From: a virus
IMG/VR virus record: IMGVR_UViG_3300024262_006261
Location: 1-55,999 of that record
Length of the DNA stretch: 55,999 nt
Reading direction: 5' to 3' (one strand)
Below are positions 1 through 55,999 of this stretch, in pieces (positions within the stretch are counted from its first letter, which is position 1; each line of letters begins with the position of its first letter). Under the pieces are notes generated by a model. It was given only the letters and a program-made list of their open reading frames with translations. It was not told the DNA's origin and did not search any database. The position numbers and the translations under genes are program-made.

Positions 1-615
1 GAAAGAAGCAAGTTCGATAAGACTAAAGAGGCCTTACGAAAAGGTAAAGAGGTTGCTGGTGCTTATACAGACGGTAAGGCCAAAAAGAATTCAGCCAATT
101 TGCGTAGGTTGCTCACACCTCTCAAGAAGAGCGGCTCTATCTTGATTATCATAAGCCAAACAAGAGATAGCTTGGGTTTTGGTTTTGAAAAGAAAAATCG
201 TTCTGGTGGTCGAGCTTTGCGTTTCTATGCTGCAATAGAATTATGGTCTTCGGTCAAAAGTTCTATAACAAAAGTAATTAAAGGAAAGAATAGACAATTA
301 GGAACCTTGTGTTCTATTCGAGTCAAAAAAAATCGAGTAACAGGAAGAGATAGAGTAGTAACAATTCCTATCTACCATTCTTTTGGAATAGATGATATAG
401 GATCATGTGTGGACTACTTATCAAAAGAAGAAGGACATTGGACAACATCAGGTGCTTCTATTACAGCTCCAGAATTCGATTTTACAGGCAATAGAGGTAA
501 ACTCATTAGGCATATAGAAAATGAAGGGTTAGAAAAAGACTTGATAGATATTGTAACAGATACCTGGAATGAAATTGAAGAGGCCTGCAGGGTGAAGAGA
601 AAAAAGAGATACTAG
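1..615 (+). CDS. RecA/UvsX-like recombinase, C-terminal part (5' end outside window)
   Basis: The reading frame is open from base 1, so the gene starts upstream. The visible part has a beta strand ending in SQTRD, then SGGRALRFYAAIELW, which matches the L2/GGRALKFYAS region of RecA-family strand-exchange ATPases, followed by a second strand (RVKKNRVTGR). The Walker A and B motifs must lie outside the window. In the family this protein forms filaments on single-stranded DNA for recombination and recombination-dependent replication. It heads a + strand block with a 5' nuclease and Rad50/Mre11-like genes, which fits a phage recombination module. It ends in TAG. A RadA/Sak4-type ATPase is the alternative. 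Confidence 0.75.
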   Translation, partial: ERSKFDKTKEALRKGKEVAGAYTDGKAKKNSANLRRLLTPLKKSGSILIIISQTRDSLGFGFEKKNRSGGRALRFYAAIELWSSVKSSITKVIKGKNRQLGTLCSIRVKKNRVTGRDRVVTIPIYHSFGIDDIGSCVDYLSKEEGHWTTSGASITAPEFDFTGNRGKLIRHIENEGLEKDLIDIVTDTWNEIEEACRVKRKKRY

Positions 616-657
616 ACAGGTTTAGATTATAATATTAGAAGATGACTGAGGCATAAA

Positions 658-1512
658 ATGATTAGAAAAACCTGGCTGCTCTTAGACTGCAATTACCTGT
701 GCCACAGGGCTAAACACTCTACTGGTGGATTGAGTTTCGAGAATACCCCTACTGGTGTTATATATGGCTTACTAAAAACAGTTGCCCATTTCCAAGAACT
801 CTTTAATACTCCTCATGTAGCATTCTGTTGGGATTCCAAAACCTCAAAACGGAAAAAGATATTCTCGGCATACAAAGCTCACCGAGCAAGCAAGTACGAA
901 GACATGGATGAGGACACCAATAAACTCGAAGAAGAATTTAGATGGCAAATGCAAATGCTCCGGAGAGAATACCTACCTACCATAGGCTATAAAAATGTCT
1001 TCGTGCAAAGAGGATACGAAGCAGACGACATAATAGCCTCTATTTGTCTTAATCTCTCTATGCTAGATGAAGCTATTATAGTATCATCTGACCAAGATTT
1101 ATATCAACTAATAGAATCTAACATATCTCTTTTCAATCCCACCAAAGGTAAAATGATGACATTGCAAGGATTCAAAGAGAAGTATGGAATAGAACCTTAC
1201 CTATGGAATACAGTGAAGATAATTGCTGGATGTAATACAGATGGTGTCCCAGGAATAGAAGGAGTAGGCGAAAAGACTGTTGTCAAATACCTAAAAAAAG
1301 AATTAAAAGAAACCACAAAAACCTATCAAAAAATCACCAATATGAGCGATAGTATATATAGAAGGAACAAAAGATTGATTACTTTACCTTTCAAAGGAAC
1401 CAAGGTATTTAAACTTCAAGACGATGAAATCACACAAGAAGGTTGGAATACTGTTATTGAAAAATTAGGAATGATATCTTTAAGAGATAAAGCTCCTATA
1501 TTTAGAGAGTAA
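658..1512 (+). CDS. FEN-type 5'-3' exonuclease / flap endonuclease
   Basis: This is a 284-residue protein of the T5 D15 / T4 RNase H / Pol I 5'-nuclease family, which removes RNA primers and 5' flaps with bound divalent metals. Visible motifs in order are LLLDCN near residues 7-12 (first acidic residue), GYEADDIIASI near 120-130, VSSDQDLYQLI near 143-153 with paired Asp residues, and CNTDGVPGIEGVGEKT near 193-208, the helix-hairpin-helix DNA-binding segment. Its length suits a stand-alone phage nuclease. It follows the RecA-like gene by about 40 bases and probably shares its transcript. Confidence 0.88.
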   Translation: MIRKTWLLLDCNYLCHRAKHSTGGLSFENTPTGVIYGLLKTVAHFQELFNTPHVAFCWDSKTSKRKKIFSAYKAHRASKYEDMDEDTNKLEEEFRWQMQMLRREYLPTIGYKNVFVQRGYEADDIIASICLNLSMLDEAIIVSSDQDLYQLIESNISLFNPTKGKMMTLQGFKEKYGIEPYLWNTVKIIAGCNTDGVPGIEGVGEKTVVKYLKKELKETTKTYQKITNMSDSIYRRNKRLITLPFKGTKVFKLQDDEITQEGWNTVIEKLGMISLRDKAPIFRE

Positions 1513-1550
1513 TCAAAGTAAAGAAGCAAAAGCATAATATAAAAGAACGG

Positions 1551-1673
1551 ATGATAACAACCAAAGAAGGGTTACAAATCAAAGTAATAGAATTTGCCCC
1601 GTGCAACAATACTACCGATTTAGAAAACTTTGTTACTCAAAATATTCACAGAGTTTCTGAAAGGAAAGAATGA
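1551..1673 (+). CDS. small hypothetical protein (40 aa)
   Basis: An ATG-started frame of 40 codons begins MITTKEGLQIKVIEFAPC and ends in a TGA that overlaps the start of the next gene as ATGA (1670-1673). That overlap is typical of translationally coupled phage genes and is the main reason to call it. The ribosome-binding site is weak. No family is recognised. Confidence 0.45.
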   Translation: MITTKEGLQIKVIEFAPCNNTTDLENFVTQNIHRVSERKE

Positions 1674-2257
1674 AATTTATACTCTACATAAAGATATTTA
1701 TGATATCTGTTTTTTTTGTTTTTGGTTGTGAGACTAAAAAAGACTTACTACCGCGTGATACTCTGTTGTCTCAGAGAGTCTCAATGTTAGGATCAGATAC
1801 GCAACAAAGAAGCAGTGTTAAGTCTATTCAAATAGTATTTAATGAAGAAGTAATTATTCCTAACGATGCTCTTTGGATTACAAAAAATGGACAGGCTATA
1901 AATTTGTCCAATGCTACTTTCACCTACGAAAATAGGACAGCTACATGGACATTTATAGAATCTTTGCCAGATGGCCTATATGTAGCAACAGTAAAAGCAG
2001 ATAAGATAACAGACATTGCCGGTAATCATTTGGACGGAGATAAGGATGGTATAGCAGGTGGTGACTTTTTATTATCTTTTTTCCGACTCTATGGCGATAC
2101 CACTGGAGATGGAACGGTAAACAGGGAAGACTTGATTATTATGATTAACAAATGGTTAGAACCGCCAGAACAAACAGGATTAGATTTTAATAGAGATGGT
2201 ATCATAAATTGTATAGATATAGCAGTTTTTGCTAAGAATTGGAATAAATCTATATAA
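1670..2257 (+). CDS. putative lipoprotein with Ig-like and dockerin-like domains
   Basis: This is a 195-residue secreted-type protein. A hydrophobic N-terminal signal ends in VFGC, an acceptable lipobox, so lipidation at about Cys20 is likely. Residues about 50-135 resemble an SbsA-type bacterial Ig-like domain (VKSIQIVFNEEV ... ITDIAGNHLDGD). The C-terminus holds two EF-hand-like dockerin repeats, GDTTGDGTVNREDL and LDFNRDGIINCIDI, each followed by a helix ending in a Trp segment. The linker FRLYGD before the dockerin is characteristic of Planctomycetes surface proteins. Phage lipoproteins often act in superinfection exclusion; here that is inference. The gene sits oddly among DNA-metabolism genes and may be a recent acquisition from a host. 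Confidence 0.7.
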   Translation: MKFILYIKIFMISVFFVFGCETKKDLLPRDTLLSQRVSMLGSDTQQRSSVKSIQIVFNEEVIIPNDALWITKNGQAINLSNATFTYENRTATWTFIESLPDGLYVATVKADKITDIAGNHLDGDKDGIAGGDFLLSFFRLYGDTTGDGTVNREDLIIMINKWLEPPEQTGLDFNRDGIINCIDIAVFAKNWNKSI

Positions 2258-2269
2258 AAGGACAGAATA

Positions 2270-2407
2270 ATGGCAAAAGGAAGTTCATTTGAAAGAGAAA
2301 TATGTACTATCCTAAGTAAGTGGTGGACAAACAATGAGAGGGACGATGTGTTTTGGAGAACAGCAGGCAGTGGGGCAAGGGCCACAACCCGAAGCAAAAA
2401 TAATTAA
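2270..2407 (+). pseudogene. truncated 5' copy of the PD-(D/E)XK nuclease gene
   Basis: A frame with a good ribosome-binding site (AAAGGA) starts MAKGSSFEREICTILSKW and stops after 45 codons. It aligns with the N-terminus of the intact nuclease at 3392 over the whole stretch (FERxIC, WW, DDxFWRT, GSGARAT) and then breaks off at RSKNN-stop. Immediately after the break come a promoter, a structured leader and a homing endonuclease gene. The simplest reading is that the mobile element brought, or left behind, a diverged 5' fragment of its target gene. Confidence 0.75.
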
Positions 2408-2414
2408 AAAGTAC

Positions 2415-2442
2415 TTGACAATCTCCAATAAAGGTATATAAT
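2415..2442 (+). promoter_or_regulatory. consensus sigma70-type promoter before homing endonuclease
   Basis: TTGACA (2415-2420) and TATAAT (2437-2442) are both perfect consensus hexamers with a 16-base spacer. The predicted start is near 2449-2450, so the transcript begins at the first arm of the RNA structure described next. Host-type RNA polymerase should be able to use it. Confidence 0.75.
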
Positions 2443-2550
2443 AATGGTATGCTATACAGGAATATACAAAAAGCGAACCAGTCAGAGACAGTTCTTAGAC
2501 ATAATAGTCTGCCTGTATAGCAACTCTGACTGGTTCTTATTTTTGGAGAT
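2421..2550 (+). promoter_or_regulatory. possible Shine-Dalgarno-sequestering helix of the homing endonuclease
   Basis: ATCTCCA (2421-2427) is the exact reverse complement of TGGAGAT (2544-2550), which contains the GGAG ribosome-binding site of the endonuclease gene at 2557. The left arm lies in the promoter spacer, upstream of the predicted start. Only read-through transcripts from the upstream operon would carry it and hide the site; transcripts from the local promoter would not. The same logic is established for T4 I-TevI. Seven base pairs alone are modest evidence. Confidence 0.5.
2449..2544 (+). ncRNA. pseudoknotted leader / small RNA with terminator-like 3' end
   Basis: Two perfect complementary pairs interlock. 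TGCTATACAGG (2450-2460) pairs with CCTGTATAGCA (2512-2522), and GAACCAGTCAGAG (2475-2487) pairs with CTCTGACTGGTTC (2524-2536). The order A-B-A'-B' makes a pseudoknot of 11 and 13 base pairs, with a small AGAC/GTCT hairpin (about 2498-2511) in between. The second helix is followed by TTATTTTT, as in an intrinsic terminator. It may be a free RNA of about 95 nt or an attenuating leader of the endonuclease gene 12 bases downstream. No known RNA family is recognised. Confidence 0.65.
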
Positions 2551-2556
2551 ACCATA

Positions 2557-3390
2557 ATGCCAGGTAAGGTTTATATAAAAACAGAAGAAATTAGAAGAAG
2601 AAAAATAAGTGAGGCCCGCAAAGGAACACGCCATTCAGAGGAAACTAAGAGAAAGATAAGTAAAAGTAAAAGAGGAAAACTCAATCATTTTTATGGAAAA
2701 CAACATACAGAACAGTCTAAAAAGAAAATGAGGGAATCTGCAAAAAGAAGACCACCTTGTTCAGAAGAAACAAAAAGGAAATTAGGATTAAAAACAAAGA
2801 ATAGAATATGGACGGAAGAATCAAGAAAGAAATGCAGCATCGCTAAAATAGGAATACTCAATCCTATGTATGGTAAAAAGATGTCAGACGAAGACAAACA
2901 AAAAAGACGGGAATCTAATTTGGGCAAACATTTCCATGTCAAAAGTAAAGAATTGAAAGAGAGAATTAGTAAAACAGGATTAAGACTCTGGCAAAATCCC
3001 GAATATAGAGAAAAACAATTAAAGGCTATATTCAAAGGACTTGATATTAAACCAACCAAACCAGAGAGAAGAATGAGAAATGGTTTGAATAAAATGTTTC
3101 CTGGAGAATATAAATATGTTGGTAATGGTGAGATTTGGATAGCAGGAAAAAATCCTGATTTTATAAATGTAAATGGACAGAAAAAGATTATAGAATTGTT
3201 TGGTAACTTCTGGCACGGAGAAAAATGTAGATTCAAGATATATGGAGATGAATCTTCGAATAAAGAACATGCACAGCAAAGAATAAATCATTTTGCCAAA
3301 TATGGTTATAGAACTTTGATTGTTTGGGAAAGTGAATTAAAGAATATATTTAAATTAAAAAAGAAACTTGTAGAGTTTCAGAAAGGATAA
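2557..3390 (+). CDS. NUMOD3-containing, Vsr-like (EDxHD-type) homing endonuclease
   Basis: This 277-residue basic protein starts PGKVYIKTEE, the usual opening of this family. Residues about 10-125 carry repeated NUMOD3-like DNA-binding modules (ISEARKGTRHSEETKRKIS and relatives). The C-terminal nuclease domain, about 165-270, contains KPTKPERRMRNGL, NPDFINVNGQKKIIELFGNFWH and RINHFAKYGYRTLIVWESEL, matching very-short-patch-repair-like homing endonucleases such as I-Bth0305I. It would cut a specific allele and spread its own gene. GGAG lies 8 bases before the ATG. It is flanked by a truncated and an intact copy of the same nuclease gene and has a paralogue at 53108. Confidence 0.88.
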   Translation: MPGKVYIKTEEIRRRKISEARKGTRHSEETKRKISKSKRGKLNHFYGKQHTEQSKKKMRESAKRRPPCSEETKRKLGLKTKNRIWTEESRKKCSIAKIGILNPMYGKKMSDEDKQKRRESNLGKHFHVKSKELKERISKTGLRLWQNPEYREKQLKAIFKGLDIKPTKPERRMRNGLNKMFPGEYKYVGNGEIWIAGKNPDFINVNGQKKIIELFGNFWHGEKCRFKIYGDESSNKEHAQQRINHFAKYGYRTLIVWESELKNIFKLKKKLVEFQKG

Positions 3391-3391
3391 A

Positions 3392-3976
3392 ATGAAAGGT
3401 TCACATAAAGGAAGTGCATTTGAACGTGATATCTGCAAGCAACTTTCACTCTGGTGGTCCAAAGGTGAGAACGACGATATATTTTGGCGTACTCCAGGTT
3501 CGGGAGCAAGAGCTACAGTAAGAAATAAAAAAAATAAGGAATCAATGGGATTCTCAGATATTCAAGCTACCGACCCTATCGGGCAACCCTTAATAGACCT
3601 TTGTAGCATAGAACTGAAACGGGGCTATTCCAAAACTACCTTTGCTGATGTGATAGATAAACTGGACAAATCCAAAGAACAACTGTTTGAATCCTTTGTC
3701 AAACAAGCTACCTCAGATGGAAATCTCTCTGGATGTTTTTCATGGACATTAATAACCAAAAGGGATAGAAGAAAACCTTTGATTTTTACTACTCTATATC
3801 TCTATGAACACTTGAAATCAGTTGGATGTGATTTTAGCGAGACCACTCATACATTTTTATACTTCAAAAGTAAAGAGGGTTATAACTACAAGATTTTTGG
3901 AGCACCTCTAGAAGATTTTCTTAAAATTGTTAAACCTTCGGACATCAAGAAAATCATAGCAAAATGTGGAATATGA
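3392..3976 (+). CDS. PD-(D/E)XK-fold nuclease-like protein
   Basis: This is a 194-residue protein with an N-terminal KGSAFERDICKQLSLWW helix carrying the Glu typical of resolvase- and restriction-like folds, then FSDIQA (Asp) and SIELKRGYSK, an E-x-K motif after a strand. Together these resemble the PD-(D/E)XK active site. Such proteins cut branched or otherwise specific DNA; the exact substrate cannot be read. It begins 2 bases after the homing endonuclease and is the intact relative of the fragment at 2270, so its gene was probably the invasion target. It ends 4 bases before the next gene. Confidence 0.65.
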   Translation: MKGSHKGSAFERDICKQLSLWWSKGENDDIFWRTPGSGARATVRNKKNKESMGFSDIQATDPIGQPLIDLCSIELKRGYSKTTFADVIDKLDKSKEQLFESFVKQATSDGNLSGCFSWTLITKRDRRKPLIFTTLYLYEHLKSVGCDFSETTHTFLYFKSKEGYNYKIFGAPLEDFLKIVKPSDIKKIIAKCGI

Positions 3977-3979
3977 TAA

Positions 3980-4234
3980 ATGATCTCACCCAATAACATT
4001 AAAAAGTCTCAAGCCAAGCATATCCTCAAATTGATAGAGGAGGCTACCAGAGCAGAGGTGTTGGCTCGCCTTGGTCCCTATAGATTTCCTGAATATGCAA
4101 ATTGGTTTGGAGTAGCACTAGAAAAGCGAGAAGAATTATTAGAATATGTTTTTGGAACATCAAACTTGGTTGAATTGGGACAGCATTGGAAGATATTAGA
4201 TAGAACAGGAAAAGATAGGAAAAAGAAGAAATGA
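3980..4234 (+). CDS. hypothetical protein (84 aa)
   Basis: This is a small charged protein, MISPNNIKKSQAKHILKL at the start and a Lys-rich tail RTGKDRKKKK, rich in predicted helix. It sits tightly between the nuclease gene and the Rad50-like operon, so translation is likely. The family is not recognised. The basic tail could bind nucleic acid, but that is only inference. Confidence 0.6.
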   Translation: MISPNNIKKSQAKHILKLIEEATRAEVLARLGPYRFPEYANWFGVALEKREELLEYVFGTSNLVELGQHWKILDRTGKDRKKKK

Positions 4235-4284
4235 GAGTACAACACCTGATATATCTCATCCTCAATAAGGTTAATAATAAGTAG
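4231..4284 (+). CDS. possible 17-aa leader peptide
   Basis: ATG at 4231 overlaps the preceding stop (ATGA) and opens a frame encoding MRVQHLIYLILNKVNNK, ending in TAG at 4282-4284. That stop lies inside the first pairing arm of the folded RNA described next. A terminating ribosome would therefore cover or disturb that fold, an arrangement seen in leader-peptide control. It may equally be a chance short frame. Confidence 0.3.
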   Translation: MRVQHLIYLILNKVNNK

Positions 4285-4353
4285 GCACGTGGCAACGATA
4301 CACTATGGGTCATGTATCGGGGGTAGGTTTGCCTATTTACCTACCCCAGCCAC
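4281..4353 (+). ncRNA. three-way-junction RNA element with pseudoknot, before Rad50 N-half
   Basis: GTGGC (4289-4293) pairs with GCCAC (4349-4353) and encloses two adjacent perfect hairpins: CGATACA/TGTATCG (4296-4302 and 4313-4319) and GGGGTAGGT/ACCTACCCC (4320-4328 and 4339-4347), each with a 10-base loop. GTAGGCA (4281-4287) can pair with TGCCTAT in the second loop (4330-4336; one G-U), giving a pseudoknot. The two loops could alternatively kiss (ATGGGT with GCCTAT). It ends 20 bases before the next start codon. A cis-regulatory element or processing structure is likely; the class is unknown. Confidence 0.65.
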
Positions 4354-4373
4354 AATATCATAGGAATATAACG

Positions 4374-5402
4374 ATGATAGAAAAAATTCAAATAAGAAAC
4401 TTCCGAACACACAAAAGGTTGGATATAGAATTCTGTCCCTTTGTCAATTCTATTATTGGACGAAATGCTGCTGGTAAAAGCACAGTCATAAGAGCTATAA
4501 AATGGATAGTAAAAAATAAGCCTGCAGGAGATTCTATTATCAATTGGAATGCAGATAAAGCTTCTGTTCGACTTACCATTGATGGAAATAGAATAACTCG
4601 CACTAGAGGCAAAGGTATTAACATCTACAAAATCAATAAGAACGAACCGTATAAAGCCTTTGGTAGTGAGGTTCCTAAAGAAGTCGAGAATATAGTAAAT
4701 CTTTCAGATATCAATTTTCAAGGACAACACGAGGCCCCTTTTTGGTTCTGCAAGACAGCTGGTGAAGTCTCTCGTCAACTAAACTCTATCGTCAATTTGG
4801 AAAGAATAGATAGCACTCTAAAAAATATAGCTTCTTTCTTACACAAATCTCGTACATCCATTGAAATAATAGAAGGTAGATTAAGTAAAATATTGACACG
4901 ACAAGAATCTCTTGCTTATGTAGAAGAAATGGATGAGGAACTAAAAAATGCAGAACAAGAATACAGCGAATATCAAGAGATTAACTCAGAATTGGCTCTC
5001 TTACAAAATACGTTAAAATTGGTGTTATTACATAGGTCGGAGCGAAATATCGCGAGAGGTCTTAGAAGAGACAGTAAATTAGCATTGTCTAAGGGGCAAG
5101 TATACCAAGAAATATCTATTCAAATAGAAGACCTGTCAAAAGTATTGGAAACAGGTAAATCGCTTTTAATATCTATAAATAAAAGGCCCCCTCCATGGAA
5201 TCGATTAGAAATTCTCCAAACAAAACAGGAGGTGGCTTCCAATCAATATAATGCACTTGGTGGACTATTACAAACAATAGAAGAATATGAGGAAATCAAA
5301 TGTCTGAAGAAAGAAGAATTGCAAAAGCTCAAGAAAGACATTCGCAAAGTCGTCGGCGACAGATGCCCCTTATGTGGGACAAAAACGGATCGAAAGTCAT
5401 AG
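4374..5402 (+). CDS. Rad50/SbcC-like ATPase, N-terminal half ending at the zinc hook
   Basis: The ATG at 4374 follows AGGA at good spacing and gives the family N-terminus MIEKIQIRNFRTHK; an earlier in-frame ATG at 4305 lies in an RNA hairpin and is unlikely. The 342-residue product has Walker A GRNAAGKS at 29-36, a Q-loop-like NFQGQHEAPFW, a coiled coil, and then CPLC (Cys331, Cys334), the zinc-hook motif, only eight residues from its end. It lacks the signature, Walker B and H-loop, which are found in the gene at 6785. The two products would together equal one phage gp46-type protein (342+189, near the 560 of T4 gp46). The gene overlaps the Mre11-like gene. Confidence 0.85.
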   Translation: MIEKIQIRNFRTHKRLDIEFCPFVNSIIGRNAAGKSTVIRAIKWIVKNKPAGDSIINWNADKASVRLTIDGNRITRTRGKGINIYKINKNEPYKAFGSEVPKEVENIVNLSDINFQGQHEAPFWFCKTAGEVSRQLNSIVNLERIDSTLKNIASFLHKSRTSIEIIEGRLSKILTRQESLAYVEEMDEELKNAEQEYSEYQEINSELALLQNTLKLVLLHRSERNIARGLRRDSKLALSKGQVYQEISIQIEDLSKVLETGKSLLISINKRPPPWNRLEILQTKQEVASNQYNALGGLLQTIEEYEEIKCLKKEELQKLKKDIRKVVGDRCPLCGTKTDRKS

Positions 5403-6295
5403 CTATCTTATGCTCGGATTTTCATTTATCTCTCAATCCTCCAATTTTTCGTTCGGTAGAAAAGGATTGGTTCGAGGCTATGAGACGCCCCTTGGATGAA
5501 ATTAAAAGATTACAAAAAAAACATAATTGCCTTGTTCTTTGTGCAGGAGATATATTTGATAAGTGGAATAGTCCTCCCGAATTAATCAATTTTGCATTGG
5601 AGCATCTACCTAACGGAATGATATCTATCCCAGGTCAACATGATTTACCTCTTCACAGGTACGAAGATATAGAAAAAAGTGCATATTGGACTCTAGAAAA
5701 GGCTTGTAAGATAATAGACATAAATAGGAATAAAGACTTGATTGGAACAGATAAATTGGCTCTATATGGATTTCCTTATGGGTGCAAAATAGAGCCCCGT
5801 ACAAAGACAAAAGACGATGTCATAAGAATAGCAATAGCACACGAATATTGTTGTATAGAAGGACACAACTATCCTCAAGCTCCTGATGAAAGTTACCTTC
5901 GTATGAATAAAGAACGATTAGTAGGATATAATGTAATAATGTTCGGGGATAACCACAAGGGTTTTATGCATCCTATCAATCAAAATTCTACAGTATTCAA
6001 CTGTGGGTCGCTTATGAGGAGAAAATCAGACGAAGTGGATTACAAACCTCAAGTAGGAATACTATTTGATTCAGGGCGAGTAAAACCATATCATCTAGAT
6101 ACCTCCGAAGACAAATATTTAGAAGTTCAAGAAGGTATAGATGAAAAAACCTCCCTTGATATGAAAACCTTCGTTGAAGAATTAGAAAAATTGGGGGAAA
6201 CTGATCTAGACTTCCAAGAGGTGATGAAAGAATATCTAGAGAAAAACCGGATAAATGATGCTGTTTGCAAAATAATCTTAAGAGCAATGGAGTAA
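5300..6295 (+). CDS. Mre11/SbcD-like nuclease (gp47-type)
   Basis: This is a calcineurin-like phosphoesterase with the motif series SDFH (Asp40, His42), CAGDIFD, GQHDLP in place of GNHD, AHEY, and GDNHKG, as in phage SbcD/gp47 proteins. It partners the Rad50-type ATPase in end processing for recombination. The start is uncertain. ATG at 5300 has GAGG seven bases upstream and gives a basic 33-residue lead, overlapping the Rad50 N-half by 103 bases. ATG at 5363 or 5372 would place the start within the codons of the zinc hook itself. The catalytic domain is intact either way. Confidence 0.88.
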   Translation: MSEERRIAKAQERHSQSRRRQMPLMWDKNGSKVIAILCSDFHLSLNPPIFRSVEKDWFEAMRRPLDEIKRLQKKHNCLVLCAGDIFDKWNSPPELINFALEHLPNGMISIPGQHDLPLHRYEDIEKSAYWTLEKACKIIDINRNKDLIGTDKLALYGFPYGCKIEPRTKTKDDVIRIAIAHEYCCIEGHNYPQAPDESYLRMNKERLVGYNVIMFGDNHKGFMHPINQNSTVFNCGSLMRRKSDEVDYKPQVGILFDSGRVKPYHLDTSEDKYLEVQEGIDEKTSLDMKTFVEELEKLGETDLDFQEVMKEYLEKNRINDAVCKIILRAME

Positions 6296-6298
6296 AGA

Positions 6299-6541
6299 AT
6301 GGATGATAATTTAAGAAAGTATATGGAACTAAAGAAAAAAGTGGAGTTGGCTCAACAAAAGGCGGATAGAGCAGAAGGAGCTCTCCAACAAGTTATGAAC
6401 CGACTCGAGGAGGATTTTGAATGTAGTTCCGTAGAAGATGCAGAAAAGAAGTTGAAAATCTTAGAAAAACAAAAGCAAAAAGCAAAAGAAGAATTTGAGA
6501 ATGCTGTAGAAGCATTCGAAGAAAAATGGGGTAACGCCTAG
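6299..6541 (+). CDS. small coiled-coil protein
   Basis: This is an 80-residue, highly charged, almost wholly helical protein with heptad-like spacing of Leu and Ala (YMELKKKVELAQQKADRAEGAL; AEKKLKILEKQKQKAKEEF). It lies three bases after the Mre11-like gene and between the two Rad50 halves. It could brace the split coiled coil or be an unrelated dimer; no family is recognised. Confidence 0.65.
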   Translation: MDDNLRKYMELKKKVELAQQKADRAEGALQQVMNRLEEDFECSSVEDAEKKLKILEKQKQKAKEEFENAVEAFEEKWGNA

Positions 6542-6554
6542 AAGGGAGTCTAAA

Positions 6555-6788
6555 ATGCTAGTGCTTAGTAGACATGTAGGACAATCAATAATCATAGGTC
6601 GAGGGCATAAGACAATAAAAGTCAAGATAATCGATATTCAAAAGGGTACTGCTCGACTCGGAATAGAAGCAGACAAATCCATATCCGTTCATAGAGAAGA
6701 GGTTCTTAAATCAATACAAAGAGGAGAAAAACCAAAATCTCTTATGTCTATAGATTATAAAAGAGGGGAGATTAAAGGAATCAAATGA
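6555..6788 (+). CDS. csrA: CsrA/RsmA-type RNA-binding translational regulator
   Basis: The sequence MLVLSRHVGQSIIIG, then IKVKIIDIQKGTARLGIEAD and SVHREEVLKSI, follows the CsrA fold throughout. It keeps Leu4 and Arg6 and the VHREE segment with Arg47 (the equivalent of Arg44), which contact GGA in RNA loops. It has 77 residues, longer at the C-terminus than the roughly 61 of E. coli CsrA. A strong AAGGGAG precedes the ATG. Its stop overlaps the start of the Rad50 C-half as ATGA, so the two are coupled. A phage CsrA could repress or redirect host mRNAs, or control phage leaders. Confidence 0.95.
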   Translation: MLVLSRHVGQSIIIGRGHKTIKVKIIDIQKGTARLGIEADKSISVHREEVLKSIQRGEKPKSLMSIDYKRGEIKGIK

Positions 6789-7354
6789 ATATTTTGGAAG
6801 TACGAAAAAGGGTCAATGTTCTCCTTGGCGAATTAAATTCCACTAGCAGACAGCACAAAGAAGAAGAAAAGAGCCTCGAACAAGCAAAAAAAGAATTAGA
6901 GGACATCAAAGAAGCACAAGATATTGCCCAACAGGTATCTCAAATGATACAGCAACAGGCCCATCAAAAGATAGAAGGTGTGGTTAACGAATGCTTAAAA
7001 GTGGTATTTGGAGACACATATAAATTCAAGATAGACTTTCAAAGGAAAAGAGGAAAAACAGAAGCAGATTTACTACTATTAAAAGATGGGTACGAAATAG
7101 GAAATGCAATGGATGCCGACTCCGGTGGGGTAGTAGATTTGTGTAGTTTTGCCTTGAGGTTATCCTGTATTGCTCTATCCAAACCTCATCTAAGAAGAAT
7201 AATTTTATTAGACGAACCCTTCCGAAATTTAGATATGCAAAATCGAGCAAAGGTGGGAATGCTACTAGAACAACTATCCAAAGACTTCAAAATGCAATTC
7301 ATCGTGGTGACTCACGAGTCTGCGTTCAAAATGGGAAAGGTGATTGAAATATAA
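6785..7354 (+). CDS. Rad50/SbcC-like ATPase, C-terminal half
   Basis: This 189-residue protein starts with a coiled coil (about 10-65) and continues into the C-terminal ATPase lobe: the signature region DSGGVVDLCSFALRLS at 112-127, Walker B and D-loop RIILLDEPFRNLD at 138-150, and H-loop VVTHES around His177. It has no Walker A. It complements the 4374 gene exactly, giving the second half of a gp46-type ATPase whose head must form by association of two polypeptides. It overlaps csrA by four bases (ATGA). Confidence 0.88.
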   Translation: MNILEVRKRVNVLLGELNSTSRQHKEEEKSLEQAKKELEDIKEAQDIAQQVSQMIQQQAHQKIEGVVNECLKVVFGDTYKFKIDFQRKRGKTEADLLLLKDGYEIGNAMDADSGGVVDLCSFALRLSCIALSKPHLRRIILLDEPFRNLDMQNRAKVGMLLEQLSKDFKMQFIVVTHESAFKMGKVIEI

Positions 7355-7379
7355 AAGAGTTTAAAGGAAAGGAATACCA

Positions 7380-7682
7380 ATGGAAGAAAAGAGATGGGCA
7401 TCAAGAAACAAAGACGGGTCTTACAATCTTCACATGATGTCTGAAACAAAGCCTAAAATAGATACATGCGGCAAATTTACTAAAGGAGTTCTGGTAGCAC
7501 TTGACGAAGAGCTATTTCACGAACTTGTAGAAAGTAGAATCAAAAAAGGAGATTGCAAAGAGATAGAAACGATTAATTTTAATTTAGAGCTTCGATTGAA
7601 AGGAGAAGCAAAGAAGAAGCCCAATCCCCAAGCTCCCATTGTAGCAGATATATTAGCAAACGCAGAGCCTCCAATACGGTAA
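7380..7682 (+). CDS. hypothetical protein (100 aa)
   Basis: This is a hydrophilic 100-residue protein (MEEKRWASRNKDGSYNLH ... NPQAPIVADILANAEPPIR) behind a strong AAAGGAAAGGAA ribosome-binding site, the last gene of the + strand block. It has no recognisable domain. Its place after the Rad50 C-half suggests it belongs to the same transcript. Confidence 0.6.
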   Translation: MEEKRWASRNKDGSYNLHMMSETKPKIDTCGKFTKGVLVALDEELFHELVESRIKKGDCKEIETINFNLELRLKGEAKKKPNPQAPIVADILANAEPPIR

Positions 7683-7694
7683 AAAGTGGAATCA

Positions 7695-7748
7695 AAGAAA
7701 TAAACCCTCCCCAGCAGAAGTAGCGTACACTACCTCCACCAGGGAAGG
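7695..7748 (-). terminator. probable terminator of the minus-strand late transcript
   Basis: Read on the minus strand, CTTCCC pairs with GGGAGG (one G-U) around an inner stem of AGGTAGT with GCTACTT across GTAC, and the outer stem is followed by TTTATTTCTTT. It lies just past the last minus-strand gene, where the two gene blocks converge. No T-tract is seen for the + strand. Confidence 0.5.
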
Positions 7749-7775
7749 TCAAAGGAGAGAGTAGTACATATCTTA

Positions 7776-9227
7776 CTAGGCCCTAGACTTTCTCCTGATA
7801 CTTGCAAGTTTTATACCCCTACGCACACTCCTTTTTAACTTTCTACTAGCTTGATATTGTTTAATAACTGGATTTTCAACACTCTTCATTACATCAAATA
7901 TGGTACAATATTCAGGAGGTAAATTATAAAAACCATCTCCAATTATACCATACAAAATCTTTTGATCCCAAACAGATAAAGGTTGAACATCACATTCTCT
8001 TATCCAAAGGTCTAATATCTTGAAAACCCGCTCATTATTCGCTGCATACACAGTGCCTCCAAGTAATTCATCATCTCTATGAGGCCTACCAAAATCAGCC
8101 CAATGCAATTTATACAAAGCAAAATCAGAGTCAAAGTCATCAAACAAGATAGGAGGAGACATAAATACAGCATCACAATCTACATACAAAACTGGTCTAG
8201 GTGCATACTTTTGCAACATATTCTTTATAAGGCTAGGTTTGTATCTAACATTCTTTTGCCAATTACCTGTATTGTTAATAGGAACAATATCATAATCTAG
8301 ATGCAGTTTATCTAACGATTCTATTAGATTCCTAGCTTCCTTTTCATACTCAGTATCCTTTGTGTAGAAAGAAACAATGACAGGTTTTAATTTCTTATCA
8401 ACACCATTTGAAGGGGTAGGCATAGATATATTCCTTCTCTTTTGCAAGACTTCAGATAATGTGCTATTCTTAAAGCAAGTCAAGGCACTATCAGGAGTAA
8501 GATTAACAACATTTATATTAGCAGCCTCATAACTATCAGCAAATTCCGATATTGTTTTGACATACTTTTTTAATCTAGTAGAAAGAAATTTAGGTGTTAT
8601 ATCAGGATAGCCATTGTGCCAATGCGTTTGTTGACCAGACACCTTCATATCATAACCCAATAGATATATAGGATTTGCTCCCAATGCTGCTGCCAACATT
8701 ATAGCACCAAAACCTGCGTTATTCCCCGCATAAATACCTTTGGATAGATTAAGACAAATTATCCGTTCGCTCAATCTGTTTATAATATGCACATCACTTT
8801 CAAATTGAAATTTATCTGACCCTTCCAAAAAAACCTTTATGCCTCGATAAGCCTTCCACTGCTCGTATAGAAGAGCATCTTCTCCTTGTCTCTTATCATA
8901 TCGAACCAAATAATCATAAAATCGTTGGTCCATAGAATAGTTAATGGTTGTATTAAATTTGGTAAACGATTTATTTATTCCTATAGTAAGCTCGTTTTCT
9001 ATGTCTTGAAAATTAAGATTTGCTAGACTAGGTCCGCCTCCCAAAATGAAACATCTGTGCCCTTTCCATATACCAGATTGCAATACTTCTACTATAGGTT
9101 TAGCCTTCGTTGAGATAGCACTAATATGAGACTTGTACTCCTTGAAATTATCCTTCTTTATGTGAATTGCTCGATTAGGATTATCTATCAACTGAGATAT
9201 TCTACTATGCTTTATTGTATAACCCAT
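7776..9227 (-). CDS. MptE-like (DUF115-type) domain fused to GT-A glycosyltransferase
   Basis: This is a 483-residue two-domain protein. The N-terminal part (about 55-270) has CFILGGGPSLANL, GINKSFT, YSMDQRFYDYL, AGNNAGFGAIMLAAALGANPIYLLGYDM and THWHNGY, matching the MptE-like/DUF115 Rossmann-type family found in bacterial glycan loci. The C-terminal part (about 277-450) has VIVSFYTKD and RPVLYVDCDAVF, where D-x-D should bind a nucleotide-sugar with metal, so it is probably a glycosyltransferase. It ends in a very basic tail. It is the last gene of the minus-strand block. The N-domain has a stand-alone relative at 30286. Substrates cannot be read. Confidence 0.75.
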   Translation of the reverse strand: MGYTIKHSRISQLIDNPNRAIHIKKDNFKEYKSHISAISTKAKPIVEVLQSGIWKGHRCFILGGGPSLANLNFQDIENELTIGINKSFTKFNTTINYSMDQRFYDYLVRYDKRQGEDALLYEQWKAYRGIKVFLEGSDKFQFESDVHIINRLSERIICLNLSKGIYAGNNAGFGAIMLAAALGANPIYLLGYDMKVSGQQTHWHNGYPDITPKFLSTRLKKYVKTISEFADSYEAANINVVNLTPDSALTCFKNSTLSEVLQKRRNISMPTPSNGVDKKLKPVIVSFYTKDTEYEKEARNLIESLDKLHLDYDIVPINNTGNWQKNVRYKPSLIKNMLQKYAPRPVLYVDCDAVFMSPPILFDDFDSDFALYKLHWADFGRPHRDDELLGGTVYAANNERVFKILDLWIRECDVQPLSVWDQKILYGIIGDGFYNLPPEYCTIFDVMKSVENPVIKQYQASRKLKRSVRRGIKLASIRRKSRA

Positions 9228-9926
9228 TCAATGTTCCTTTAGAATAGAAATAAAATCTCTTAATTTGTTTGCATCTTCTTCTCGCTTTGGAGCTAACTGT
9301 TTATAAAACTCCCACCTACCCTCAGGTGGAGGGTTAATCTTACTCATTTCTCTCCTCTCTATATCCGTTTTATCTCGTTGCGTACTTAATTCGTGCCTTA
9401 TATGCATTTCAGGAAGATATATGCATCGACCAATAAGACGGCTTACATCTGTCAACCACCTATCTCCATTCTCACGCACAAAATAAGGAGGTAAAACATA
9501 CCCTACAACCTCAATCCAATTTTGGTGCATAAAAGGTAAGGTAGCCTTCTTCTCGTGCTTGAACCCATCGTCGCCATATACAATTGCTATTCTATCATCT
9601 ATTTTGTTGAATTCATTTGAGACAAGTTGGTTCCAACCCACAGTCTCGAATCGAATATCATCGCAGCATACCATTATTATTTCACCAGTACAATGTTCGT
9701 ATGCTATATTATATGCCTCCGCAATTATATGAGGCCTAGGCCCTGTAATTACCTTCAGTGAAGAATTATTAAACGATTTACAACATTCTATAGTAGGTAT
9801 ATCATCATCATCTACGTAAACAACAATTTCAACGTCCGGTGTTGTTGCAGTAATAAGAATCGATTTTATAGTCGAAGATAAGGAATCAGGTCTTCCTCGT
9901 GTAGCTATTATTACAGATATTTTCAT
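9228..9926 (-). CDS. family 2-like glycosyltransferase
   Basis: This 232-residue GT-A protein opens ISVIIATRGRPDSLSSTIKSI, then EIVVYVDDDD, and has GEIIMVCCDDIRFE as the metal-binding DD motif. That order is typical of GT2 enzymes transferring a sugar from a nucleotide donor. It abuts the gene at 7776 and overlaps the gene at 9923 by four bases, so it is part of one long transcript. Acceptor and donor are unknown. Confidence 0.8.
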   Translation of the reverse strand: MKISVIIATRGRPDSLSSTIKSILITATTPDVEIVVYVDDDDIPTIECCKSFNNSSLKVITGPRPHIIAEAYNIAYEHCTGEIIMVCCDDIRFETVGWNQLVSNEFNKIDDRIAIVYGDDGFKHEKKATLPFMHQNWIEVVGYVLPPYFVRENGDRWLTDVSRLIGRCIYLPEMHIRHELSTQRDKTDIERREMSKINPPPEGRWEFYKQLAPKREEDANKLRDFISILKEH

Positions 9927-10372
9927 TTCTTTTCCTTACCATTCAATAAACTTATATGCCAATCTTTAAACTCAGAAGCAAGACAATCCGTTTTCCAATC
10001 TAAACGAGAGGCTTGTCCTACTAGAGCAAGAATAAGGTTTTGGGTACTATTTCTAATACCATTCAATCCGTGAGTTAGTCTAAGAAGACTTCCATCTTGA
10101 TCTTTGCCCTTCCGAGCATTACTCTCATTATACCATATATGAGTATTGATTTGTGCTATAATTATAACCGCACGAAGCAGCTCGCCTGTCAACTTCATAT
10201 CCTTTTCCTCAATGAGCATATCCAAATCATGTTCTATCTGTTTCATCTCAGTAGAATATTTATCTTTATGCTCAGGAATAAGAACTTCCTTCAACTGATG
10301 AATTGTCATTCTATCTATCAACTCGCCCATATGGGGTAACCATTGTCTTTCTTCTTTCTTTTTCTTAGTCAT
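9923..10372 (-). CDS. small GELIDR-motif protein of glycan clusters, function unknown
   Basis: This is a 149-residue, mainly helical protein with HMGELIDRMTIHQLK near the N-terminus and LDMLIEEKDMKL in the middle. It is a paralogue of the 148-residue protein at 19288 (PSMAELIDRTTVDTIK, LDILIEERNIKL). Both sit directly next to an NAD-dependent epimerase gene and overlap it. The GELIDR-T(I/V)-x3-K signature resembles small uncharacterised proteins in polysaccharide loci. A partner of the epimerase is possible; no catalytic residues are evident. Confidence 0.6.
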   Translation of the reverse strand: MTKKKKEERQWLPHMGELIDRMTIHQLKEVLIPEHKDKYSTEMKQIEHDLDMLIEEKDMKLTGELLRAVIIIAQINTHIWYNESNARKGKDQDGSLLRLTHGLNGIRNSTQNLILALVGQASRLDWKTDCLASEFKDWHISLLNGKEKK

Positions 10373-11345
10373 TATATTTCTCCCTATTCTGTTTGAACCA
10401 ATCTATTGTTAATCTTAACCCCTCCTCCAATTCATAAGACGAAGTAAATCCTATAATCTCCTTTGCAAGAGACACGTCCATTCTTCTAATTGGTATTGTC
10501 GAAGGTTTGGAAGGATCGTATTCTATTTTAGGGTTTGTACCTAAAATATCTATTACAATCTCTATAGCATCCTTTATAGACGTAGAAAGTCCAGAACCTA
10601 TATTTAATGCTGCTCCACAACAAAACTTCTCCATAATAAGAAGCATACCATCTACAATATCTTGAACATAAGCAAAATCACGAATAGCAGAACCATCTCC
10701 CCAAACAGATAATGGATCTTCTCCATCTACCAACCTACGTATTAGAGCAGGGAGGGCATGGGCTGTTTCGAGGTTGAAATCATCCCTAGGACCATAAAAG
10801 TTCGCTGGTCTAATTATGCATGTATTCAAATCGGTACGGTCATGATAAAATTCGCAGAGCTTTTCTACATACCGTTTCATCCAACCTACAGCTTGATAAG
10901 AAGGATGGACATCTCCTTTCCATACATCTCCCTCAGCCATAGGGTCATCCCCGTCAGGATATACCGTCGTGCTACTCATAAACAAGAATCGCTCAACCTT
11001 AGCCAAATTAGCTACCTCTAACAAACGAGAACACATAATTAAATTGGAGGTAATATGCTTGGCTGGGTTATTTACAATATCGTATGCACCCGAAGTTACT
11101 GCAGCACAATGAAAGACATATTCTTGACCCTCAAGTGCTTTCCAACAAAAATCACTATTGCACAAGTCCCCTTCTACAACATAAATATTGGAATGATCTA
11201 TCTTTTTAGAAGTCGTCAAAGTAATAGGTTTCTTATGTAGAACCGTGGTAACAATAGCTCCTTTATTTAGTAGAGCCTCTATGAGATGAGAACCGGCCAA
11301 TCCAGAACCACCCGTAACCAAAACTTTTTTGTCTTTATAAAACAT
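10365..11345 (-). CDS. NAD-dependent sugar epimerase/dehydratase family protein
   Basis: The ATG at 11345, behind AAGGAGAG, gives the family start MFYKDKKVLVTGGSGLAGSHL with the GxxGxxG NAD motif; the frame extends further upstream but without support. Later motifs are FHCAAVTSG, FLFMSSTTVY, RPANFYGPRDDF and WGDGSAIRDFAYVQDI, typical of extended SDR enzymes acting on nucleotide-sugars. The catalytic YxxxK position reads VGWMK, with Val in place of Tyr, as in two paralogues here. It overlaps the genes on both sides. Confidence 0.83.
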   Translation of the reverse strand: MFYKDKKVLVTGGSGLAGSHLIEALLNKGAIVTTVLHKKPITLTTSKKIDHSNIYVVEGDLCNSDFCWKALEGQEYVFHCAAVTSGAYDIVNNPAKHITSNLIMCSRLLEVANLAKVERFLFMSSTTVYPDGDDPMAEGDVWKGDVHPSYQAVGWMKRYVEKLCEFYHDRTDLNTCIIRPANFYGPRDDFNLETAHALPALIRRLVDGEDPLSVWGDGSAIRDFAYVQDIVDGMLLIMEKFCCGAALNIGSGLSTSIKDAIEIVIDILGTNPKIEYDPSKPSTIPIRRMDVSLAKEIIGFTSSYELEEGLRLTIDWFKQNREKYND

Positions 11346-11865
11346 CTGAATCTCTCCTTGAAAGAATAGGATTAGTTGTAGGCCACCACATCTTAAAACG
11401 CGGATCATTATACTTGATTGTAAATTGATTTTCCATACCTTTATAATTGCACGACTGCTTATAATGAAAAATAGCATCTTCACTTAATACCACATATCCA
11501 TGCCCATGATTTGGAGGAATAAGCAATTGGTTTTTATTCCACTCACTAAGGATAAAGCTCTCCCACTGTCCAAACTGTTCACTTCCCTTATCATAATTAA
11601 GAACATTTATAAAATACCTTCCTTTAAGGCATGTAACAAGTTTCCATGTTCTGTCATCCCCATGAAGCCCTCGCAAGACACCTCTTTCGGAAACAGCTAT
11701 ATCATCTTCTAAAAAGGTTATTGTTTCTCCAATAGCTTCCTGTATTGCCTCCGTATATTCCTTTCTATGGTATATCTCCTCATAAGTACCCCTATGATCC
11801 TCAAAGCATTCGTGTTGAAAAAGAAGAACATTCTTCAAACTTGTCGTCTCGATTATAGGTTTCAT
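11335..11865 (-). CDS. RmlC-like cupin, dTDP-4-keto-sugar 3,5-epimerase-like
   Basis: This 176-residue protein has the RmlC pattern: FEDHRGTYEEIY, GVLRGLHGD with the catalytic-type His, KLVTCLKGRYFINVLNYD, PPNHGHGYVVLSEDAIFHYK, and a terminal NDPRFKMWWP...PILSRRD. RmlC enzymes epimerise C3/C5 of a 4-keto-6-deoxy sugar nucleotide. It overlaps the reductase/epimerase gene at 10365 by 11 bases, so the two probably act in sequence on one sugar. Confidence 0.8.
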   Translation of the reverse strand: MKPIIETTSLKNVLLFQHECFEDHRGTYEEIYHRKEYTEAIQEAIGETITFLEDDIAVSERGVLRGLHGDDRTWKLVTCLKGRYFINVLNYDKGSEQFGQWESFILSEWNKNQLLIPPNHGHGYVVLSEDAIFHYKQSCNYKGMENQFTIKYNDPRFKMWWPTTNPILSRRDSDVL

Positions 11866-11867
11866 TA

Positions 11868-13241
11868 CTAACCCCCTAATTTGAATATTGTTTTTGTTAT
11901 ACTATATTTATAATACCTGTCGTGAATCCATTCAAATAATTTATTTGGAGGAATATGTTTGATCATCCACATGCCTAATTCATATAGAGGCCAAGGAAGT
12001 TTAGGAACAATAGACCCCAATAGATGTATATTATAGCTTATATTCTTTTCTTTCTGACTGAAACAAGACAGCTTAGATTCTTCAAACAATCCTTGCATGT
12101 CTCCAGCATATATAGCAGGATCTATATATCCTTTCTTAGCACAATACCTATATAATTCAGTACCCTTCATCGGGTCGGCAGTACCGTAGCTTGGATAGGT
12201 TACCTTCGCTTTTTTACAAACCTCGATAGCATTAAGATCGTCTTGTGTAGTAGATTCTGGAATATTAGTTATAAAATTAACCCAGGTGTGTATCCCATAA
12301 GATTTGATTCTCTTCAAAGAATCTATCACATCTACTTCTCTCATATTTCTCTTTAATATCTTTTCTCTAATATATTCAGATGTGCTATCAACTGACAAAT
12401 GAGTAGAAAAACAACCCGCTTCTTTTAGCAGCTTCAATAAATCATCGTCTGCTCTATCAAACCGTAGATAACAATTAAAAGGAACTCCTATTCGTTTCTT
12501 ATACTTATCCACAAATTCTTCCAACCAATCGTCTGCTTTCATAGCAAATAAATCGTCGCCTATCTTAACGAAATCCATACGGTATTTAGACTTAACTCTT
12601 TCCATTTCTTGAATAATTCGTTCTACAGAAAACCTTCTAACCCACGGGCCCTTTCCCTTATAGAGTTCTTGATAGAAACTATTACAGCAATATGTGCATC
12701 GAAAAGGACATCCCCGTGAAGTATAAAAGGTTTTCTTAGGAACATCCTTAAGATAAGAATTGGCTATGGTCAAATCTCTATCTGCAGGAGGTAAATCATC
12801 TAGATGTCTTATTGTGGGTCTAATTGGATTTGTTTTATTCTTTGTAATCAAATTAGGAACATCATCAAAAGATTCTCCATTTTCTACACAAATCAAAAAA
12901 TCTCTAAAAGCCAAATCCCCTTCCCCTATGCAATAAGCATCCATACCCGATTCTATAAATGACTCTGGCGAAACCGTAACTTCTGGTCCTCCCATAATAG
13001 ATACAAAGTTAAGAGAAAGCTTTGCTGTTTTATGTATGTTAATAATAGGCCTAATACTCCAAATATTAGCCGAATAGGCAACAACATCTGGATGAATGTA
13101 ATGCATATCAAAAGAAAAAGAGTTATTCTTCAACACACAAAAATATGTTTTATGTCCCAATTCTTTTGCTATTGCAGATAAATATGGGATAGCTATATGA
13201 TCCGCATAATCTAATTGATGTATAACAAATAATATTTTCAT
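11868..13241 (-). CDS. B12-binding domain radical SAM protein
   Basis: This is a 457-residue enzyme. Residues 1-140 resemble a cobalamin-binding domain (MKILFVIHQLDYADH, IMGGPEVTVSPES, CIGEGDLAFRDF). Residues 175-400 are a radical SAM domain with C178-x3-C182-x2-C185 (RGCPFRCTYCC) for the 4Fe-4S cluster. Related enzymes methylate unreactive carbons or remodel small molecules and sugars. In this cluster a sugar or acceptor C-methylation is plausible. It lies two bases from its neighbours, so it belongs to the island. Such enzymes are uncommon in phages. Confidence 0.82.
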   Translation of the reverse strand: MKILFVIHQLDYADHIAIPYLSAIAKELGHKTYFCVLKNNSFSFDMHYIHPDVVAYSANIWSIRPIINIHKTAKLSLNFVSIMGGPEVTVSPESFIESGMDAYCIGEGDLAFRDFLICVENGESFDDVPNLITKNKTNPIRPTIRHLDDLPPADRDLTIANSYLKDVPKKTFYTSRGCPFRCTYCCNSFYQELYKGKGPWVRRFSVERIIQEMERVKSKYRMDFVKIGDDLFAMKADDWLEEFVDKYKKRIGVPFNCYLRFDRADDDLLKLLKEAGCFSTHLSVDSTSEYIREKILKRNMREVDVIDSLKRIKSYGIHTWVNFITNIPESTTQDDLNAIEVCKKAKVTYPSYGTADPMKGTELYRYCAKKGYIDPAIYAGDMQGLFEESKLSCFSQKEKNISYNIHLLGSIVPKLPWPLYELGMWMIKHIPPNKLFEWIHDRYYKYSITKTIFKLGG

Positions 13242-13242
13242 A

Positions 13243-14067
13243 TCACGGCCACCTCTCTTTTGGCCCTTGAGACAAAGTAAGAAGATTTTCTTCTACAAAA
13301 CAATCCACTGGTTTTAGTCTATGTTGCAAAAGTGCTCCAGTAGGATGATTTCCATCCACATACATTACATCATAAGCAGATGGGTTTGCCAAATATGTAC
13401 CTATAGGCATAGTCCACATACTATCTAAATAATGTCGATCATGTTGAGCCCCTGCACACAACCTTGGAGAATTGTCTAATATCTCCTCTGCAATTGCTTC
13501 CTTGCAAAAAAAACATATTCCTCCTATAGAATATAATCGCATAGATAAATCTATATCCCAGTGCGAACGAATAAAATTTTTATCTACACCGCCTAACTTT
13601 CTAACAACACTGGTTTTATATAAACCTCCGATGGGTGTTATAGGACTAGTCCTTTTATGCCCATGAACGTTCGATTCTCCTACAGGAAAAAATCTATAAT
13701 AAGAATCTAAAAGTTCTTTTCCATGCAGATAAGGAGTACAGGAAACAACAAGATCTTCCCTTCCTGTATCCTCAAAAGCCTTCACCAAATTATCTAAGGC
13801 ATGTTCATTAAATACCATATCATCCTGTGCAAAAATACAATACGCCCCTCGACAATGGCGGATTCCTATCTCAGCACATTGTGTAGGCTTAACTGGACTA
13901 TTGATAAATACGATATTATTTGGAAGTTCAAATGTAGGAGGAATATGCCCCACAAAAATAATTTCAAAAGAAGCATCGTTTTTGGACAAAAAATCATACA
14001 TTCTCACCCAATTCTGTGGTCGAATACTAGGAACATAAATACTCACTAAAGGTATATCTATTACCAT
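13243..14067 (-). CDS. GT-A glycosyltransferase-like paralogue A1
   Basis: This 274-residue protein is the last transcribed of a tandem quartet (A1-A4). Shared features are an opening strand and RPxxW (VSIYVPSIRPQNW), PFEI/SFEI-IFVGHIPPTFELPNN, KPTQCAEIGIRHCRGAYC, then FAQDDMVF as the likely metal-binding DD, a KTSVVRKLGGVDKNFI loop, and the terminal NLLTLSQGPKERW. The layout matches a divergent GT2-like GT-A fold. The copies differ along the whole length, which suggests different donor or acceptor specificity. It overlaps A2 by seven bases. Confidence 0.72.
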   Translation of the reverse strand: MVIDIPLVSIYVPSIRPQNWVRMYDFLSKNDASFEIIFVGHIPPTFELPNNIVFINSPVKPTQCAEIGIRHCRGAYCIFAQDDMVFNEHALDNLVKAFEDTGREDLVVSCTPYLHGKELLDSYYRFFPVGESNVHGHKRTSPITPIGGLYKTSVVRKLGGVDKNFIRSHWDIDLSMRLYSIGGICFFCKEAIAEEILDNSPRLCAGAQHDRHYLDSMWTMPIGTYLANPSAYDVMYVDGNHPTGALLQHRLKPVDCFVEENLLTLSQGPKERWP

Positions 14068-14858
14068 TTTCCTTTTGGACCTTGCGATTCTATATATAAT
14101 TTTTCTATTACGAAAGGTTCGAAAGGTTGAAGTCTTTGATTACAAAGTACTCCCTTTTCTTTCTTAGGGGTAGTACAAAGTGCTTTCAATTCTTTACGTT
14201 TCTTGAACTCTTCTTTTGTAAGTGTCCAAAAATAATCTAATGTAGGCCTATCAAGTTTATATCCATAAGAGCACAACCGGTCGATATCTTTAGGAACAAT
14301 TTCATTGGCGACAGTGCCTGGACAAAATATGCCTATTCCACCAGAAACATACAATCGCATAGACAAATCTATATCCCAAAAGGTTGCAATAAAGTTTTTA
14401 TCCACACAACCTAACTTCTCAACAACAGATGTCTTATACAATCCACAGATTGGAGTAATAGGACTATTCTTATGTCTGTCCCAAAATCTGTACCTATTTG
14501 TATTCAAAGGAACATCGTTCAAGTAAGGCAAACAAGAAACAACAGCATCTTCCCTATCCAAACTCTTGAATACTTCAAGTAGAATATCTAATGTACCCGC
14601 CCCAAACATAATGTCGTCCAAGGCAAACATGCAATATTCACCTTTACATGCTCTAAATCCTATCTCAGCACATTGTGCAGGCTTGACTGCAGAGTTGATA
14701 TAATGAACATTTTCTGGCAGATCGTAGGTAGGAGGCTTAGGACCTACAAATATTACTTCAAAAGGTGTTCCGTTTGTGTTTAAAGATCCACAGAATCTTT
14801 CCCAATACCAAGGTCTATTACTTGGTACAAATATACTTATTATTGGTGTTACGTCCAT
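14061..14858 (-). CDS. GT-A glycosyltransferase-like paralogue A2
   Basis: This 265-residue member of quartet A has ISIFVPSNRPWYW, PFEVIFVGPKPPTYDLPEN, KPAQCAEIGFRACKGEYC, FALDDIMF, KTSVVEKLGCVDKNFI and the terminal YIESQGPKGKW. Between about 190 and 240 it has a Lys-rich segment the other copies lack (ALCTTPKKEKGVLC). It overlaps both neighbours by 7 to 10 bases. Confidence 0.72.
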   Translation of the reverse strand: MDVTPIISIFVPSNRPWYWERFCGSLNTNGTPFEVIFVGPKPPTYDLPENVHYINSAVKPAQCAEIGFRACKGEYCMFALDDIMFGAGTLDILLEVFKSLDREDAVVSCLPYLNDVPLNTNRYRFWDRHKNSPITPICGLYKTSVVEKLGCVDKNFIATFWDIDLSMRLYVSGGIGIFCPGTVANEIVPKDIDRLCSYGYKLDRPTLDYFWTLTKEEFKKRKELKALCTTPKKEKGVLCNQRLQPFEPFVIEKLYIESQGPKGKW

Positions 14859-15622
14859 AATTTTTTCCCTTCCACCCCTTTTGGACCTTGTGATGTGGTT
14901 AATAATCCTTCTTCCACAAAAGGTTCAACAGGGCGTTTTCTAGTAGTTAAAAATCTATTATTTTGCATCCACAAATCCATAGCCAAAGGCCAATCTACAT
15001 CTCTCCCTATCCAATTGAGTCCGGAAGTAACATCAGCAGTAGTAAATCCTGGTACAAGAATTTCTGTAAATATGCAGTTCTCAGCAAAAACAGCAATACC
15101 TCCTTTCTCATAGAAACGCATAGCCATATCGAAATCTTCGTATGTACAAACAAAATTTCTATCTCTAGGACCCAAATCTCTAAACAAATCTGTCTTAAAT
15201 AAAGAACCTATAGGATGAATCGGTGCGTCTGCCCGTCCCGGAATAAATCCACGTCGAGACAATGGAATTATTTCCCCAGTACATACACGATGCATGCAAC
15301 AAACAGTAACATCTTCTCGACCCATAGAATAATATTTTTCTAAAAGAAGGTCTAAACAACCGTCTGAAAATTCCATATCATCAGAAGCATAAAAACAAAA
15401 TTCACCTTTACACGCTCTAAATCCTATCTCAGCACATTGTACTGGTTTGGTTGGACTGTGTATATGATATACATTCTCCGGCAATTCAAAATCTGGAGGA
15501 ACATGCCCCACAAAAATAATTTCAAAAGGTGTTTTATTACTCCTAGCCAAACTATCGTATAACCCTTTCCAAAGAAAAGGTCTAATAGCTTTCATATATA
15601 TACTTACTACCGGTTCACTCAT
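14849..15622 (-). CDS. GT-A glycosyltransferase-like paralogue A3
   Basis: This 257-residue member of quartet A has VSIYMKAIRPFLW, PFEIIFVGHVPPDFELPEN, KPVQCAEIGFRACKGEFC, YASDDMEF, KTDLFRDLGPRDRNFV and the terminal LLTTSQGPKGVEG. It is closest to A4 in the KPVQCAEIGFRACKGE block, consistent with recent local duplication. Confidence 0.72.
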   Translation of the reverse strand: MSEPVVSIYMKAIRPFLWKGLYDSLARSNKTPFEIIFVGHVPPDFELPENVYHIHSPTKPVQCAEIGFRACKGEFCFYASDDMEFSDGCLDLLLEKYYSMGREDVTVCCMHRVCTGEIIPLSRRGFIPGRADAPIHPIGSLFKTDLFRDLGPRDRNFVCTYEDFDMAMRFYEKGGIAVFAENCIFTEILVPGFTTADVTSGLNWIGRDVDWPLAMDLWMQNNRFLTTRKRPVEPFVEEGLLTTSQGPKGVEGKKLWT

Positions 15623-16443
15623 AACCAGACTCCTTTCGGCCCTTGGGACCTTTTTAATAAATCCACATCGGTAAAAGGTTCTACAGGATACCTTCTACGT
15701 TTCAATGCTATACCATGTGCTCTAGAAGTATTGATAAAATAAATTTCCAATTTGTTTCTTTCTTCTAAAGATAGTGAGTTATACTCTGGTTGACTCATTA
15801 CCCAGTATGCTTCTATCCAAGGCCAATCCAAAGCTAATCCAGTATCAATCAACCTATATTGAGTATTAAGACCGTTAAGTCCGAGATTTTCATTAGCCTC
15901 TGTACCTTCACAAAAAACATTGTAGCCTCCCATTTCATATAATCGCATTGCAATATCTAAATCAGCATATGAAACCATAAAATTCCTATCGCGAGGGCCT
16001 ATCTTTCTCATCGTACTTGTTTTATATAAACCAGCAATAGGAACATGAGGACTTTCTTCTATACCGTCCCAAAACCGATATCTTTTTGTTTCTAATTTTT
16101 CTCCGTATTGATAAGGCATGCAAGATACTACAACAAGTTCATTATTTATAGCCTGCCATTTTTCTAATAGAAGATCCAAAGTATATACACCAAAAAACAC
16201 ATCATCATGTGAATATATACAATACTCACCTTTACATGCTCTAAACCCTATCTCAGCACATTGCACCGGTTTCACCCTGGTTTTGATGAAATGAAAATTA
16301 TTTGGAAGTTTATATTCTGGAGGAACATGCCCCACAGCTATTATCTCAAAAGGTATATTACTCTTTTCTAAAGATTCGTAGATTCCCATCCAAAGATGTG
16401 GACGAACAGCCGGCATATATATACTAATTACTGGGTTATTCAT
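15619..16443 (-). CDS. GT-A glycosyltransferase-like paralogue A4
   Basis: This 274-residue member of quartet A has ISIYMPAVRPHLW, PFEIIAVGHVPPEYKLPNN, KPVQCAEIGFRACKGEYC, YSHDDVFF (the DD motif here preceded by His), KTSTMRKIGPRDRNFM and the terminal LLKRSQGPKGVW. It is first in the quartet by transcription order and overlaps the epimerase gene at 16436 by eight bases. Confidence 0.72.
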   Translation of the reverse strand: MNNPVISIYMPAVRPHLWMGIYESLEKSNIPFEIIAVGHVPPEYKLPNNFHFIKTRVKPVQCAEIGFRACKGEYCIYSHDDVFFGVYTLDLLLEKWQAINNELVVVSCMPYQYGEKLETKRYRFWDGIEESPHVPIAGLYKTSTMRKIGPRDRNFMVSYADLDIAMRLYEMGGYNVFCEGTEANENLGLNGLNTQYRLIDTGLALDWPWIEAYWVMSQPEYNSLSLEERNKLEIYFINTSRAHGIALKRRRYPVEPFTDVDLLKRSQGPKGVWL

Positions 16444-17425
16444 TGAAATAATTCTTTCTACCTAGATATTCTTTCCTATTTGATAAAAACCAATCCCACG
16501 TTTTTTGTAATCCATCCAGCAAAGAAGTTGTAGGATTATAGTGTATTTGTTCCTTAGCATAAGATATATCCATTACTCGCTTAGGAAAGCCAGAAGGTTT
16601 TGTCGTGTCAAATTCAAAACCACATTCAGTTACTTGCCGTAGCAATTCAAGAAGTTCTTTAATTGTAGTGCCTGTCCCACTGCCTAGATTAACAAAGCCA
16701 CCATTAGTCCCATAGTAAAGGGCTTGAATAATCCCTTCAGCCACATCCCTACTATAAGCAAAATCGCGTATTGCTGAGCCATCTCCCCACACAACTAACG
16801 GGTCTTCTCCCGAAGCTATTCTTGACATTAATGAAGGTATAACCATCGCATTGTTTGGATCAAAATTATCTCCTGGTCCATAAATATTAGCAGGACGGAC
16901 AATTGCATAGTTAGTCATTCCATACTGAATTCTATATGCCTCTATCTGTTTTTCGGCCATTCGCTTCGCCCAACCAGGAAACATATCCATAGGAGGACCT
17001 TCTAAGTTCTCAGTCTCTTTGAATATTTCGGCACTGGAATAAGCACCAACAGAACTGGTATAGACCACGTCTTTTACATTATTGATTCTACAAGCTTCAA
17101 GTATATTGGTATTCATCATTAACAATGGAACAAAGAAACTAGCAGGCTTTTCTTTAGTAACCTTAACTGAACCTTTAATCCCTGCAACATGAAATACATA
17201 ATCCATTCCTTTAGTTTGTTCTTTACAAAAACTAAAGTCACATAAGTCTCCTTGTATAAATCTTGCTCGACGATCCTTACCAGTATTATTATCTAGAGAA
17301 ACAACTGTAACATCGGCTCCAGCTTTTAGTAATATATTTACTATTTGTCGTCCTATTAAACCAGTCCCACCGGTTACAAGACAATTTTTATTATTCAAAT
17401 AATACAGAATTTCGTTATCTATCAT
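16436..17425 (-). CDS. NAD-dependent sugar epimerase/dehydratase family protein
   Basis: This 329-residue extended SDR protein has CLVTGGTGLIGRQIV (NAD motif), FHVAGIKGS, VYTSSVGAY, RPANIYGPGDNF and WGDGSAIRDFAYSRDV. It is a paralogue of the 10365 and 19724 genes. The YxxxK site reads PGWAK, with Pro at the Tyr position, so it may use another residue or have a non-standard activity. It sits between the methyltransferase gene at 17430 and glycosyltransferase quartet A. Confidence 0.82.
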   Translation of the reverse strand: MIDNEILYYLNNKNCLVTGGTGLIGRQIVNILLKAGADVTVVSLDNNTGKDRRARFIQGDLCDFSFCKEQTKGMDYVFHVAGIKGSVKVTKEKPASFFVPLLMMNTNILEACRINNVKDVVYTSSVGAYSSAEIFKETENLEGPPMDMFPGWAKRMAEKQIEAYRIQYGMTNYAIVRPANIYGPGDNFDPNNAMVIPSLMSRIASGEDPLVVWGDGSAIRDFAYSRDVAEGIIQALYYGTNGGFVNLGSGTGTTIKELLELLRQVTECGFEFDTTKPSGFPKRVMDISYAKEQIHYNPTTSLLDGLQKTWDWFLSNRKEYLGRKNYFNE

Positions 17426-17429
17426 AATA

Positions 17430-18182
17430 CTACTCCACTATAAAATAAGATAATCTTGCCGTTACAGGCAAACGCTTTAATCGTATATTACTCAAACCGA
17501 AGACTTCGTCTAGAGCCACTGTTTCTCCAGGAGAATCGTGGTCGTTAATCTCATCAAATGCTACCACACTACCTTTTACCAATCTTTTCTTAATGGCTTC
17601 TAGACACTTTTTCGTTGGTTCGTATATATCAAAGTCAAAAAAAGCCAAAGCTACAATAGATTCTGGATACTTCTCAAAATACTTATCTACTTCTATTGTA
17701 GCATCGCCAGCACATATCTCAAACTTTTTAATATGAGACATAGGATTATCGTTTTCTTGAAAATTCATAATCTGTTCGAGATATTGTTCATAATTTTCAG
17801 TACAAGCTAATCCACCTTTATGCATCATAGAACATTTAGGATTATCTTTCTCTCCTATCTCAGGAAAACCGGTGAACGTATCAAAACCTACAATTTTTCG
17901 GTGCCGATGAAATGGCTCGTATATTCCTCTAAGAGCTGCAAATAAAGACAATGTATTTCCCCATCTTGTTCCAAATTCTACAACTATTCCAGGAACATCT
18001 AATATCAACTGATAAATATGATTAAAGAACAATATTCGAGACAAATTCTTAGAATTCAAAAACAACCCTAAATTTTGTAGCATGTGATAAGAAGGAACAG
18101 GACAATTTTTCAAAGCATTTGCCCAATCATCTCGAACAAATTCTTCTACGTCACTGCGATACAACTCACCAGACTTTTCCAT
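17430..18182 (-). CDS. TylF/MycF-like SAM-dependent O-methyltransferase
   Basis: This 250-residue class I methyltransferase has VVEFGTRWGNTLSLFAAL for the SAM-binding motif, VGFDTFTGFPEIG, a metal-type DFDIYEPTKKCLEAI segment, and GSVVAFDEIND. This combination is typical of the TylF/MycF sugar O-methyltransferase family. It probably caps or decorates a sugar of the glycan made by neighbouring enzymes. The precise position methylated is unknown. Confidence 0.8.
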   Translation of the reverse strand: MEKSGELYRSDVEEFVRDDWANALKNCPVPSYHMLQNLGLFLNSKNLSRILFFNHIYQLILDVPGIVVEFGTRWGNTLSLFAALRGIYEPFHRHRKIVGFDTFTGFPEIGEKDNPKCSMMHKGGLACTENYEQYLEQIMNFQENDNPMSHIKKFEICAGDATIEVDKYFEKYPESIVALAFFDFDIYEPTKKCLEAIKKRLVKGSVVAFDEINDHDSPGETVALDEVFGLSNIRLKRLPVTARLSYFIVE

Positions 18183-18197
18183 TATTAAAATCTCCTA

Positions 18198-19310
18198 TTA
18201 TCTTATTATTACAGGAATAGATTTTTGCCCTTCAAAAGCAATTACCCATGCCCAATATCGTATTCTACCTTCTATCAAATTATATTTATACTTACTATTC
18301 TCATCTGTGTTTAGAACAACACTTACAGGTTTCAATAATCCTTCTTCTTTTACCCCTAAGGCAAGCTCTTCGGGACTGGGTGTAAAATTCAAAAGATTCT
18401 GCTTTGCTTCTTCTAAAGTTTGATATGCTTGCCTGTTACACCGACCTTCCAAAATTACCTGTATCTGTTCTACAGGAACTTCTACTGCCTTTGAAGGAAA
18501 AGAATCTTCTATAAGTTTAATATCTATATTCTCTAAAACAAAATCAGTAGATGTTGCATTATCTACCAAATGTCGAGGATTGCCTGTTTTAGGAATTGCT
18601 ACCACATTTTGATGAGTAATCAACCAATTCAAAATTATTTGGGCCGGAGTTTTTTGATACTTCGTAGCTATACTTCTCAAAAGTAATATTTTTTCTTTCT
18701 TTCTTACTAAATCTCCTTGGTCTAAAGGACTATAAGCTACGAATGTTATATCGTTTATTTGACAAAATGGAAGAACCTTTTCCTCCACACCTCGATCTAT
18801 TAGACTATATTCCAATTGTATCGCAGAAATGCCTTTGGAAGTGGCCTTCTTTGCTTCTTTTATTTCTTTTAGAGAAAAATTACTAAGTCCTATATATCTA
18901 ATTTTACCCTCATCTACCAATTGATCCATAGCTTGCATTGTTTGTTCTATAGGAATATTAGGATTGGGCCAATGAATGTAATACAAATCTATATGATCTA
19001 CTTTTAATCTAAACAAGCTATTCTCAACAGCCGACTTCAATTCTTCGGGTTGTAAATGATTGGGAGAGACCTTGGTGCACACACAAAAATTCTTTTTTGC
19101 AATAGGAGATACCTTACCTATTATTTTTTCTGACAAACCATTTCCATATTGTTCAGCAGTATCTATAAAATTGATTCCTAAACAATCGGCAAACTCTATC
19201 ATCAATGCCTGTTTTTCTAATATGCAAGGATCATTGTAAGGATGATGTGCATTGCCCATTCCTATAGCAGATATTTCTAATTCTGTATTACCGAGTTTCT
19301 TTGTTTTCAT
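18198..19310 (-). CDS. aldo/keto reductase fused to a ParB/Srx-like domain
   Basis: Residues 1-280 form an aldo/keto reductase with the full catalytic set: Asp50, Tyr55, Lys80 and His113 (IDTAEQYG, CTKVSP, YYIHWPNP), and a late PKTGNPRHLVDN coenzyme motif. Residues about 285-370 are a separate domain with LKPVSVVLN, YNLIEGRIRYWAWVIAFEGQ and KSIPVIIR, the pattern of ParB-like nuclease/sulfiredoxin domains. A reductase for keto-sugars fits the cluster. The C-terminal domain could bind nucleotide or add another activity. I know of no standard family with this fusion. Confidence 0.8.
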   Translation of the reverse strand: MKTKKLGNTELEISAIGMGNAHHPYNDPCILEKQALMIEFADCLGINFIDTAEQYGNGLSEKIIGKVSPIAKKNFCVCTKVSPNHLQPEELKSAVENSLFRLKVDHIDLYYIHWPNPNIPIEQTMQAMDQLVDEGKIRYIGLSNFSLKEIKEAKKATSKGISAIQLEYSLIDRGVEEKVLPFCQINDITFVAYSPLDQGDLVRKKEKILLLRSIATKYQKTPAQIILNWLITHQNVVAIPKTGNPRHLVDNATSTDFVLENIDIKLIEDSFPSKAVEVPVEQIQVILEGRCNRQAYQTLEEAKQNLLNFTPSPEELALGVKEEGLLKPVSVVLNTDENSKYKYNLIEGRIRYWAWVIAFEGQKSIPVIIR

Positions 19311-19734
19311 AACCTAGCAAGCCTCCTATCCAATCTTCTAAACCATCGGTTTTATCGTTAGACCATTGTGCTCCCCGTTCCATATCTTGTAGTAGCTCCA
19401 AAAGAAAATTCTTTATACGATTTCTAAAACCATTTAGCTGATGAGCATATCTAAGTCTATCGGCATATTGCTCCGAAGTAGCCTCTTCCAACCTATCTTT
19501 GGTCTCCCAAATATGAAAATTTATTTGAGATAAGACAACCATAGCACATAATAAACGAGCAGATAATTTTATATTTCTTTCCTCTATAAGAATATCCAAA
19601 TCATGTAAAAGCATTTGTATTTCCGACGATACCAATTCTCGATTTAATTCCTTAATCATCTTTATGGTATCTACTGTTGTACGGTCTATAAGTTCGGCCA
19701 TAGAAGGCATTATTTGTCGTTTTTTATTTGTCAT
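19288..19734 (-). CDS. small AELIDR-motif protein, paralogue of the 9923 gene
   Basis: This is a 148-residue helical protein, PSMAELIDRTTVDTIK then LDILIEERNIKLSARLL and QINFHIW, aligning along its length with the product at 9923. It overlaps the epimerase gene at 19724 by 11 bases, repeating the pairing seen at 9923/10365. The function is unknown. The repeated pairing suggests a working partnership with these epimerases. Confidence 0.6.
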   Translation of the reverse strand: MTNKKRQIMPSMAELIDRTTVDTIKMIKELNRELVSSEIQMLLHDLDILIEERNIKLSARLLCAMVVLSQINFHIWETKDRLEEATSEQYADRLRYAHQLNGFRNRIKNFLLELLQDMERGAQWSNDKTDGLEDWIGGLLGYENKETR

Positions 19735-20698
19735 TTAATTTTTTCCTATTGCAATACCAATCTATTGTTCTACGAATCCCTTCCTCTAATTCTATTTCTA
19801 ATTCAAATCCCAAATACTTTTTAGCTCTGTCCATAGATAGAATACGAACCAAATCCCCCACCGGTTTATTTACACCCCAGTCTACAATAGGAGATTTCTT
19901 TACAACCTTCAAAATAGTGGTTACCAAATCTTTGATGGTGTATCCTATTCCTGAACCTAGGTTGATCGGAAAACAAGGAGGAGCCTTCTCCATTGCTATT
20001 AGCATCCACCTTACCAACTCTTTTGAATATATAAAATCACGAATAGCGGAACCATCTCCCCAAACAACCAATGGATTTTCTCCGTCTATTATTCTACATA
20101 TCAAAGCAGGTATTACATGACCCGTATCAGAATTGAAATTATCATAGGGCCCGTACACTACTGTTGGTCTAACTATTCTAACAGCATCCCATTGATGTTC
20201 TTTCATATAAGTTTCTGCTTGTATCTCGCCTATACGTTTTACCAACCCAATAAAACCATCGTTTTGTGTTGGTTTTCCATCCCACCAACAATCTTCTTCC
20301 CGTGGAGTATTTTTATTAGGGTATCCACAGACGCTGCTAACATATAAAAATCGTTCTATTCTATGGCGAAAAGCCGCTTCCATAAGATGGGTTTGACCCA
20401 CCAATGCCGGATAAAAATAACTGGCTGCCTTTGTTCCTCCTATGCCAACAGAACCCTTTCGACCCAACAAATTAAAGACGTAATCTTGACCAGAAACCAC
20501 TGATAAGCAATTTTCCATATCGGTTAGGTCTAATTGAAAGTGAGACACATTCGAGCCTAATACCTTATGAACATATTCATTAGAGTCCAAAGATACTGTT
20601 GTTACGACAGCCTCCCGTTTCAATAGTTCTTTTACCAAAGGTATTCCTATTGTTCCAGTGCCTCCTGCAACTAATACTTTTTTACCTCTATAAAACAT
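19724..20698 (-). CDS. NAD-dependent sugar epimerase/dehydratase family protein
   Basis: This 324-residue extended SDR protein has VLVAGGTGTIGIPLVKEL (GxxGxxG), FNLLGRKGSVG, FLYVSSVCGYP, RPTVVYGPYDNF and WGDGSAIRDFIYSKEL. The YxxxK position reads IGLVK, again without Tyr. It is the third member of the paralogous set with the 10365 and 16436 genes, and it follows glycosyltransferase quartet B in transcription order. Confidence 0.82.
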   Translation of the reverse strand: MFYRGKKVLVAGGTGTIGIPLVKELLKREAVVTTVSLDSNEYVHKVLGSNVSHFQLDLTDMENCLSVVSGQDYVFNLLGRKGSVGIGGTKAASYFYPALVGQTHLMEAAFRHRIERFLYVSSVCGYPNKNTPREEDCWWDGKPTQNDGFIGLVKRIGEIQAETYMKEHQWDAVRIVRPTVVYGPYDNFNSDTGHVIPALICRIIDGENPLVVWGDGSAIRDFIYSKELVRWMLIAMEKAPPCFPINLGSGIGYTIKDLVTTILKVVKKSPIVDWGVNKPVGDLVRILSMDRAKKYLGFELEIELEEGIRRTIDWYCNRKKLNDK

Positions 20699-20714
20699 AA
20701 TACGACTTTCCTAT

Positions 20715-21434
20715 TTATAATATAGGTATCTCCTCCGGAGAATAAGGTTGTACTGTGTCTACTCTTGTTCTCCTAAGAGACTTATCTGGATTTCTCCATA
20801 AGGAATTTAATAAAACATGGTCCGGATGGTTAATACATATCAATCGTTTTGCAGGGTCTTCGCACGGTCTCTCCCTAGCAATTGCACCGGGAACAACAAA
20901 TGGATATCCTCCTGCTTCATATATTCGCAAGTGTAAATCATTATCACCATATAGTTGATTAAACCGTTTGTCGTATCCACCTAACTCTTGCCATACAGAT
21001 TTTTTGATAATAGTACATACACCTATCACAGAAGAACATTTATTACTAGGATCAAAGTACATTAAATAATCCTTTGGAGGTCCGTACAAGACATCGCTAA
21101 ATCTAGACATAACTATAGCTTTGTTATCCGTCATTCTTTGTACATATTGATGCATCAATCCTAAAAACCCTACGGAGAACATAAGGTCATCCATAACTGT
21201 CATTACATATTCACCTTTAGCATTTCTACAAGCAGTCTCAAAGCACTGTTGAGGTTTTGCTTCACTATAGATATGACGAAAGTTCTCTGGTAAAGCAAAA
21301 TTTGGTCTAACATTCCCTACAAAGACAAACTCAAACGATACGTTGGCAGCATCATAATTAATTTGATTGTGCATCTCCATCCAATAATGAGGCCTAACAG
21401 CTGAAGAAATAACACTAACAATAGGATTACTCAT
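20715..21434 (-). CDS. GT-A glycosyltransferase-like paralogue B1
   Basis: The ATG at 21434 is preceded by AAGGAA and matches the N-termini of its paralogues (SNPIVSVISSAVRPHYW); the upstream extension is not supported. Quartet B shares VSFEFVFVGNVRPNFALPENF, YSEAKPQQCFETACRNAKGEYV, a DD motif (MDDLMF here), KKSVWQELGGYDKRFN, and a terminal RVDTVQPYSPEEIPI. It is related to quartet A through KPxQCxE and the DD motif but differs at the C-terminus. Confidence 0.72.
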   Translation of the reverse strand: MSNPIVSVISSAVRPHYWMEMHNQINYDAANVSFEFVFVGNVRPNFALPENFRHIYSEAKPQQCFETACRNAKGEYVMTVMDDLMFSVGFLGLMHQYVQRMTDNKAIVMSRFSDVLYGPPKDYLMYFDPSNKCSSVIGVCTIIKKSVWQELGGYDKRFNQLYGDNDLHLRIYEAGGYPFVVPGAIARERPCEDPAKRLICINHPDHVLLNSLWRNPDKSLRRTRVDTVQPYSPEEIPIL

Positions 21435-21444
21435 AATATATTCC

Positions 21445-22158
21445 TTATGAATCAATAAAAATTTCGTCTTCGGAAAAAGATTGAACAAAATCTAATCTTT
21501 TTTTACTAAAGATACCTTCTTCTTTCCATAGAGAATCGAGAAGAATCCTATCCAACATATACTTGGTAACTAATCGAGGATAGACATGTGGCTTCTCTTT
21601 TACGGTGAATTCTTCAGGAGGCAAAATAAACGGATGTCCTCCTGCTTCAAATATGCGTAATTGTAAATCATCTGTAGAAAATATAAGATTAAACCCTCTA
21701 TCTAATCCACCTAATTCCTGCCAAACACTTTTCCTAATAAGAATAACTGGTGCTACTATAGGAAATTCAGGATAAGGTTCCAAAACCAAAAGGTTATCCA
21801 TAGGACCATGATCTATATTATCTGAAAATCTTGACATGATCACAGCTTTCTCATTCCACATCCTTAGCATATACCCATACAATACATCTATTACTCCAGT
21901 AGGGAATTGTTCATCATCTGCAGCAACCAATACGAATTCCCCTTTGGCATTTCTACAAGCCATTTCCAAACATTGAACTGGTTTTGCTTCGCTATAAATA
22001 TATCGAAAGTTCTCAGGTAAAGCAAAATTGGGCCTATTGGGCCCTACAAAAACAATCTCAAAAGGAGTAATATTTCCATCGGTAACCTCCTTATAAAACT
22101 GCTCCCAAAGTTGGGGTCTAGCTGCTGTAGCTATTATAGATATAATAGGTTTTTCCAT
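21445..22158 (-). CDS. GT-A glycosyltransferase-like paralogue B2
   Basis: This 237-residue member of quartet B has ISIIATAARPQLWEQF, EIVFVGPNRPNFALPENF, YSEAKPVQCLEMACRNAKGEFV, AADDEQF, RKSVWQELGGLDRGFN and the terminal RLDFVQSFSEDEIFI. It is most like B4 in the core, with YGYMLRMWNE shared nearly word for word. Confidence 0.72.
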   Translation of the reverse strand: MEKPIISIIATAARPQLWEQFYKEVTDGNITPFEIVFVGPNRPNFALPENFRYIYSEAKPVQCLEMACRNAKGEFVLVAADDEQFPTGVIDVLYGYMLRMWNEKAVIMSRFSDNIDHGPMDNLLVLEPYPEFPIVAPVILIRKSVWQELGGLDRGFNLIFSTDDLQLRIFEAGGHPFILPPEEFTVKEKPHVYPRLVTKYMLDRILLDSLWKEEGIFSKKRLDFVQSFSEDEIFIDS

Positions 22159-22168
22159 AATTTTCTTT

Positions 22169-22882
22169 CTATCTAACTATAGATATATCATCCTCGGTAA
22201 AAGGTTGAAACTCTACTAATCTTTCTTCACCGACAGTACCATCACTTTTCATCCAACATTCTTCAAGAAATGCATAATCATCCAAAGCCTCTTTCGTTGT
22301 AGATAGTCGAGAAGAAGGAAGATTTACTTCTACCCTTTCTTCAACAATAGCACTAGGAACAAGAAAGGGGTACACTCCTGCTTCATAAGCACGCAGTATC
22401 AGATCTAAATCAGAACCTACATTAGTAAATCTTTTATCTAATCCTCCTAATCTGCTCCATAAACAACGAGGCATGATAGGAGTTAATCCTACCAATCCAT
22501 TTCCGTTCCAACAACCTTTTACAGGAGACATACCAGGTAAAGGAATAAATTGACTTGTAACCATAGCAGTCTTGTTTCTAGGTAATCTTTGAATATACCA
22601 ATACATCTCATTTAAGAATTCAGGGCTGTACATGACATCGTCGCCGGTAAACATTATATATTTACCTTTACTATTTCTACGAGCTGTCTCATAGCATTGT
22701 ATAGGATTTGCTTCACTATAAATATAATAAAAATTTTCCGGTAAATCAAATTCTGGTCTAACATTACCAGCAAACACAATTTCAAATGGAACCTTATTGT
22801 TCAACGATAATTGCTCGTACATATCTAACCAAAAGTACGTTTTAACCGCCGATGCAAACAAACTAATAATTGGTTTTTCCAT
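22169..22882 (-). CDS. GT-A glycosyltransferase-like paralogue B3
   Basis: This 237-residue member of quartet B has ISLFASAVKTYFWLDMY, EIVFAGNVRPEFDLPENF, YSEANPIQCYETARRNSKGKYI, TGDDVMY, GGLDKRFTNVGSDLDL and the terminal EFQPFTEDDISI. RPxxW is changed to KTYFW, making it the most divergent copy at the N-terminus. Confidence 0.7.
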   Translation of the reverse strand: MEKPIISLFASAVKTYFWLDMYEQLSLNNKVPFEIVFAGNVRPEFDLPENFYYIYSEANPIQCYETARRNSKGKYIMFTGDDVMYSPEFLNEMYWYIQRLPRNKTAMVTSQFIPLPGMSPVKGCWNGNGLVGLTPIMPRCLWSRLGGLDKRFTNVGSDLDLILRAYEAGVYPFLVPSAIVEERVEVNLPSSRLSTTKEALDDYAFLEECWMKSDGTVGEERLVEFQPFTEDDISIVR

Positions 22883-22891
22883 AATATCTTT

Positions 22892-23623
22892 CTATCTAAC
22901 TATAGGTATTTCACTGTCTAAATACGGTTGAACAGGATCTAATCTTTCTCTTCTAGGGCTTCCATCAGGATTAATCCACAAGGAATCTATAAAAGACCTA
23001 TCCTCCATTTTCCCTTTCGACGGATCTTGAATTAAACGAGGATACTCATGAGTCCTTTCTCTAACAATATGATCATCGGAAGGAACAACAAAAGAAAATC
23101 CCCCAGAAGATAAAATACGCATTTGTATATCTGTATCACTCCATAAACGATTAAATCTTCGGTCAACTCCACCTACTTCTTGCCAAACCTTCTTCTTGAT
23201 AAGAACGGCACAAGCTACTACCGCAGATTTAGAGCTATTCAAATCAAAAAACATATCGTAATCGGGAGTACCTGGATTAGGATTATCAGAAAATCTTGCT
23301 CCTATAATTACTCTCTCGTTCCACATCCTTAGCATATACCCATACATCGTATCTATAGTTCCAGGGGGAACAATTAAGTCGTCTGTAAAAATTAGCACAT
23401 ACTCTCCTTTAGCATTCCTACAAGCAATTTCAAAACACCGTGGAGGTATTTCTTCACTATAGATATGACAAAAATTCTCCGGTAAAGCGAAATTAGGTCT
23501 AGCATTCCCAACGAACACAATTTCAAATGGGGTTTTATTTCCATTGCAACACATAGCATAGAACTCTTGCCAAAGCTGGGGTCTTATGGAAGGTGCTATT
23601 ATACTTATTATAGGTGCGATCAT
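22892..23623 (-). CDS. GT-A glycosyltransferase-like paralogue B4
   Basis: The ATG at 23623 has GGAGAG nine bases upstream and yields IAPIISIIAPSIRPQLW, in line with its paralogues; a longer frame would run into the methyltransferase gene. It carries EIVFVGNARPNFALPENF, YSEEIPPRCFEIACRNAKGEYV (the KPxQC block altered to IPPRC), FTDDLIV, KKKVWQEVGGVDRRFN and a terminal RLDPVQPYLDSEIPI. The altered block may change sugar recognition. Confidence 0.7.
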   Translation of the reverse strand: MIAPIISIIAPSIRPQLWQEFYAMCCNGNKTPFEIVFVGNARPNFALPENFCHIYSEEIPPRCFEIACRNAKGEYVLIFTDDLIVPPGTIDTMYGYMLRMWNERVIIGARFSDNPNPGTPDYDMFFDLNSSKSAVVACAVLIKKKVWQEVGGVDRRFNRLWSDTDIQMRILSSGGFSFVVPSDDHIVRERTHEYPRLIQDPSKGKMEDRSFIDSLWINPDGSPRRERLDPVQPYLDSEIPIVR

Positions 23624-23624
23624 A

Positions 23625-24554
23625 CTACAAAACTCTCCATATAGTAAAAGAATATCCAGTATGATATAAACTACCACACGGAACATATTGTGTCTTGATC
23701 ATCTCTATCTTTTTCATTGCATGTAGATAGGACAATCGAGATATATAACCAAAAAGATAATTCCTTACTCTATCGTATTTTAATGCTAAATAATCAGATA
23801 AATTATCTTCCGAATACAATTCTGAATATGTATCCAAATTTATAACAATAGCCGGCTTCTTTTCTAGAATAAACTGAATAAAAGGCTCAAAATCCTTTCC
23901 TAGCTGTTCCAAAGAGCCTACAGTATAAAAAGCACTATTCTCTTTTATTTCTACAGCATAATCAGGATTAAACATATCAAAGACATGGCCAGTTATATTA
24001 TAATCTAATTTTTCGTGTAATAGGTTAAGTATTCGTTTTGTAGACTCTACCCAATCGAACCCGTGGAGTTCTTTATTAGGATACATCTTAGCCATACGTA
24101 CAAGGTCGTATCCTGTGCCACATCCAAACTCGTAAACATGATCAACGTCTTTTAGATAGGTCTCAAATAGCCAATTCTTAAGAACGGTTGTAAAATCTAA
24201 CTCAAAATTCTGATTCTCAGGATTAGCATAATCACCAAATATTCTTATTGGTTGTCCTGAACGAACATATTTAGGAACAAGAGTATCTATTGCGAACCCA
24301 CTATCTATGAACTCTTGTAGATTTTCATCCCAACCTTTTATCCACTTTGCTTTCTCTTCAGGACCAGAAATTGTCAATCCTCCTGAATCTATTTTTTTGA
24401 TGATACCAAGAATGAGATTGGTGTAGTCATCATGTGTAAGACCACTATATCTAAAATCGTGTGAATTAATCTCATCCAAGGTTCGAGGAGAGAACTCACT
24501 TGCATCTATTCCAAGTAGCTCCGCAAAAGAATCGACATCTAAATTATGAGACAT
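23625..24554 (-). CDS. class I SAM-dependent methyltransferase
   Basis: This 309-residue protein has VYEFGCGTGYDLVRMAKMYP (SAM motif I) near the middle, GFDWVESTKRIL as the acidic motif, and a FYTVGSLEQLGKDFEPFI strand later. The N-terminal 130 residues are family-specific and contain a GLTISGPEEKAKWIKGW segment. Its place between the transketolase genes and quartet B suggests sugar or lipid-linked glycan methylation. Substrate unknown. Confidence 0.75.
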   Translation of the reverse strand: MSHNLDVDSFAELLGIDASEFSPRTLDEINSHDFRYSGLTHDDYTNLILGIIKKIDSGGLTISGPEEKAKWIKGWDENLQEFIDSGFAIDTLVPKYVRSGQPIRIFGDYANPENQNFELDFTTVLKNWLFETYLKDVDHVYEFGCGTGYDLVRMAKMYPNKELHGFDWVESTKRILNLLHEKLDYNITGHVFDMFNPDYAVEIKENSAFYTVGSLEQLGKDFEPFIQFILEKKPAIVINLDTYSELYSEDNLSDYLALKYDRVRNYLFGYISRLSYLHAMKKIEMIKTQYVPCGSLYHTGYSFTIWRVL

Positions 24555-25464
24555 TATTATTACCTCTCTCTATTGCACTAATAATACTTTCTTTATCTAA
24601 ATGATTTTGTTTATGTATCCATTCTCTACTACCTATCATTGTCGAATAATCCTCTTTTAACGCTAATCTTTTCAAAGGAATATTCAAATTATTGTCTGCT
24701 ATGATTTCACTAACTAAAGAACCTATGCCTCCTATTATAGAATGTTCTTCTAATGTTATTATCTGTTTTGCTTTCTTAATCTCGTCTAATATAAGAATAC
24801 TATACGGTTTGATCAAAAACAAGTCTATAATCCGCACATCGGATATTTCCTTTTGTACTTCTAAAGCCCTATGCACCAATGTTCCTGTTGTTATTATCAA
24901 TGTGGAGCCTTCTCCATGAACCATATACCCTTTAGCAAAATTCTGAGTATCTTGATATAGATTAGAATACTCCCCCTTATCTAATCTAACATAATTTACC
25001 CCGTCTAAAGTACCTTGAAAAAGACACCCTTTTACCACATTCCTAGCAATTGTTTCGTCCGACACGCTATAGATTCTTATATTAGGTAAAACTCTCATAT
25101 TAGCAATATCTTGAATACAATGATGTGTAGGACCATCTGCCCCATACATTACACCAGGACCCATACCTATAATTGTAACAGGAAGATTCATATAGGATAG
25201 ACTTACTTTTATTTGTTCATAACATCTCTGTACGATGAAAGGAGCTATTGCATAAACAAATACGTACTTTCCTTCTAATGCTAACCCTGCTGCGACATTT
25301 ATAAGATTCTGTTCTGATACCCCTACATTTATGTACTGCTGTGGAAGATCTTTCTTGAATTTCCTCAGACTAAAAGCATCCATATCTGCAGTTAGAAAAA
25401 GAACATTCGAGTCTTTATTGGCTATCTCATATAATTCATCAAAAAAAGTATCTCTTAAATCCAC
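24544..25464 (-). CDS. transketolase-like enzyme, C-terminal (pyrimidine-binding) subunit
   Basis: This 306-residue protein resembles the second half of transketolase or DXS-like enzymes: FLTADMDAFSLRKFKK, YINVGVSEQNLINVAAGLALEG with the conserved Glu that activates thiamine diphosphate, GPGVMYGADGPTHHCIQDIA, and a C-terminal domain with TGTLVHRAL and EEHSIIGGIGSLV. It overlaps its partner at 25455 by 10 bases. Two-subunit transketolases transfer C2 units between sugars, so in this island it probably makes or extends a keto-sugar precursor. Confidence 0.85.
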   Translation of the reverse strand: MDLRDTFFDELYEIANKDSNVLFLTADMDAFSLRKFKKDLPQQYINVGVSEQNLINVAAGLALEGKYVFVYAIAPFIVQRCYEQIKVSLSYMNLPVTIIGMGPGVMYGADGPTHHCIQDIANMRVLPNIRIYSVSDETIARNVVKGCLFQGTLDGVNYVRLDKGEYSNLYQDTQNFAKGYMVHGEGSTLIITTGTLVHRALEVQKEISDVRIIDLFLIKPYSILILDEIKKAKQIITLEEHSIIGGIGSLVSEIIADNNLNIPLKRLALKEDYSTMIGSREWIHKQNHLDKESIISAIERGNNNVS

Positions 25465-26267
25465 GGCAACTCCTTCTCTATTATAGATAACTCCTGCTCA
25501 GTAGGAATACCATGATGCCAATTCAATTGCTTTTCCATAAAAGATACACCCTTACCTTTAATTGTATTGGCTATAACAACTAAAGGCTTGTTTGAAACAT
25601 TTTTTATAGACAAGATATCATCAAAAGAATGACCATCTATAACCATAGTCTCCCAATTAAAGGCTTTCCATTTGTCCTCAAACGGTTCTAAACAATTACA
25701 ATCGTAGGTAAAATCAGTCACGCATTGTTTATTTCTATCTACTATTGCTATTAAATTATTTAATTTACAATGACCTGCAAATTGGGCAGCTTCCCAAACC
25801 ACTCCTTCATAGCACTCTCCATCTCCTAAAAGAACAATAGTCTTATAAGACCTCCTATCCATCTTACCGGCCAATGCTATGCCAACACCTACTCCAAAAC
25901 CATTACCTAAAGAACCAGTGCTAACTTCTATTCCTCGTATAGCATTATCTGGATGATTAAATAATCTACTACCATCGGAACAAAAAGAGTTCAACTCCTC
26001 AATAGAAATAAACCCTAAATCTTTTAATATAGGATATAAAGCTATGCACGCATGGCCTTTACTCAAAATGAATCTATCTCTATGTGGATAAGACCAAGAA
26101 GGTTCTTTAGAATTTAATCTAAACAACCCTCCATAATACAAACCTACTAATATATCTGTGCATGAGAAAGCACCGCCTATATGACCCTTCTTGGTTTTCA
26201 TAACAAGATCGACTGCTTGTCTTCTTACCCAATTAGCTTTCTGTTGTAATTTATGATTATCTACCAT
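25455..26267 (-). CDS. transketolase-like enzyme, N-terminal (thiamine diphosphate) subunit
   Basis: This 270-residue protein has GHIGGAFSCTDILVGLYYGG, FILSKGHACIALY, and GDGECYEGVVWEAAQFAG...IVDRN, the GDG-x(n)-N thiamine diphosphate and metal motif. It then has TIKGKGVSFME and NWHHGIP as in transketolase N-domains. Together with the 24544 product it makes a complete enzyme. It overlaps the cupin gene at 26257. Confidence 0.87.
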   Translation of the reverse strand: MVDNHKLQQKANWVRRQAVDLVMKTKKGHIGGAFSCTDILVGLYYGGLFRLNSKEPSWSYPHRDRFILSKGHACIALYPILKDLGFISIEELNSFCSDGSRLFNHPDNAIRGIEVSTGSLGNGFGVGVGIALAGKMDRRSYKTIVLLGDGECYEGVVWEAAQFAGHCKLNNLIAIVDRNKQCVTDFTYDCNCLEPFEDKWKAFNWETMVIDGHSFDDILSIKNVSNKPLVVIANTIKGKGVSFMEKQLNWHHGIPTEQELSIIEKELPWI

Positions 26268-26625
26268 ACTTTTCTAATAGTTCCTGAAATTGTTGAGATT
26301 CACAAAAACCACTGGCATTTGTCCTATAACTATCCTCATCCTCATGGTGTGTTGAAAATTCTACTATCTTACTTTTTTCTAAACCAGTAAACCTATGTTT
26401 TGCTCCCACGGGTATATCTATAGATTGAAAAGGAAGTATCTCTGCAAAGACTCCTTCTAGTTCTAATAAGACCCTACCTTCTATCACCAAAAAAGTCTCT
26501 AACTTTTTCTTATGATAATGCATACTACAATGAGCACTACGATATAAATTAAGCACCTTACCACAATACTTATCATTATTCACGTAGATATGTTCACTTC
26601 CCCAAACTTTTTCAACTACTCTCAT
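26257..26625 (-). CDS. cupin, mannose-6-phosphate isomerase C-domain-like
   Basis: This 122-residue single cupin has MHYHKKKLETFLVIEGRVLLEL and DIPVGAKHRFTG, with His and Glu residues in metal-binding positions, like the cupin domain of type II phosphomannose isomerases. The opening VWGSEHIYVNNDKYCGKVL is also of that type. It may isomerise a sugar phosphate or bind a sugar. It lies between the two thiamine enzyme pairs with short overlaps. Confidence 0.75.
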   Translation of the reverse strand: MRVVEKVWGSEHIYVNNDKYCGKVLNLYRSAHCSMHYHKKKLETFLVIEGRVLLELEGVFAEILPFQSIDIPVGAKHRFTGLEKSKIVEFSTHHEDEDSYRTNASGFCESQQFQELLEKYGR

Positions 26626-27668
26626 TAAAAAGGTCCCTTAAACTTATTTTCATAACTATAAAACTCCTCCTTAGACAAATCTATAGTAGGTATCTCCAAC
26701 ATATCCTCTATCTCTCGTATTATATTGACAGCATTAGGGTAAAACTCATTCTCCAAATGCCTAGCAGTAGGACACGGTGTAGCAGCAAATCCTATTCTCC
26801 TAACAGCAATATCTAAATGATGAAAACAATGTTCGCTAACGGTTGCCGACAGCTCTGCACCAAATCCACAAAATGTCCAATCGTTATCTGCCACAAGACA
26901 TCTTTTAGTTTTTTTCACAGATTCGACTATTGTTTCTGTATCCAAAGGACATACCGTTCTTGGGTCTACAATCTCGACGTCTATACCTTCTCTTGCCAAT
27001 ATCTCTGCTGCCTTCAATGCTTCTACATTCATCCAAGACGTAGCAATTATCGTTATATCTTTTCCTTCTCTTAATACATTCGCCTTTCCAATAGGAGTCA
27101 AATAATAATTAGGCTGCACAACACCCTTTTGCCAATATAACCATCTATGCTCAAAGCAAATAACAGGATTATCATCTTCTATTGCCGACAACAATAATCC
27201 TTTTGCGTCGCAGGGTGTGGTCGGCATAATCACCTTTAATCCCGGAAAATGAGCAAAAACAGAATGACACGATTTACTATGTTGACACCCTTGTCCCCAA
27301 CCTCTTCCTACTATGGCTCTAATTACAATAGGAACATTCAATTGACCTCCTGTATTGTAATGATAAGTAGATATCATATTAGCTATTTGATTCATTGTCA
27401 ACAAAAGAAAATCTACTCTACTGTGAATATAGATAGGACGAAGTCCTTTTATTGCTGCTCCCAAACCAAATCCTGCTAGAGCATCTTCCGACAAAGGAGT
27501 ATCTATGCAAGTATCCTTTCCAAACCTCTCTGGAACCCGTTGCATACTGCCAAATATCCTCGTATGATCAGACACCCCTATTCCATAATTAAATATACTA
27601 TGGTTGTTTTCCATAGCTTGTACTGTGGCTTCATTCAACGCTTCACAATATGTTATCTTTCTATCCAT
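26625..27668 (-). CDS. E1-beta-like 2-oxo acid / acetoin dehydrogenase subunit
   Basis: The ATG at 27668 has GAGG at good distance and gives MDRKITYCEALNEATVQAM, the standard E1-beta N-terminus; the longer frame overlaps its neighbour. Family motifs are DTPLSEDALAGFGLGAAIKGLRPI, GRGWGQGCQHSKSCHSVFAHFPGLKVIMP, and VDPRTVCPLDTETIVESVK. It pairs with the E1-alpha gene upstream in transcription. No lipoyl E2 gene is near, so use in C2/C3 transfer to a sugar rather than oxidative decarboxylation is plausible. Confidence 0.86.
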   Translation of the reverse strand: MDRKITYCEALNEATVQAMENNHSIFNYGIGVSDHTRIFGSMQRVPERFGKDTCIDTPLSEDALAGFGLGAAIKGLRPIYIHSRVDFLLLTMNQIANMISTYHYNTGGQLNVPIVIRAIVGRGWGQGCQHSKSCHSVFAHFPGLKVIMPTTPCDAKGLLLSAIEDDNPVICFEHRWLYWQKGVVQPNYYLTPIGKANVLREGKDITIIATSWMNVEALKAAEILAREGIDVEIVDPRTVCPLDTETIVESVKKTKRCLVADNDWTFCGFGAELSATVSEHCFHHLDIAVRRIGFAATPCPTARHLENEFYPNAVNIIREIEDMLEIPTIDLSKEEFYSYENKFKGPF

Positions 27669-28641
27669 GAAATACATCCTCGTATAATTCTGAAGTATCT
27701 GCAAACGAAGATTCTTTAGCCAATTGTATGCTAGCAGCTATCTTTGTCTTGATTAGATTTTCCATTAGTTGAATTCGAATCTCCTCAACGTCCAAATTCC
27801 TTAGTGTTCTCCTTGTAATAACTAATGGATCATCCTCAAGAGCTTTTTTGTAGTCTGCTTCTGAACGGTAACCTCTATCAAAATCTTTATTTACTCCTAC
27901 ATGCTCTAAATATCTATAATATCTCGTATAAAGAAAACCAGGTTTGTGCTCTTTTTTAATTCTCTTATTTAGGAAAGAAGCAGCAGTATGAACACGAGTA
28001 GCATCTGTACTTTCGATACTCGTAGTTATACAATTAAACTTCTCTACTATCTTTTTTATATTTTCATAACCACGCCTATCGCTACTCGACGTGTGCATAG
28101 CCAACCCATTATCTTCACAAACAAACAAAATAGGAAGTTTTTGAACACAGGCTAGATTAATACTCTCCCAAAACACACCTTCTTCTGTTGCCCCGTCCCC
28201 AAAAAATACAACGGTTATATCATCTTCTCCTAAGAACTTCTGTCCAAATGCATGTCCCACAGCAACAGGAATAATACTACCAACTATTGCAGAAGCTCCC
28301 ATAAAGCCATATTCTGGATTGCACAAGTGCATAGAACCAGCCTTTCCTTTTGCTATCCCATTAGCTTTACCATACATCTCACAGAAAAACTTATCTGTCT
28401 CCTCCGTCTTAGATAGATATAATGCGTGAGAACGATATGTTCCAAATACCACATCGTCTTCTCCTAGTGCTTGACAGACTCCTGCAGATATATGCTCGCT
28501 TCCCATAGACATGTGCATAGGAGTTTTCATATCATCCTCAGAGTAATGCTCCTGTATTGCTATCTCTGCTTGCCTAGCAAGATACATCTTCTTGTATAAT
28601 GCCATATTCAACGCAATTTCTTCTTCCTGCATAAACCTCAT
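27661..28641 (-). CDS. E1-alpha-like 2-oxo acid / acetoin dehydrogenase subunit
   Basis: The ATG at 28641 follows GGAGAG and overlaps the preceding stop as ATGA; a TTG five codons earlier is less likely. Motifs: GTYRSHALYLSK, GKAGSMHLCNPEYGFMGASAIVG, and GDGATEEGVFWESINLACVQKLPILFVCEDN, the thiamine diphosphate site, followed by RYLEHVGVNKDFDRGYRS. It forms the alpha2beta2 catalytic core with the 26625 product. Confidence 0.88.
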   Translation of the reverse strand: MRFMQEEEIALNMALYKKMYLARQAEIAIQEHYSEDDMKTPMHMSMGSEHISAGVCQALGEDDVVFGTYRSHALYLSKTEETDKFFCEMYGKANGIAKGKAGSMHLCNPEYGFMGASAIVGSIIPVAVGHAFGQKFLGEDDITVVFFGDGATEEGVFWESINLACVQKLPILFVCEDNGLAMHTSSSDRRGYENIKKIVEKFNCITTSIESTDATRVHTAASFLNKRIKKEHKPGFLYTRYYRYLEHVGVNKDFDRGYRSEADYKKALEDDPLVITRRTLRNLDVEEIRIQLMENLIKTKIAASIQLAKESSFADTSELYEDVFHG

Positions 28642-29612
28642 AGCTTCTCTCTCCAATAGGATAGAGTATCTTGTAGGGTGGTATCAAAATCTATCATAGG
28701 TTCCCATCCCGTTGCTTCTTTGAATTTATCTATACAAGGTATTTGAAGGGTCGCATCTGAAGGACGCATCCTAGACTTAACCATTTGTATTCGTATATCT
28801 TTCTTCACAGAAAAAGATATTAGTCTTTGTAGCATCTCGCCTACGGTCATAGTTGTAGAACCACCTATGTTATAGACTTCTCCCGGAGGGCACTTATTTA
28901 CGAGCAACCAATAAGCCTTAACCGTATCTCTAACATCGGCAAAAGTTCTGATGCTGGTCAAATTACCTACACTTACTATAGATTTTCTGTATCCCCGTTC
29001 TATATCTACTATCTGCTTAGCAAAATTAGATACAACAAATACTTCTCCCCTTCTCGGACCAGTATGTGTGAACATCCTTGTTCTTATTGTCTTGATTCCA
29101 TACGAAATCCAATATTGTAGTCCTAGCATATCTTCTGTTACTTTAGAAACAGCATAAGGAGACACGGGATTAAAAGGACAGTCTTCTTTGATAGGAACAT
29201 TTTTTGGATCTACCTGACCGTACACCTCTGAAGAAGAACAAATATGAACAATCGGGTCGTAATTCTCCGAAGACCTTAGCTGATTAACACATTCTAGCAG
29301 ATTAAGTGTACCCAACCCATTTACATCTAAGGTAGAAGCGGGAACTTGAAAACTGTATGGAACGTAAGACTGAGCAGCCAAATGAAATATGATATCTGGA
29401 TGCAATAAACTCAAGCATTTATATATAGAATGGCTATCTAAAAGGTCTCCATAGACCAAATGAATCTTATCCTCTATATGTTTTATGTTATCCCTAGGCG
29501 AACGCCATCGCGACAAACCATAGATATCTATCTCTTCTTCTAAATCTAATAGATAGTCGGCCAAATGACTACCTACAAATCCTGTTATGCCTGTTATTAA
29601 AACCTTTCTCAT
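28638..29612 (-). CDS. GDP-mannose 4,6-dehydratase-like sugar-nucleotide dehydratase/reductase
   Basis: This 324-residue extended SDR protein has VLITGITGFVGSHLADYL, FHLAAQSYVPYSFQVPA, HICSSSEVYGQVDPKNVPI, and an intact catalytic PYAVSK (YxxxK), then TGPRRGEVFVVSNFAKQI, which is close to GDP-mannose 4,6-dehydratase and GDP-4-keto-6-deoxymannose reductase. It probably starts a deoxy-sugar pathway. It is the only one of four epimerase-type genes here with the catalytic Tyr. Confidence 0.85.
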   Translation of the reverse strand: MRKVLITGITGFVGSHLADYLLDLEEEIDIYGLSRWRSPRDNIKHIEDKIHLVYGDLLDSHSIYKCLSLLHPDIIFHLAAQSYVPYSFQVPASTLDVNGLGTLNLLECVNQLRSSENYDPIVHICSSSEVYGQVDPKNVPIKEDCPFNPVSPYAVSKVTEDMLGLQYWISYGIKTIRTRMFTHTGPRRGEVFVVSNFAKQIVDIERGYRKSIVSVGNLTSIRTFADVRDTVKAYWLLVNKCPPGEVYNIGGSTTMTVGEMLQRLISFSVKKDIRIQMVKSRMRPSDATLQIPCIDKFKEATGWEPMIDFDTTLQDTLSYWREKL

Positions 29613-29626
29613 AAATACTCTCCTTA

Positions 29627-30289
29627 TTAAATATTACTATCTCCCCAAATCTCTCCACTCTTTCTCCTTGCTGACGATAAAGCTCTATCTTCTGCACGAT
29701 GCACCCTAGCATCCCTATGAGTCTGGTCCATTTCTTCCTTTATATATGCTGGATGATAATGAGTTATAAGTAAATCATTAGAAGTAACAAATACATTCTT
29801 TTCTAATTTCTCGCATAATCGAGATACTTCTTGAGCACAAAAATGATAATATTTAGGATAGAACATATTTCTCTTTGGATATCTCTTGATAAATTCCTTT
29901 CCTACCAAAGCTACTCCTGTAGGACAATCCTTACTACTCCTATTTTGCTTGAATCCAACTACACCATCATCGTCAGGAAATGTGTTATTGAACAATTCAA
30001 ATGCTTTTTGAATAGAACTCTCACTGAATGTTATATCGTCTGTAGCATAGAGTACACCGTCGATAGAGTCCTTTATTATAACATTTCTACAAAACACCGA
30101 CCCCATATGTATAGGAACTAATCGTATTGTAATATCTCTCCTGTAATTCTTAAAATGCTCAAAAGTCTTTTCATCCCCATCGCAAACAAGAACAATGGTT
30201 TGGTAATCTAATTCTGGAACAGAACTTAGAGTTCTTTCTAACTTCGCTATTCTGTTTCTCGTTGCTATGACTAACTGAAAGCTATTCAC
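29627..30289 (-). CDS. GT2-like glycosyltransferase
   Basis: This 220-residue protein has FQLVIATRNRIAKLERTL, TIVLVCDGDEKTF, MGSVFCRNVIIKD, then LYATDDITFSE as the DD motif and GVALVGKEFIKRYP. This is a minimal GT-A domain. It overlaps the 30286 gene by four bases. Confidence 0.72.
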   Translation of the reverse strand: MNSFQLVIATRNRIAKLERTLSSVPELDYQTIVLVCDGDEKTFEHFKNYRRDITIRLVPIHMGSVFCRNVIIKDSIDGVLYATDDITFSESSIQKAFELFNNTFPDDDGVVGFKQNRSSKDCPTGVALVGKEFIKRYPKRNMFYPKYYHFCAQEVSRLCEKLEKNVFVTSNDLLITHYHPAYIKEEMDQTHRDARVHRAEDRALSSARRKSGEIWGDSNI

Positions 30290-30933
30290 AACAACTCCTT
30301 TATATCCACAAATTTTATATGTTGATTAAGACGACTTATACTAGAACATGATTGGACCTCTACTTGAGATTTGAATTCTTTCAACTCTCTCAACCCTATT
30401 ATATATTCTTCGTAGTATTCGTCAAGTTTATTATTAAAATAATTTGCACTCTTTCCGTACCCTTCATGAAAGTGCGTTTGTTCTCCTTGGCAAACCAAGT
30501 CTAGTCCCAACAAATATATCTTCTCATACCCTAAAACAACAGCTAATTGAAAAGCACAATAAGCACTATTCTCACCGTTTCTAAATTCATTAAAGGTCAA
30601 TCCTATGCCACTTCGTTTCCAACTCTTAATCAATAAATCGAAGTCGCCTAATTTATATACAAGAGGTAGTCTTACATCCATAATCCGACCATTGACCTCT
30701 TGTAAGTAATCGTAACTTCTATTTATAACGAAACACTTCGTCGTCTTTATGCTTCGAAATGCAACCATATCTATCTTCTTCAAAAAGGTGTAATCACTAG
30801 TAATAAAATAATTAGGATTAGGTGTATAGAATATAGACCGATTCACTGTGATTGTATCTTCGTCCTTCAATAAGGAGAAGTCAAATCCTTTCAGAGAAGG
30901 GCCTCCAGCTACTATGAACACTCTATTTTTCAT
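30286..30933 (-). CDS. MptE-like (DUF115-type) protein
   Basis: Starting at the ATG at 30933, behind GGAG, the product begins MKNRVFIVAGGPSLKGFDF. It continues with NPNYFITSDYTF, GENSAYCAFQLAVVLGYEKIYLLGLDL and GEQTHFHEGYG. It matches the N-terminal domain of the fusion protein at 7776 (GGGPSL, NNAGFGAIM, YLLGYDM, THWHNGY). The family occurs in bacterial surface-glycan loci. Catalysis on a nucleotide-linked or phosphorylated substrate is inferred from the fold only. Confidence 0.7.
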   Translation of the reverse strand: MKNRVFIVAGGPSLKGFDFSLLKDEDTITVNRSIFYTPNPNYFITSDYTFLKKIDMVAFRSIKTTKCFVINRSYDYLQEVNGRIMDVRLPLVYKLGDFDLLIKSWKRSGIGLTFNEFRNGENSAYCAFQLAVVLGYEKIYLLGLDLVCQGEQTHFHEGYGKSANYFNNKLDEYYEEYIIGLRELKEFKSQVEVQSCSSISRLNQHIKFVDIKELL

Positions 30934-31858
30934 TTCTATATAACTCCAACAAATCCACACCGTGGTTAGAATAGACTTCTTGTAGAGTCAACTTTGCATT
31001 CTTTTCTACAAACGCCTTATCTTCCTTCCCTTCCTCCTTTACTTGAGAACAAATCCTCTCTAAACCATCGAGATATGATTGTACTCCATTACATCTTTTT
31101 CTATATTGGTTAACCAAAAAATCAAAGTATGTATCATCTCCTAAAATATATGCACCTAATAGGAAATTATGCCAAAGGTCGTCATTATTCCAATAGTAAT
31201 CTCGTTTATCCACAAAATGAGCTATCTTCGCATTTGGATGCACATAGTTACGGTAACCAAACATCTCCATTTTGAAACCTACATAGGGTTCACTTCCTCC
31301 ATAGATGCCCAATGAGGGGTGAAAATTACCTACTTCCAAAAGTATGTTTCGAGATACGGCAGCCCCTGCCAACCCACTCATAAGACAAGGCCAAGGCTTA
31401 CTATCCTTATATTCATGTGTCCAATTACCCCAAAACTTTCTTGGATGTAAGGTATAACCATACGCATATTTTCTTTCCAATAGATATCTAACAGCAAACC
31501 AACATATACCCGCACTCTCATTACTATTCAATAACTCGATAGCTGCCCTAAAAGAACCAGACTCCACAAGTACATGAGCATCTAAAAAGAATAGATACCT
31601 TCCTTTTGCTTGTTCGGCTCCAAATCTTCTACTTTGGGCAATACTTCCTTTTTCTAATTCAAATAGACGTATGAATTTTTGTTTGGTTCTACCAAATTCT
31701 ACACCCCTATCTGTATTTTCATTAAATACCACAATAATCTCATGTGGAATTTCTAAAAGCTCCTCTTGAATACTGTCTATGGTAAACCACAATTGAGGAT
31801 GTTCGTTCCTTACAGGAATAATAACCGAAACTTCAGGAGTCAATATACCACCTCCCAT
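30923..31858 (-). CDS. GT2/GT27-like glycosyltransferase with DxH motif
   Basis: This 311-residue protein has VSVIIPVRNEHPQLWFTIDSI, IIVVFNENTDRG, KGRYLFFLDAHVLVE (D-A-H in place of D-x-D), and LAGAAVSRNILLEVGNFHPSLGIYGGSEPYVGFKM cut by a GG-x-E motif. DxH plus a downstream GG(x)E acceptor-site helix is the layout of polypeptide GalNAc-transferases as well as some GT2 enzymes. Transfer onto protein Ser/Thr is therefore a possibility worth testing, given the poly-Thr gene nearby. Confidence 0.75.
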   Translation of the reverse strand: MGGGILTPEVSVIIPVRNEHPQLWFTIDSIQEELLEIPHEIIVVFNENTDRGVEFGRTKQKFIRLFELEKGSIAQSRRFGAEQAKGRYLFFLDAHVLVESGSFRAAIELLNSNESAGICWFAVRYLLERKYAYGYTLHPRKFWGNWTHEYKDSKPWPCLMSGLAGAAVSRNILLEVGNFHPSLGIYGGSEPYVGFKMEMFGYRNYVHPNAKIAHFVDKRDYYWNNDDLWHNFLLGAYILGDDTYFDFLVNQYRKRCNGVQSYLDGLERICSQVKEEGKEDKAFVEKNAKLTLQEVYSNHGVDLLELYRNEK

Positions 31859-32274
31859 TCAAAGCCACCTTCCCAAGGAAATTCTACAGATTTCTCACAA
31901 GATATTTTTATACTGTAGGGCCGAAAACGTCGAGCAACGAACAGCAATTTATTATTCTCTACGAATATAAACCAACGATGATCCCCCCTTCCAAATAATA
32001 ATTCTGCCTGCGGTGTAGGAAACCATAATGTTCCTTTTTTGCTCACCCTTATTAATTCTTTACACGCACAATCTGGATTAGAAACATGTTCTATTACATG
32101 ATGACATCTAGAATAAGCAAACTCCTTGTCAGCAAAGGGCATATTTTCCATAGAACACAAAACAAAATTGCCTTCTATCGAAGTATTTGGTTGATATATA
32201 TCCGTATAGGTATTGTATCCTACATGAGGACGTTCTCCACAACCCACATCTATTTTCTTACCATTCGTACTCAA
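31840..32274 (-). CDS. small class I SAM-dependent methyltransferase (type 11-like)
   Basis: This 144-residue protein has KKIDVGCGERPHVGYNTYTDIY (motif I and acidic motif), LCSMENMPFADKEFAYSRCHHVIEHV and CKELIRVSKKGTLWFPTP, the usual Methyltransf_11 order. It is shorter than most family members and lacks a long C-terminal cap. It overlaps the glycosyltransferase genes on both sides or abuts them. Confidence 0.75.
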   Translation of the reverse strand: MSTNGKKIDVGCGERPHVGYNTYTDIYQPNTSIEGNFVLCSMENMPFADKEFAYSRCHHVIEHVSNPDCACKELIRVSKKGTLWFPTPQAELLFGRGDHRWFIFVENNKLLFVARRFRPYSIKISCEKSVEFPWEGGFEWEVVY

Positions 32275-33117
32275 CTACTTCTCACTTGAAAAATCTTTTC
32301 CATAATACTTCTCAAAATATTCAAATAATTCAGATACATCTTTTGTTTGCCTGGGCCACTGTTTCTTATAGGTTATCTGACGAATTTGTTCATACGTTTC
32401 ATCTATCTCCTTAGGATCCAAAGAATATTCAGGTTGTATATCCTTAGAATTTTGACCCTTAAAAAGATGAGCACAGACAACATCGGTGTGAAGTAAAACC
32501 TTTCCTCCCGATAACCACATCTTCAAAGCCCATTCTGGTCCATCCCCTCCGTAGAAATACAAATTGATATTATATCCTCGATAATAGAAATAAGTATTTC
32601 TTGTTATCATCCAAGCACAACCGGTAAATCCCATCATCTCTTGCACTGTTTGATTTTTTACTTCTTCTGGTAATTGATTGGAATTCAACCATTTTTCAAC
32701 AAGATCTCTATTCAAATAAACTTGCTTATGGGCAGCATTACAAGGTTTCCATGTCAATTCATCAATCATATCTATACAAGACACCACAATAGTCTTGTCT
32801 TTACATTGTTCTTTTAATTTGGTATCCCAACCTTGCGACATGGTGCAATGCCCATCTATAATAAATAGAAAACTACCCGTAGATTTCTGAGCCAAAAAAT
32901 TGAATATATGTCTCCGACCTACGATATCGTGGAATTGAACTTCTATATAAGGTTCCTTGGTTGGCTCTACCCCAGGCTCTTTCTGAGGACCGTCCAAACC
33001 TACAAGAATTTCTAAAGGTCCTTCTGCAGATTCCCTCAAACAATTAATCGTTCTTTGCAAATAAGCCTCTTCTCTTGAAGCTATTAGAACCGATACCACT
33101 TCTTCTTTACTACTCAT
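32275..33117 (-). CDS. polypeptide GalNAc-transferase-like (GT2/GT27) glycosyltransferase
   Basis: This 280-residue protein has VVSVLIASREEAYLQRTINCL, ILVGLDGPQ, and FLFIIDGHCTMSQGWD with D-G-H. It then has FTGCAWMITRNTYFYYRGYN followed by FYGGDGPEWALKMWLSGGKV and CAHLFKG. The DxH, the GG-x3-E-x3-K-x-W block and the terminal His follow the order seen in GT27 polypeptide GalNAc-transferases, which start mucin O-glycans on Thr/Ser. Sequence similarity is by eye only, so a GT2 enzyme acting on a glycan is the alternative. Confidence 0.72.
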   Translation of the reverse strand: MSSKEEVVSVLIASREEAYLQRTINCLRESAEGPLEILVGLDGPQKEPGVEPTKEPYIEVQFHDIVGRRHIFNFLAQKSTGSFLFIIDGHCTMSQGWDTKLKEQCKDKTIVVSCIDMIDELTWKPCNAAHKQVYLNRDLVEKWLNSNQLPEEVKNQTVQEMMGFTGCAWMITRNTYFYYRGYNINLYFYGGDGPEWALKMWLSGGKVLLHTDVVCAHLFKGQNSKDIQPEYSLDPKEIDETYEQIRQITYKKQWPRQTKDVSELFEYFEKYYGKDFSSEK

Positions 33118-33144
33118 AACAATCTCCTTTAATCATAACTACTC

Positions 33145-34302
33145 TCATGCAGACCTTAATAGCAAATTAGAATTCACTATATCCTTTTTTATTTCGTCTA
33201 ATTTTTCGTTTGTATAGTTCAAGTAAAAATAATTCGTATCTATGCACAATTCTTGATAATAAATAGACTTATAGGCCTCATCTTCTTTTAACCGTTTACA
33301 AGATCCACAAGGCTTGTTAAAAATGGTTTTGTACATCCCAACTTTATAACCATTATCCCATACCTTTACACCAAATAGCAAATCATGAAATATACTGGGC
33401 TTGCCGACTTTATGTATAATCTCAAAGCCACCCAATTCTATGTAAGAAGATCTTCTTACAAAATAAGGCCCTACAATTGCTGCCATGATATAAGTAAAAG
33501 GTATTTTATTAACCGTCAAGCTACTTACCTCTAAAGAACCTCTAGCAAAACGGTCTTCCCTTATAAACCTCTCTGGACAAACAACCTTATGAATATTTAT
33601 AGAAGCCATCCCACCCAAAACCACAAGAATAGGTAGTACTTCTAGCAATTCTTTTCCTTGTTCGAACCATATTCCTTTATCGTCTGGAATAATATCATCC
33701 CCTTGGAATAAGCAACACACATCAGAAGAGGCTTCTCTTATAGCAAAATCAAAACACCTCAGTTCGTGGATATTACGACTATACCTGATTTTAATTCTCT
33801 TGTCTTTTTGGGAGTATTCTTCCCATTTTTCCTTAGATCCGTCCGAAGATCCATCCTCACAAATAATGATCTCATCAAAATCTATATCTTGTAAACCATT
33901 ATAGAGTTGGTCTATGTTCTTTCTATTGTTAAATGAATGAATAATACAACCAATTGTCAACGATTGTGCCTTTGGTAAATCTATATTTACCTTTTCCAAT
34001 TTCTGTAATTCCGAAAACATCGAATTGTCATAATCTCGTCTTACGGTATGCTTCAAAATCTTGTGTGCTCTACTGTTCTTTGGGGATAATAATCCTAACT
34101 CTACTTTATGTTTATCAATAAGAAGATTTGAATATACCTTAATTTTTTTCTCTGTACAACTTTCACAAGTACTACTTTTTACCAAACACGAACTTTCTGG
34201 CAAAGGATAGGTTTTATTTGCTTCTTTGAATATTTCCAAACAAGCAAAAATATCCTCTTCGTCTGTTGGCTTTTGACATTCCTTTAATTCTATAATATTC
34301 AT
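33145..34302 (-). CDS. GT2-like glycosyltransferase with Cys-rich N-terminal region
   Basis: This is a 385-residue protein. The first 120 residues are unusual, with a CLVKSSTCESCTEKK cluster of four Cys that might bind a metal. From about 125 comes a GT-A domain: LTIGCIIHSFNNRKNIDQL, EIIICEDGSSDGS, RNIHELRCFDFAI, and CCLFQGDDIIPDD (DD motif). It is the first island gene downstream of the poly-Thr gene, three bases away, which makes it a candidate for modifying that protein. Confidence 0.75.
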   Translation of the reverse strand: MNIIELKECQKPTDEEDIFACLEIFKEANKTYPLPESSCLVKSSTCESCTEKKIKVYSNLLIDKHKVELGLLSPKNSRAHKILKHTVRRDYDNSMFSELQKLEKVNIDLPKAQSLTIGCIIHSFNNRKNIDQLYNGLQDIDFDEIIICEDGSSDGSKEKWEEYSQKDKRIKIRYSRNIHELRCFDFAIREASSDVCCLFQGDDIIPDDKGIWFEQGKELLEVLPILVVLGGMASINIHKVVCPERFIREDRFARGSLEVSSLTVNKIPFTYIMAAIVGPYFVRRSSYIELGGFEIIHKVGKPSIFHDLLFGVKVWDNGYKVGMYKTIFNKPCGSCKRLKEDEAYKSIYYQELCIDTNYFYLNYTNEKLDEIKKDIVNSNLLLRSA

Positions 34303-34305
34303 AAT

Positions 34306-34881
34306 TTAAGGTGTACAAACTTCTAAAGGTGATTTCATCCTATAGTAGCACGTACAAATTCCATAAGTACCTTGATCTTCCCAAGTATAATAATTAGGTG
34401 TATCCGGTTCATACCATATCCAAACAAATTCTTCAGGCGACAGGCATTTATCACCCGTACAATTACTTATACAATCTTCCTCAGTTTGGGGCGAAGAACT
34501 AAAAGACAAAGTCCCATACTGAGTCGTAGTCGTAGTCGTAGTCGTAGTCGTAGTCGTAGTCGTAGTTGTGGTCGTAGTTGTGGTCGTTGTTGTCGTAGTT
34601 GTGGTCGTTGTTGTGGTCGTTGTTGTCGTAGTCGTTGTAGTGGTTGTAGTGGTTGTAGTGGTTGTAGTCGTAGTGGTTGTTGTCGTGGTAGTCGTAGTCG
34701 TCGTTGTCGTAGTTGTGGTAGTGGTTGTGGTAGTGGTTGTAGTCGTGGTAGTCGTAGTCGTGGTTGTCGTTGTAGTCGTCGTTGTCGTAGTAGTCGTAGT
34801 CGTAGTCGTGGTTGTCGTGGTAGTTACAGGAGTAATAGTGTACTCTATCTCTTCTTCCATTATCAATTCTATATCTGTCAT
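34306..34881 (-). CDS. poly-threonine protein with Cys-rich C-terminal domain
   Basis: This 191-residue protein has a 19-residue acidic head (MTDIELIMEEEIEYTITPV), then 101 consecutive threonines (residues 20-120), then a 71-residue tail with six Cys, a CISNCTGDKC cluster, several aromatic residues and a CTCYY turn. All four Thr codons are mixed through the tract. The gene lies between tail-fibre-type genes and the glycosyltransferase island, in one orientation and almost without gaps. A mucin-like O-glycosylated stalk or virion appendage is my inference. No signal peptide is seen. Nothing suggests catalysis. Confidence 0.8.
   Translation of the reverse strand: MTDIELIMEEEIEYTITPVTTTTTTTTTTTTTTTTTTTTTTTTTTTTTTTTTTTTTTTTTTTTTTTTTTTTTTTTTTTTTTTTTTTTTTTTTTTTTTTTTTTTTTTTTTTTTTTTTTTTTQYGTLSFSSSPQTEEDCISNCTGDKCLSPEEFVWIWYEPDTPNYYTWEDQGTYGICTCYYRMKSPLEVCTP
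34522..34824 (-). repeat. 303-bp ACN trinucleotide tract encoding 101 Thr
   Basis: Every triplet on the minus strand is ACT, ACG, ACA or ACC in irregular order. Third positions vary while the first two never do, which points to retention of Thr in the protein. The tract is also likely to change length by slippage or recombination, and assemblers may misjudge its length. Confidence 0.9.
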
Positions 34882-34887
34882 GATTTA

Positions 34888-35931
34888 TTACGAGGGATCT
34901 ATATTATATCCACCGCCGTAGGCAATGTAATAGAAAGTAGCATTCGTTTCATTACCACGATCTTGATTACCAGGAAATGTTATTGTTTTGGTTGCAGTAT
35001 TCACAGTAAAAGAACGATCACCGGTTATTGTATTACCACTAACACCTGATTTATTGAAAGGCTGTGGAGGATCATGCTCCGCTATTTTATCTACTTGATT
35101 ATAATACCAAAATTGATCGCCATGAGTTTGGGTATTATTCCATACATGAACATATATAGGAGTGAAAGGAAGAACAACAGTTTTATCTACTTCACCCCCT
35201 GCTGCCGAACCGGAAGCAAATTGTGTTTGATGATGGTCCATATTGATAAACGGACGAAGGTCTGTTATATCGTCTGTCGATATATCTGCACTTGCTGCTA
35301 CGGATGCTATCACTAACTTCCCATCAAAGGCCGTACTGGTTGTTATTCCTACAACCCCGGTATAGGTATCTATATAAATATAAACAGTACTACCAGAATA
35401 AGCACTCAATTCTATCTGTTGGTCGTATATGGTATAAATAGTAGAGGGAGATTGCACTACACCTCTTCTAATAAATACCTTCGTACTGGTTCCTCTATTA
35501 TCTTCTACCACTTTTAAGTACAGGTCCATCGTATTAGGTGTACTTCTCGTATTGTAATCTATACCACCAGCAGTATATCTCCCCAATATCAAATCATTAT
35601 CAAGCGGAGTAGCTACACTCTTCAACTCCATATAATCTGCAGTTGCACTACCTGTATATGTCCACCTTGCTACAATATAATGATTCAATGTTACAGAAGA
35701 AATGGTGTAAGCAACCGCAGTTTCTACACGAACTTGGTGACTTCCATCTGTCGAATGTTTTATTTCACATACGAGAGGAGACACGGTTATATTAGAACCG
35801 GACCGCGATAGCCAACCTCCTTTGTATATTCCTGTTAAACGAATATCCTTGAACCGCTTATTTACGACAGTAGAATCTACCCTATCATAATATTTTATGG
35901 TTACGGTTTGAGAACCTACATTGCTTGCCAT
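34888..35931 (-). CDS. probable tail fibre / baseplate-attached structural protein
   Basis: This 347-residue protein is rich in Ser, Thr, Tyr and Val with predicted beta structure throughout (VGSQTVTIKYYDRVD, YIYIDTYTGVVGITTST, TATKTITFPGNQDR). A central ITDLRPFINMDHHQTQF segment resembles phage fibre or collar-like proteins that end in a binding domain. It follows the I-like baseplate gene, the usual site of fibres in contractile phages. Receptor-binding cannot be shown from sequence. Confidence 0.55.
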   Translation of the reverse strand: MASNVGSQTVTIKYYDRVDSTVVNKRFKDIRLTGIYKGGWLSRSGSNITVSPLVCEIKHSTDGSHQVRVETAVAYTISSVTLNHYIVARWTYTGSATADYMELKSVATPLDNDLILGRYTAGGIDYNTRSTPNTMDLYLKVVEDNRGTSTKVFIRRGVVQSPSTIYTIYDQQIELSAYSGSTVYIYIDTYTGVVGITTSTAFDGKLVIASVAASADISTDDITDLRPFINMDHHQTQFASGSAAGGEVDKTVVLPFTPIYVHVWNNTQTHGDQFWYYNQVDKIAEHDPPQPFNKSGVSGNTITGDRSFTVNTATKTITFPGNQDRGNETNATFYYIAYGGGYNIDPS

Positions 35932-35957
35932 AATAAACTCTCCTTATATATAATAAA

Positions 35958-37142
35958 TTAATCTGTGCTAACATATACATATATCCACAATTCCAATCCA
36001 GTATCCTTATAAATCTCTGGGAATAGGGCTACATAGGTTATAGCCGACCCTTCATACAAAGCTAATTCTGTCACTCCTGATAATACGGTAGCAGCCGGTA
36101 TCCTAATAGTGTATAGAACTCCAGAAGCATAGCTTGTCGTATCCACAGTTATATCAGTTCCAGTCTCAACTATATTTTCTAAGTCCCACCCTACAGTATT
36201 CAAAGATGCTTCTGCTATTTCTAATCTCTCGGCCAATGTATAGCATTTATTACCTGTTCCTAACTTCCATGTATCTATATCAAATTGCTCTGTTCCCACA
36301 CCTTGATCAAAATACCATGTCTCTGCTGGATCATCAAAGTAAATATCAGCCCCTCCCTCATCTGCACGAGAATCAAAGTATATGATAGTCGTAGTAGGAT
36401 CACGCAATCTCCAAGTAACCCAACCCGATTCGACATTTTGAGTAATTCCACCTCCCTCTTGTCCAGAATCTAGCAACGAAGTAGACAATAATGTAGTACC
36501 ATTTATTATCAAACTCAACTGAATAATTCTCGTCGGAACTGTATGAGCAGGCCTTATCCTTTCTATATAATCAAATATATCTTCATTTTGAGAATCGGAC
36601 CAAAGATAAGGATAATCGGTAGAATCTTCGCCTTCATACACAACATCTAACGATACATTGAAACCAAAATGAGGACTCTTATAATATGTAGAATCTAGAC
36701 CAGGGGGATTCTCATCCTCACCTCCAACAAACCATTCTTTTGGAACAAAAGTTTCGTAGTCATCTGTATAAAGGTCATAAATATCTATTGTCTTTCCTAT
36801 AATACCAGCCACAATATTCATTGCTTGGTAGGTTCCCTTCATTTTATACCAATCAACAGCATTGGTTATTTCTCGGCGGGATTCTACCTCAGTTCTTGCA
36901 TCTGTATCCAACAATTTGACATCGACCAAGGTTGCTAGATGTTTAAGATACTCCTCCCTAACCTTGTAAGGATCTACAATAAGATTAAGGTCTTCTATGT
37001 CCTGTAACCAACCACCTACAAGCAGGCTGAGTTCCTCTACAAGCTGAACAAGAATAGGAGAATCTCTAAACTTCTCAGGAATATATTGGAGCAAGTCTAG
37101 GTCGTATTTCTTACTCAATATTATATCGAACTCTATACGCAT
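35958..37142 (-). CDS. P2 gpI-like baseplate wedge protein
   Basis: This 394-residue protein has the N-terminal pattern of phage tail protein I: YDLDLLQYIPEKFRDSP, LLVGGWLQDIEDL, VREEYLKHLATLVDVKLL and NAVDWYKMKGTYQAMNIVAGIIG. The C-terminal part is beta-rich and family-specific. It follows the J-like gene with one gene between. It should join the baseplate periphery and anchor fibres. Confidence 0.75.
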   Translation of the reverse strand: MRIEFDIILSKKYDLDLLQYIPEKFRDSPILVQLVEELSLLVGGWLQDIEDLNLIVDPYKVREEYLKHLATLVDVKLLDTDARTEVESRREITNAVDWYKMKGTYQAMNIVAGIIGKTIDIYDLYTDDYETFVPKEWFVGGEDENPPGLDSTYYKSPHFGFNVSLDVVYEGEDSTDYPYLWSDSQNEDIFDYIERIRPAHTVPTRIIQLSLIINGTTLLSTSLLDSGQEGGGITQNVESGWVTWRLRDPTTTIIYFDSRADEGGADIYFDDPAETWYFDQGVGTEQFDIDTWKLGTGNKCYTLAERLEIAEASLNTVGWDLENIVETGTDITVDTTSYASGVLYTIRIPAATVLSGVTELALYEGSAITYVALFPEIYKDTGLELWIYVYVSTD

Positions 37143-37143
37143 A

Positions 37144-37641
37144 TCACATAGCCTTAATCTTTATAGAAAACGTCAAATCTTCCCCATCTTGTATAGTAAT
37201 CGTGGTGGGTAGAGAAAGAAAACTCAATAAATAACCTACATCTGTCGCTGATGTAGCCATAAAAGCCTTATTCAAAGGTCCTATCAAACCTCCCGAAGCT
37301 GTTATAGTCATTTCCTTCGATGTTATTTGATAGTCCCCCTCGTTCAATTCCAAGGTAGGAAAACTGACTTCACTCCTGGGTAACTCTGCTCTAGCATATC
37401 CATTAACACCACTATCTGGTTCGTTTGGAATATGAACCAATTGTGAGTCTTCGTTTATCTCCCCATAGCAAAATCCTATATAGAAAGAAGTAGGAACATT
37501 GCTCCCTCTAAAAAAGGCATCCAGTACTATCATCTCCCCTTCGTTCACAAGAGCATTTCGCTTTGTTATCTCCCAAAGCACCTTCCCTTTACGTATTTGC
37601 TTGATATTCCAAATGCCTTCAAAAAATTTATGTTTGCCCAT
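37144..37641 (-). CDS. baseplate-region hypothetical structural protein
   Basis: The ATG at 37641 has GGAG seven bases upstream and is preferred over the ATG four codons earlier. The 165-residue product (GKHKFFEGIWNIKQIRKGK ... YARAELPRSEVSFP ... DLTFSIKIKAM) is beta-rich and resembles small proteins often found between gpJ and gpI genes. Its role is not known. Confidence 0.55.
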   Translation of the reverse strand: MGKHKFFEGIWNIKQIRKGKVLWEITKRNALVNEGEMIVLDAFFRGSNVPTSFYIGFCYGEINEDSQLVHIPNEPDSGVNGYARAELPRSEVSFPTLELNEGDYQITSKEMTITASGGLIGPLNKAFMATSATDVGYLLSFLSLPTTITIQDGEDLTFSIKIKAM

Positions 37642-37657
37642 TATAATCTCCATTTTC

Positions 37658-39442
37658 TTAACTATCTAATGCAATAGAAGTCATATCTACCGTACTATTA
37701 TACATCCGACAAACCTGCCGATTAGATACTATTATATCTCCATCTTCGTCCTGTTGATAACGAACATAAACGGTATCCGATGGTGTAGAATCAAAGCTCA
37801 AAGTTATAACTCCAGTGGTATAATTAATTGTTCCTGTAAAATTATATGCAGCTTCCAACACAGTAAATGCTTCGGAGCCGTCATCTATACCAACCTGAGT
37901 ATCTCCTACATAAACCTTGACAGACTCTTCTAATACCTCTGTTGCCTCTAATGTATCGCTGTAACTGGTACCGGAACCATCTATTTCCTGTCTTATTTCT
38001 AGTGTCATGTGATGATATTTTACTGCAGACAAACTATCCACAACATCTACCAAATTAGAATGATACTTAGGTGTTCCTAATTTTGTGGTAGTTCCTAACT
38101 GAAATCTAGCCAATAAAGCTGCAATGATATTAGCTTGGGTTTCTGTTAGGGATTCTCCTTGGTTAACCACTACCTCTAATACTGGAACGATATCCAAAAT
38201 TACAGGGTCTATAAACTCATATTTGACTGTGATAACAGATTGATTATATAGAGCAGTAGCTATTTCTCCCTCCCTTGTTGTAGTCAAGCCTTCCCAACTC
38301 TTCCTTAAGATACATAATCTAACAGTATTGAACAAATCATAGTTAGGAGGAGACTCTTCATTTTCTCCCCAAACATTAGCATTAGCTACATCGCTCATAT
38401 TTTCTAAGATAGCTATAAAATCATTTCTTGTTACTGCTCTATCTCCTGTAGCAAAGACTCTAGGAGCTTCTGATTTAATTTCTTCTATACTCTCTTCGGA
38501 ATCGCCGCCTTCAAACCCAAAAATAGTAGTATCATCACTATCCGAATCGTCTTCTGGATTGGTTACAGATATATTAGTAACCACATCTGTATTAGCATCG
38601 AATATAGTAGATTCTATCGTTGTTATCTTATCGGGTAGGAATATATTACCTTTCTCTCCTACAGTCTTAACATAGGTTATCCTTATCTTGGAATTAAGAG
38701 GAGGGGCCTTACCCTGCGTTCCGTTGCCAAATCGTAAGGTTAAAGAATTATCTAACTCCTGTATCAATGTAAAGTGTTCGTCGTCGGTCTCAGAAGCAAT
38801 AAAAGACGATACCTTCTCCCATTCATCCCAATTCCCCTCAGGATTATCAACATCTCTTATCTCGTCTATTTCTACCTGGAATATGTCGTTTTCCGTATCT
38901 GTATCAGAAATAAAATATACCTGATTAGCAGCACCATTAGACGTGATTTCTTTTACAACCATCTTTCCTTGTATTGCTTTGAGGTCTACACTTGTATCAC
39001 CTACAGCAATAGCCCCTCCTCCTCTAATCACACCGGGTCTTTCCGGATCAGTACTCTTTTCACCCACAAAGTATTCTGTCCCATCCGACGAAGAACATAT
39101 CACACCTATAGGGATACCCACACTAACAGAAGACTTCGTTGCTATAGTAAATCTTAGTGTGCCTGTAGCAGACGTCTTTCTCTTGACTGAATAATTTATG
39201 AGTTTGACTAAATTGACAACACTAGAATAATTTTGTGCTGTGTCTAGATAGCATTCTTCCGCTCTTCTCTCTAAATAATAAAGAACAAGATTAGCCACGA
39301 ATGCGTAAAATTCGATAAGCATCTCTCCCGTAGAAGAAACGTAAGCATCTTTCCATGCATCCCTTAATTTAAGTCTATCTTGTAACTGCGATACAAGATT
39401 ATCAAAATCGTAATCTGTATAATTAAGCAAATTGGTAGCCAT
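37658..39442 (-). CDS. baseplate J-like protein (gpJ/gp6-type wedge)
   Basis: This 594-residue protein begins NLLNYTDYDFDNLVSQL and RDAWKDAYVSSTGEMLIEFYAFVANLVLYYLERRAEECYLDTA in the classic J-like N-terminus. It continues with a beta domain (VGIPIGVICSSSDGTEYF), RFGNGTQGKAPP, and APRVFATGDRAVTRNDFIAI. These are hallmarks of the wedge protein that links baseplate arms in contractile tails. It sits in canonical order after the gp25-like gene. Confidence 0.9.
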   Translation of the reverse strand: MATNLLNYTDYDFDNLVSQLQDRLKLRDAWKDAYVSSTGEMLIEFYAFVANLVLYYLERRAEECYLDTAQNYSSVVNLVKLINYSVKRKTSATGTLRFTIATKSSVSVGIPIGVICSSSDGTEYFVGEKSTDPERPGVIRGGGAIAVGDTSVDLKAIQGKMVVKEITSNGAANQVYFISDTDTENDIFQVEIDEIRDVDNPEGNWDEWEKVSSFIASETDDEHFTLIQELDNSLTLRFGNGTQGKAPPLNSKIRITYVKTVGEKGNIFLPDKITTIESTIFDANTDVVTNISVTNPEDDSDSDDTTIFGFEGGDSEESIEEIKSEAPRVFATGDRAVTRNDFIAILENMSDVANANVWGENEESPPNYDLFNTVRLCILRKSWEGLTTTREGEIATALYNQSVITVKYEFIDPVILDIVPVLEVVVNQGESLTETQANIIAALLARFQLGTTTKLGTPKYHSNLVDVVDSLSAVKYHHMTLEIRQEIDGSGTSYSDTLEATEVLEESVKVYVGDTQVGIDDGSEAFTVLEAAYNFTGTINYTTGVITLSFDSTPSDTVYVRYQQDEDGDIIVSNRQVCRMYNSTVDMTSIALDS

Positions 39443-39864
39443 TATTGCACTCCTGAGGCGAATACTGAATTATGCTGAAATATTTGGTCATATCCTCTAA
39501 TAGAAAAAGATACCGTAATATTTACCTGATGCCGTTCCGGCATTCTTGTTATATCTATTCCATTAACTATAACTCTATCATCATAACGAGTTATCTTTGT
39601 CATACATTCTTCCCTAATTAAATCTTCTAAATCCTCCGATAAGGGATTGAATACCAATCGTTGTATATGAGAAGCAAAACCAGGTCTCATCACCCTTTCC
39701 ATTGGATACGTTCTAAGTATATTATCTATAGAAGTCCGAACAGCCTCTACATTTATCACCTTCTTTATACCACCCTCTTTATCGGGTATTAGCTCGTGGT
39801 GCAAATCGCTCCACACCTCTCCCACAGTTCTATATATACCTTCTACATGCTTTTGTCTTTGCAT
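39442..39864 (-). CDS. gp25-like baseplate wedge protein
   Basis: This 140-residue protein has VEAVRTSIDNILRTYPMERVMRPGFASHIQRLVFNPL followed by DLIREECMTKITRYDDRVIV, the gpW/gp25 fold of contractile-tail baseplates. It shares a one-base boundary with the J-like gene. It should bind sheath and wedge at the start of tail contraction. Confidence 0.88.
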   Translation of the reverse strand: MQRQKHVEGIYRTVGEVWSDLHHELIPDKEGGIKKVINVEAVRTSIDNILRTYPMERVMRPGFASHIQRLVFNPLSEDLEDLIREECMTKITRYDDRVIVNGIDITRMPERHQVNITVSFSIRGYDQIFQHNSVFASGVQ

Positions 39865-39867
39865 AAT

Positions 39868-40149
39868 TTATTCCGCCGAGACCGAGCGTCCTGTTGCCAA
39901 AATTGTAGCTCCACAAGAGGTCCTGGCTCCTTCTGTAATTATCAATTTACCATTAATGAAACTCTTTGTTGTAACAGCAGTACTAACAATTTTACTACCG
40001 TGTTCACTACAATGATAAGAAGCTCCCACAACAGCTATCTCTACCCCTTCAGCCTTTACCGAGCCGTCCTGTCCTGAACCCGTTATGGTTCCAGGATGAG
40101 AAGAACCATGTTTTCCAACATCTCCAACACATGCTACACTCTTTGTCAT
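39868..40149 (-). CDS. PAAR-motif spike tip protein
   Basis: This 93-residue protein has CVGDVGKHGSSHPGTITGSG, CSEHGSKIVS, and FINGKLIITEGARTSCG. These are the repeated Pro/Ala/Gly-rich strands and metal-ligand His/Cys of PAAR tips. It should cap the spike encoded next door and pierce the host envelope. Confidence 0.88.
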   Translation of the reverse strand: MTKSVACVGDVGKHGSSHPGTITGSGQDGSVKAEGVEIAVVGASYHCSEHGSKIVSTAVTTKSFINGKLIITEGARTSCGATILATGRSVSAE

Positions 40150-40169
40150 AATTTCCTCTTTACTAATCC

Positions 40170-40661
40170 TTATGGATTAATACTTACAGAACCACCACTA
40201 ATTATTATCTCTCCTGAAGAGCTCATTCTAATATACGATCCACTAGGATGTTCTACAAGCACTAATTCAGAACCATTTGTATCATCTATGGTTATTTCTA
40301 TACCGTTCTCAGTCTTCCAAACCTTCCTATTTGGATAATTTGTAGATACTCCGGAAGGAATACCATAAGTCTTTGTTTGAGCTTCTGCAAAATATACAGG
40401 CTGGTAAACATCCCCAGCCTCGAAAAATACAAATACAAATGAGCCTTCTTTAGGTATAGCCAAAGCTCCAAACCCATCTCCAGCCCCATCAAATAAAGGC
40501 ATTGCAGGAACTGCCCAAGGTAGATATTCAGTATCTATACCGTCAAACATAGGATAGACTTTTACTCGTATCCGGCCCTGTTTCAATGGATCTTCATTAT
40601 CCATAACCAATCCACGGTATATGCCGTGATACTTCAAACTGGTTTTGTTAAAACTTATCAT
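40170..40661 (-). CDS. gp5/VgrG-like tail spike OB-fold protein
   Basis: This 163-residue protein has YHGIYRGLVMDNEDPLKQGRIRVKVYP, the OB-fold start of gp5/gpV, then LPWAVPAMPLFDGAGDGFGALAIPKEGSFVFVFFE and a beta-helix-like tail with ENGIEITIDDTNGSEL and PSGSYIRMSSSGEIIIS. It lacks the lysozyme domain of T4 gp5. It precedes the PAAR gene by 20 bases. Confidence 0.85.
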   Translation of the reverse strand: MISFNKTSLKYHGIYRGLVMDNEDPLKQGRIRVKVYPMFDGIDTEYLPWAVPAMPLFDGAGDGFGALAIPKEGSFVFVFFEAGDVYQPVYFAEAQTKTYGIPSGVSTNYPNRKVWKTENGIEITIDDTNGSELVLVEHPSGSYIRMSSSGEIIISGGSVSINP

Positions 40662-40677
40662 AACATAATCTCAAAAC

Positions 40678-40715
40678 GTAGCTTGCGAGCCTACATCTAT
40701 CAACCCGCAAGCTAC
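40678..40715 (-). promoter_or_regulatory. 10-bp perfect hairpin between hub and spike genes
   Basis: GTAGCTTGCG (40678-40687) and CGCAAGCTAC (40706-40715) are exact reverse complements around an 18-base loop. On the minus strand the stem is followed by GTTTTGAG, a weak T-tract. It could be a leaky terminator that tunes spike and baseplate expression, or an mRNA end stabiliser. Confidence 0.5.
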
Positions 40716-40751
40716 TAGGAGGAGGAGAATAAAAAATCATTTAAATTATAA

Positions 40752-42059
40752 TCATGTCAAACCTGGGATATCTATCCCATCTGTATCTCCTATAACCCTA
40801 CCCACACTGGACTCTCCTAACGATTGAATAGGTGCCCCTTTCGCTGGAACATCCTGAGCATTTCTCTTAACAAAATTAGCAGCGGCGTACAGAGTGTTTC
40901 TTGCATCCGTATCGACACCAGAACGAATCAATAATAATCTCGTTAGGAACTCTCCACCAAAGGCATGAATAACTCTTTTAATCATCCAATAGCCATTGTA
41001 AGGCATCCCCGTCACACTACTTTCATTTATACTTTGTGGAAAAAAAACTAGAACAATATCTCCTGGTTGAGCCCCTGGTAGTCCTCTAGATGTTATCCAC
41101 AATTGGACCAGATTAGTCGTCCTTTCATAATACTCTCTTCCTACCCTCCCTTTGAAATCAGAGGAAAAACTATTACCCCGTCCTAATGTATAAAATGCTG
41201 TATCGTCTACTTCTCCTTGGATATCCTTATCTTCTAATAAAAAGTATTGGCTCAATGATGGATATGCGTCTATACTTATCGAAGAATCATTGACATACCC
41301 ATCATTGTCATAATCAAAATATCCATAGTTCTGCGACTTTCCTCCAAACATCCCTAGCACCTGCATATTATTATAAATTTTATAATCCAAAATAGGCTCT
41401 ACATTTTTTATTGGGACGTCTCCATGTACAAAGGTGTACTTGGTTTCTTCCATGACAAAGTCGTGCAAGGACCTAAATACAAAAACAGACTTTCCAAGAT
41501 TCCTTTCTATGAAGCAAGAATAATAAAACTCCCAGAGTAGAAATCCCTTGATATTTCTCTTCAAATATCTCAACAAATCGATATTAGACCAAGCAGGTTG
41601 TATCAATGTTTTTCTAATTTCTTCTAGAGTAGGCGACACCTCTGTGCTATCTACATTGAACTCATCATTAGCAATATCTTCCAAAATAGTCTTTACTGAA
41701 CCGTTAAACCCCCGAGACTTCAACGGAGAAAATAAATTATCTACCTTTAGATAACCAGTAACTCTATATGCATTATCATCAGGAAAACTTCTGTACAATT
41801 CAAAATCATAGGTATTATATTCTGAAGCAGAAAGGTCCCTTGCCATTTCCAATCTAATATCATTTAATCGTCTATCAGGAGGTATAGACTGATGAACCAA
41901 ACCGTGTTCGCTCTTCAAGGTGAGATCTAATATAGGAACAAAATAATCTAGATCCGAGGTTATCGTACAACCTAAGAGTATATCTGGAGAATGAACTACT
42001 TCTGTATCGTCTCCAAATACAATTCGCAATACATAACTATCTCTAAGTTCTACAGCCAT
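40752..42059 (-). CDS. baseplate hub protein (gp27/gpD-like)
   Basis: This 435-residue protein has ILGCTITSDLDYFVPILDLTLKSE, TGYLKVDNLFSPLKSRGFNGSVKTIL, and a late PGAQPGDIVLVFFPQ and YNGYWMIKRVIHAFGG. That arrangement fits hub proteins that form the trimer around the spike. It lies between the gp53-like and spike genes, as expected for a hub. By-eye assignment; the fold would need a structural search. Confidence 0.7.
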   Translation of the reverse strand: MAVELRDSYVLRIVFGDDTEVVHSPDILLGCTITSDLDYFVPILDLTLKSEHGLVHQSIPPDRRLNDIRLEMARDLSASEYNTYDFELYRSFPDDNAYRVTGYLKVDNLFSPLKSRGFNGSVKTILEDIANDEFNVDSTEVSPTLEEIRKTLIQPAWSNIDLLRYLKRNIKGFLLWEFYYSCFIERNLGKSVFVFRSLHDFVMEETKYTFVHGDVPIKNVEPILDYKIYNNMQVLGMFGGKSQNYGYFDYDNDGYVNDSSISIDAYPSLSQYFLLEDKDIQGEVDDTAFYTLGRGNSFSSDFKGRVGREYYERTTNLVQLWITSRGLPGAQPGDIVLVFFPQSINESSVTGMPYNGYWMIKRVIHAFGGEFLTRLLLIRSGVDTDARNTLYAAANFVKRNAQDVPAKGAPIQSLGESSVGRVIGDTDGIDIPGLT

Positions 42060-42364
42060 TATCTATACATATATGTCCTATAAAAATCATAAACATCCAA
42101 AAGGTTGACTATGGTTACTATTCTTCCTATAGTCAAATCAAAAAACGGGTCTTCTATTCCACTTACCAAGCAAATTATCCACCAGTAGTTTACAGTATTA
42201 TAATTCTTGTAGCTAATAATATCCGGTCTTTTTCTATCAATAGAATTCAATCGATAGTAACTGGGGGTTCGTGTTATACTGAGTTTGGTTAGATTATTGT
42301 CTAAAAAATCTAACTCAGCAGTTCCGTCTACCTTTACTTTCTTAAAAAATTTGGTTCTATTCAT
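42059..42364 (-). CDS. gp53/LysM-like baseplate protein
   Basis: This 101-residue protein has RPDIISYKNYNTVNYWWIICLVSGIEDPFFDLTIGRIVTI interrupted only by normal loops. The YKxYxTVxYWWIIxxxNGIxDPF pattern marks small baseplate proteins related to T4 gp53 and tail protein X. It overlaps the hub gene by one base. Confidence 0.75.
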   Translation of the reverse strand: MNRTKFFKKVKVDGTAELDFLDNNLTKLSITRTPSYYRLNSIDRKRPDIISYKNYNTVNYWWIICLVSGIEDPFFDLTIGRIVTIVNLLDVYDFYRTYMYR

Positions 42365-42368
42365 AATT

Positions 42369-43214
42369 CTAATATGCCGAACGAGGGCCCTCTATATATT
42401 CTCCCATTTTAGACTCCCAATCCTTAGAAACACGACTAGACGGTTCTACTTTTGCCTCCTCTTTTTTTACCCTCTTCCTTCGAAAGACATTATTATAAAT
42501 ACTATACAACTCGTCTTTTGTAACAATTTGGTATGTCTCAAATTGAAGATCGATAGAAGAACTAATAGGTTTACCTCTAGTCGTAAATTTAGGTGCATAT
42601 CTCACAGCAGCTTCTTTTACCACCACACTTTCAAATGTCAAAAAGTTTCCTATTTTGATTGTGATAATCTCTCTCCCACCAAGATTAAACGGACTGGGCC
42701 CTGGCGGATACATCTTATATAATTTATCACCCGTCCCAAATCCTTTAACCACTAATTTGCTCAACCAATTACCTCCCTCAAAAAGAACCCCTCTACCAGG
42801 AAGAACCAACTGTTGAAGAGCCAGTGTAGGTTTTACCACTTCTTCTATCTCATCATCTTCTGCTTCAAATTTTAGATTCAAATTGATTGTTATAGGAGAA
42901 GTACCCTGCCATAATCTTCTAGATCCCCAAGCAAAAACAGTAGAAGCTCCCCAAACTTCCTGAATAGCAGCTTCCACCTTTCCTCCAAAGAAAGAACTTC
43001 GACCAACAGGCTCCCAACGACTGCTAACCCTCATCTGTATGTCCTCTTGCATTACAGCTTTTACAATCAATATATTCTCATAACTTCTATCATGACTACG
43101 AATAGTTACAATGTAAGGATTTCCTACACGATCTCCCTTATATCCTAATACGATCATAGGAGGGGCCATTTCTAAGGAGTAATGATCGACTTCATAAGGT
43201 GCTTTTATGCTCAT
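42369..43214 (-). CDS. tail/baseplate structural protein
   Basis: This 281-residue protein has beta-rich segments (RSHDRSYENILIVKAVMQED, PITINLNLKFEAEDDE, SIDLQFETYQIVTKDELY) and a charged C-terminus (RRKRVKKEEAKVEPS). It sits between the tape measure and gp53-like genes, where tube-initiator or tail-tube-associated baseplate proteins (gp48/gp54 position in T4) are coded. Family not firmly recognised. Confidence 0.55.
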   Translation of the reverse strand: MSIKAPYEVDHYSLEMAPPMIVLGYKGDRVGNPYIVTIRSHDRSYENILIVKAVMQEDIQMRVSSRWEPVGRSSFFGGKVEAAIQEVWGASTVFAWGSRRLWQGTSPITINLNLKFEAEDDEIEEVVKPTLALQQLVLPGRGVLFEGGNWLSKLVVKGFGTGDKLYKMYPPGPSPFNLGGREIITIKIGNFLTFESVVVKEAAVRYAPKFTTRGKPISSSIDLQFETYQIVTKDELYSIYNNVFRRKRVKKEEAKVEPSSRVSKDWESKMGEYIEGPRSAY

Positions 43215-43222
43215 AATTTCTC

Positions 43223-44863
43223 CTATTCGGTTCCCACTGCCAAACCTGAACTTACCTCTATTCTTAATATATCATCAAGACCCTTAAAGAAATATTCTTG
43301 AGGTGTTGTCGGTACTGCTATATTACGAGATTTCATAAGTTCCTCTCTTATCTTAGACAATTCCTGACTAGGTTTTTCCATTAGACGTTCTATATCCTTT
43401 ATCATATCAAAGGTTGGAATTTGAGATATAGGTACAATTTCACCAGTAGGAAGTACGACAGAGCCTTTTCTCACTTCAAGAAACGAATCTTCCCCACCAA
43501 CGGTCTCAGGACGCTCTCTTCCTCCGGGAACAAATGTCCAAGCAGGCCTCTTCTCCCATTTCTTAACCGCCCCTGGATGTCTTTCCCCTGCCAAACGTAT
43601 TGCTCTAGCCTTATACGCTTCTTCTTCACTTAATATAGCTTCCTCTGGTAAGAAACCTGTCTCTGTCTTCCCTAAAAAAACATTTTTAAAGGCATTAGCC
43701 AGTATCGTACTAAGGTCTGTATGCTTGTCTATCCAACTACCCAACTTCCAACCAAGACCAGCAGCAAGCGATATAGCCACTCCTTTCCCCAAAACACCAA
43801 CAATAGGCCCTCCTTTCCCTAACAATCCACTTATCTTCCCAAGAGTCGTTTTAATCCCAATCCATACCAATACAGCCCCTCCCAAACTTTCCAACGATTC
43901 AAGAGCTTTTCCTCCTAACCCCATAGTTACCTCTGTACCCTCCACACCTCCTATAGTCTTTCCCTTTAATAATCTAAGAACATCTCTCGTCCATTTAGCT
44001 TTGTGTGCTAGATGATGGAAAAAATACCACATAGGCATTGCTTCATATCTTAAATCCCTCTTACCATAAGCCCCTCCACGAGCAACTGGAGTCTGTATTC
44101 CAGGAAGACCTGTAATAGGAGCCGCAGCAGGAGGAATGGTTGCAAGAGTCGCCGCAGGAGGTACTCCCAAACCTACCTCTCCCCTACCCACACCATAACC
44201 AGGAAGAGCTTCTTCAAATAAGGTCCTCTTTCGAATACGAGAACCCTCTGAGATTCCGCGGACAATTCCCCCAAAAGTAGCACCAACTCCTGCAAGTGCT
44301 GTTGTGGTGCCATATCCTAATGATCTATAATATGCTCGCTTAGCAGTAGACACACCTATCTGCCAAAAAGGAGCCCCCAAAGCTCTCATCCATCCCCTAT
44401 GCCCTGGTCCCTTTTTAGTTCTAACACCCTTAAGATATCCAGAGACCGTTTCATGTGCTGATTTAAGATCTTCTGTAGTCGTATCTAGACTTTCTTGAGC
44501 TTTTACCATCCTTTCTCGCAAGTCTGCATAATCATCTGCTAATTCACTGAGTTGGTTTATTTGTGGATTTATTCTCTCCATAGCTGAGAATAGCTTATCT
44601 AACTCTTCTTTTTTAGCCCGCCGACCAGCACTTGACGCAACCCTTCCTATCAACCCTATGACAATTAAAAGATTTTTCTTTAACTCCCCTAGAAGTTTTC
44701 CTGCATCTGTGTTGGAAGGAAAAGATTGCTCTAATTGTTCGACAAAAGGCAAATGAACTGTCTTGTACAATGCCTTAACATTTAGCAGGTCATTTATCGT
44801 TAGATTGTCTAACGCTCTCATACCTTCCTTCAAATACCTTTTTTGCCATTTATATTCTTCCAT
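43223..44863 (-). CDS. tape measure protein candidate
   Basis: This 546-residue protein starts with about 150 residues of helix and coiled coil (LDKLFSAMERINPQINQL, LRERMVKAQESLDTTTEDL). It then has Gly/Ala-rich hydrophobic stretches such as GAVLVWIGIKTTLGKISGLL and GVLGKGVAISLAAGLGWKLG, the usual membrane-insertion segments. It lies directly after the chaperone and its frameshift extension, the classical position. T4 gp29 has 590 residues, so the length fits a contractile tail. Confidence 0.75.
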   Translation of the reverse strand: MEEYKWQKRYLKEGMRALDNLTINDLLNVKALYKTVHLPFVEQLEQSFPSNTDAGKLLGELKKNLLIVIGLIGRVASSAGRRAKKEELDKLFSAMERINPQINQLSELADDYADLRERMVKAQESLDTTTEDLKSAHETVSGYLKGVRTKKGPGHRGWMRALGAPFWQIGVSTAKRAYYRSLGYGTTTALAGVGATFGGIVRGISEGSRIRKRTLFEEALPGYGVGRGEVGLGVPPAATLATIPPAAAPITGLPGIQTPVARGGAYGKRDLRYEAMPMWYFFHHLAHKAKWTRDVLRLLKGKTIGGVEGTEVTMGLGGKALESLESLGGAVLVWIGIKTTLGKISGLLGKGGPIVGVLGKGVAISLAAGLGWKLGSWIDKHTDLSTILANAFKNVFLGKTETGFLPEEAILSEEEAYKARAIRLAGERHPGAVKKWEKRPAWTFVPGGRERPETVGGEDSFLEVRKGSVVLPTGEIVPISQIPTFDMIKDIERLMEKPSQELSKIREELMKSRNIAVPTTPQEYFFKGLDDILRIEVSSGLAVGTE

Positions 44864-45088
44864 TTATTTCTTCTTATATAAAGAGTTGTATGACTCATGC
44901 TCTTTCTTTTTTCTTTCTACCAACTTAGAATACATCCAATTTATCTTACAAATAGAACTATTGAGTACATCTTCCAACGACATAGATGTATTATAAGTCA
45001 ACTCAAATTGTATCTCCCATAATTCTTGCAAGGGCCGGACCTTGTGGAACAAGAATGTCCAAGAGGCAAAAGGGTAAGGAAATCTCAC
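44864..45088 (-). CDS. tail assembly chaperone frameshift extension
   Basis: This frame overlaps the end of the 45003 gene by about 85 bases and ends one base before the tape measure gene. It has no convincing start of its own: the GTG at 45088 directly abuts AAGGAGG. The part beyond the upstream stop (from about QFELTYNTSMSLEDVL to SLYKKK) is helical and charged. Position and size suit a chaperone extension made by ribosomal frameshifting (+1 or -2 here). An alternative is independent initiation at the internal ATG (MSLEDV). Confidence 0.55.
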   Translation of the reverse strand: MRFPYPFASWTFLFHKVRPLQELWEIQFELTYNTSMSLEDVLNSSICKINWMYSKLVERKKKEHESYNSLYKKK

Positions 45089-45731
45089 CCTCCTTCCCGC
45101 ATTTAGAACAAATATAAGGTGCTTCTAACTGAGGTCCGTGATAAAACCGTTCATGAAATGCTCTTACCTTTGCCACATCGATAGCAGGAAGATTGGATAA
45201 AAACAGCATTCGTTTCATTGCATCCAATTCGGGATCTACGATACTTGCTGCATACCTATAGAGCCAAGATGAACCAGTAGAATTCTTGGTAAAATTAATA
45301 ATGTCTATTTCATCCTGCACCCGTAGCAATCTAAGTTTTATCTTATTCCCTGAAGATAAGGCTACTTCATAAGGCTCATTGTAATCTTCCGGCAAGTCTA
45401 TAATTTCCAATTCGCCCAAATCTATATCTGCTACAATATTACTACCGCAAAATTCACAGGTGTTTTCTACAGCAGTTAGATTAGAATAAGAATTGATGAC
45501 TTCCCATATCAATATAAATAAGTGATCTCCTGAAGTCAACTGCTCTATTTCCACACCTCTTACCACCTCTTTAAGAACAGCAGGAAGTTTTCGTTCAAAG
45601 TTCTCCGCAGACAATTGAGCGAGTATTTCTTCCTCCTTTCCTAAAAGAGGTCTTAATTGAACATCTTCGGGTTTAATTCCTTCGTATAATTTACACCCAG
45701 ACGGTAAATTAACCTGTACAAACTCTGACAT
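45003..45731 (-). CDS. T4 gp26-like baseplate/tail assembly chaperone with zinc-type Cys pairs
   Basis: This 242-residue protein opens FVQVNLPSGCKLYEGIKPEDVQLRPLLGKEEEILAQLSAENF, split by normal loops. The LPS...LRPL-GKEEE pattern marks the T4-type gp26/gp51 hub-assembly family. It has two CxxC pairs, CEFCGS and CSKCGK, able to bind zinc. Its end overlaps a second frame, and the next full gene is the tape measure. The stop context ATT-TGA-G with GGGAG just upstream (45014-45018) resembles the layout of the prfB +1 frameshift site. Confidence 0.75.
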   Translation of the reverse strand: MSEFVQVNLPSGCKLYEGIKPEDVQLRPLLGKEEEILAQLSAENFERKLPAVLKEVVRGVEIEQLTSGDHLFILIWEVINSYSNLTAVENTCEFCGSNIVADIDLGELEIIDLPEDYNEPYEVALSSGNKIKLRLLRVQDEIDIINFTKNSTGSSWLYRYAASIVDPELDAMKRMLFLSNLPAIDVAKVRAFHERFYHGPQLEAPYICSKCGKEGEISLPFCLLDILVPQGPALARIMGDTI

Positions 45732-45742
45732 AACTACTCTCC

Positions 45743-45898
45743 TTAATCATTCATATATGTAAGCCAACGAACTATTCCTTGAAAAGTTTTTACCAAAACA
45801 TACCCCAAACCATACCCCAGCCCTCCTAATATTAAAAAAGCCACAATAGGACCAACGATTGTCATAAATAACAAAAATACCCCAAAAGCCATATCCAT
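45743..45898 (-). CDS. small membrane protein (51 aa)
   Basis: The ATG at 45898 follows GAGGAGAG and opens a frame beginning MDMAFGVFLLFMTIVGP, continuing hydrophobic through VAFLILGGLGYGLGYVLV and ending in a polar KTFQGIVRWLTYMND tail. One or two membrane spans are expected. It is tandem with a similar gene at 45925 behind an almost identical ribosome-binding leader. A holin-like or envelope-acting role is possible but not shown. Confidence 0.6.
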   Translation of the reverse strand: MDMAFGVFLLFMTIVGPIVAFLILGGLGYGLGYVLVKTFQGIVRWLTYMND

Positions 45899-45924
45899 AT
45901 CTCTACTCTCCTCAATTCAAAAAA

Positions 45925-46074
45925 TTAGTATTCATTTATCAACCATTTCACCAAACTAACCACTCCATAAACACTCAAAGAAAATGCCACAATACCCACA
46001 ATGGGGTGAATCCATCCTGCCAACAGTATAAAAGGAATTACAATAAACAACAAAATACCCGCTACAATCTCCAT
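45925..46074 (-). CDS. small membrane protein (49 aa)
   Basis: The ATG at 46074 lies behind the same GAGGAGAG-TAGAGAT leader as the next gene. The product MEIVAGILLFIVIPFILL continues AGWIHPIVGIVAFSLSVYGV and ends SLVKWLINEY, giving two likely membrane spans with a short turn. It resembles the 51-residue neighbour in length and layout, suggesting duplication. The function is unknown. Confidence 0.6.
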   Translation of the reverse strand: MEIVAGILLFIVIPFILLAGWIHPIVGIVAFSLSVYGVVSLVKWLINEY

Positions 46075-46359
46075 ATCTCTACTCTCCTCAGCTTGGTATC
46101 ATTAAACTCCATATCTTATTATCGTCCTTTTTGTTCATAATATGAAGACTTTTTTCATTCTATTATCTCTATAGCATTTCTTCTATTCTCATCTCCAAAA
46201 ACCCTATATTCTTTCTCATCTCTACTTTATACAGGACTGTACGTGCTATTTAATTATCTTGATTTAGCAGAGAAAACAGAATAAAAAAATAAATTCAGAT
46301 TTTTCTAAAAACCAAAAAACACATACAGTTCTCTACGATTCCACCAGCAAACGTATCAA
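46075..46359. other. gene-free, T/A-rich stretch
   Basis: No frame with a plausible start and length is seen on either strand. On the minus strand it is rich in T-runs (for example around 46285-46320), which may help end the RNA that starts near 46650. Confidence 0.5.
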
Positions 46360-46650
46360 AAAGACTCTATCCTGTCCTGCCCAGGTTGAGAGAATTTCTG
46401 CTCAGAGCCTGGATTATAAATAAATGAGATAGGAGTGAACTTGATACCTGCCCTACAGGACACATCTGTATTAGATGCCCGAACATCTGAAGTTCGGATG
46501 CACCGTTCGTCGGTGCTAGGACGCTCAGTATAGAGCTTTTTATAGGATAAAGCTCCATGTGTGGAAACCTCTTTTCTGGAGGATATAGGCAACGACACAA
46601 GTTTCTTTCCACCAGAAAAGAGACCTATGCCGCCACCCTTTATTCTATTC
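46360..46650 (-). ncRNA. structured non-coding RNA of about 290 nt
   Basis: A transcript from the promoter at 46657-46685 would contain at least four exact stems: an 11-bp pair (46569-46579 with 46612-46622), 7 bp (46533-46539 with 46549-46555), 6 bp (46500-46505 with 46511-46516) and 6 bp (46479-46484 with 46492-46497). There is also a long-range 7-bp pair (46373-46379 with 46456-46462). A further 7-bp pair (46561-46567 with 46606-46612) would compete with the first. A T-run follows near 46358. The overlapping frames lack ribosome-binding sites and protein-like composition. No known RNA class is recognised. Confidence 0.62.
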
Positions 46651-46656
46651 ATTATA

Positions 46657-46685
46657 ATTATAGTACCTTTTTTCACTTTTGTCAA
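46657..46685 (-). promoter_or_regulatory. consensus sigma70-type promoter of the structured RNA
   Basis: On the minus strand TTGACA (46680-46685) and TATAAT (46657-46662) are both perfect, with a 17-base spacer. The start would fall near 46650. It lies within the late block yet drives no obvious protein gene, supporting an RNA product. Confidence 0.75.
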
Positions 46686-46702
46686 ATACATAATAAAAAA
46701 GT

Positions 46703-47356
46703 CTATTCTATTCTATCTACACTCAGTTCTATGGAAAGTCTTACAATGTCTTCGTCTGCATATTTCAAATCATATGTAGGTAAAGACTTCGGGAATACTT
46801 TAGCTAACTTGAACTCTTTAACCTGTATTCCCCCTCGATCTAAAAGACTGACATACATAGACATAGCATAATGATTCTTTGGAGAATAATAACCTGCAGG
46901 GCTTATCACCATATTTCGCCAACCATAAAAAAAGCTGCTAACACAATCTTTCAAAGGTTTGACAAATACCAAAGTTACTGTGCTAATACTTAATTTACCT
47001 GGAAAGAATGCTTGGTAAGGACCATATCGTAACTGGGATAAATCTCCTATGGTATAATCTCCAAACCTAACCTCTTGACAAAGAGTCGATATATCCAAAC
47101 CATCGACCCCTCCCATCTCAAAAGGCATACGCACTTCCCAATTATATGTCCTTTGCAAACTTCCGGTTTGAACCCCCGGAGGTCCTGAAAGAAATTTATA
47201 AGCCTTGGTGCCTATATCAAAAAATCGTTTATACTTGGCAACTTCAGAAACATCGTCCTTGAGTGCATACCTAGCCACGGTAAGTCCTACATCTGAAACC
47301 CTCTTTTTTCCTCCAAAAATTCTATCAACAATAGATGTATCTTTCATGCACCGCAT
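46703..47356 (-). CDS. gp19-like tail tube family protein, longer paralogue
   Basis: This 217-residue protein has YNWEVRMPFEMGGVDGLDIS, CQEVRFGDYTIGDL, FFPGKLSISTVTLVFVKPL, FYGWRNMVISPAGYYSPKNHYAMSMYVSLLDRGG and a terminal EDIVRLSIELSVDR. These are the strands and loops of the T4 gp19 / phage tube fold. It follows a shorter tube-like gene. One may form the tube and the other a tube-end or baseplate tube protein (gp54/gp48-like role). Confidence 0.75.
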   Translation of the reverse strand: MRCMKDTSIVDRIFGGKKRVSDVGLTVARYALKDDVSEVAKYKRFFDIGTKAYKFLSGPPGVQTGSLQRTYNWEVRMPFEMGGVDGLDISTLCQEVRFGDYTIGDLSQLRYGPYQAFFPGKLSISTVTLVFVKPLKDCVSSFFYGWRNMVISPAGYYSPKNHYAMSMYVSLLDRGGIQVKEFKLAKVFPKSLPTYDLKYADEDIVRLSIELSVDRIE

Positions 47357-47359
47357 ACT

Positions 47360-47872
47360 TTAATACTTCTCCCAGTGGTCAAAGCTCCAAGTAACAGGAA
47401 GAACCACATTACCTTCTGAATCGTAAGCCAAAGCAATATCTGCTATAGATTCAGGGTAGCATCCAACCAATCGTATAGTCAATGTATTTGAATTATCTCG
47501 TGACACCATCTTAAGATATATATCGGTCTTGACATTTATATCGTCGTCTCCAGTGTTATCATAATCATCTACAAGTCGTTGGAGCCAAGCATAAAGATCC
47601 GAAAATATAGCAGCATCTTCGCCTTCTATAAAAGCACAATCCCACGTATGACTATAGGTTAGTTTCCCTGGATATTTAATACCTGCACTCTGCTTATAAG
47701 GAATTAAAATAGAACCCACAGATCTACCAGGTATGTTAGCAGACGTGCACCGAAGATTCAACGTATTAGAATCTCCTCCTCCCACCGGTAAGGGGATAAT
47801 TACCTCCCACAAATAATCACGCATAAGATTAGACAGATTTCGTCTTAATCCTTCAGATGACATAGTACTCAT
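47360..47872 (-). CDS. gp19-like tail tube protein
   Basis: This 170-residue protein has LMRDYLWEVIIPLPVGG, LRCTSANIPGRSVGSILIPYKQSAGIKYPGKLTYSHTWDC separated by loops, and VGCYPESIADIALAYDSEG...VTWSFDHWEKY, as expected for the major tube subunit next to the sheath gene. It starts behind AAGGAG and lies 34 bases after the sheath gene. Confidence 0.8.
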   Translation of the reverse strand: MSTMSSEGLRRNLSNLMRDYLWEVIIPLPVGGGDSNTLNLRCTSANIPGRSVGSILIPYKQSAGIKYPGKLTYSHTWDCAFIEGEDAAIFSDLYAWLQRLVDDYDNTGDDDINVKTDIYLKMVSRDNSNTLTIRLVGCYPESIADIALAYDSEGNVVLPVTWSFDHWEKY

Positions 47873-47906
47873 AATAAAACTCCTTACTATTCAATTTACT
47901 AATAGA

Positions 47907-49541
47907 TTAAAAAAGTACACCCTTCGTTATAAGTTCGTTAAATGACACACCTGTTGTCGTAATAATAGTCTGCAACTGTATAAACTCAGCTGATCTTATA
48001 GGTTTAACAAATATATCTACATGCAATTCATTTCTGTCTATCACAGCAGGAGTGTTATTTGTCGTACTACAAACATTAAGGTATCCTTTATCTCCTAACT
48101 CAGTTTGAAAGGCTCCCTTAGCAGACAAATTATCCATATACTCATCTAGCATTGCTGTTATTCTAAATCTTGTCAACTCACTATTAGGCTCAAACAAAAA
48201 TGTCTGCAGTGAAGTAGACACTTCTTTTTCCAACACAATAAGCAATCGTCGAACATTCACTCTATCCAAAGCAGATGGTTTAACCTGTAAAGTCTTTTGG
48301 CCCCAAATAACATTCCCTTGTCCTCTAAATGTTTGCAATGGATTAACCTGATATTTATACAGCGTATCTCTTTCGCCTTTTGTAAAGATATCAGACAAAG
48401 CCAACACATTAAGCAACCCGCGATTAAATCCTGCAGGTGCCCACCAAGCCTCTTCTACGCTGTCGTTATAAGCATACTGAGAAGCAACAAATCCTGATGG
48501 AGGCACCGTAACTACCTTATCATTGTAAGGGTCATTTATCTTGACCCAAGGAGCATACAAAGCAGCATAACTTGAGTTGATGTTTAAATCGTCTCGTCTC
48601 CAATCTGTAATTGTTTGAGCAGAAGCCAAATTAGAATAAGAGGTGTCCAAGACAGCAATACAATCTTTTCTCGCTTCTGCTATTGCTACTATTGCACTGG
48701 CTACCGTCGCAGTAGTATATCCACCGGCAATCAGTATCCTTACATCTATATCACTTGGATTTTCAAAATCACTCCAAGCTGCTGCTATTTGAGAAGCAGT
48801 AGCTTCACTCCCATTTACACCTCCAGTAGCTTGTATGTAGGTAGATGCATTTTCTTTAGGCAGCACAGTATCAGCAACATCTGTATTATCTGCGACACGA
48901 ATGTAGCTACTATAACCGTTAATTACATCTTCAAGATACACCTGCTTATTATATCCGTCAGTCTTAGTCTTACGCGACACCTTCCAAGACTCTACTAAAC
49001 TATAATTACCATCGTTATCAGGATAATAGACTTCTATTACAAATGTATATTGGTCTGCTACCTCGCAAGCATGTTCATCATCTTCATCATAATAAAGATT
49101 ATTTACATCCTTTATTATAATCTTAATATTATTTCCCCAAAGCCCCTGATTCTCAGCAAAAATACTAAATATCTCATCAGAAACAGTAGAATCATCGTAG
49201 AAGTCTGCTGCAGACTGTCCTACTGCAAACCCTGCATTATCATCACTGGAATCTTCGTTTACAATACTAATACCTGCGTATAAGGCTCCGTTGATAACAC
49301 GCTTGCAATACAATATATTACCATTTTCCAAGAAAGCCAATGCAGAATAATGGAAATAATTATTGAGCACAGGCTCTCCGTACTTGCTAATAAATTGTTG
49401 AGAATTGGTTATCAACGTCGCATCAGTTGGACCTTTCACTGAATAACCTACAATAGCCGCTGAGCTCGTAGCTATCGCAGGAACTATTGTGGACAAGTCC
49501 TTTTCCTGACTATACACACCTGCTGAAATATAATTACCCAT
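47907..49541 (-). CDS. tail sheath protein (gp18-like)
   Basis: This 544-residue protein opens ISAGVYSQEKDLSTIVPAIATSSAAIVGYSVKGP, broken by loops, with LITNSQQFISKYGEP next. It ends in the conserved C-terminal domain (NVIWGQKTLQ, RVNVRRLLIVLEKEVSTSLQTFLFEPN, LHVDIFVKPIRSAEFIQLQ). This is the contractile sheath and the strongest sign of a myovirus-type tail. Confidence 0.93.
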   Translation of the reverse strand: MGNYISAGVYSQEKDLSTIVPAIATSSAAIVGYSVKGPTDATLITNSQQFISKYGEPVLNNYFHYSALAFLENGNILYCKRVINGALYAGISIVNEDSSDDNAGFAVGQSAADFYDDSTVSDEIFSIFAENQGLWGNNIKIIIKDVNNLYYDEDDEHACEVADQYTFVIEVYYPDNDGNYSLVESWKVSRKTKTDGYNKQVYLEDVINGYSSYIRVADNTDVADTVLPKENASTYIQATGGVNGSEATASQIAAAWSDFENPSDIDVRILIAGGYTTATVASAIVAIAEARKDCIAVLDTSYSNLASAQTITDWRRDDLNINSSYAALYAPWVKINDPYNDKVVTVPPSGFVASQYAYNDSVEEAWWAPAGFNRGLLNVLALSDIFTKGERDTLYKYQVNPLQTFRGQGNVIWGQKTLQVKPSALDRVNVRRLLIVLEKEVSTSLQTFLFEPNSELTRFRITAMLDEYMDNLSAKGAFQTELGDKGYLNVCSTTNNTPAVIDRNELHVDIFVKPIRSAEFIQLQTIITTTGVSFNELITKGVLF

Positions 49542-49558
49542 GATATTACTCCTTATAT

Positions 49559-50290
49559 TTACAAATCATCTTCTGTTATTGTATCACTACACAATAACAA
49601 ATCTTCATTAGGTTCGTCAATAAAATCTTCTATATCCTCATCTTCTATTTCGTCTCGGTCGTAAACCTTAAGATAGATTGTTTTGATAGTCTTAATCTGA
49701 GCATCACTAAATGTCCAACCTTCTACTTCTACGGGCACCCTAGAAACGTAATAAGTACCCCGCTTGTACAAATCATCCAAAGGAGACTCATCAAATATCT
49801 CTCCTGTTATTCTTACGTTAAGATCAACAGGATATGTCTCATCAAAATACAATCTAACATAAGGTGTATTATGCTCCCAAAACAAGCATTCTTCCGCTAT
49901 ACTATTTAGCTTATCCCTATCCAAACTCCAAAACCATAGGTTATAGGACATGATTGTAGGAACAGCTTTTATTCTCACAACACCGGTATGCTCTGATACC
50001 TCTCCACTATCGTCCAAACTGTCTGTATAAGAAACAAGGATTCCTCTACGAGCAGCCGGCATTGTCAATCGTTTACGGTCAAGAACAGTTGACTCTCTCC
50101 AAAGATTCATAAAGTCCATTCTTGTCCGTTCTCTCATATCAGATATCTTTCTAAAAGCAACTGGCTTAGGGTAAAGAACAATATTCTCCCGCAGCACATC
50201 CAACGCAGTAAAGCCCATTATAGAATAGAACTTAGACCAAATAGCTGCTCGCACCCCTTCATCAATTATCTTTAAGAATGTTTCTGCCAT
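49559..50290 (-). CDS. tail completion / neck protein candidate
   Basis: This 243-residue protein (AETFLKIIDEGVRAAIWSKF ... LYPKPVAFRKISDMRERTRMDFMNLWRE ... PYVRLYFDETYPVDLNVRI) precedes the sheath gene in transcription order. That is the usual site of tail terminator or sheath-completion genes (gp15/gp3 role). Its C-terminus is very acidic. No firm family match by eye. Confidence 0.5.
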   Translation of the reverse strand: MAETFLKIIDEGVRAAIWSKFYSIMGFTALDVLRENIVLYPKPVAFRKISDMRERTRMDFMNLWRESTVLDRKRLTMPAARRGILVSYTDSLDDSGEVSEHTGVVRIKAVPTIMSYNLWFWSLDRDKLNSIAEECLFWEHNTPYVRLYFDETYPVDLNVRITGEIFDESPLDDLYKRGTYYVSRVPVEVEGWTFSDAQIKTIKTIYLKVYDRDEIEDEDIEDFIDEPNEDLLLCSDTITEDDL

Positions 50291-50916
50291 TATCTATACT
50301 TATCCAAATCTGAACCTGGTATCGCACCTATTCCTAATTTACCTGCTATAGGATTACCCTTAAAATAAAAACCCCCTCCTACACTCTCCGGTGCTCCTTC
50401 TAAAGTTTCTAATTTATTATAATAACAATAAAAATTCCTTCCTACCTTCTTTGGTGCTCCTTCTAAAGTCTCTAATTTATTATTAGAACAACTAAAATCC
50501 CCTCCTACCTTCTCCGGTGCTCCTTCTAAAGTTTCTAAATTATTATTAGAACAACCAAAATGCCCTCCTACTATCTTAGGACCTCCTTCTAAGGTTTCTA
50601 ATTTATTATAATAACAATAGAAATGCCCTCCTACCTTCTCCGGTGCTCCGTCTAAAGTTTCTAAATTATTAGAACAATAAAAACCCCCTTTAACTTCCTT
50701 AAATCTAACAGGAATCTTAGTCAATCCCATATCACTAATATCTACATTTCCTTCGCAACTATAACTACCATCTGTATTTAATGTACATTTACCTTCTTTT
50801 AATTTATCTTCAATCTTCTCCCTATCTCTTTTTTTCATTTCTTCTCTAGATATAGGTTTGAAGACGTCACTAAATCTGTCTTGTTCTTTTATTTTATTGT
50901 ATAGTTCGTTTAACAT
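50290..50916 (-). CDS. tagged protein with leucine-rich-like repeats
   Basis: The ATG at 50916 aligns with two paralogous N-termini (MLNELYNKIKEQDRFSDVF); the GTG at 50931 does not. After the tag and a charged linker come about six repeats of roughly 21 residues with the core GAPEKVGGHFYCYYNKLETLE, of a type known in many phages. Such repeats form a solenoid suited to protein binding. The shared tag suggests common targeting with its neighbours. Confidence 0.65.
   Translation of the reverse strand: MLNELYNKIKEQDRFSDVFKPISREEMKKRDREKIEDKLKEGKCTLNTDGSYSCEGNVDISDMGLTKIPVRFKEVKGGFYCSNNLETLDGAPEKVGGHFYCYYNKLETLEGGPKIVGGHFGCSNNNLETLEGAPEKVGGDFSCSNNKLETLEGAPKKVGRNFYCYYNKLETLEGAPESVGGGFYFKGNPIAGKLGIGAIPGSDLDKYR
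50338..50720 (-). repeat. 63-bp tandem coding repeats (LRR-like)
   Basis: A unit of 63 bases (21 codons) containing the plus-strand string GGTGCTCC(T/G)TCTAAAGT recurs in phase about five to six times with substitutions. It encodes the leucine-rich-like repeats of the 50290 gene. The phase with codons shows it is coding, not CRISPR. Confidence 0.75.
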
Positions 50917-50920
50917 ATTA

Positions 50921-51625
50921 TCAAAAAACACTCTTATCTATTCCAAATTTCTCCCTCATATAATCCAAATCATGAGGCTTATCATTTTCATCCCAAGCCG
51001 TTGATTTTCCATTAGGCTCGACTTGCACATTAAATTTTATTCTTGTCTCCTTTTGCACAATAATATAGAACATATTATTTTGATAATAAAAATCTTTCCA
51101 ATGCAGTACACCTCTTTCTCCCTCATAAGATACACACCAAGAGATTTTTCCTTTACGCTCTCCTTTGGTACATACAGCATCTACTGCCACAGCAATAGCA
51201 TGAGAAGCCTCATAAGTCAAAGGTTGAACTATCAAAAATTCATCATCGTCGCGGTGAACAATCATCTGACTTTTTAGACCCTTACCAGAAGACTTTGACT
51301 TTAATCGCTCCCCAGGTTCCATCACACTCAAAGCTTGTTCTAATTCCTCACGATTAGCATATTGATAAATATCTACACCTTCTCCTGTTATTCTCTTACG
51401 CATTACTGCTTGGTCGAATAACCTTATATCATCTACCGTATGTTCTGGTCGGGTAGGGTCGTTTGCATACTCCCTGGCCATCCATTCTACATACTTCTTC
51501 TTTCGAGAAGGGTCTCCCCTAACAAACATATCGAAGACGTCTTCAGGCACCTTACCAGTATCTACATATTTAGCCCTAGCAGAGGAAACACCTTCTTTTA
51601 CCATATCATATAATTCATCTAACAT
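50921..51625 (-). CDS. hypothetical protein with short LDELYD tag
   Basis: The ATG at 51625 has GAGG upstream and matches neighbouring N-termini (MLDELYDMVKEG); an ATG four codons earlier overlaps the previous stop. The 234-residue product has LTYEASHAIAVAVDAVCTKG followed by ISWCVSYEGERGVLHWKDFYYQNNMFYIIVQ in two strands. The WC...W-x-DYY/FYY-type motif recurs in phage proteins of unknown function. It starts like its tagged neighbours but lacks FSDVFKPISREE. Confidence 0.55.
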   Translation of the reverse strand: MLDELYDMVKEGVSSARAKYVDTGKVPEDVFDMFVRGDPSRKKKYVEWMAREYANDPTRPEHTVDDIRLFDQAVMRKRITGEGVDIYQYANREELEQALSVMEPGERLKSKSSGKGLKSQMIVHRDDDEFLIVQPLTYEASHAIAVAVDAVCTKGERKGKISWCVSYEGERGVLHWKDFYYQNNMFYIIVQKETRIKFNVQVEPNGKSTAWDENDKPHDLDYMREKFGIDKSVF

Positions 51626-51633
51626 AATATTCC

Positions 51634-52200
51634 TCATAACCTCCCCACAAAAAAAGGAGACACTCTAGATATATCCTCTTCGCCTAATTCTTCTAGCTCA
51701 CTAATTTGCACGTTGCTAATCTCTAATGCACCTTCCTTATGCATATCCTCCTCTCCACTCTCTACATAACTAATAATTGTATTTTTCACATCGCTTTCGT
51801 CAAACTCTTCATAAGATATAATACATACAACACCTGAAAATGTTCCTGTTGTGTTATAATTCCAAACAGCCTCCTCGTCAGATACCATCGTCTTCCGCAA
51901 ATTAGACGTAGATACATCTAAAATCACCTTGTCTCCTTCGTCATCTAAAGCATCATTGATTGTCATCTCTAAAACGCCTGCAAGGCCTTCAGCTTCCTCA
52001 TATTCATCATATGTCCAACTAACCTCTCCTGCTATACGACTAATATAAAGAAAATCGTCTTCTAATCTTTTCTTCAACTTCAACTCTGTCTCTATTCTTC
52101 TTTCTTCCTCTCTCTTCGTCATCTCTTCCCGAGATATAGGTTTAAAGACATCACTAAATCTATTCTCTTCTCTTATTTGATTGTATAAATCGTTTAGCAT
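51634..52200 (-). CDS. tagged hypothetical protein
   Basis: This 188-residue protein begins MLNDLYNQIREENRFSDV then FKPISREEMTKREEE, nearly the same as the 50290 and 52204 products. After this tag comes an acidic beta-rich domain (FLYISRIAGEVSWTYDEYEE, VCIISYEEFDESDV) distantly similar to the 52204 protein (FLYTGDIEGEITWGEDFEP, FTILSYKKLDEVTV). Function unknown; virion or capsid targeting by the tag is inference. Confidence 0.6.
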   Translation of the reverse strand: MLNDLYNQIREENRFSDVFKPISREEMTKREEERRIETELKLKKRLEDDFLYISRIAGEVSWTYDEYEEAEGLAGVLEMTINDALDDEGDKVILDVSTSNLRKTMVSDEEAVWNYNTTGTFSGVVCIISYEEFDESDVKNTIISYVESGEEDMHKEGALEISNVQISELEELGEEDISRVSPFFVGRL

Positions 52201-52203
52201 GTC

Positions 52204-52806
52204 TTACTCACCTTTTCTTACTTCCTTCAAGTCCATAATCTTAACATCAGATAATTCCATCATACCCAATGAAGACTCTGCATATATACGAGTACCAAAA
52301 ATATTAGCTACGGTAACTTCGTCTAATTTCTTATAAGAAAGAATAGTAAAATTTCCTAGAAATAAGCAAACAAAACACTCTTCATCCTCATCTTCCAAAT
52401 CCTTCTCTGATCGAACATCTATTATTTCTATATCCCATTCTAAATCTATATTTGCATCTTTTCCACCAATACTCATTATTAATTCATCAGCAAGCTTTTC
52501 GGGGTCTGGTTCAAAATCCTCTCCCCAAGTAATCTCCCCTTCTATATCTCCCGTATAAAGAAAACCATAATCAGAATCTTCTAATTTTTTCTTTTCCCTC
52601 TTCTCCATTTCCTCTCTTCCCCTCTCTTTTTCATCTCTTCTTTCCTTCTTCCTCTTCTCCATTTCCTCTTTTCTTTTCTCGAATCTTTTCTTTTCCTCCT
52701 CCGCATACTCCCTATTTCTTTTATCTCTCTCTTCTCTAGAAATAGGTTTAAAGACATCACTAAATCTGTCCTGTTCTCTTATTTTGTTGTATAGTTCAAT
52801 CAACAT
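52204..52806 (-). CDS. tagged hypothetical protein with charged linker
   Basis: This 200-residue protein starts MLIELYNKIREQDRFSDV, FKPISREERDKRN, then has about 60 residues almost wholly Lys, Glu and Arg (a likely single helix). It ends in a beta domain homologous to that of the 51634 protein. The long charged helix may be a spacer between tag and domain. Confidence 0.6.
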   Translation of the reverse strand: MLIELYNKIREQDRFSDVFKPISREERDKRNREYAEEEKKRFEKRKEEMEKRKKERRDEKERGREEMEKREKKKLEDSDYGFLYTGDIEGEITWGEDFEPDPEKLADELIMSIGGKDANIDLEWDIEIIDVRSEKDLEDEDEECFVCLFLGNFTILSYKKLDEVTVANIFGTRIYAESSLGMMELSDVKIMDLKEVRKGE

Positions 52807-52874
52807 ACCTAAGCCTTAGATTCTTCTACCAAATCCTAACGACATCTGACAAACTCACATAAACCTATACCCTA

Positions 52875-53108
52875 TTACCCATTGATAACAGAGCCCCGTT
52901 TTATCGTAATCTCGCTAAGGTCACTCTTATCCACAGCAGTCATGACTTCTGTAAGATTCTCCGTTACCTTGACTCTTTCTCCTAAATCTTTTAGATTAGT
53001 AACATCTCCTCTTTCTACACTCTTATTAGGTGAAAGGGTTCGACTACCACCACCGCCTAACCTAAGCTCTACATTTTTCGCCGAGACATTTTTTATAATA
53101 CTCATCAC
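52875..53108 (-). CDS. small hypothetical protein (77 aa)
   Basis: This 77-residue protein, SIIKNVSAKNVELRLGGGG with an N-terminal beta segment and VTENLTEVMTAVDKSDLSEI later, is of a size and layout seen in small phage structural or decoration proteins. Its start shares a base with the end of the homing endonuclease gene. Function unknown. Confidence 0.5.
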   Translation of the reverse strand: MMSIIKNVSAKNVELRLGGGGSRTLSPNKSVERGDVTNLKDLGERVKVTENLTEVMTAVDKSDLSEITIKRGSVING

Positions 53109-53851
53109 TAAATCTCCCTATGAAAAACTCGTAACTTCTTTTTTAATTGAGGTGTATTTTTTAATTCTTCTTGCCAGACAATCAAAGTTTTAAATCCATA
53201 CCTTGCAAAATGTGCTATTCTTTGATTTTCCTCTTGTTCTTTTGTTCTCCCTGTTTTTTCTTTAGAATGCCAATAATTTCCAAACATTTCTATAATCTTC
53301 TTCTGACCATTTACATTTATAAAATCAGGATTCTTACCTACTATCCAAACCTTTCCATCTCCAACGTATTTGTATTCACCCGGAAACATCTTATTCAAAC
53401 CGTTTCTTAATCTCCGTTCTGGTTTAGTTGGTTTCATATCAAAAGATTTAATCATCCTTTTAGCAAATTCGGGGTTTTGCCAATTCTTTAGTGCTATTTT
53501 ACTCTTCTTTTTCTTGATTTCTTCAGATTGACGATGCCCCAAACTATTTTTAAGTCCTATATGGGATATACTCATTTTTCTTTTCGTTTCTTTTGATAAA
53601 GGTTTTCTTTTACGACCTTTATGAGACTCACTTATTTTTTTCTTAGCTTCCTCAGAGTGACGATATCCCAAAGCATTTTGGTTTCCTATATGAGAAATAC
53701 TCATTTTTTTCTTGGCTTCTTCAGAATGTCTTTTTCCCAAATGGGATTCACGCATTTTCTTTAAGGTCTCCTTAGAAAGATTTTCTCTTTTCGAAGATAG
53801 ACTCATTTTTTTCTTGGCTTCTTCTGTTCTTATATAAACGCCACTTGGCAA
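53108..53851 (-). CDS. NUMOD3-containing, Vsr-like homing endonuclease (second copy)
   Basis: This 247-residue protein uses TTG as start (PSGVYIRTEEAKKKMS, with GGAG upstream). It has four or five NUMOD3-type repeats (RHSEEAKKKISESHKGR) and a C-terminal nuclease domain nearly matching the 2557 copy: KPTKPERRLRNGLNKMFPGE, NPDFINVNGQKKIIEMFGNYWH, and RIAHFARYGFKTLIVWQEEL. It lies between structural genes, four bases from one and sharing a base with the next, without a truncated gene or a structured leader. Probably free-standing. Confidence 0.88.
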   Translation of the reverse strand: MPSGVYIRTEEAKKKMSLSSKRENLSKETLKKMRESHLGKRHSEEAKKKMSISHIGNQNALGYRHSEEAKKKISESHKGRKRKPLSKETKRKMSISHIGLKNSLGHRQSEEIKKKKSKIALKNWQNPEFAKRMIKSFDMKPTKPERRLRNGLNKMFPGEYKYVGDGKVWIVGKNPDFINVNGQKKIIEMFGNYWHSKEKTGRTKEQEENQRIAHFARYGFKTLIVWQEELKNTPQLKKKLRVFHREI

Positions 53852-53854
53852 TTT

Positions 53855-54331
53855 TCAGATCTCCACTCTACGAGGAGCAATAATATATTGCTTGTTCGTT
53901 ACAGCATCGTGAATATGCCCTAACATAATATCTATTATACTAAACTCCTCTATCCCATCATAGGAAAATGTTTCAGGAACATAATTCATCCCTATTTTAA
54001 TATAACTACCCTTCAATATATTTACTGCACTATTAGAACCACTATCGTTCTTAGCAGTCCTGGCAAACCTAGCCAAAATAGGCAACTCATCTTCCACGTG
54101 CATCCCTAGAGCACGAAGTCTATATATATTAGGTGTCCATTCTATCCAAACCTTAGTCGTATAATGCTCAAAGGTTGCATCAGTAGGCTTAGCATATATA
54201 TCTAACGCATCTACTGCAACAGGATTGCTAATTATATACAAATCACAATCTATACCATAATTATCTACAGATACATCGCCCATCTTTCTCAGGGCTTCCA
54301 CAGTCTCATCTGGTATCATGTTAGACATCAA
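53855..54331 (-). CDS. head-tail connection / neck protein candidate
   Basis: This 158-residue protein (IPDETVEALRKMGDVSVDNYGIDCDLYII ... VWIEWTPNIYRLRALGMHVEDELPILARF ... YIIAPRRVEI) is beta-rich and lies upstream, in transcription order, of tail genes. Position and size suit a connector or head-closure protein. No firm match by eye. It overlaps the next gene by four bases. Confidence 0.45.
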   Translation of the reverse strand: MMSNMIPDETVEALRKMGDVSVDNYGIDCDLYIISNPVAVDALDIYAKPTDATFEHYTTKVWIEWTPNIYRLRALGMHVEDELPILARFARTAKNDSGSNSAVNILKGSYIKIGMNYVPETFSYDGIEEFSIIDIMLGHIHDAVTNKQYIIAPRRVEI

Positions 54332-55698
54332 TAACCACCTAATAGTCCTTGAATTATCTCAACTTCCTCAGGATTAATACTATCGTCTTCCATCATTGCT
54401 TCCAAGTCTTTAATCAACCGCATATAATTATACCTATCCAAAAACTTGAATAGAGCATTTTTATCTTTCCATTTCTTAGCTAACTCTATATCATCCAATG
54501 CTTGTTGAGGAGAAGTAGGAGTCGAAGCAGCTTTCCGCATATCTATCCAACCTTGTTTTGTAGACATCAATTTACTTATATCGTCTTCTATTTCCTTCAA
54601 CTTCTCCTGTGAACGAGTGAGTAAATTGTTCTTTTCCTCCTTGCTCATCCCACTCACTGCCTTTTTAATAACACCATAGTCTATAACATCCCTCTTCAAT
54701 TCGCCAAAGAGCAAGTCAGCATTCTTCGCCTCTGCTTTTACATCATCTAGAATATTACCAAACTCTTCATAGGGGTCGTAATCAGCAGGGTGAATTGTAG
54801 GTCCCTTAATCCAATCATCTGTTGTTATATTATAAACAGCATCGCTGAGCAACTCTTGTTCTTCGTCGAGTTGGATATAGACTTCTACAGGATGCTCTCC
54901 TATATAGATGTTTAAATCATCTCGACTTGCCTTATACCACTTGAACACCTCTTTCTGAAAAGCATTCATATCTCCTATGCTATCTTCTATACCCTCCTTA
55001 GGTATAATATGAATATCTATATCAGCATCTGATTGATAAGTATTCGTTCCTATAGAACCCGTTATATGTATTGCTTTTGCAAGGTCCATCAAATCCACTG
55101 GTTTATATAAAGCCAAGGTTGAATATATATGGTCCTTTACCTCAGGCTTCAAAGAATATACACCATTGGATTCATCCCAAATAGCAGGGTCCAAAGACTT
55201 CTGAGGAAAGTCTATTGTAGATTCTGTAACTGGTTTTACCATTTTATACTTTCTTATATTGCCCATAAATTCTTGCCAAGAAGAACCTTTTGCAAATATT
55301 AAAGAAGATTCATCCTCTAACTTCATTAAACCATCTATATTTGAAACATCCACCTTAGCTAATTCATAATGTACATCGTCAACATTCTGACTATATTCTC
55401 TTAGAACCTTCAACTGGGAAGAAGTTAAACTGTTACATATATTAAAAGACATTACAGTCTCTAACGCGTCTTCAAATACCTGTATTCTCACCAAATCAAA
55501 TAATGCAGTATATAACCAAAAAGCCACAAGAGGATCTATGCCACGGTATTCGTCTGATGTCTTTCTAAAATAATCCGTTGCAATACCAACGTGTCCTGAA
55601 GAAGTAAAATCTTCAACGTAACCATCAGGATATATCCAGCCGGTAAAGTTCTTATAATCCTCATTAAGAACAACCAAATTATCGTATAGTTCTCGCAT
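54328..55698 (-). CDS. nucleotidyltransferase-domain protein in the structural block
   Basis: This is a 456-residue protein. Near residue 230 it has IHITGSIGTNTYQSDADIDIHII, cut here by a loop: a GS motif and a D-x-D pair in the order used by polymerase-beta-type nucleotidyltransferases (GS-x(n)-D-x-D). VEVYIQL later supplies a possible third carboxylate (Glu). The N-terminal 200 residues and the C-terminal coiled segment (LTRSQEKLKEIEDDISKLM) are not recognised. It might modify nucleic acid, protein or a small molecule, or be a virion protein with an inactive fold. Confidence 0.6.
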   Translation of the reverse strand: MRELYDNLVVLNEDYKNFTGWIYPDGYVEDFTSSGHVGIATDYFRKTSDEYRGIDPLVAFWLYTALFDLVRIQVFEDALETVMSFNICNSLTSSQLKVLREYSQNVDDVHYELAKVDVSNIDGLMKLEDESSLIFAKGSSWQEFMGNIRKYKMVKPVTESTIDFPQKSLDPAIWDESNGVYSLKPEVKDHIYSTLALYKPVDLMDLAKAIHITGSIGTNTYQSDADIDIHIIPKEGIEDSIGDMNAFQKEVFKWYKASRDDLNIYIGEHPVEVYIQLDEEQELLSDAVYNITTDDWIKGPTIHPADYDPYEEFGNILDDVKAEAKNADLLFGELKRDVIDYGVIKKAVSGMSKEEKNNLLTRSQEKLKEIEDDISKLMSTKQGWIDMRKAASTPTSPQQALDDIELAKKWKDKNALFKFLDRYNYMRLIKDLEAMMEDDSINPEEVEIIQGLLGGY

Positions 55699-55999
55699 TA
55701 TACTTCCAAATATAATCTTTCGTCTCAGTAGGAATATGTTCTATCCATTTAGAATCATACTTCTTATAAGTCTTATTCAACTTGCCTATTCCCCAATTAT
55801 ACGCAGCTATTCTCGTCTCTATATTATCTGGGATTTTATATGTTTTTAACATCTCGGGAATTCTCGTGTTAGTGTAGTAGGTTCCCACTGCCAAATTCTT
55901 CTTAGGATCAAAAGCATCGTCCCAAGTCCAATCGGAATGACCCATACGCTTCACACATTCTTCCCACGTGCCTTTCATTATTTGGGTAAGGCCTCTAGC
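55679..55999 (-). CDS. SLT-type lytic transglycosylase, C-terminal part (5' end outside window)
   Basis: The frame is open to the right edge, reading ARGLTQIMKGTWEECVKRM, which matches the GLMQIMPGTW block of soluble lytic transglycosylases. It continues with DPKKNLAVGTYY and RIAAYNWGIGKLNKTY, the IAAYNAGxG motif. The catalytic Glu lies upstream of the window. The enzyme cleaves peptidoglycan, either for lysis or for virion entry. Its place before structural genes suggests a virion-associated role. It overlaps the nucleotidyltransferase gene by 20 bases. Confidence 0.85.
   Translation of the reverse strand, partial: ARGLTQIMKGTWEECVKRMGHSDWTWDDAFDPKKNLAVGTYYTNTRIPEMLKTYKIPDNIETRIAAYNWGIGKLNKTYKKYDSKWIEHIPTETKDYIWKYNARTIR

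Follow-up and report, generated by a model that had tools for sequence, protein, structure and literature searches.

A structured leader precedes a phage endonuclease gene

The window, by which we mean the whole 55,999-nucleotide stretch of IMG/VR virus record IMGVR_UViG_3300024262_006261 that was analyzed, harbors a homing-endonuclease-like gene. Directly upstream (2415–2556) lies a leader comprising a promoter, two interlocked helices (P1 and P2) that begin where the RNA is predicted to start, a T-tract, and the ribosome site GGAG (Table 1). These parts had been proposed in a sequence-only reading of the locus, most of which was borne out: the −35/−10 pair is perfect, the 11-bp and 13-bp helices are uninterrupted, the last helix runs into the T-tract and GGAG, and the open reading frame that follows carries NUMOD3 stretches and a Vsr-like end. 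The arm complementary to GGAG is indeed located in the promoter spacer, but it pairs over 8 bp rather than the 7 bp originally given.

The helices interlock in the order P1a-P2a-P1b-P2b (a and b being the 5' and 3' arms), with a single base separating P1b and P2b. Their interlocked score of 24 was never reached in 6000 dinucleotide-preserving shuffles, the best of which scored 19, and the fold of the leader is stable (z about −4). A second compact interlocked element is found on the plus strand at 4278–4355, where TAAGTAGGCA/TGCCTATTTA is combined with GGGGTAGGT/ACCTACCCC and two further helices; it immediately precedes the start codon (ATG) of an SbcC-like gene and is not associated with a nuclease.

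Besides the promoter at 2415, the window contains one other 12/12 promoter pair, on the minus strand at 46685. It is followed, between tail-region genes, by about 290 nt (46655–46350, minus strand) with a very stable predicted fold (z −6.4) and a GAGTCTTTTTG end. This element has no credible Rfam match and is overlapped by a 111-residue open frame; it is possibly a large phage non-coding RNA.

Table 1. Features of the window leader and positions of the related leaders and elements
Feature	Position	Strand	Remarks
Sigma-70 promoter, TTGACA-16-TATAAT	2415..2442	+	12/12 consensus; TTGACA 2415-2420, TATAAT 2437-2442
P0 5' arm, ATCTCCAA	2421..2428	+	within promoter spacer, upstream of predicted transcript start; pairs with ribosome site
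ATG at predicted transcript start	2449..2451	+	begins 23-residue leader frame
P1 5' arm	2450..2460	+	pairs with 2512-2522, 11 bp perfect
P2 5' arm	2475..2487	+	pairs with 2524-2536, 13 bp perfect
CAGTTC	2489..2494	+	fits loose CANNTC motif 3' of P2a; by-eye reading of loop sequences
P3 small hairpin	2496..2511	+	2496-2500/2507-2511; between P2a and P1b
P1 3' arm	2512..2522	+	P1 = 11 bp
P2 3' arm	2524..2536	+	P2 = 13 bp
T-tract 3' of P2	2537..2544	+	possible terminator; overlaps P0 3' arm in part; direct reading
P0 3' arm, TTGGAGAT	2543..2550	+	includes Shine-Dalgarno GGAG (2545-2548); 8 bp with ATCTCCAA
Homing-endonuclease-like gene, 277 aa	2557..3390	+	two NUMOD3 stretches, Vsr-like nuclease end; ATG at 2557
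Window leader	2450	+	NUMOD3-Vsr nuclease
L001 leader	2886		relative of window nuclease, 45% identical
L022 leader	1326		NUMOD3-HNH; same element in L003/L004/L362
L337 leader	2548		HNH nuclease
L339 leader	5940	minus	phrog_2340 endonuclease, weakly endonuclease-VII-like too
L383 leader	2917		HNH/AP2 nuclease
L426 element	5445		same layout, promoter TTGACT/GATAAT; before protein of unknown kind
L423 element	2165	minus	before phrog_419-like protein; start less well placed
L363 element	13465	minus	interlocked helices, T-rich tail, then long hairpin and DNA methylase gene; without clear promoter

The nuclease gene and its leader are flanked by PDDEXK_15 sequences: a 45-residue N-terminal gene fragment (2270–2407) lies 5' of the leader, and the nuclease gene is followed by a complete, divergent copy (3392–3976) that shares 67% identity with the fragment over the length of the latter. 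This arrangement suggests that the cassette arrived together with flanking DNA of a relative. In record G001, a shortened relative of the window nuclease precedes the same PDDEXK gene; a protein search found no viral relatives of the PDDEXK neighbor, although G001 holds one.

Two further genes nearby deserve mention. A lipoprotein-like protein with a dockerin type I domain is encoded at 1670–2257, in the phage replication region, and possibly hints at the host group. At 6555–6788, the phage encodes a CsrA-like protein (PF02599); since CsrA binds GGA motifs near ribosome sites, a link between this protein and the leader is conceivable.

The leader recurs before nuclease genes of four kinds

A detector for the order P1a-P2a-P1b-P2b in which P1b and P2b nearly touch was run on the fetched loci, which amounted to 3.6 Mb by the final pass; the nuclease leaders stood out by a promoter-like box 7–9 nt upstream of P1a and a T-rich stretch downstream of P2b. 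The nine members come from metagenomic virus records (IMG/VR loci), several of them from related phages, and L337 shares a single record, G002, with a copy of the L022 element. Six leaders, that of the window and five others, lie directly 5' of nuclease genes, which are of four kinds: NUMOD3-Vsr, NUMOD3-HNH, HNH/AP2, and endonuclease-VII-like. The promoter layout of the window is seen again in L339, L337, L383, and L001 and is weaker in L022 (TTGTGA) and L426 (TTGACT). A T-rich stretch follows P2 in all nine members, and the ribosome site of the nuclease leaders is found within a few bases of it.

L339, L337, and L383 were found via patterns into which the promoter had been written together with TCTC from the P0 arm, so that promoter quality and P0 are search-enriched in these three leaders; P1 and P2 were part of none of the patterns that found L337 and L383. 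The interlock was absent from about 49 other promoter-pattern matches of the same scan. Two high-scoring detector matches, L178 and L125, were rejected as probably due to chance, their promoter-like box, spacing, or following gene start being unfit.

No leader was found at several relatives of the nuclease (L002, L269, L270, and matches in phage records), and a detector run that included five phage-record relatives did not detect the interlock in them. Comparison of a nuclease profile with bacterial and archaeal genomes gave one match, at which no leader was detected. At the DNA level, the leaders of the window, L022, L001, and L383 gave only short chance matches in phage records, the L339 leader gave no match in phages or plasmids, and two broad DNA patterns yielded no new member by the interlock detector among the matches listed. 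The leader is a family that recurs before nuclease genes and not a one-off, and because other viruses carry it, with its letters rebuilt, before unrelated nuclease genes, the device looks portable.

The two helices of the pseudoknot covary

Since MAFFT misaligned the L337 helices, covariation was judged by cross-pairing the P1 and P2 arms among the nine members. P1 arms pair with their own partners at a mean of −18.0 kcal/mol versus −5.6 with foreign arms, and P2 arms at −20.4 versus −6.8. The best assignment of arms was the identity for both helices, which was reached by 1 in 100,000 random permutations, a frequency close to that at which the identity would itself be drawn by chance. Among the six nuclease leaders, two-sided changes occur in 10 of 19 P1 columns and in 13 of 16 P2 columns; P1 provides fewer independent cases, because this helix is nearly identical in L022 and L339. 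Covariation in homologous leaders, which had been suggested as a check on the structure, is thus found for both helices: judging from the sequences, the arms change their letters from member to member while the pairing is kept. P3 is present in 6/9 members, with changed pairs, and P1b and P2b are at most 1 base apart in seven members and 3 bases apart in the other two. By eye, P1a and P2a are separated by an A-rich loop in most members, and the loop after P2a mostly begins with CANNTC or a sequence near it.

These data bear on several simpler readings. P2 and the T-tract by themselves look like an intrinsic terminator, and P1 alone could protect the 5' end, so the leader might be an ordinary terminator or mRNA-stabilizing stem that forms one helix at a time, the interlock being incidental. 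We regard this as quite improbable given that both helices and the 0–3 base junction are kept in nine divergent members and that shuffles did not reproduce the interlock. Inverted repeats might also act as DNA, for instance as an operator for autorepression by the nuclease: I-TevI binds an operator that overlaps its own promoter, according to PMC2988022. The repeats described here begin at the predicted RNA start and not over the promoter, their arm sequences differ each time, and this layout is shared by genes for four unrelated kinds of nuclease and by non-nuclease genes, making a DNA-level role highly improbable.

A self-standing small RNA gene of ~95 nt, consisting of promoter, pseudoknot, and terminator, would act in trans and be a neighbor of the nuclease by chance. 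The strong promoter, the paired 5' end, and the T-rich stretch that follows P2 throughout the family would suit such a gene, as would the stable fold. However, the ribosome site lies a few bases from the T-tract in the nuclease leaders, and the lack of conservation in the arms argues against base-pairing with a shared target; we therefore consider a separate RNA gene decidedly unlikely.

A predicted lid over the ribosome site

Five of the six nuclease leaders show complementarity between the promoter region and the region of the T-tract, ribosome site, and start codon. Compared with 2000 shuffles each, the resulting P0 duplex has a predicted energy of −11.3 kcal/mol in the window (p 0.0375), −15.3 in L022 (p 0.0035), −20.1 in L339 (p 0), −20.5 in L383 (p 0), and −21.9 in L337 (p 0), where it comprises about 20 bp and extends to the start codon. 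P0 alone is thus marginally significant in the window itself. L001, though it has P1 and P2, reaches −2.0 kcal/mol, no better than shuffles, and the three non-nuclease elements remain at shuffle level (−5.3, −5.9, and −8.3 kcal/mol). The sequence of P0 is fairly conserved, a similarity that may in part reflect common ancestry, and the matrix of P0 cross-pairings is not diagonal; support for P0 therefore comes less from covariation than from complementarity beyond shuffles and from its confinement to the leaders of nuclease genes.

As the P0 5' arm lies upstream of the predicted RNA start, the lid is possible in read-through RNA only. The predicted accessibility of the ribosome site in the five leaders with P0 is 0–0.12 in read-through RNA versus 0.54–0.85 in RNA from the internal promoter, as calculated with a program that is not pseudoknot-aware; no such drop is predicted for L001 or the three non-nuclease elements. 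The arm that had been proposed to hide the ribosome site in read-through RNA alone hence recurs in most of the nuclease leaders, and the comparison supports the putative switch.

Proposed working of the leader

At the level of sequence, the comparison demonstrates the anatomy and recurrence of a promoter, a P1/P2 knot ending in a T-tract near the ribosome site, and P0 complementarity. We consider it probable that these parts make up a portable leader that governs the expression of free-standing endonuclease genes in phages, with P0 as a lid and a pseudoknot. The sigma-70-like promoter would set the start of the RNA at the first base pair of the pseudoknot. When RNA from the neighboring operon reads through, P0 would close around the pseudoknot and shut the ribosome site, so that the nuclease would not be made from these messages. 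RNA from the internal promoter, in contrast, starts 3' of the P0 arm, and it would be translated because the lid cannot close.

The knot may serve as a 5'-end shield, as an attenuator, or as a separate small RNA. Its job is not specific to nucleases, since P1 and P2 also precede non-nuclease genes. The favored role is a combination: with its 5' end paired from about the first nucleotide, the pseudoknot would shield the short message from decay; in read-through RNA it would bring the two P0 arms together; and with the T-tract it would damp output.

The chief rival for the role of the knot is attenuation through the leader frame, in which a ribosome starting at the 5' AUG would melt P1 and P2, keep transcription from terminating at the T-tract, and bring translation to the next gene, while otherwise the pseudoknot-terminator would stop the RNA. 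An ATG is located exactly at the start of P1, which is also the predicted RNA start, in 8/9 members; frame 0 contains 3 stops in 233 codons, where the other two frames contain 17 and 10; and the frame ends 3' of P2 or continues into the gene in 6/8 cases. However, the frame stops within P1b/P2b in the window and in L022, the ATG and stop counts are not independent because the members share ancestry, a conserved leader peptide was not seen among the members, and P0 is left unexplained, so that we judge this mechanism unlikely. A related, broader idea, which we offer tentatively, is that the P1/P2 knot with an AUG at the first RNA base represents a hitherto undescribed type of leader RNA in phages, preceding many kinds of genes, in which translation from the 5'-terminal AUG would decide knot/T-tract termination, and that nucleases adopted it and added the P0 lid.

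Relation to known systems

Rfam 15 contains no covariance model that matches the window at gathering score, and none matches positions 2380–2600 at E values up to 1; at four other leader loci, the sole match is an unrelated one at a distance from the leader. A group I intron around the endonuclease gene was rejected, as no Rfam model, those of intron cores included, matches the whole window at gathering score. Type III toxin–antitoxin systems of the ToxIN kind have the order promoter, pseudoknotted RNA, terminator, and nuclease gene, and thus share their order of parts with the leader. Their tandem-repeat pseudoknots bind one family of RNase toxins, whereas here there is one pseudoknot and the proteins downstream are unrelated DNA-nuclease kinds, matching DNA-endonuclease families and no toxin family; this candidate was rejected as well.

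A closer likeness is offered by the promoter-dependent hiding of ribosome sites in T4. Upstream RNA can hide the ribosome site of I-TevI, and RNA from an adjacent promoter, lacking the 5' arm, frees it; I-TevII, I-TevIII, SegB, and Aeh1 MobE have similar arrangements of promoter and ribosome-site hairpin, as described in PMC2988022. In keeping with this logic, a nuclease-like gene follows immediately in each of the six nuclease leaders, and all of them except L001 have an arm against the ribosome site that falls outside the internal transcript. The echo of I-TevI timing control proposed earlier consequently holds for the logic, whereas the timing is conjectural, the window promoter being a plain sigma-70 consensus and not a late promoter. 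Relative to the T4 systems, the arm here lies inside a sigma-70 promoter instead of a T4 late promoter, the two arms are about 110 nt apart with a conserved pseudoknot between them, and the device is common to at least four nuclease kinds, with the pseudoknot also preceding other genes. Another likeness is seg43(25) of Aeromonas phage 25, which has a very stable stem directly upstream of an uncovered ribosome site (PMC2988022) and so shares a stable structure immediately 5' of a ribosome site that it does not itself cover; that structure is a single hairpin, and the passage on it describes neither interlocked helices nor a promoter-spacer arm for it.

The logic of hiding the ribosome site is therefore already known from I-TevI, SegB, and Aeh1 MobE, while the conserved pseudoknot is new; the literature searched, consisting of open papers, describes no such leader. 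The finding would make promoter-dependent hiding of ribosome sites, known from T4-like phages, a modular device common to unrelated endonuclease families and to different phages, with the addition of a covarying pseudoknot leader RNA not present in the catalogues searched. The nine sequences provide a concrete test set for how selfish nucleases stay silent within the operons they have invaded.

Follow-up and report, generated by a model that had tools for sequence, protein, structure and literature searches.

The natural Rad50 of archaea and bacteria is a single chain whose zinc hook lies midway along the sequence. A locus in the 55,999-base linear virus record IMGVR_UViG_3300024262_006261, the whole of which was analysed and is referred to here as the window, raises the question of whether such an ATPase can be encoded by two genes and how its parts might then assemble. 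The 5′ end of the window lies inside a RecA-like gene, and the window also carries genes for a tail sheath protein, a 5′-3′ exonuclease, a PDDEXK nuclease, and a NUMOD3 endonuclease. The tail sheath gene, taken with the other window genes, identifies the source as a tailed, sheath-bearing phage. Five genes lie on the + strand in the order N-half, Mre11-like, a small coiled-coil protein (cc), csrA-like, and C-half:

4374 to 5402, +, N-half of the split Rad50 (342 residues): ATPase lobe I, long arm, and terminal CPLC
4458 to 4481, +, Walker A GRNAAGKS, N-half residues 29-36
4812 to 5363, +, N arm of 184 residues with predicted helices at 142-179, 181-269, and 276-327
5364 to 5375, +, zinc-hook motif CPLC, N-half residues 331-334, with 8 further residues up to the stop
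5372 to 6295, +, Mre11/SbcD-like phosphoesterase, start codon inferred
6299 to 6541, +, cc (80 residues) with two predicted helices at 2-40 and 45-77
6555 to 6788, +, csrA-like gene (CsrA, 1.5e-18), a neighbour outside the conserved module
6785 to 7354, +, C-half of the split Rad50 (189 residues): arm of ∼55 residues and ATPase lobe II
7121 to 7129, +, signature core SGG, C-half residues 113-115
7208 to 7219, +, Walker B core LDEP, C-half residues 142-145
7307 to 7315, +, H-loop VTH, C-half residues 175-177

The likely start of the Mre11-like gene overlaps the 3′ end of the N-half by 31 bases. The NUMOD3 endonuclease gene lies directly upstream of the split-Rad50 module. A search of Rfam gave no match.

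The two lobes of the ATPase head are encoded separately

The N-half was matched by the AAA_23 profile at 7.7e-16, and residues G29, G34, and K35 of its Walker A motif were invariant across 92 aligned N-halves. The AlphaFold2 model built from these 92 sequences (mean pLDDT 87.7, pTM 0.46) comprised lobe I and three helices, and superposed on Rad50 (1f2u_A) with a Z score of 12.1 and an rmsd of 2.8 over 125 aligned residues. Because SMC and RecF heads scored equal or higher Z values than Rad50, the fold alone does not assign the protein to Rad50. Profile, invariant residues, and head fold nevertheless agree in placing Walker A in an N-terminal RecF/SMC-type lobe, as in Rad50/SbcC, and the N-fragment of Pyrococcus Rad50 was found by sequence search at 4.9e-6. 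In agreement with the sequence-only reading of this locus, translation placed Walker A, an arm, and CPLC eight residues from the end in the 4374 product. The predicted zinc-hook motif CxxC is thus terminal in the split family and not mid-polypeptide; it lay within 34 residues of the C terminus (median 6) in all 110 complete N-halves among the matches listed, so the placing of the putative hook at a free C terminus in that reading also held.

Signature, Walker B, and H-loop were found in the C-terminal lobe encoded by the C-half, again as in Rad50/SbcC. The C-half matched SMC_N and SbcC_Walker_B, reaching the curated cut-off in neither case, and the separate C-fragment of Pyrococcus Rad50 was found at 3.3e-5. 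When the C-half profile was searched against the PDB, ABC transporters ranked before Rad50, and the signature Ser is replaced by Gly (GGG) in most relatives. Rad50 lobes do occur in the PDB as individual chains, one for N and one for C (1f2t, 1ii8, and 3qkr, chains A and B).

The arrangement recurs in environmental phage sequence

IMG/VR was searched with queries for Mre11, the C-half, and the N-half, and at most the best 80 loci per scan were taken; the profile scans reported 390 relatives for the C-half, 263 for the N-half, and 307 for Mre11. The 247 sources, all with hits, were reduced to 125 distinct loci among the matches listed, the window included. The order N-half, Mre11-like, cc, C-half on one strand was present in 97 of these 125 listed loci, which upholds the earlier proposals that a natural Rad50 is encoded here in two genes and that Mre11 and a small conserved coiled-coil protein stand between them. 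An unsplit relative was also looked for: no ORF in the 125 distinct loci listed matched more than one of the four profiles and so joined the halves. The loci were gathered by similarity to the split family, so that this absence is valid for close relatives only; one-chain forms of Rad50 occur in T4 and in Vibrio phage SHOU24.

The remaining 28 loci were incomplete, and in 22 of them a cut lies no more than ∼2.1 kb from the end of the locus, on the side where a gene is absent. Six (L107, L258, L265, L083, L144, and L091) are not explained by such a cut. L107 has no recognised cc and L258 and L265 have no C-half; a C-half was likewise absent from the 31.8-kb record of L144, and an N-half from the 42.5-kb record of L091. 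Among the matches listed, the Mre11-like partner gene expected of a Rad50/SbcC accompanied the complete N-half in 109 of 110 distinct loci, the exception being L144.

Matches in genome contigs numbered 37, of which ∼13 were convincing (L188-L200), and six (L188-L191, L198, and L199) carried all four genes in the same order. L188 has the same length and position as an IMG/VR locus on a 36,312-base contig, so contigs of this kind may be viral sequence that was binned with cellular genomes. The split-Rad50 module is widespread in environmental phage sequence.

A full-length Rad50 elsewhere in the genome, which the sequence-only reading had named as evidence against itself, was not found in the records covered. 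The 56-kb window record contained a single AAA_23 match and no second full-length Rad50, and each of 29 larger, unfinished virus records of relatives contained one match that passed the cut-off, together with a single C-half. The csrA gene, which had been counted as part of the arrangement, does not belong to it: among 28 sources scanned it lay between cc and the C-half only in the window, and in L013 and L016 a CsrA-like ORF was found upstream of the N-half. The gene is incidental to the split-Rad50 module.

Complete phage genomes carry separate halves

A tblastn search of a phage collection with three C-half queries returned only vB_BboS-125, Mvi-JY20, Tunturi_5, Magritte, and LR745208. Four complete phage genomes carry separate halves, each with one N-half place by profile (a single ORF, matched whole or as two segments) and one C-half. 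No second Rad50 was found in these four, the AAA_23 matches being one in three genomes and zero in Tunturi_5.

Bacillus phage vB_BboS-125 (gp32/gp35) encodes, in order, an N-half of 471 residues with CPLC at 459, an AP2-domain gene, a 78-residue ORF, a C-half of 211 residues, and an unannotated Mre11-like ORF, and so differs from the window in having the Mre11-like gene after the C-half. The order in Microcystis phage Mvi-JY20 is N-half, Mre11-like, 94-residue ORF, C-half. In Tunturi_5 the N-half is at 126.9-128.4 kb and the C-half at 19.1 kb; the cultured phage Magritte has an N-half without CxxC at 93.8 kb and a C-half at 0.3-0.9 kb. The distances in these two genomes, ∼107 and ∼93 kb, imply that assembly in trans would be independent of adjacency. 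The uncultured huge phage LR745208 holds N-half, Mre11-like gene, and C-half within an 18.6-kb stretch. Like the window, vB_BboS-125, Mvi-JY20, Tunturi_5, and LR745208 have a separate N-half with terminal CxxC, a separate C-half, and an Mre11-like gene; in three of the four the N-half is longer than in the window. Neither SbcC nor Rad50 is mentioned in the available parts of the papers on vB_BboS-125 (PMC6375668), Tunturi (PMC11924767), and Magritte (PMC11663251).

The arms are unequal, and the N arm varies in steps

The N arm was taken as the residues between the lobe I motif and the hook, and the C arm as those before the QQQAHQKI stretch. The window arms are 184 and 55 residues long, whereas the same measure, set by eye, gave 117 and 135 for T4 gp46. 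The similar ascending and descending arms on one polypeptide that mark Rad50/SbcC are therefore not found here, where two ORFs supply arms of 184 and 55 residues. The earlier description of the 6785 product was right as to signature, Walker B, and H-loop, but its “other arm” is only ∼55 residues against 184. Nor is the protein split exactly at the hook in the sense of a symmetric cut, the C arm being a 55-residue stub that does not follow the length of the N arm (rho 0.06; 65 of 84 loci measurable). The summed length of the halves, 531 residues, is close to the 560 of T4 gp46, as had been remarked, but coincidentally so, since the gp46 arms are 117 and 135.

In 91 of 93 complete modules the N arms fell into groups of 138-147 (21 loci), 178-188 (62), 221-232 (7), and 267 (1) residues, that is, in steps of ∼44 residues (140, 184, 228, and 267); one arm of 154 had appeared in a previous count, for which the set of loci differed slightly. 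Ungapped self-comparison of N arms against block-shuffled controls gave a score of 23.5 at offset 44 (control 16.2) for arms of 179-188 residues, and of 43.7 at offset 41 (control 19.7) for arms of at least 220; for arms of 138-147 the top offset was 41 and weak (17.9, control maximum 16.4). A first test, in which averaged profiles were self-compared, placed offsets 102 and 95 above 44 and was not decisive. The N arms of the family carry repeats of 41-44 residues. A single hydrophobic period of ∼3.4 ran over the first 126 residues of the N arm, and as 44 is ∼13 such periods, added arm units keep the register.

These lengths bear on simple gene fission, in which the parts assemble exactly like one-chain gp46 and the split is a relic of breakage, for example by insertion of a homing endonuclease. 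The NUMOD3 endonuclease just upstream in the window and the AP2-domain gene after the N-half in vB_BboS-125 would suit such an event, but arms of 184 and 55 residues with steps only in the N-half are not expected of a cut gp46 (117/135), and fission of this simple kind is unlikely.

The Mre11-like and coiled-coil proteins

The Mre11-like product matched Metallophos at 1.3e-8 and has the calcineurin-type motifs, residues D16, H18, G59-D60, H90-D91, H157, and H195 being invariant in 16 sequences. In Mre11/SbcD a C-terminal helix-loop-helix binds the base of the Rad50 coil; a conserved C-terminal stretch is present in these proteins. Curated Mre11/SbcD scores were not reached (Mre11_Sulfo 22.8 bits against 500; sbcd 16.6 against 77.65), and a PDB search with the Mre11-like profile gave no match at E 0.01. 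Changes were seen in motifs III and V (GQHD and GDNH, each in 92 of 100), the first His of motif V being Asp, so that nuclease activity of the protein may not be taken as assured. Given GQHD, GDNH, and the signature GGG, catalysis by the complex should not be assumed from the sequence.

The AlphaFold2 model of cc (pLDDT 94.1, pTM 0.56) has helices at 2-40 (39 residues) and 45-77 (33 residues), which would most simply form a hairpin. Among the matches listed, cc was present in 110 of 125 distinct loci, the remainder being mostly cut by contig ends. No consistent PHROGs family was found for cc, and comparison ruled out T4 46.1/46.2 as homologues. No homology of cc to the 78-residue protein of vB_BboS-125 was detected, and the small helix-rich ORFs of distant relatives are therefore alike by eye only; by eye, the ORF before the C-half in Magritte does not resemble them.

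Contacts within the complex were considered through pairwise distances of ten segments, compared across 62 loci with N arms of 178-190 residues. Of all segment pairs, lobe I and lobe II gave the strongest partial correlation (0.35), followed by the Mre11 nuclease and Mre11 C terminus, which share one chain (0.29), the N-arm base and C arm (0.26), and the C arm and cc (0.24; 0.33 in an earlier run with 48 loci). Values between cc and the N-arm units were 0.02-0.07. The ranking of the top pairs is the one expected of a Rad50 head with its coil base, and this lends support to the method. In the 27 loci with a cc to C-half gap of more than 30 bases, the C arm-cc value fell to 0.17 (sd 0.08), and gene linkage may therefore contribute to this signal. 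The correlations are suggestive, not proof, of contacts within the complex. A completing role for cc, as the sequence-only reading suggested, is possible on these values, in which cc follows the C arm and not the N-arm units.

An alternative place for cc is along the N arm, where several hairpins, one per repeat of 41-44 residues, would replace the missing descending arm, with length set by repeat number. The repeat length is near that of the cc helices, the listed loci that lack cc are mostly cut by contig ends, and the N-half, cc, and C-half sum to 611 residues (342 + 80 + 189), the length of the unsplit LmuB profile, on which the N-half aligns at 5-343 and the C-half at 421-590 with 77 positions left. 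Coil-to-coil matches such as that to LmuB are, however, easily fortuitous, and cc distances follow the C arm, not any N-arm unit; this placement seems doubtful.

A model for a trans-split Mre11-Rad50 complex

The locus probably encodes a naturally trans-split Mre11-Rad50 (SbcCD, T4 gp46/gp47-type) DNA-end-processing complex. The RecA-like, 5′-3′ exonuclease, and PDDEXK nuclease neighbours count in favour of this reading; the ranking of ABC transporters before Rad50, the altered Mre11-like motifs, the signature Gly, and Magritte, without CxxC, count against it.

In a first and well supported step, lobe I of the N-half and lobe II of the C-half would come together, with no covalent bond, as a single Rad50 ATPase head, just as separate Pyrococcus Rad50 N- and C-fragments do in crystals, and two such heads would sandwich ATP. 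In ABC geometry the signature is supplied by the opposite head. Each ATP site would thus take Walker A from the N-half, Walker B and H-loop from its partner C-half, and the signature from the C-half of the opposite head, so that three chains would be needed and not the two polypeptides previously proposed. As no chain joins lobe I to lobe II, opening of the head or replacement of its C subunit could occur, unlike in a one-chain Rad50. The base of the N arm would then pair with the short C arm, where the Mre11-like nuclease may dock for ATP-gated cutting of DNA ends in recombination-dependent replication. The distal arm would come only from the N-half; in a dimer, both N arms would lie side by side, and one zinc, held by two CxxC motifs, would clamp their free C termini. 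The least firm step is that the cc hairpin might brace the head-proximal coil beside the C arm.

A more tentative extension, plausible though somewhat less likely than its converse, is a Rad50 without a hairpin arm: the distal arm would be one repeat-built helix with a C-terminal zinc clasp, growing by quanta of ∼44 residues with no matching change in the other half. A hairpin subunit would be dedicated to the complex, and the placing of lobes I and II on different chains would let the ring open at the head.

That the halves are not partners, the N-half being a RecF/OLD-like or defence-type ATPase and the C-half an unrelated ABC half, is very improbable: both also match defence ATPases such as LmuB, AriA, and mad3, but neither alone holds a complete ATP site, their linkage is constant, and lobes I and II gave the strongest distance correlation. 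There is next to no chance of an assembly chimera or frameshift artefact, since assembly error and pseudogene or frameshift origins are refuted by the gene order shared, among the matches listed, by 97 of 125 distinct loci, and phage isolates, one of them with a PacBio library described in PMC6375668, have separate halves.

Relation to known systems and significance

T4 gp46/gp47 is alike in that this phage, too, encodes a CxxC-bearing Rad50-type ATPase close to a gene for an Mre11-type nuclease, but gp46 is a single 560-residue chain with a central CPTC and arms of 117 and 135, and the N-half profile matched it only at 6.7e-7. The Mre11-Rad50 complexes of Pyrococcus and Methanocaldococcus and SbcCD share the lobe I and II folds and motifs, and have been crystallised as separate N and C chains. 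LmuB, the Lamassu SMC-like subunit, has a profile of 611 positions to which both halves align in order; it is a single-chain defence protein, and the coil resemblance may be fortuitous. In PHROGs the window halves match phrog_16465 “exonuclease” (N-half, 3.5e-23) and phrog_15167 “ATPase” (C-half, 1.2e-26), which are separate entries not tied together as one Rad50. In the parts of PMC7824862 available, SbcC/SbcD are nearly universal in jumbo phages and split polymerases are described, with no split Rad50; the available text of PMC3175470 concerns Mre11/Rad50 fusions, the opposite case. Full-text literature searches listed no description of a naturally split Rad50. The split Rad50 is ordinary in its likely function, unusual in build, and, as far as these searches reach, undescribed.

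How the long arms and zinc hook of Rad50 signal to the heads is an open question. The split family offers a natural version in which the hook is at a free C terminus, the ATPase lobes are separate subunits, and the arm changes in steps without the other half following. Arm-length swaps, removal of cc, and mixing of lobes would be clean tests, which one-chain Rad50 does not allow, and the arrangement is testable in cultured phages. It also links phage genes now annotated apart as “exonuclease,” “ATPase,” and “hypothetical protein.”

Genes at the Split-Rad50 Locus and Its Relatives

Within the split-Rad50 module, and elsewhere in the window, the following genes were located.

6555-6788, plus strand: CsrA-like gene, within the module
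2557-3390: endonuclease gene, matching NUMOD3 and, weakly, Vsr
53108-53851: endonuclease gene, related to that at 2557-3390
7776-33117, minus strand: long gene cluster, contents judged by eye

CsrA-like ORFs were also observed upstream of the N-half at two surveyed loci (L013, 6865-7119; L016, 5042-5248). At a third locus (L018:7974-9430), two ORFs of 208 and 113 amino acids, separated by ∼490 bases, represent one broken Mre11-like gene, the break possibly being caused by an insertion. Bacillus phage vB_BboS-125 (L021:9247-10227) carries an unannotated Mre11-like ORF of 326 amino acids. The L188 contig, on which all four module genes occur in the same order, is filed under a Thermoplasmata genome and is equal in size to one from IMG/VR that bears a locus of this kind; it may be viral or misbinned.

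Other Genes of the Window

The two endonuclease genes have a C-terminal sequence block in common. An ORF at 34306-34881, adjoining tail genes, contains tandem-repeat DNA encoding ∼100 consecutive threonines, and the protein encoded at 50290-50931 contains repeated units of the LETLEGAPEKVGG type. Inspection by eye of the 7776-33117 cluster suggested glycosyltransferases, sugar epimerases and transketolase-like pairs in large number, along with a radical-SAM protein, and on this inspection the cluster appears to be a sugar-making block, unusually large for a phage.
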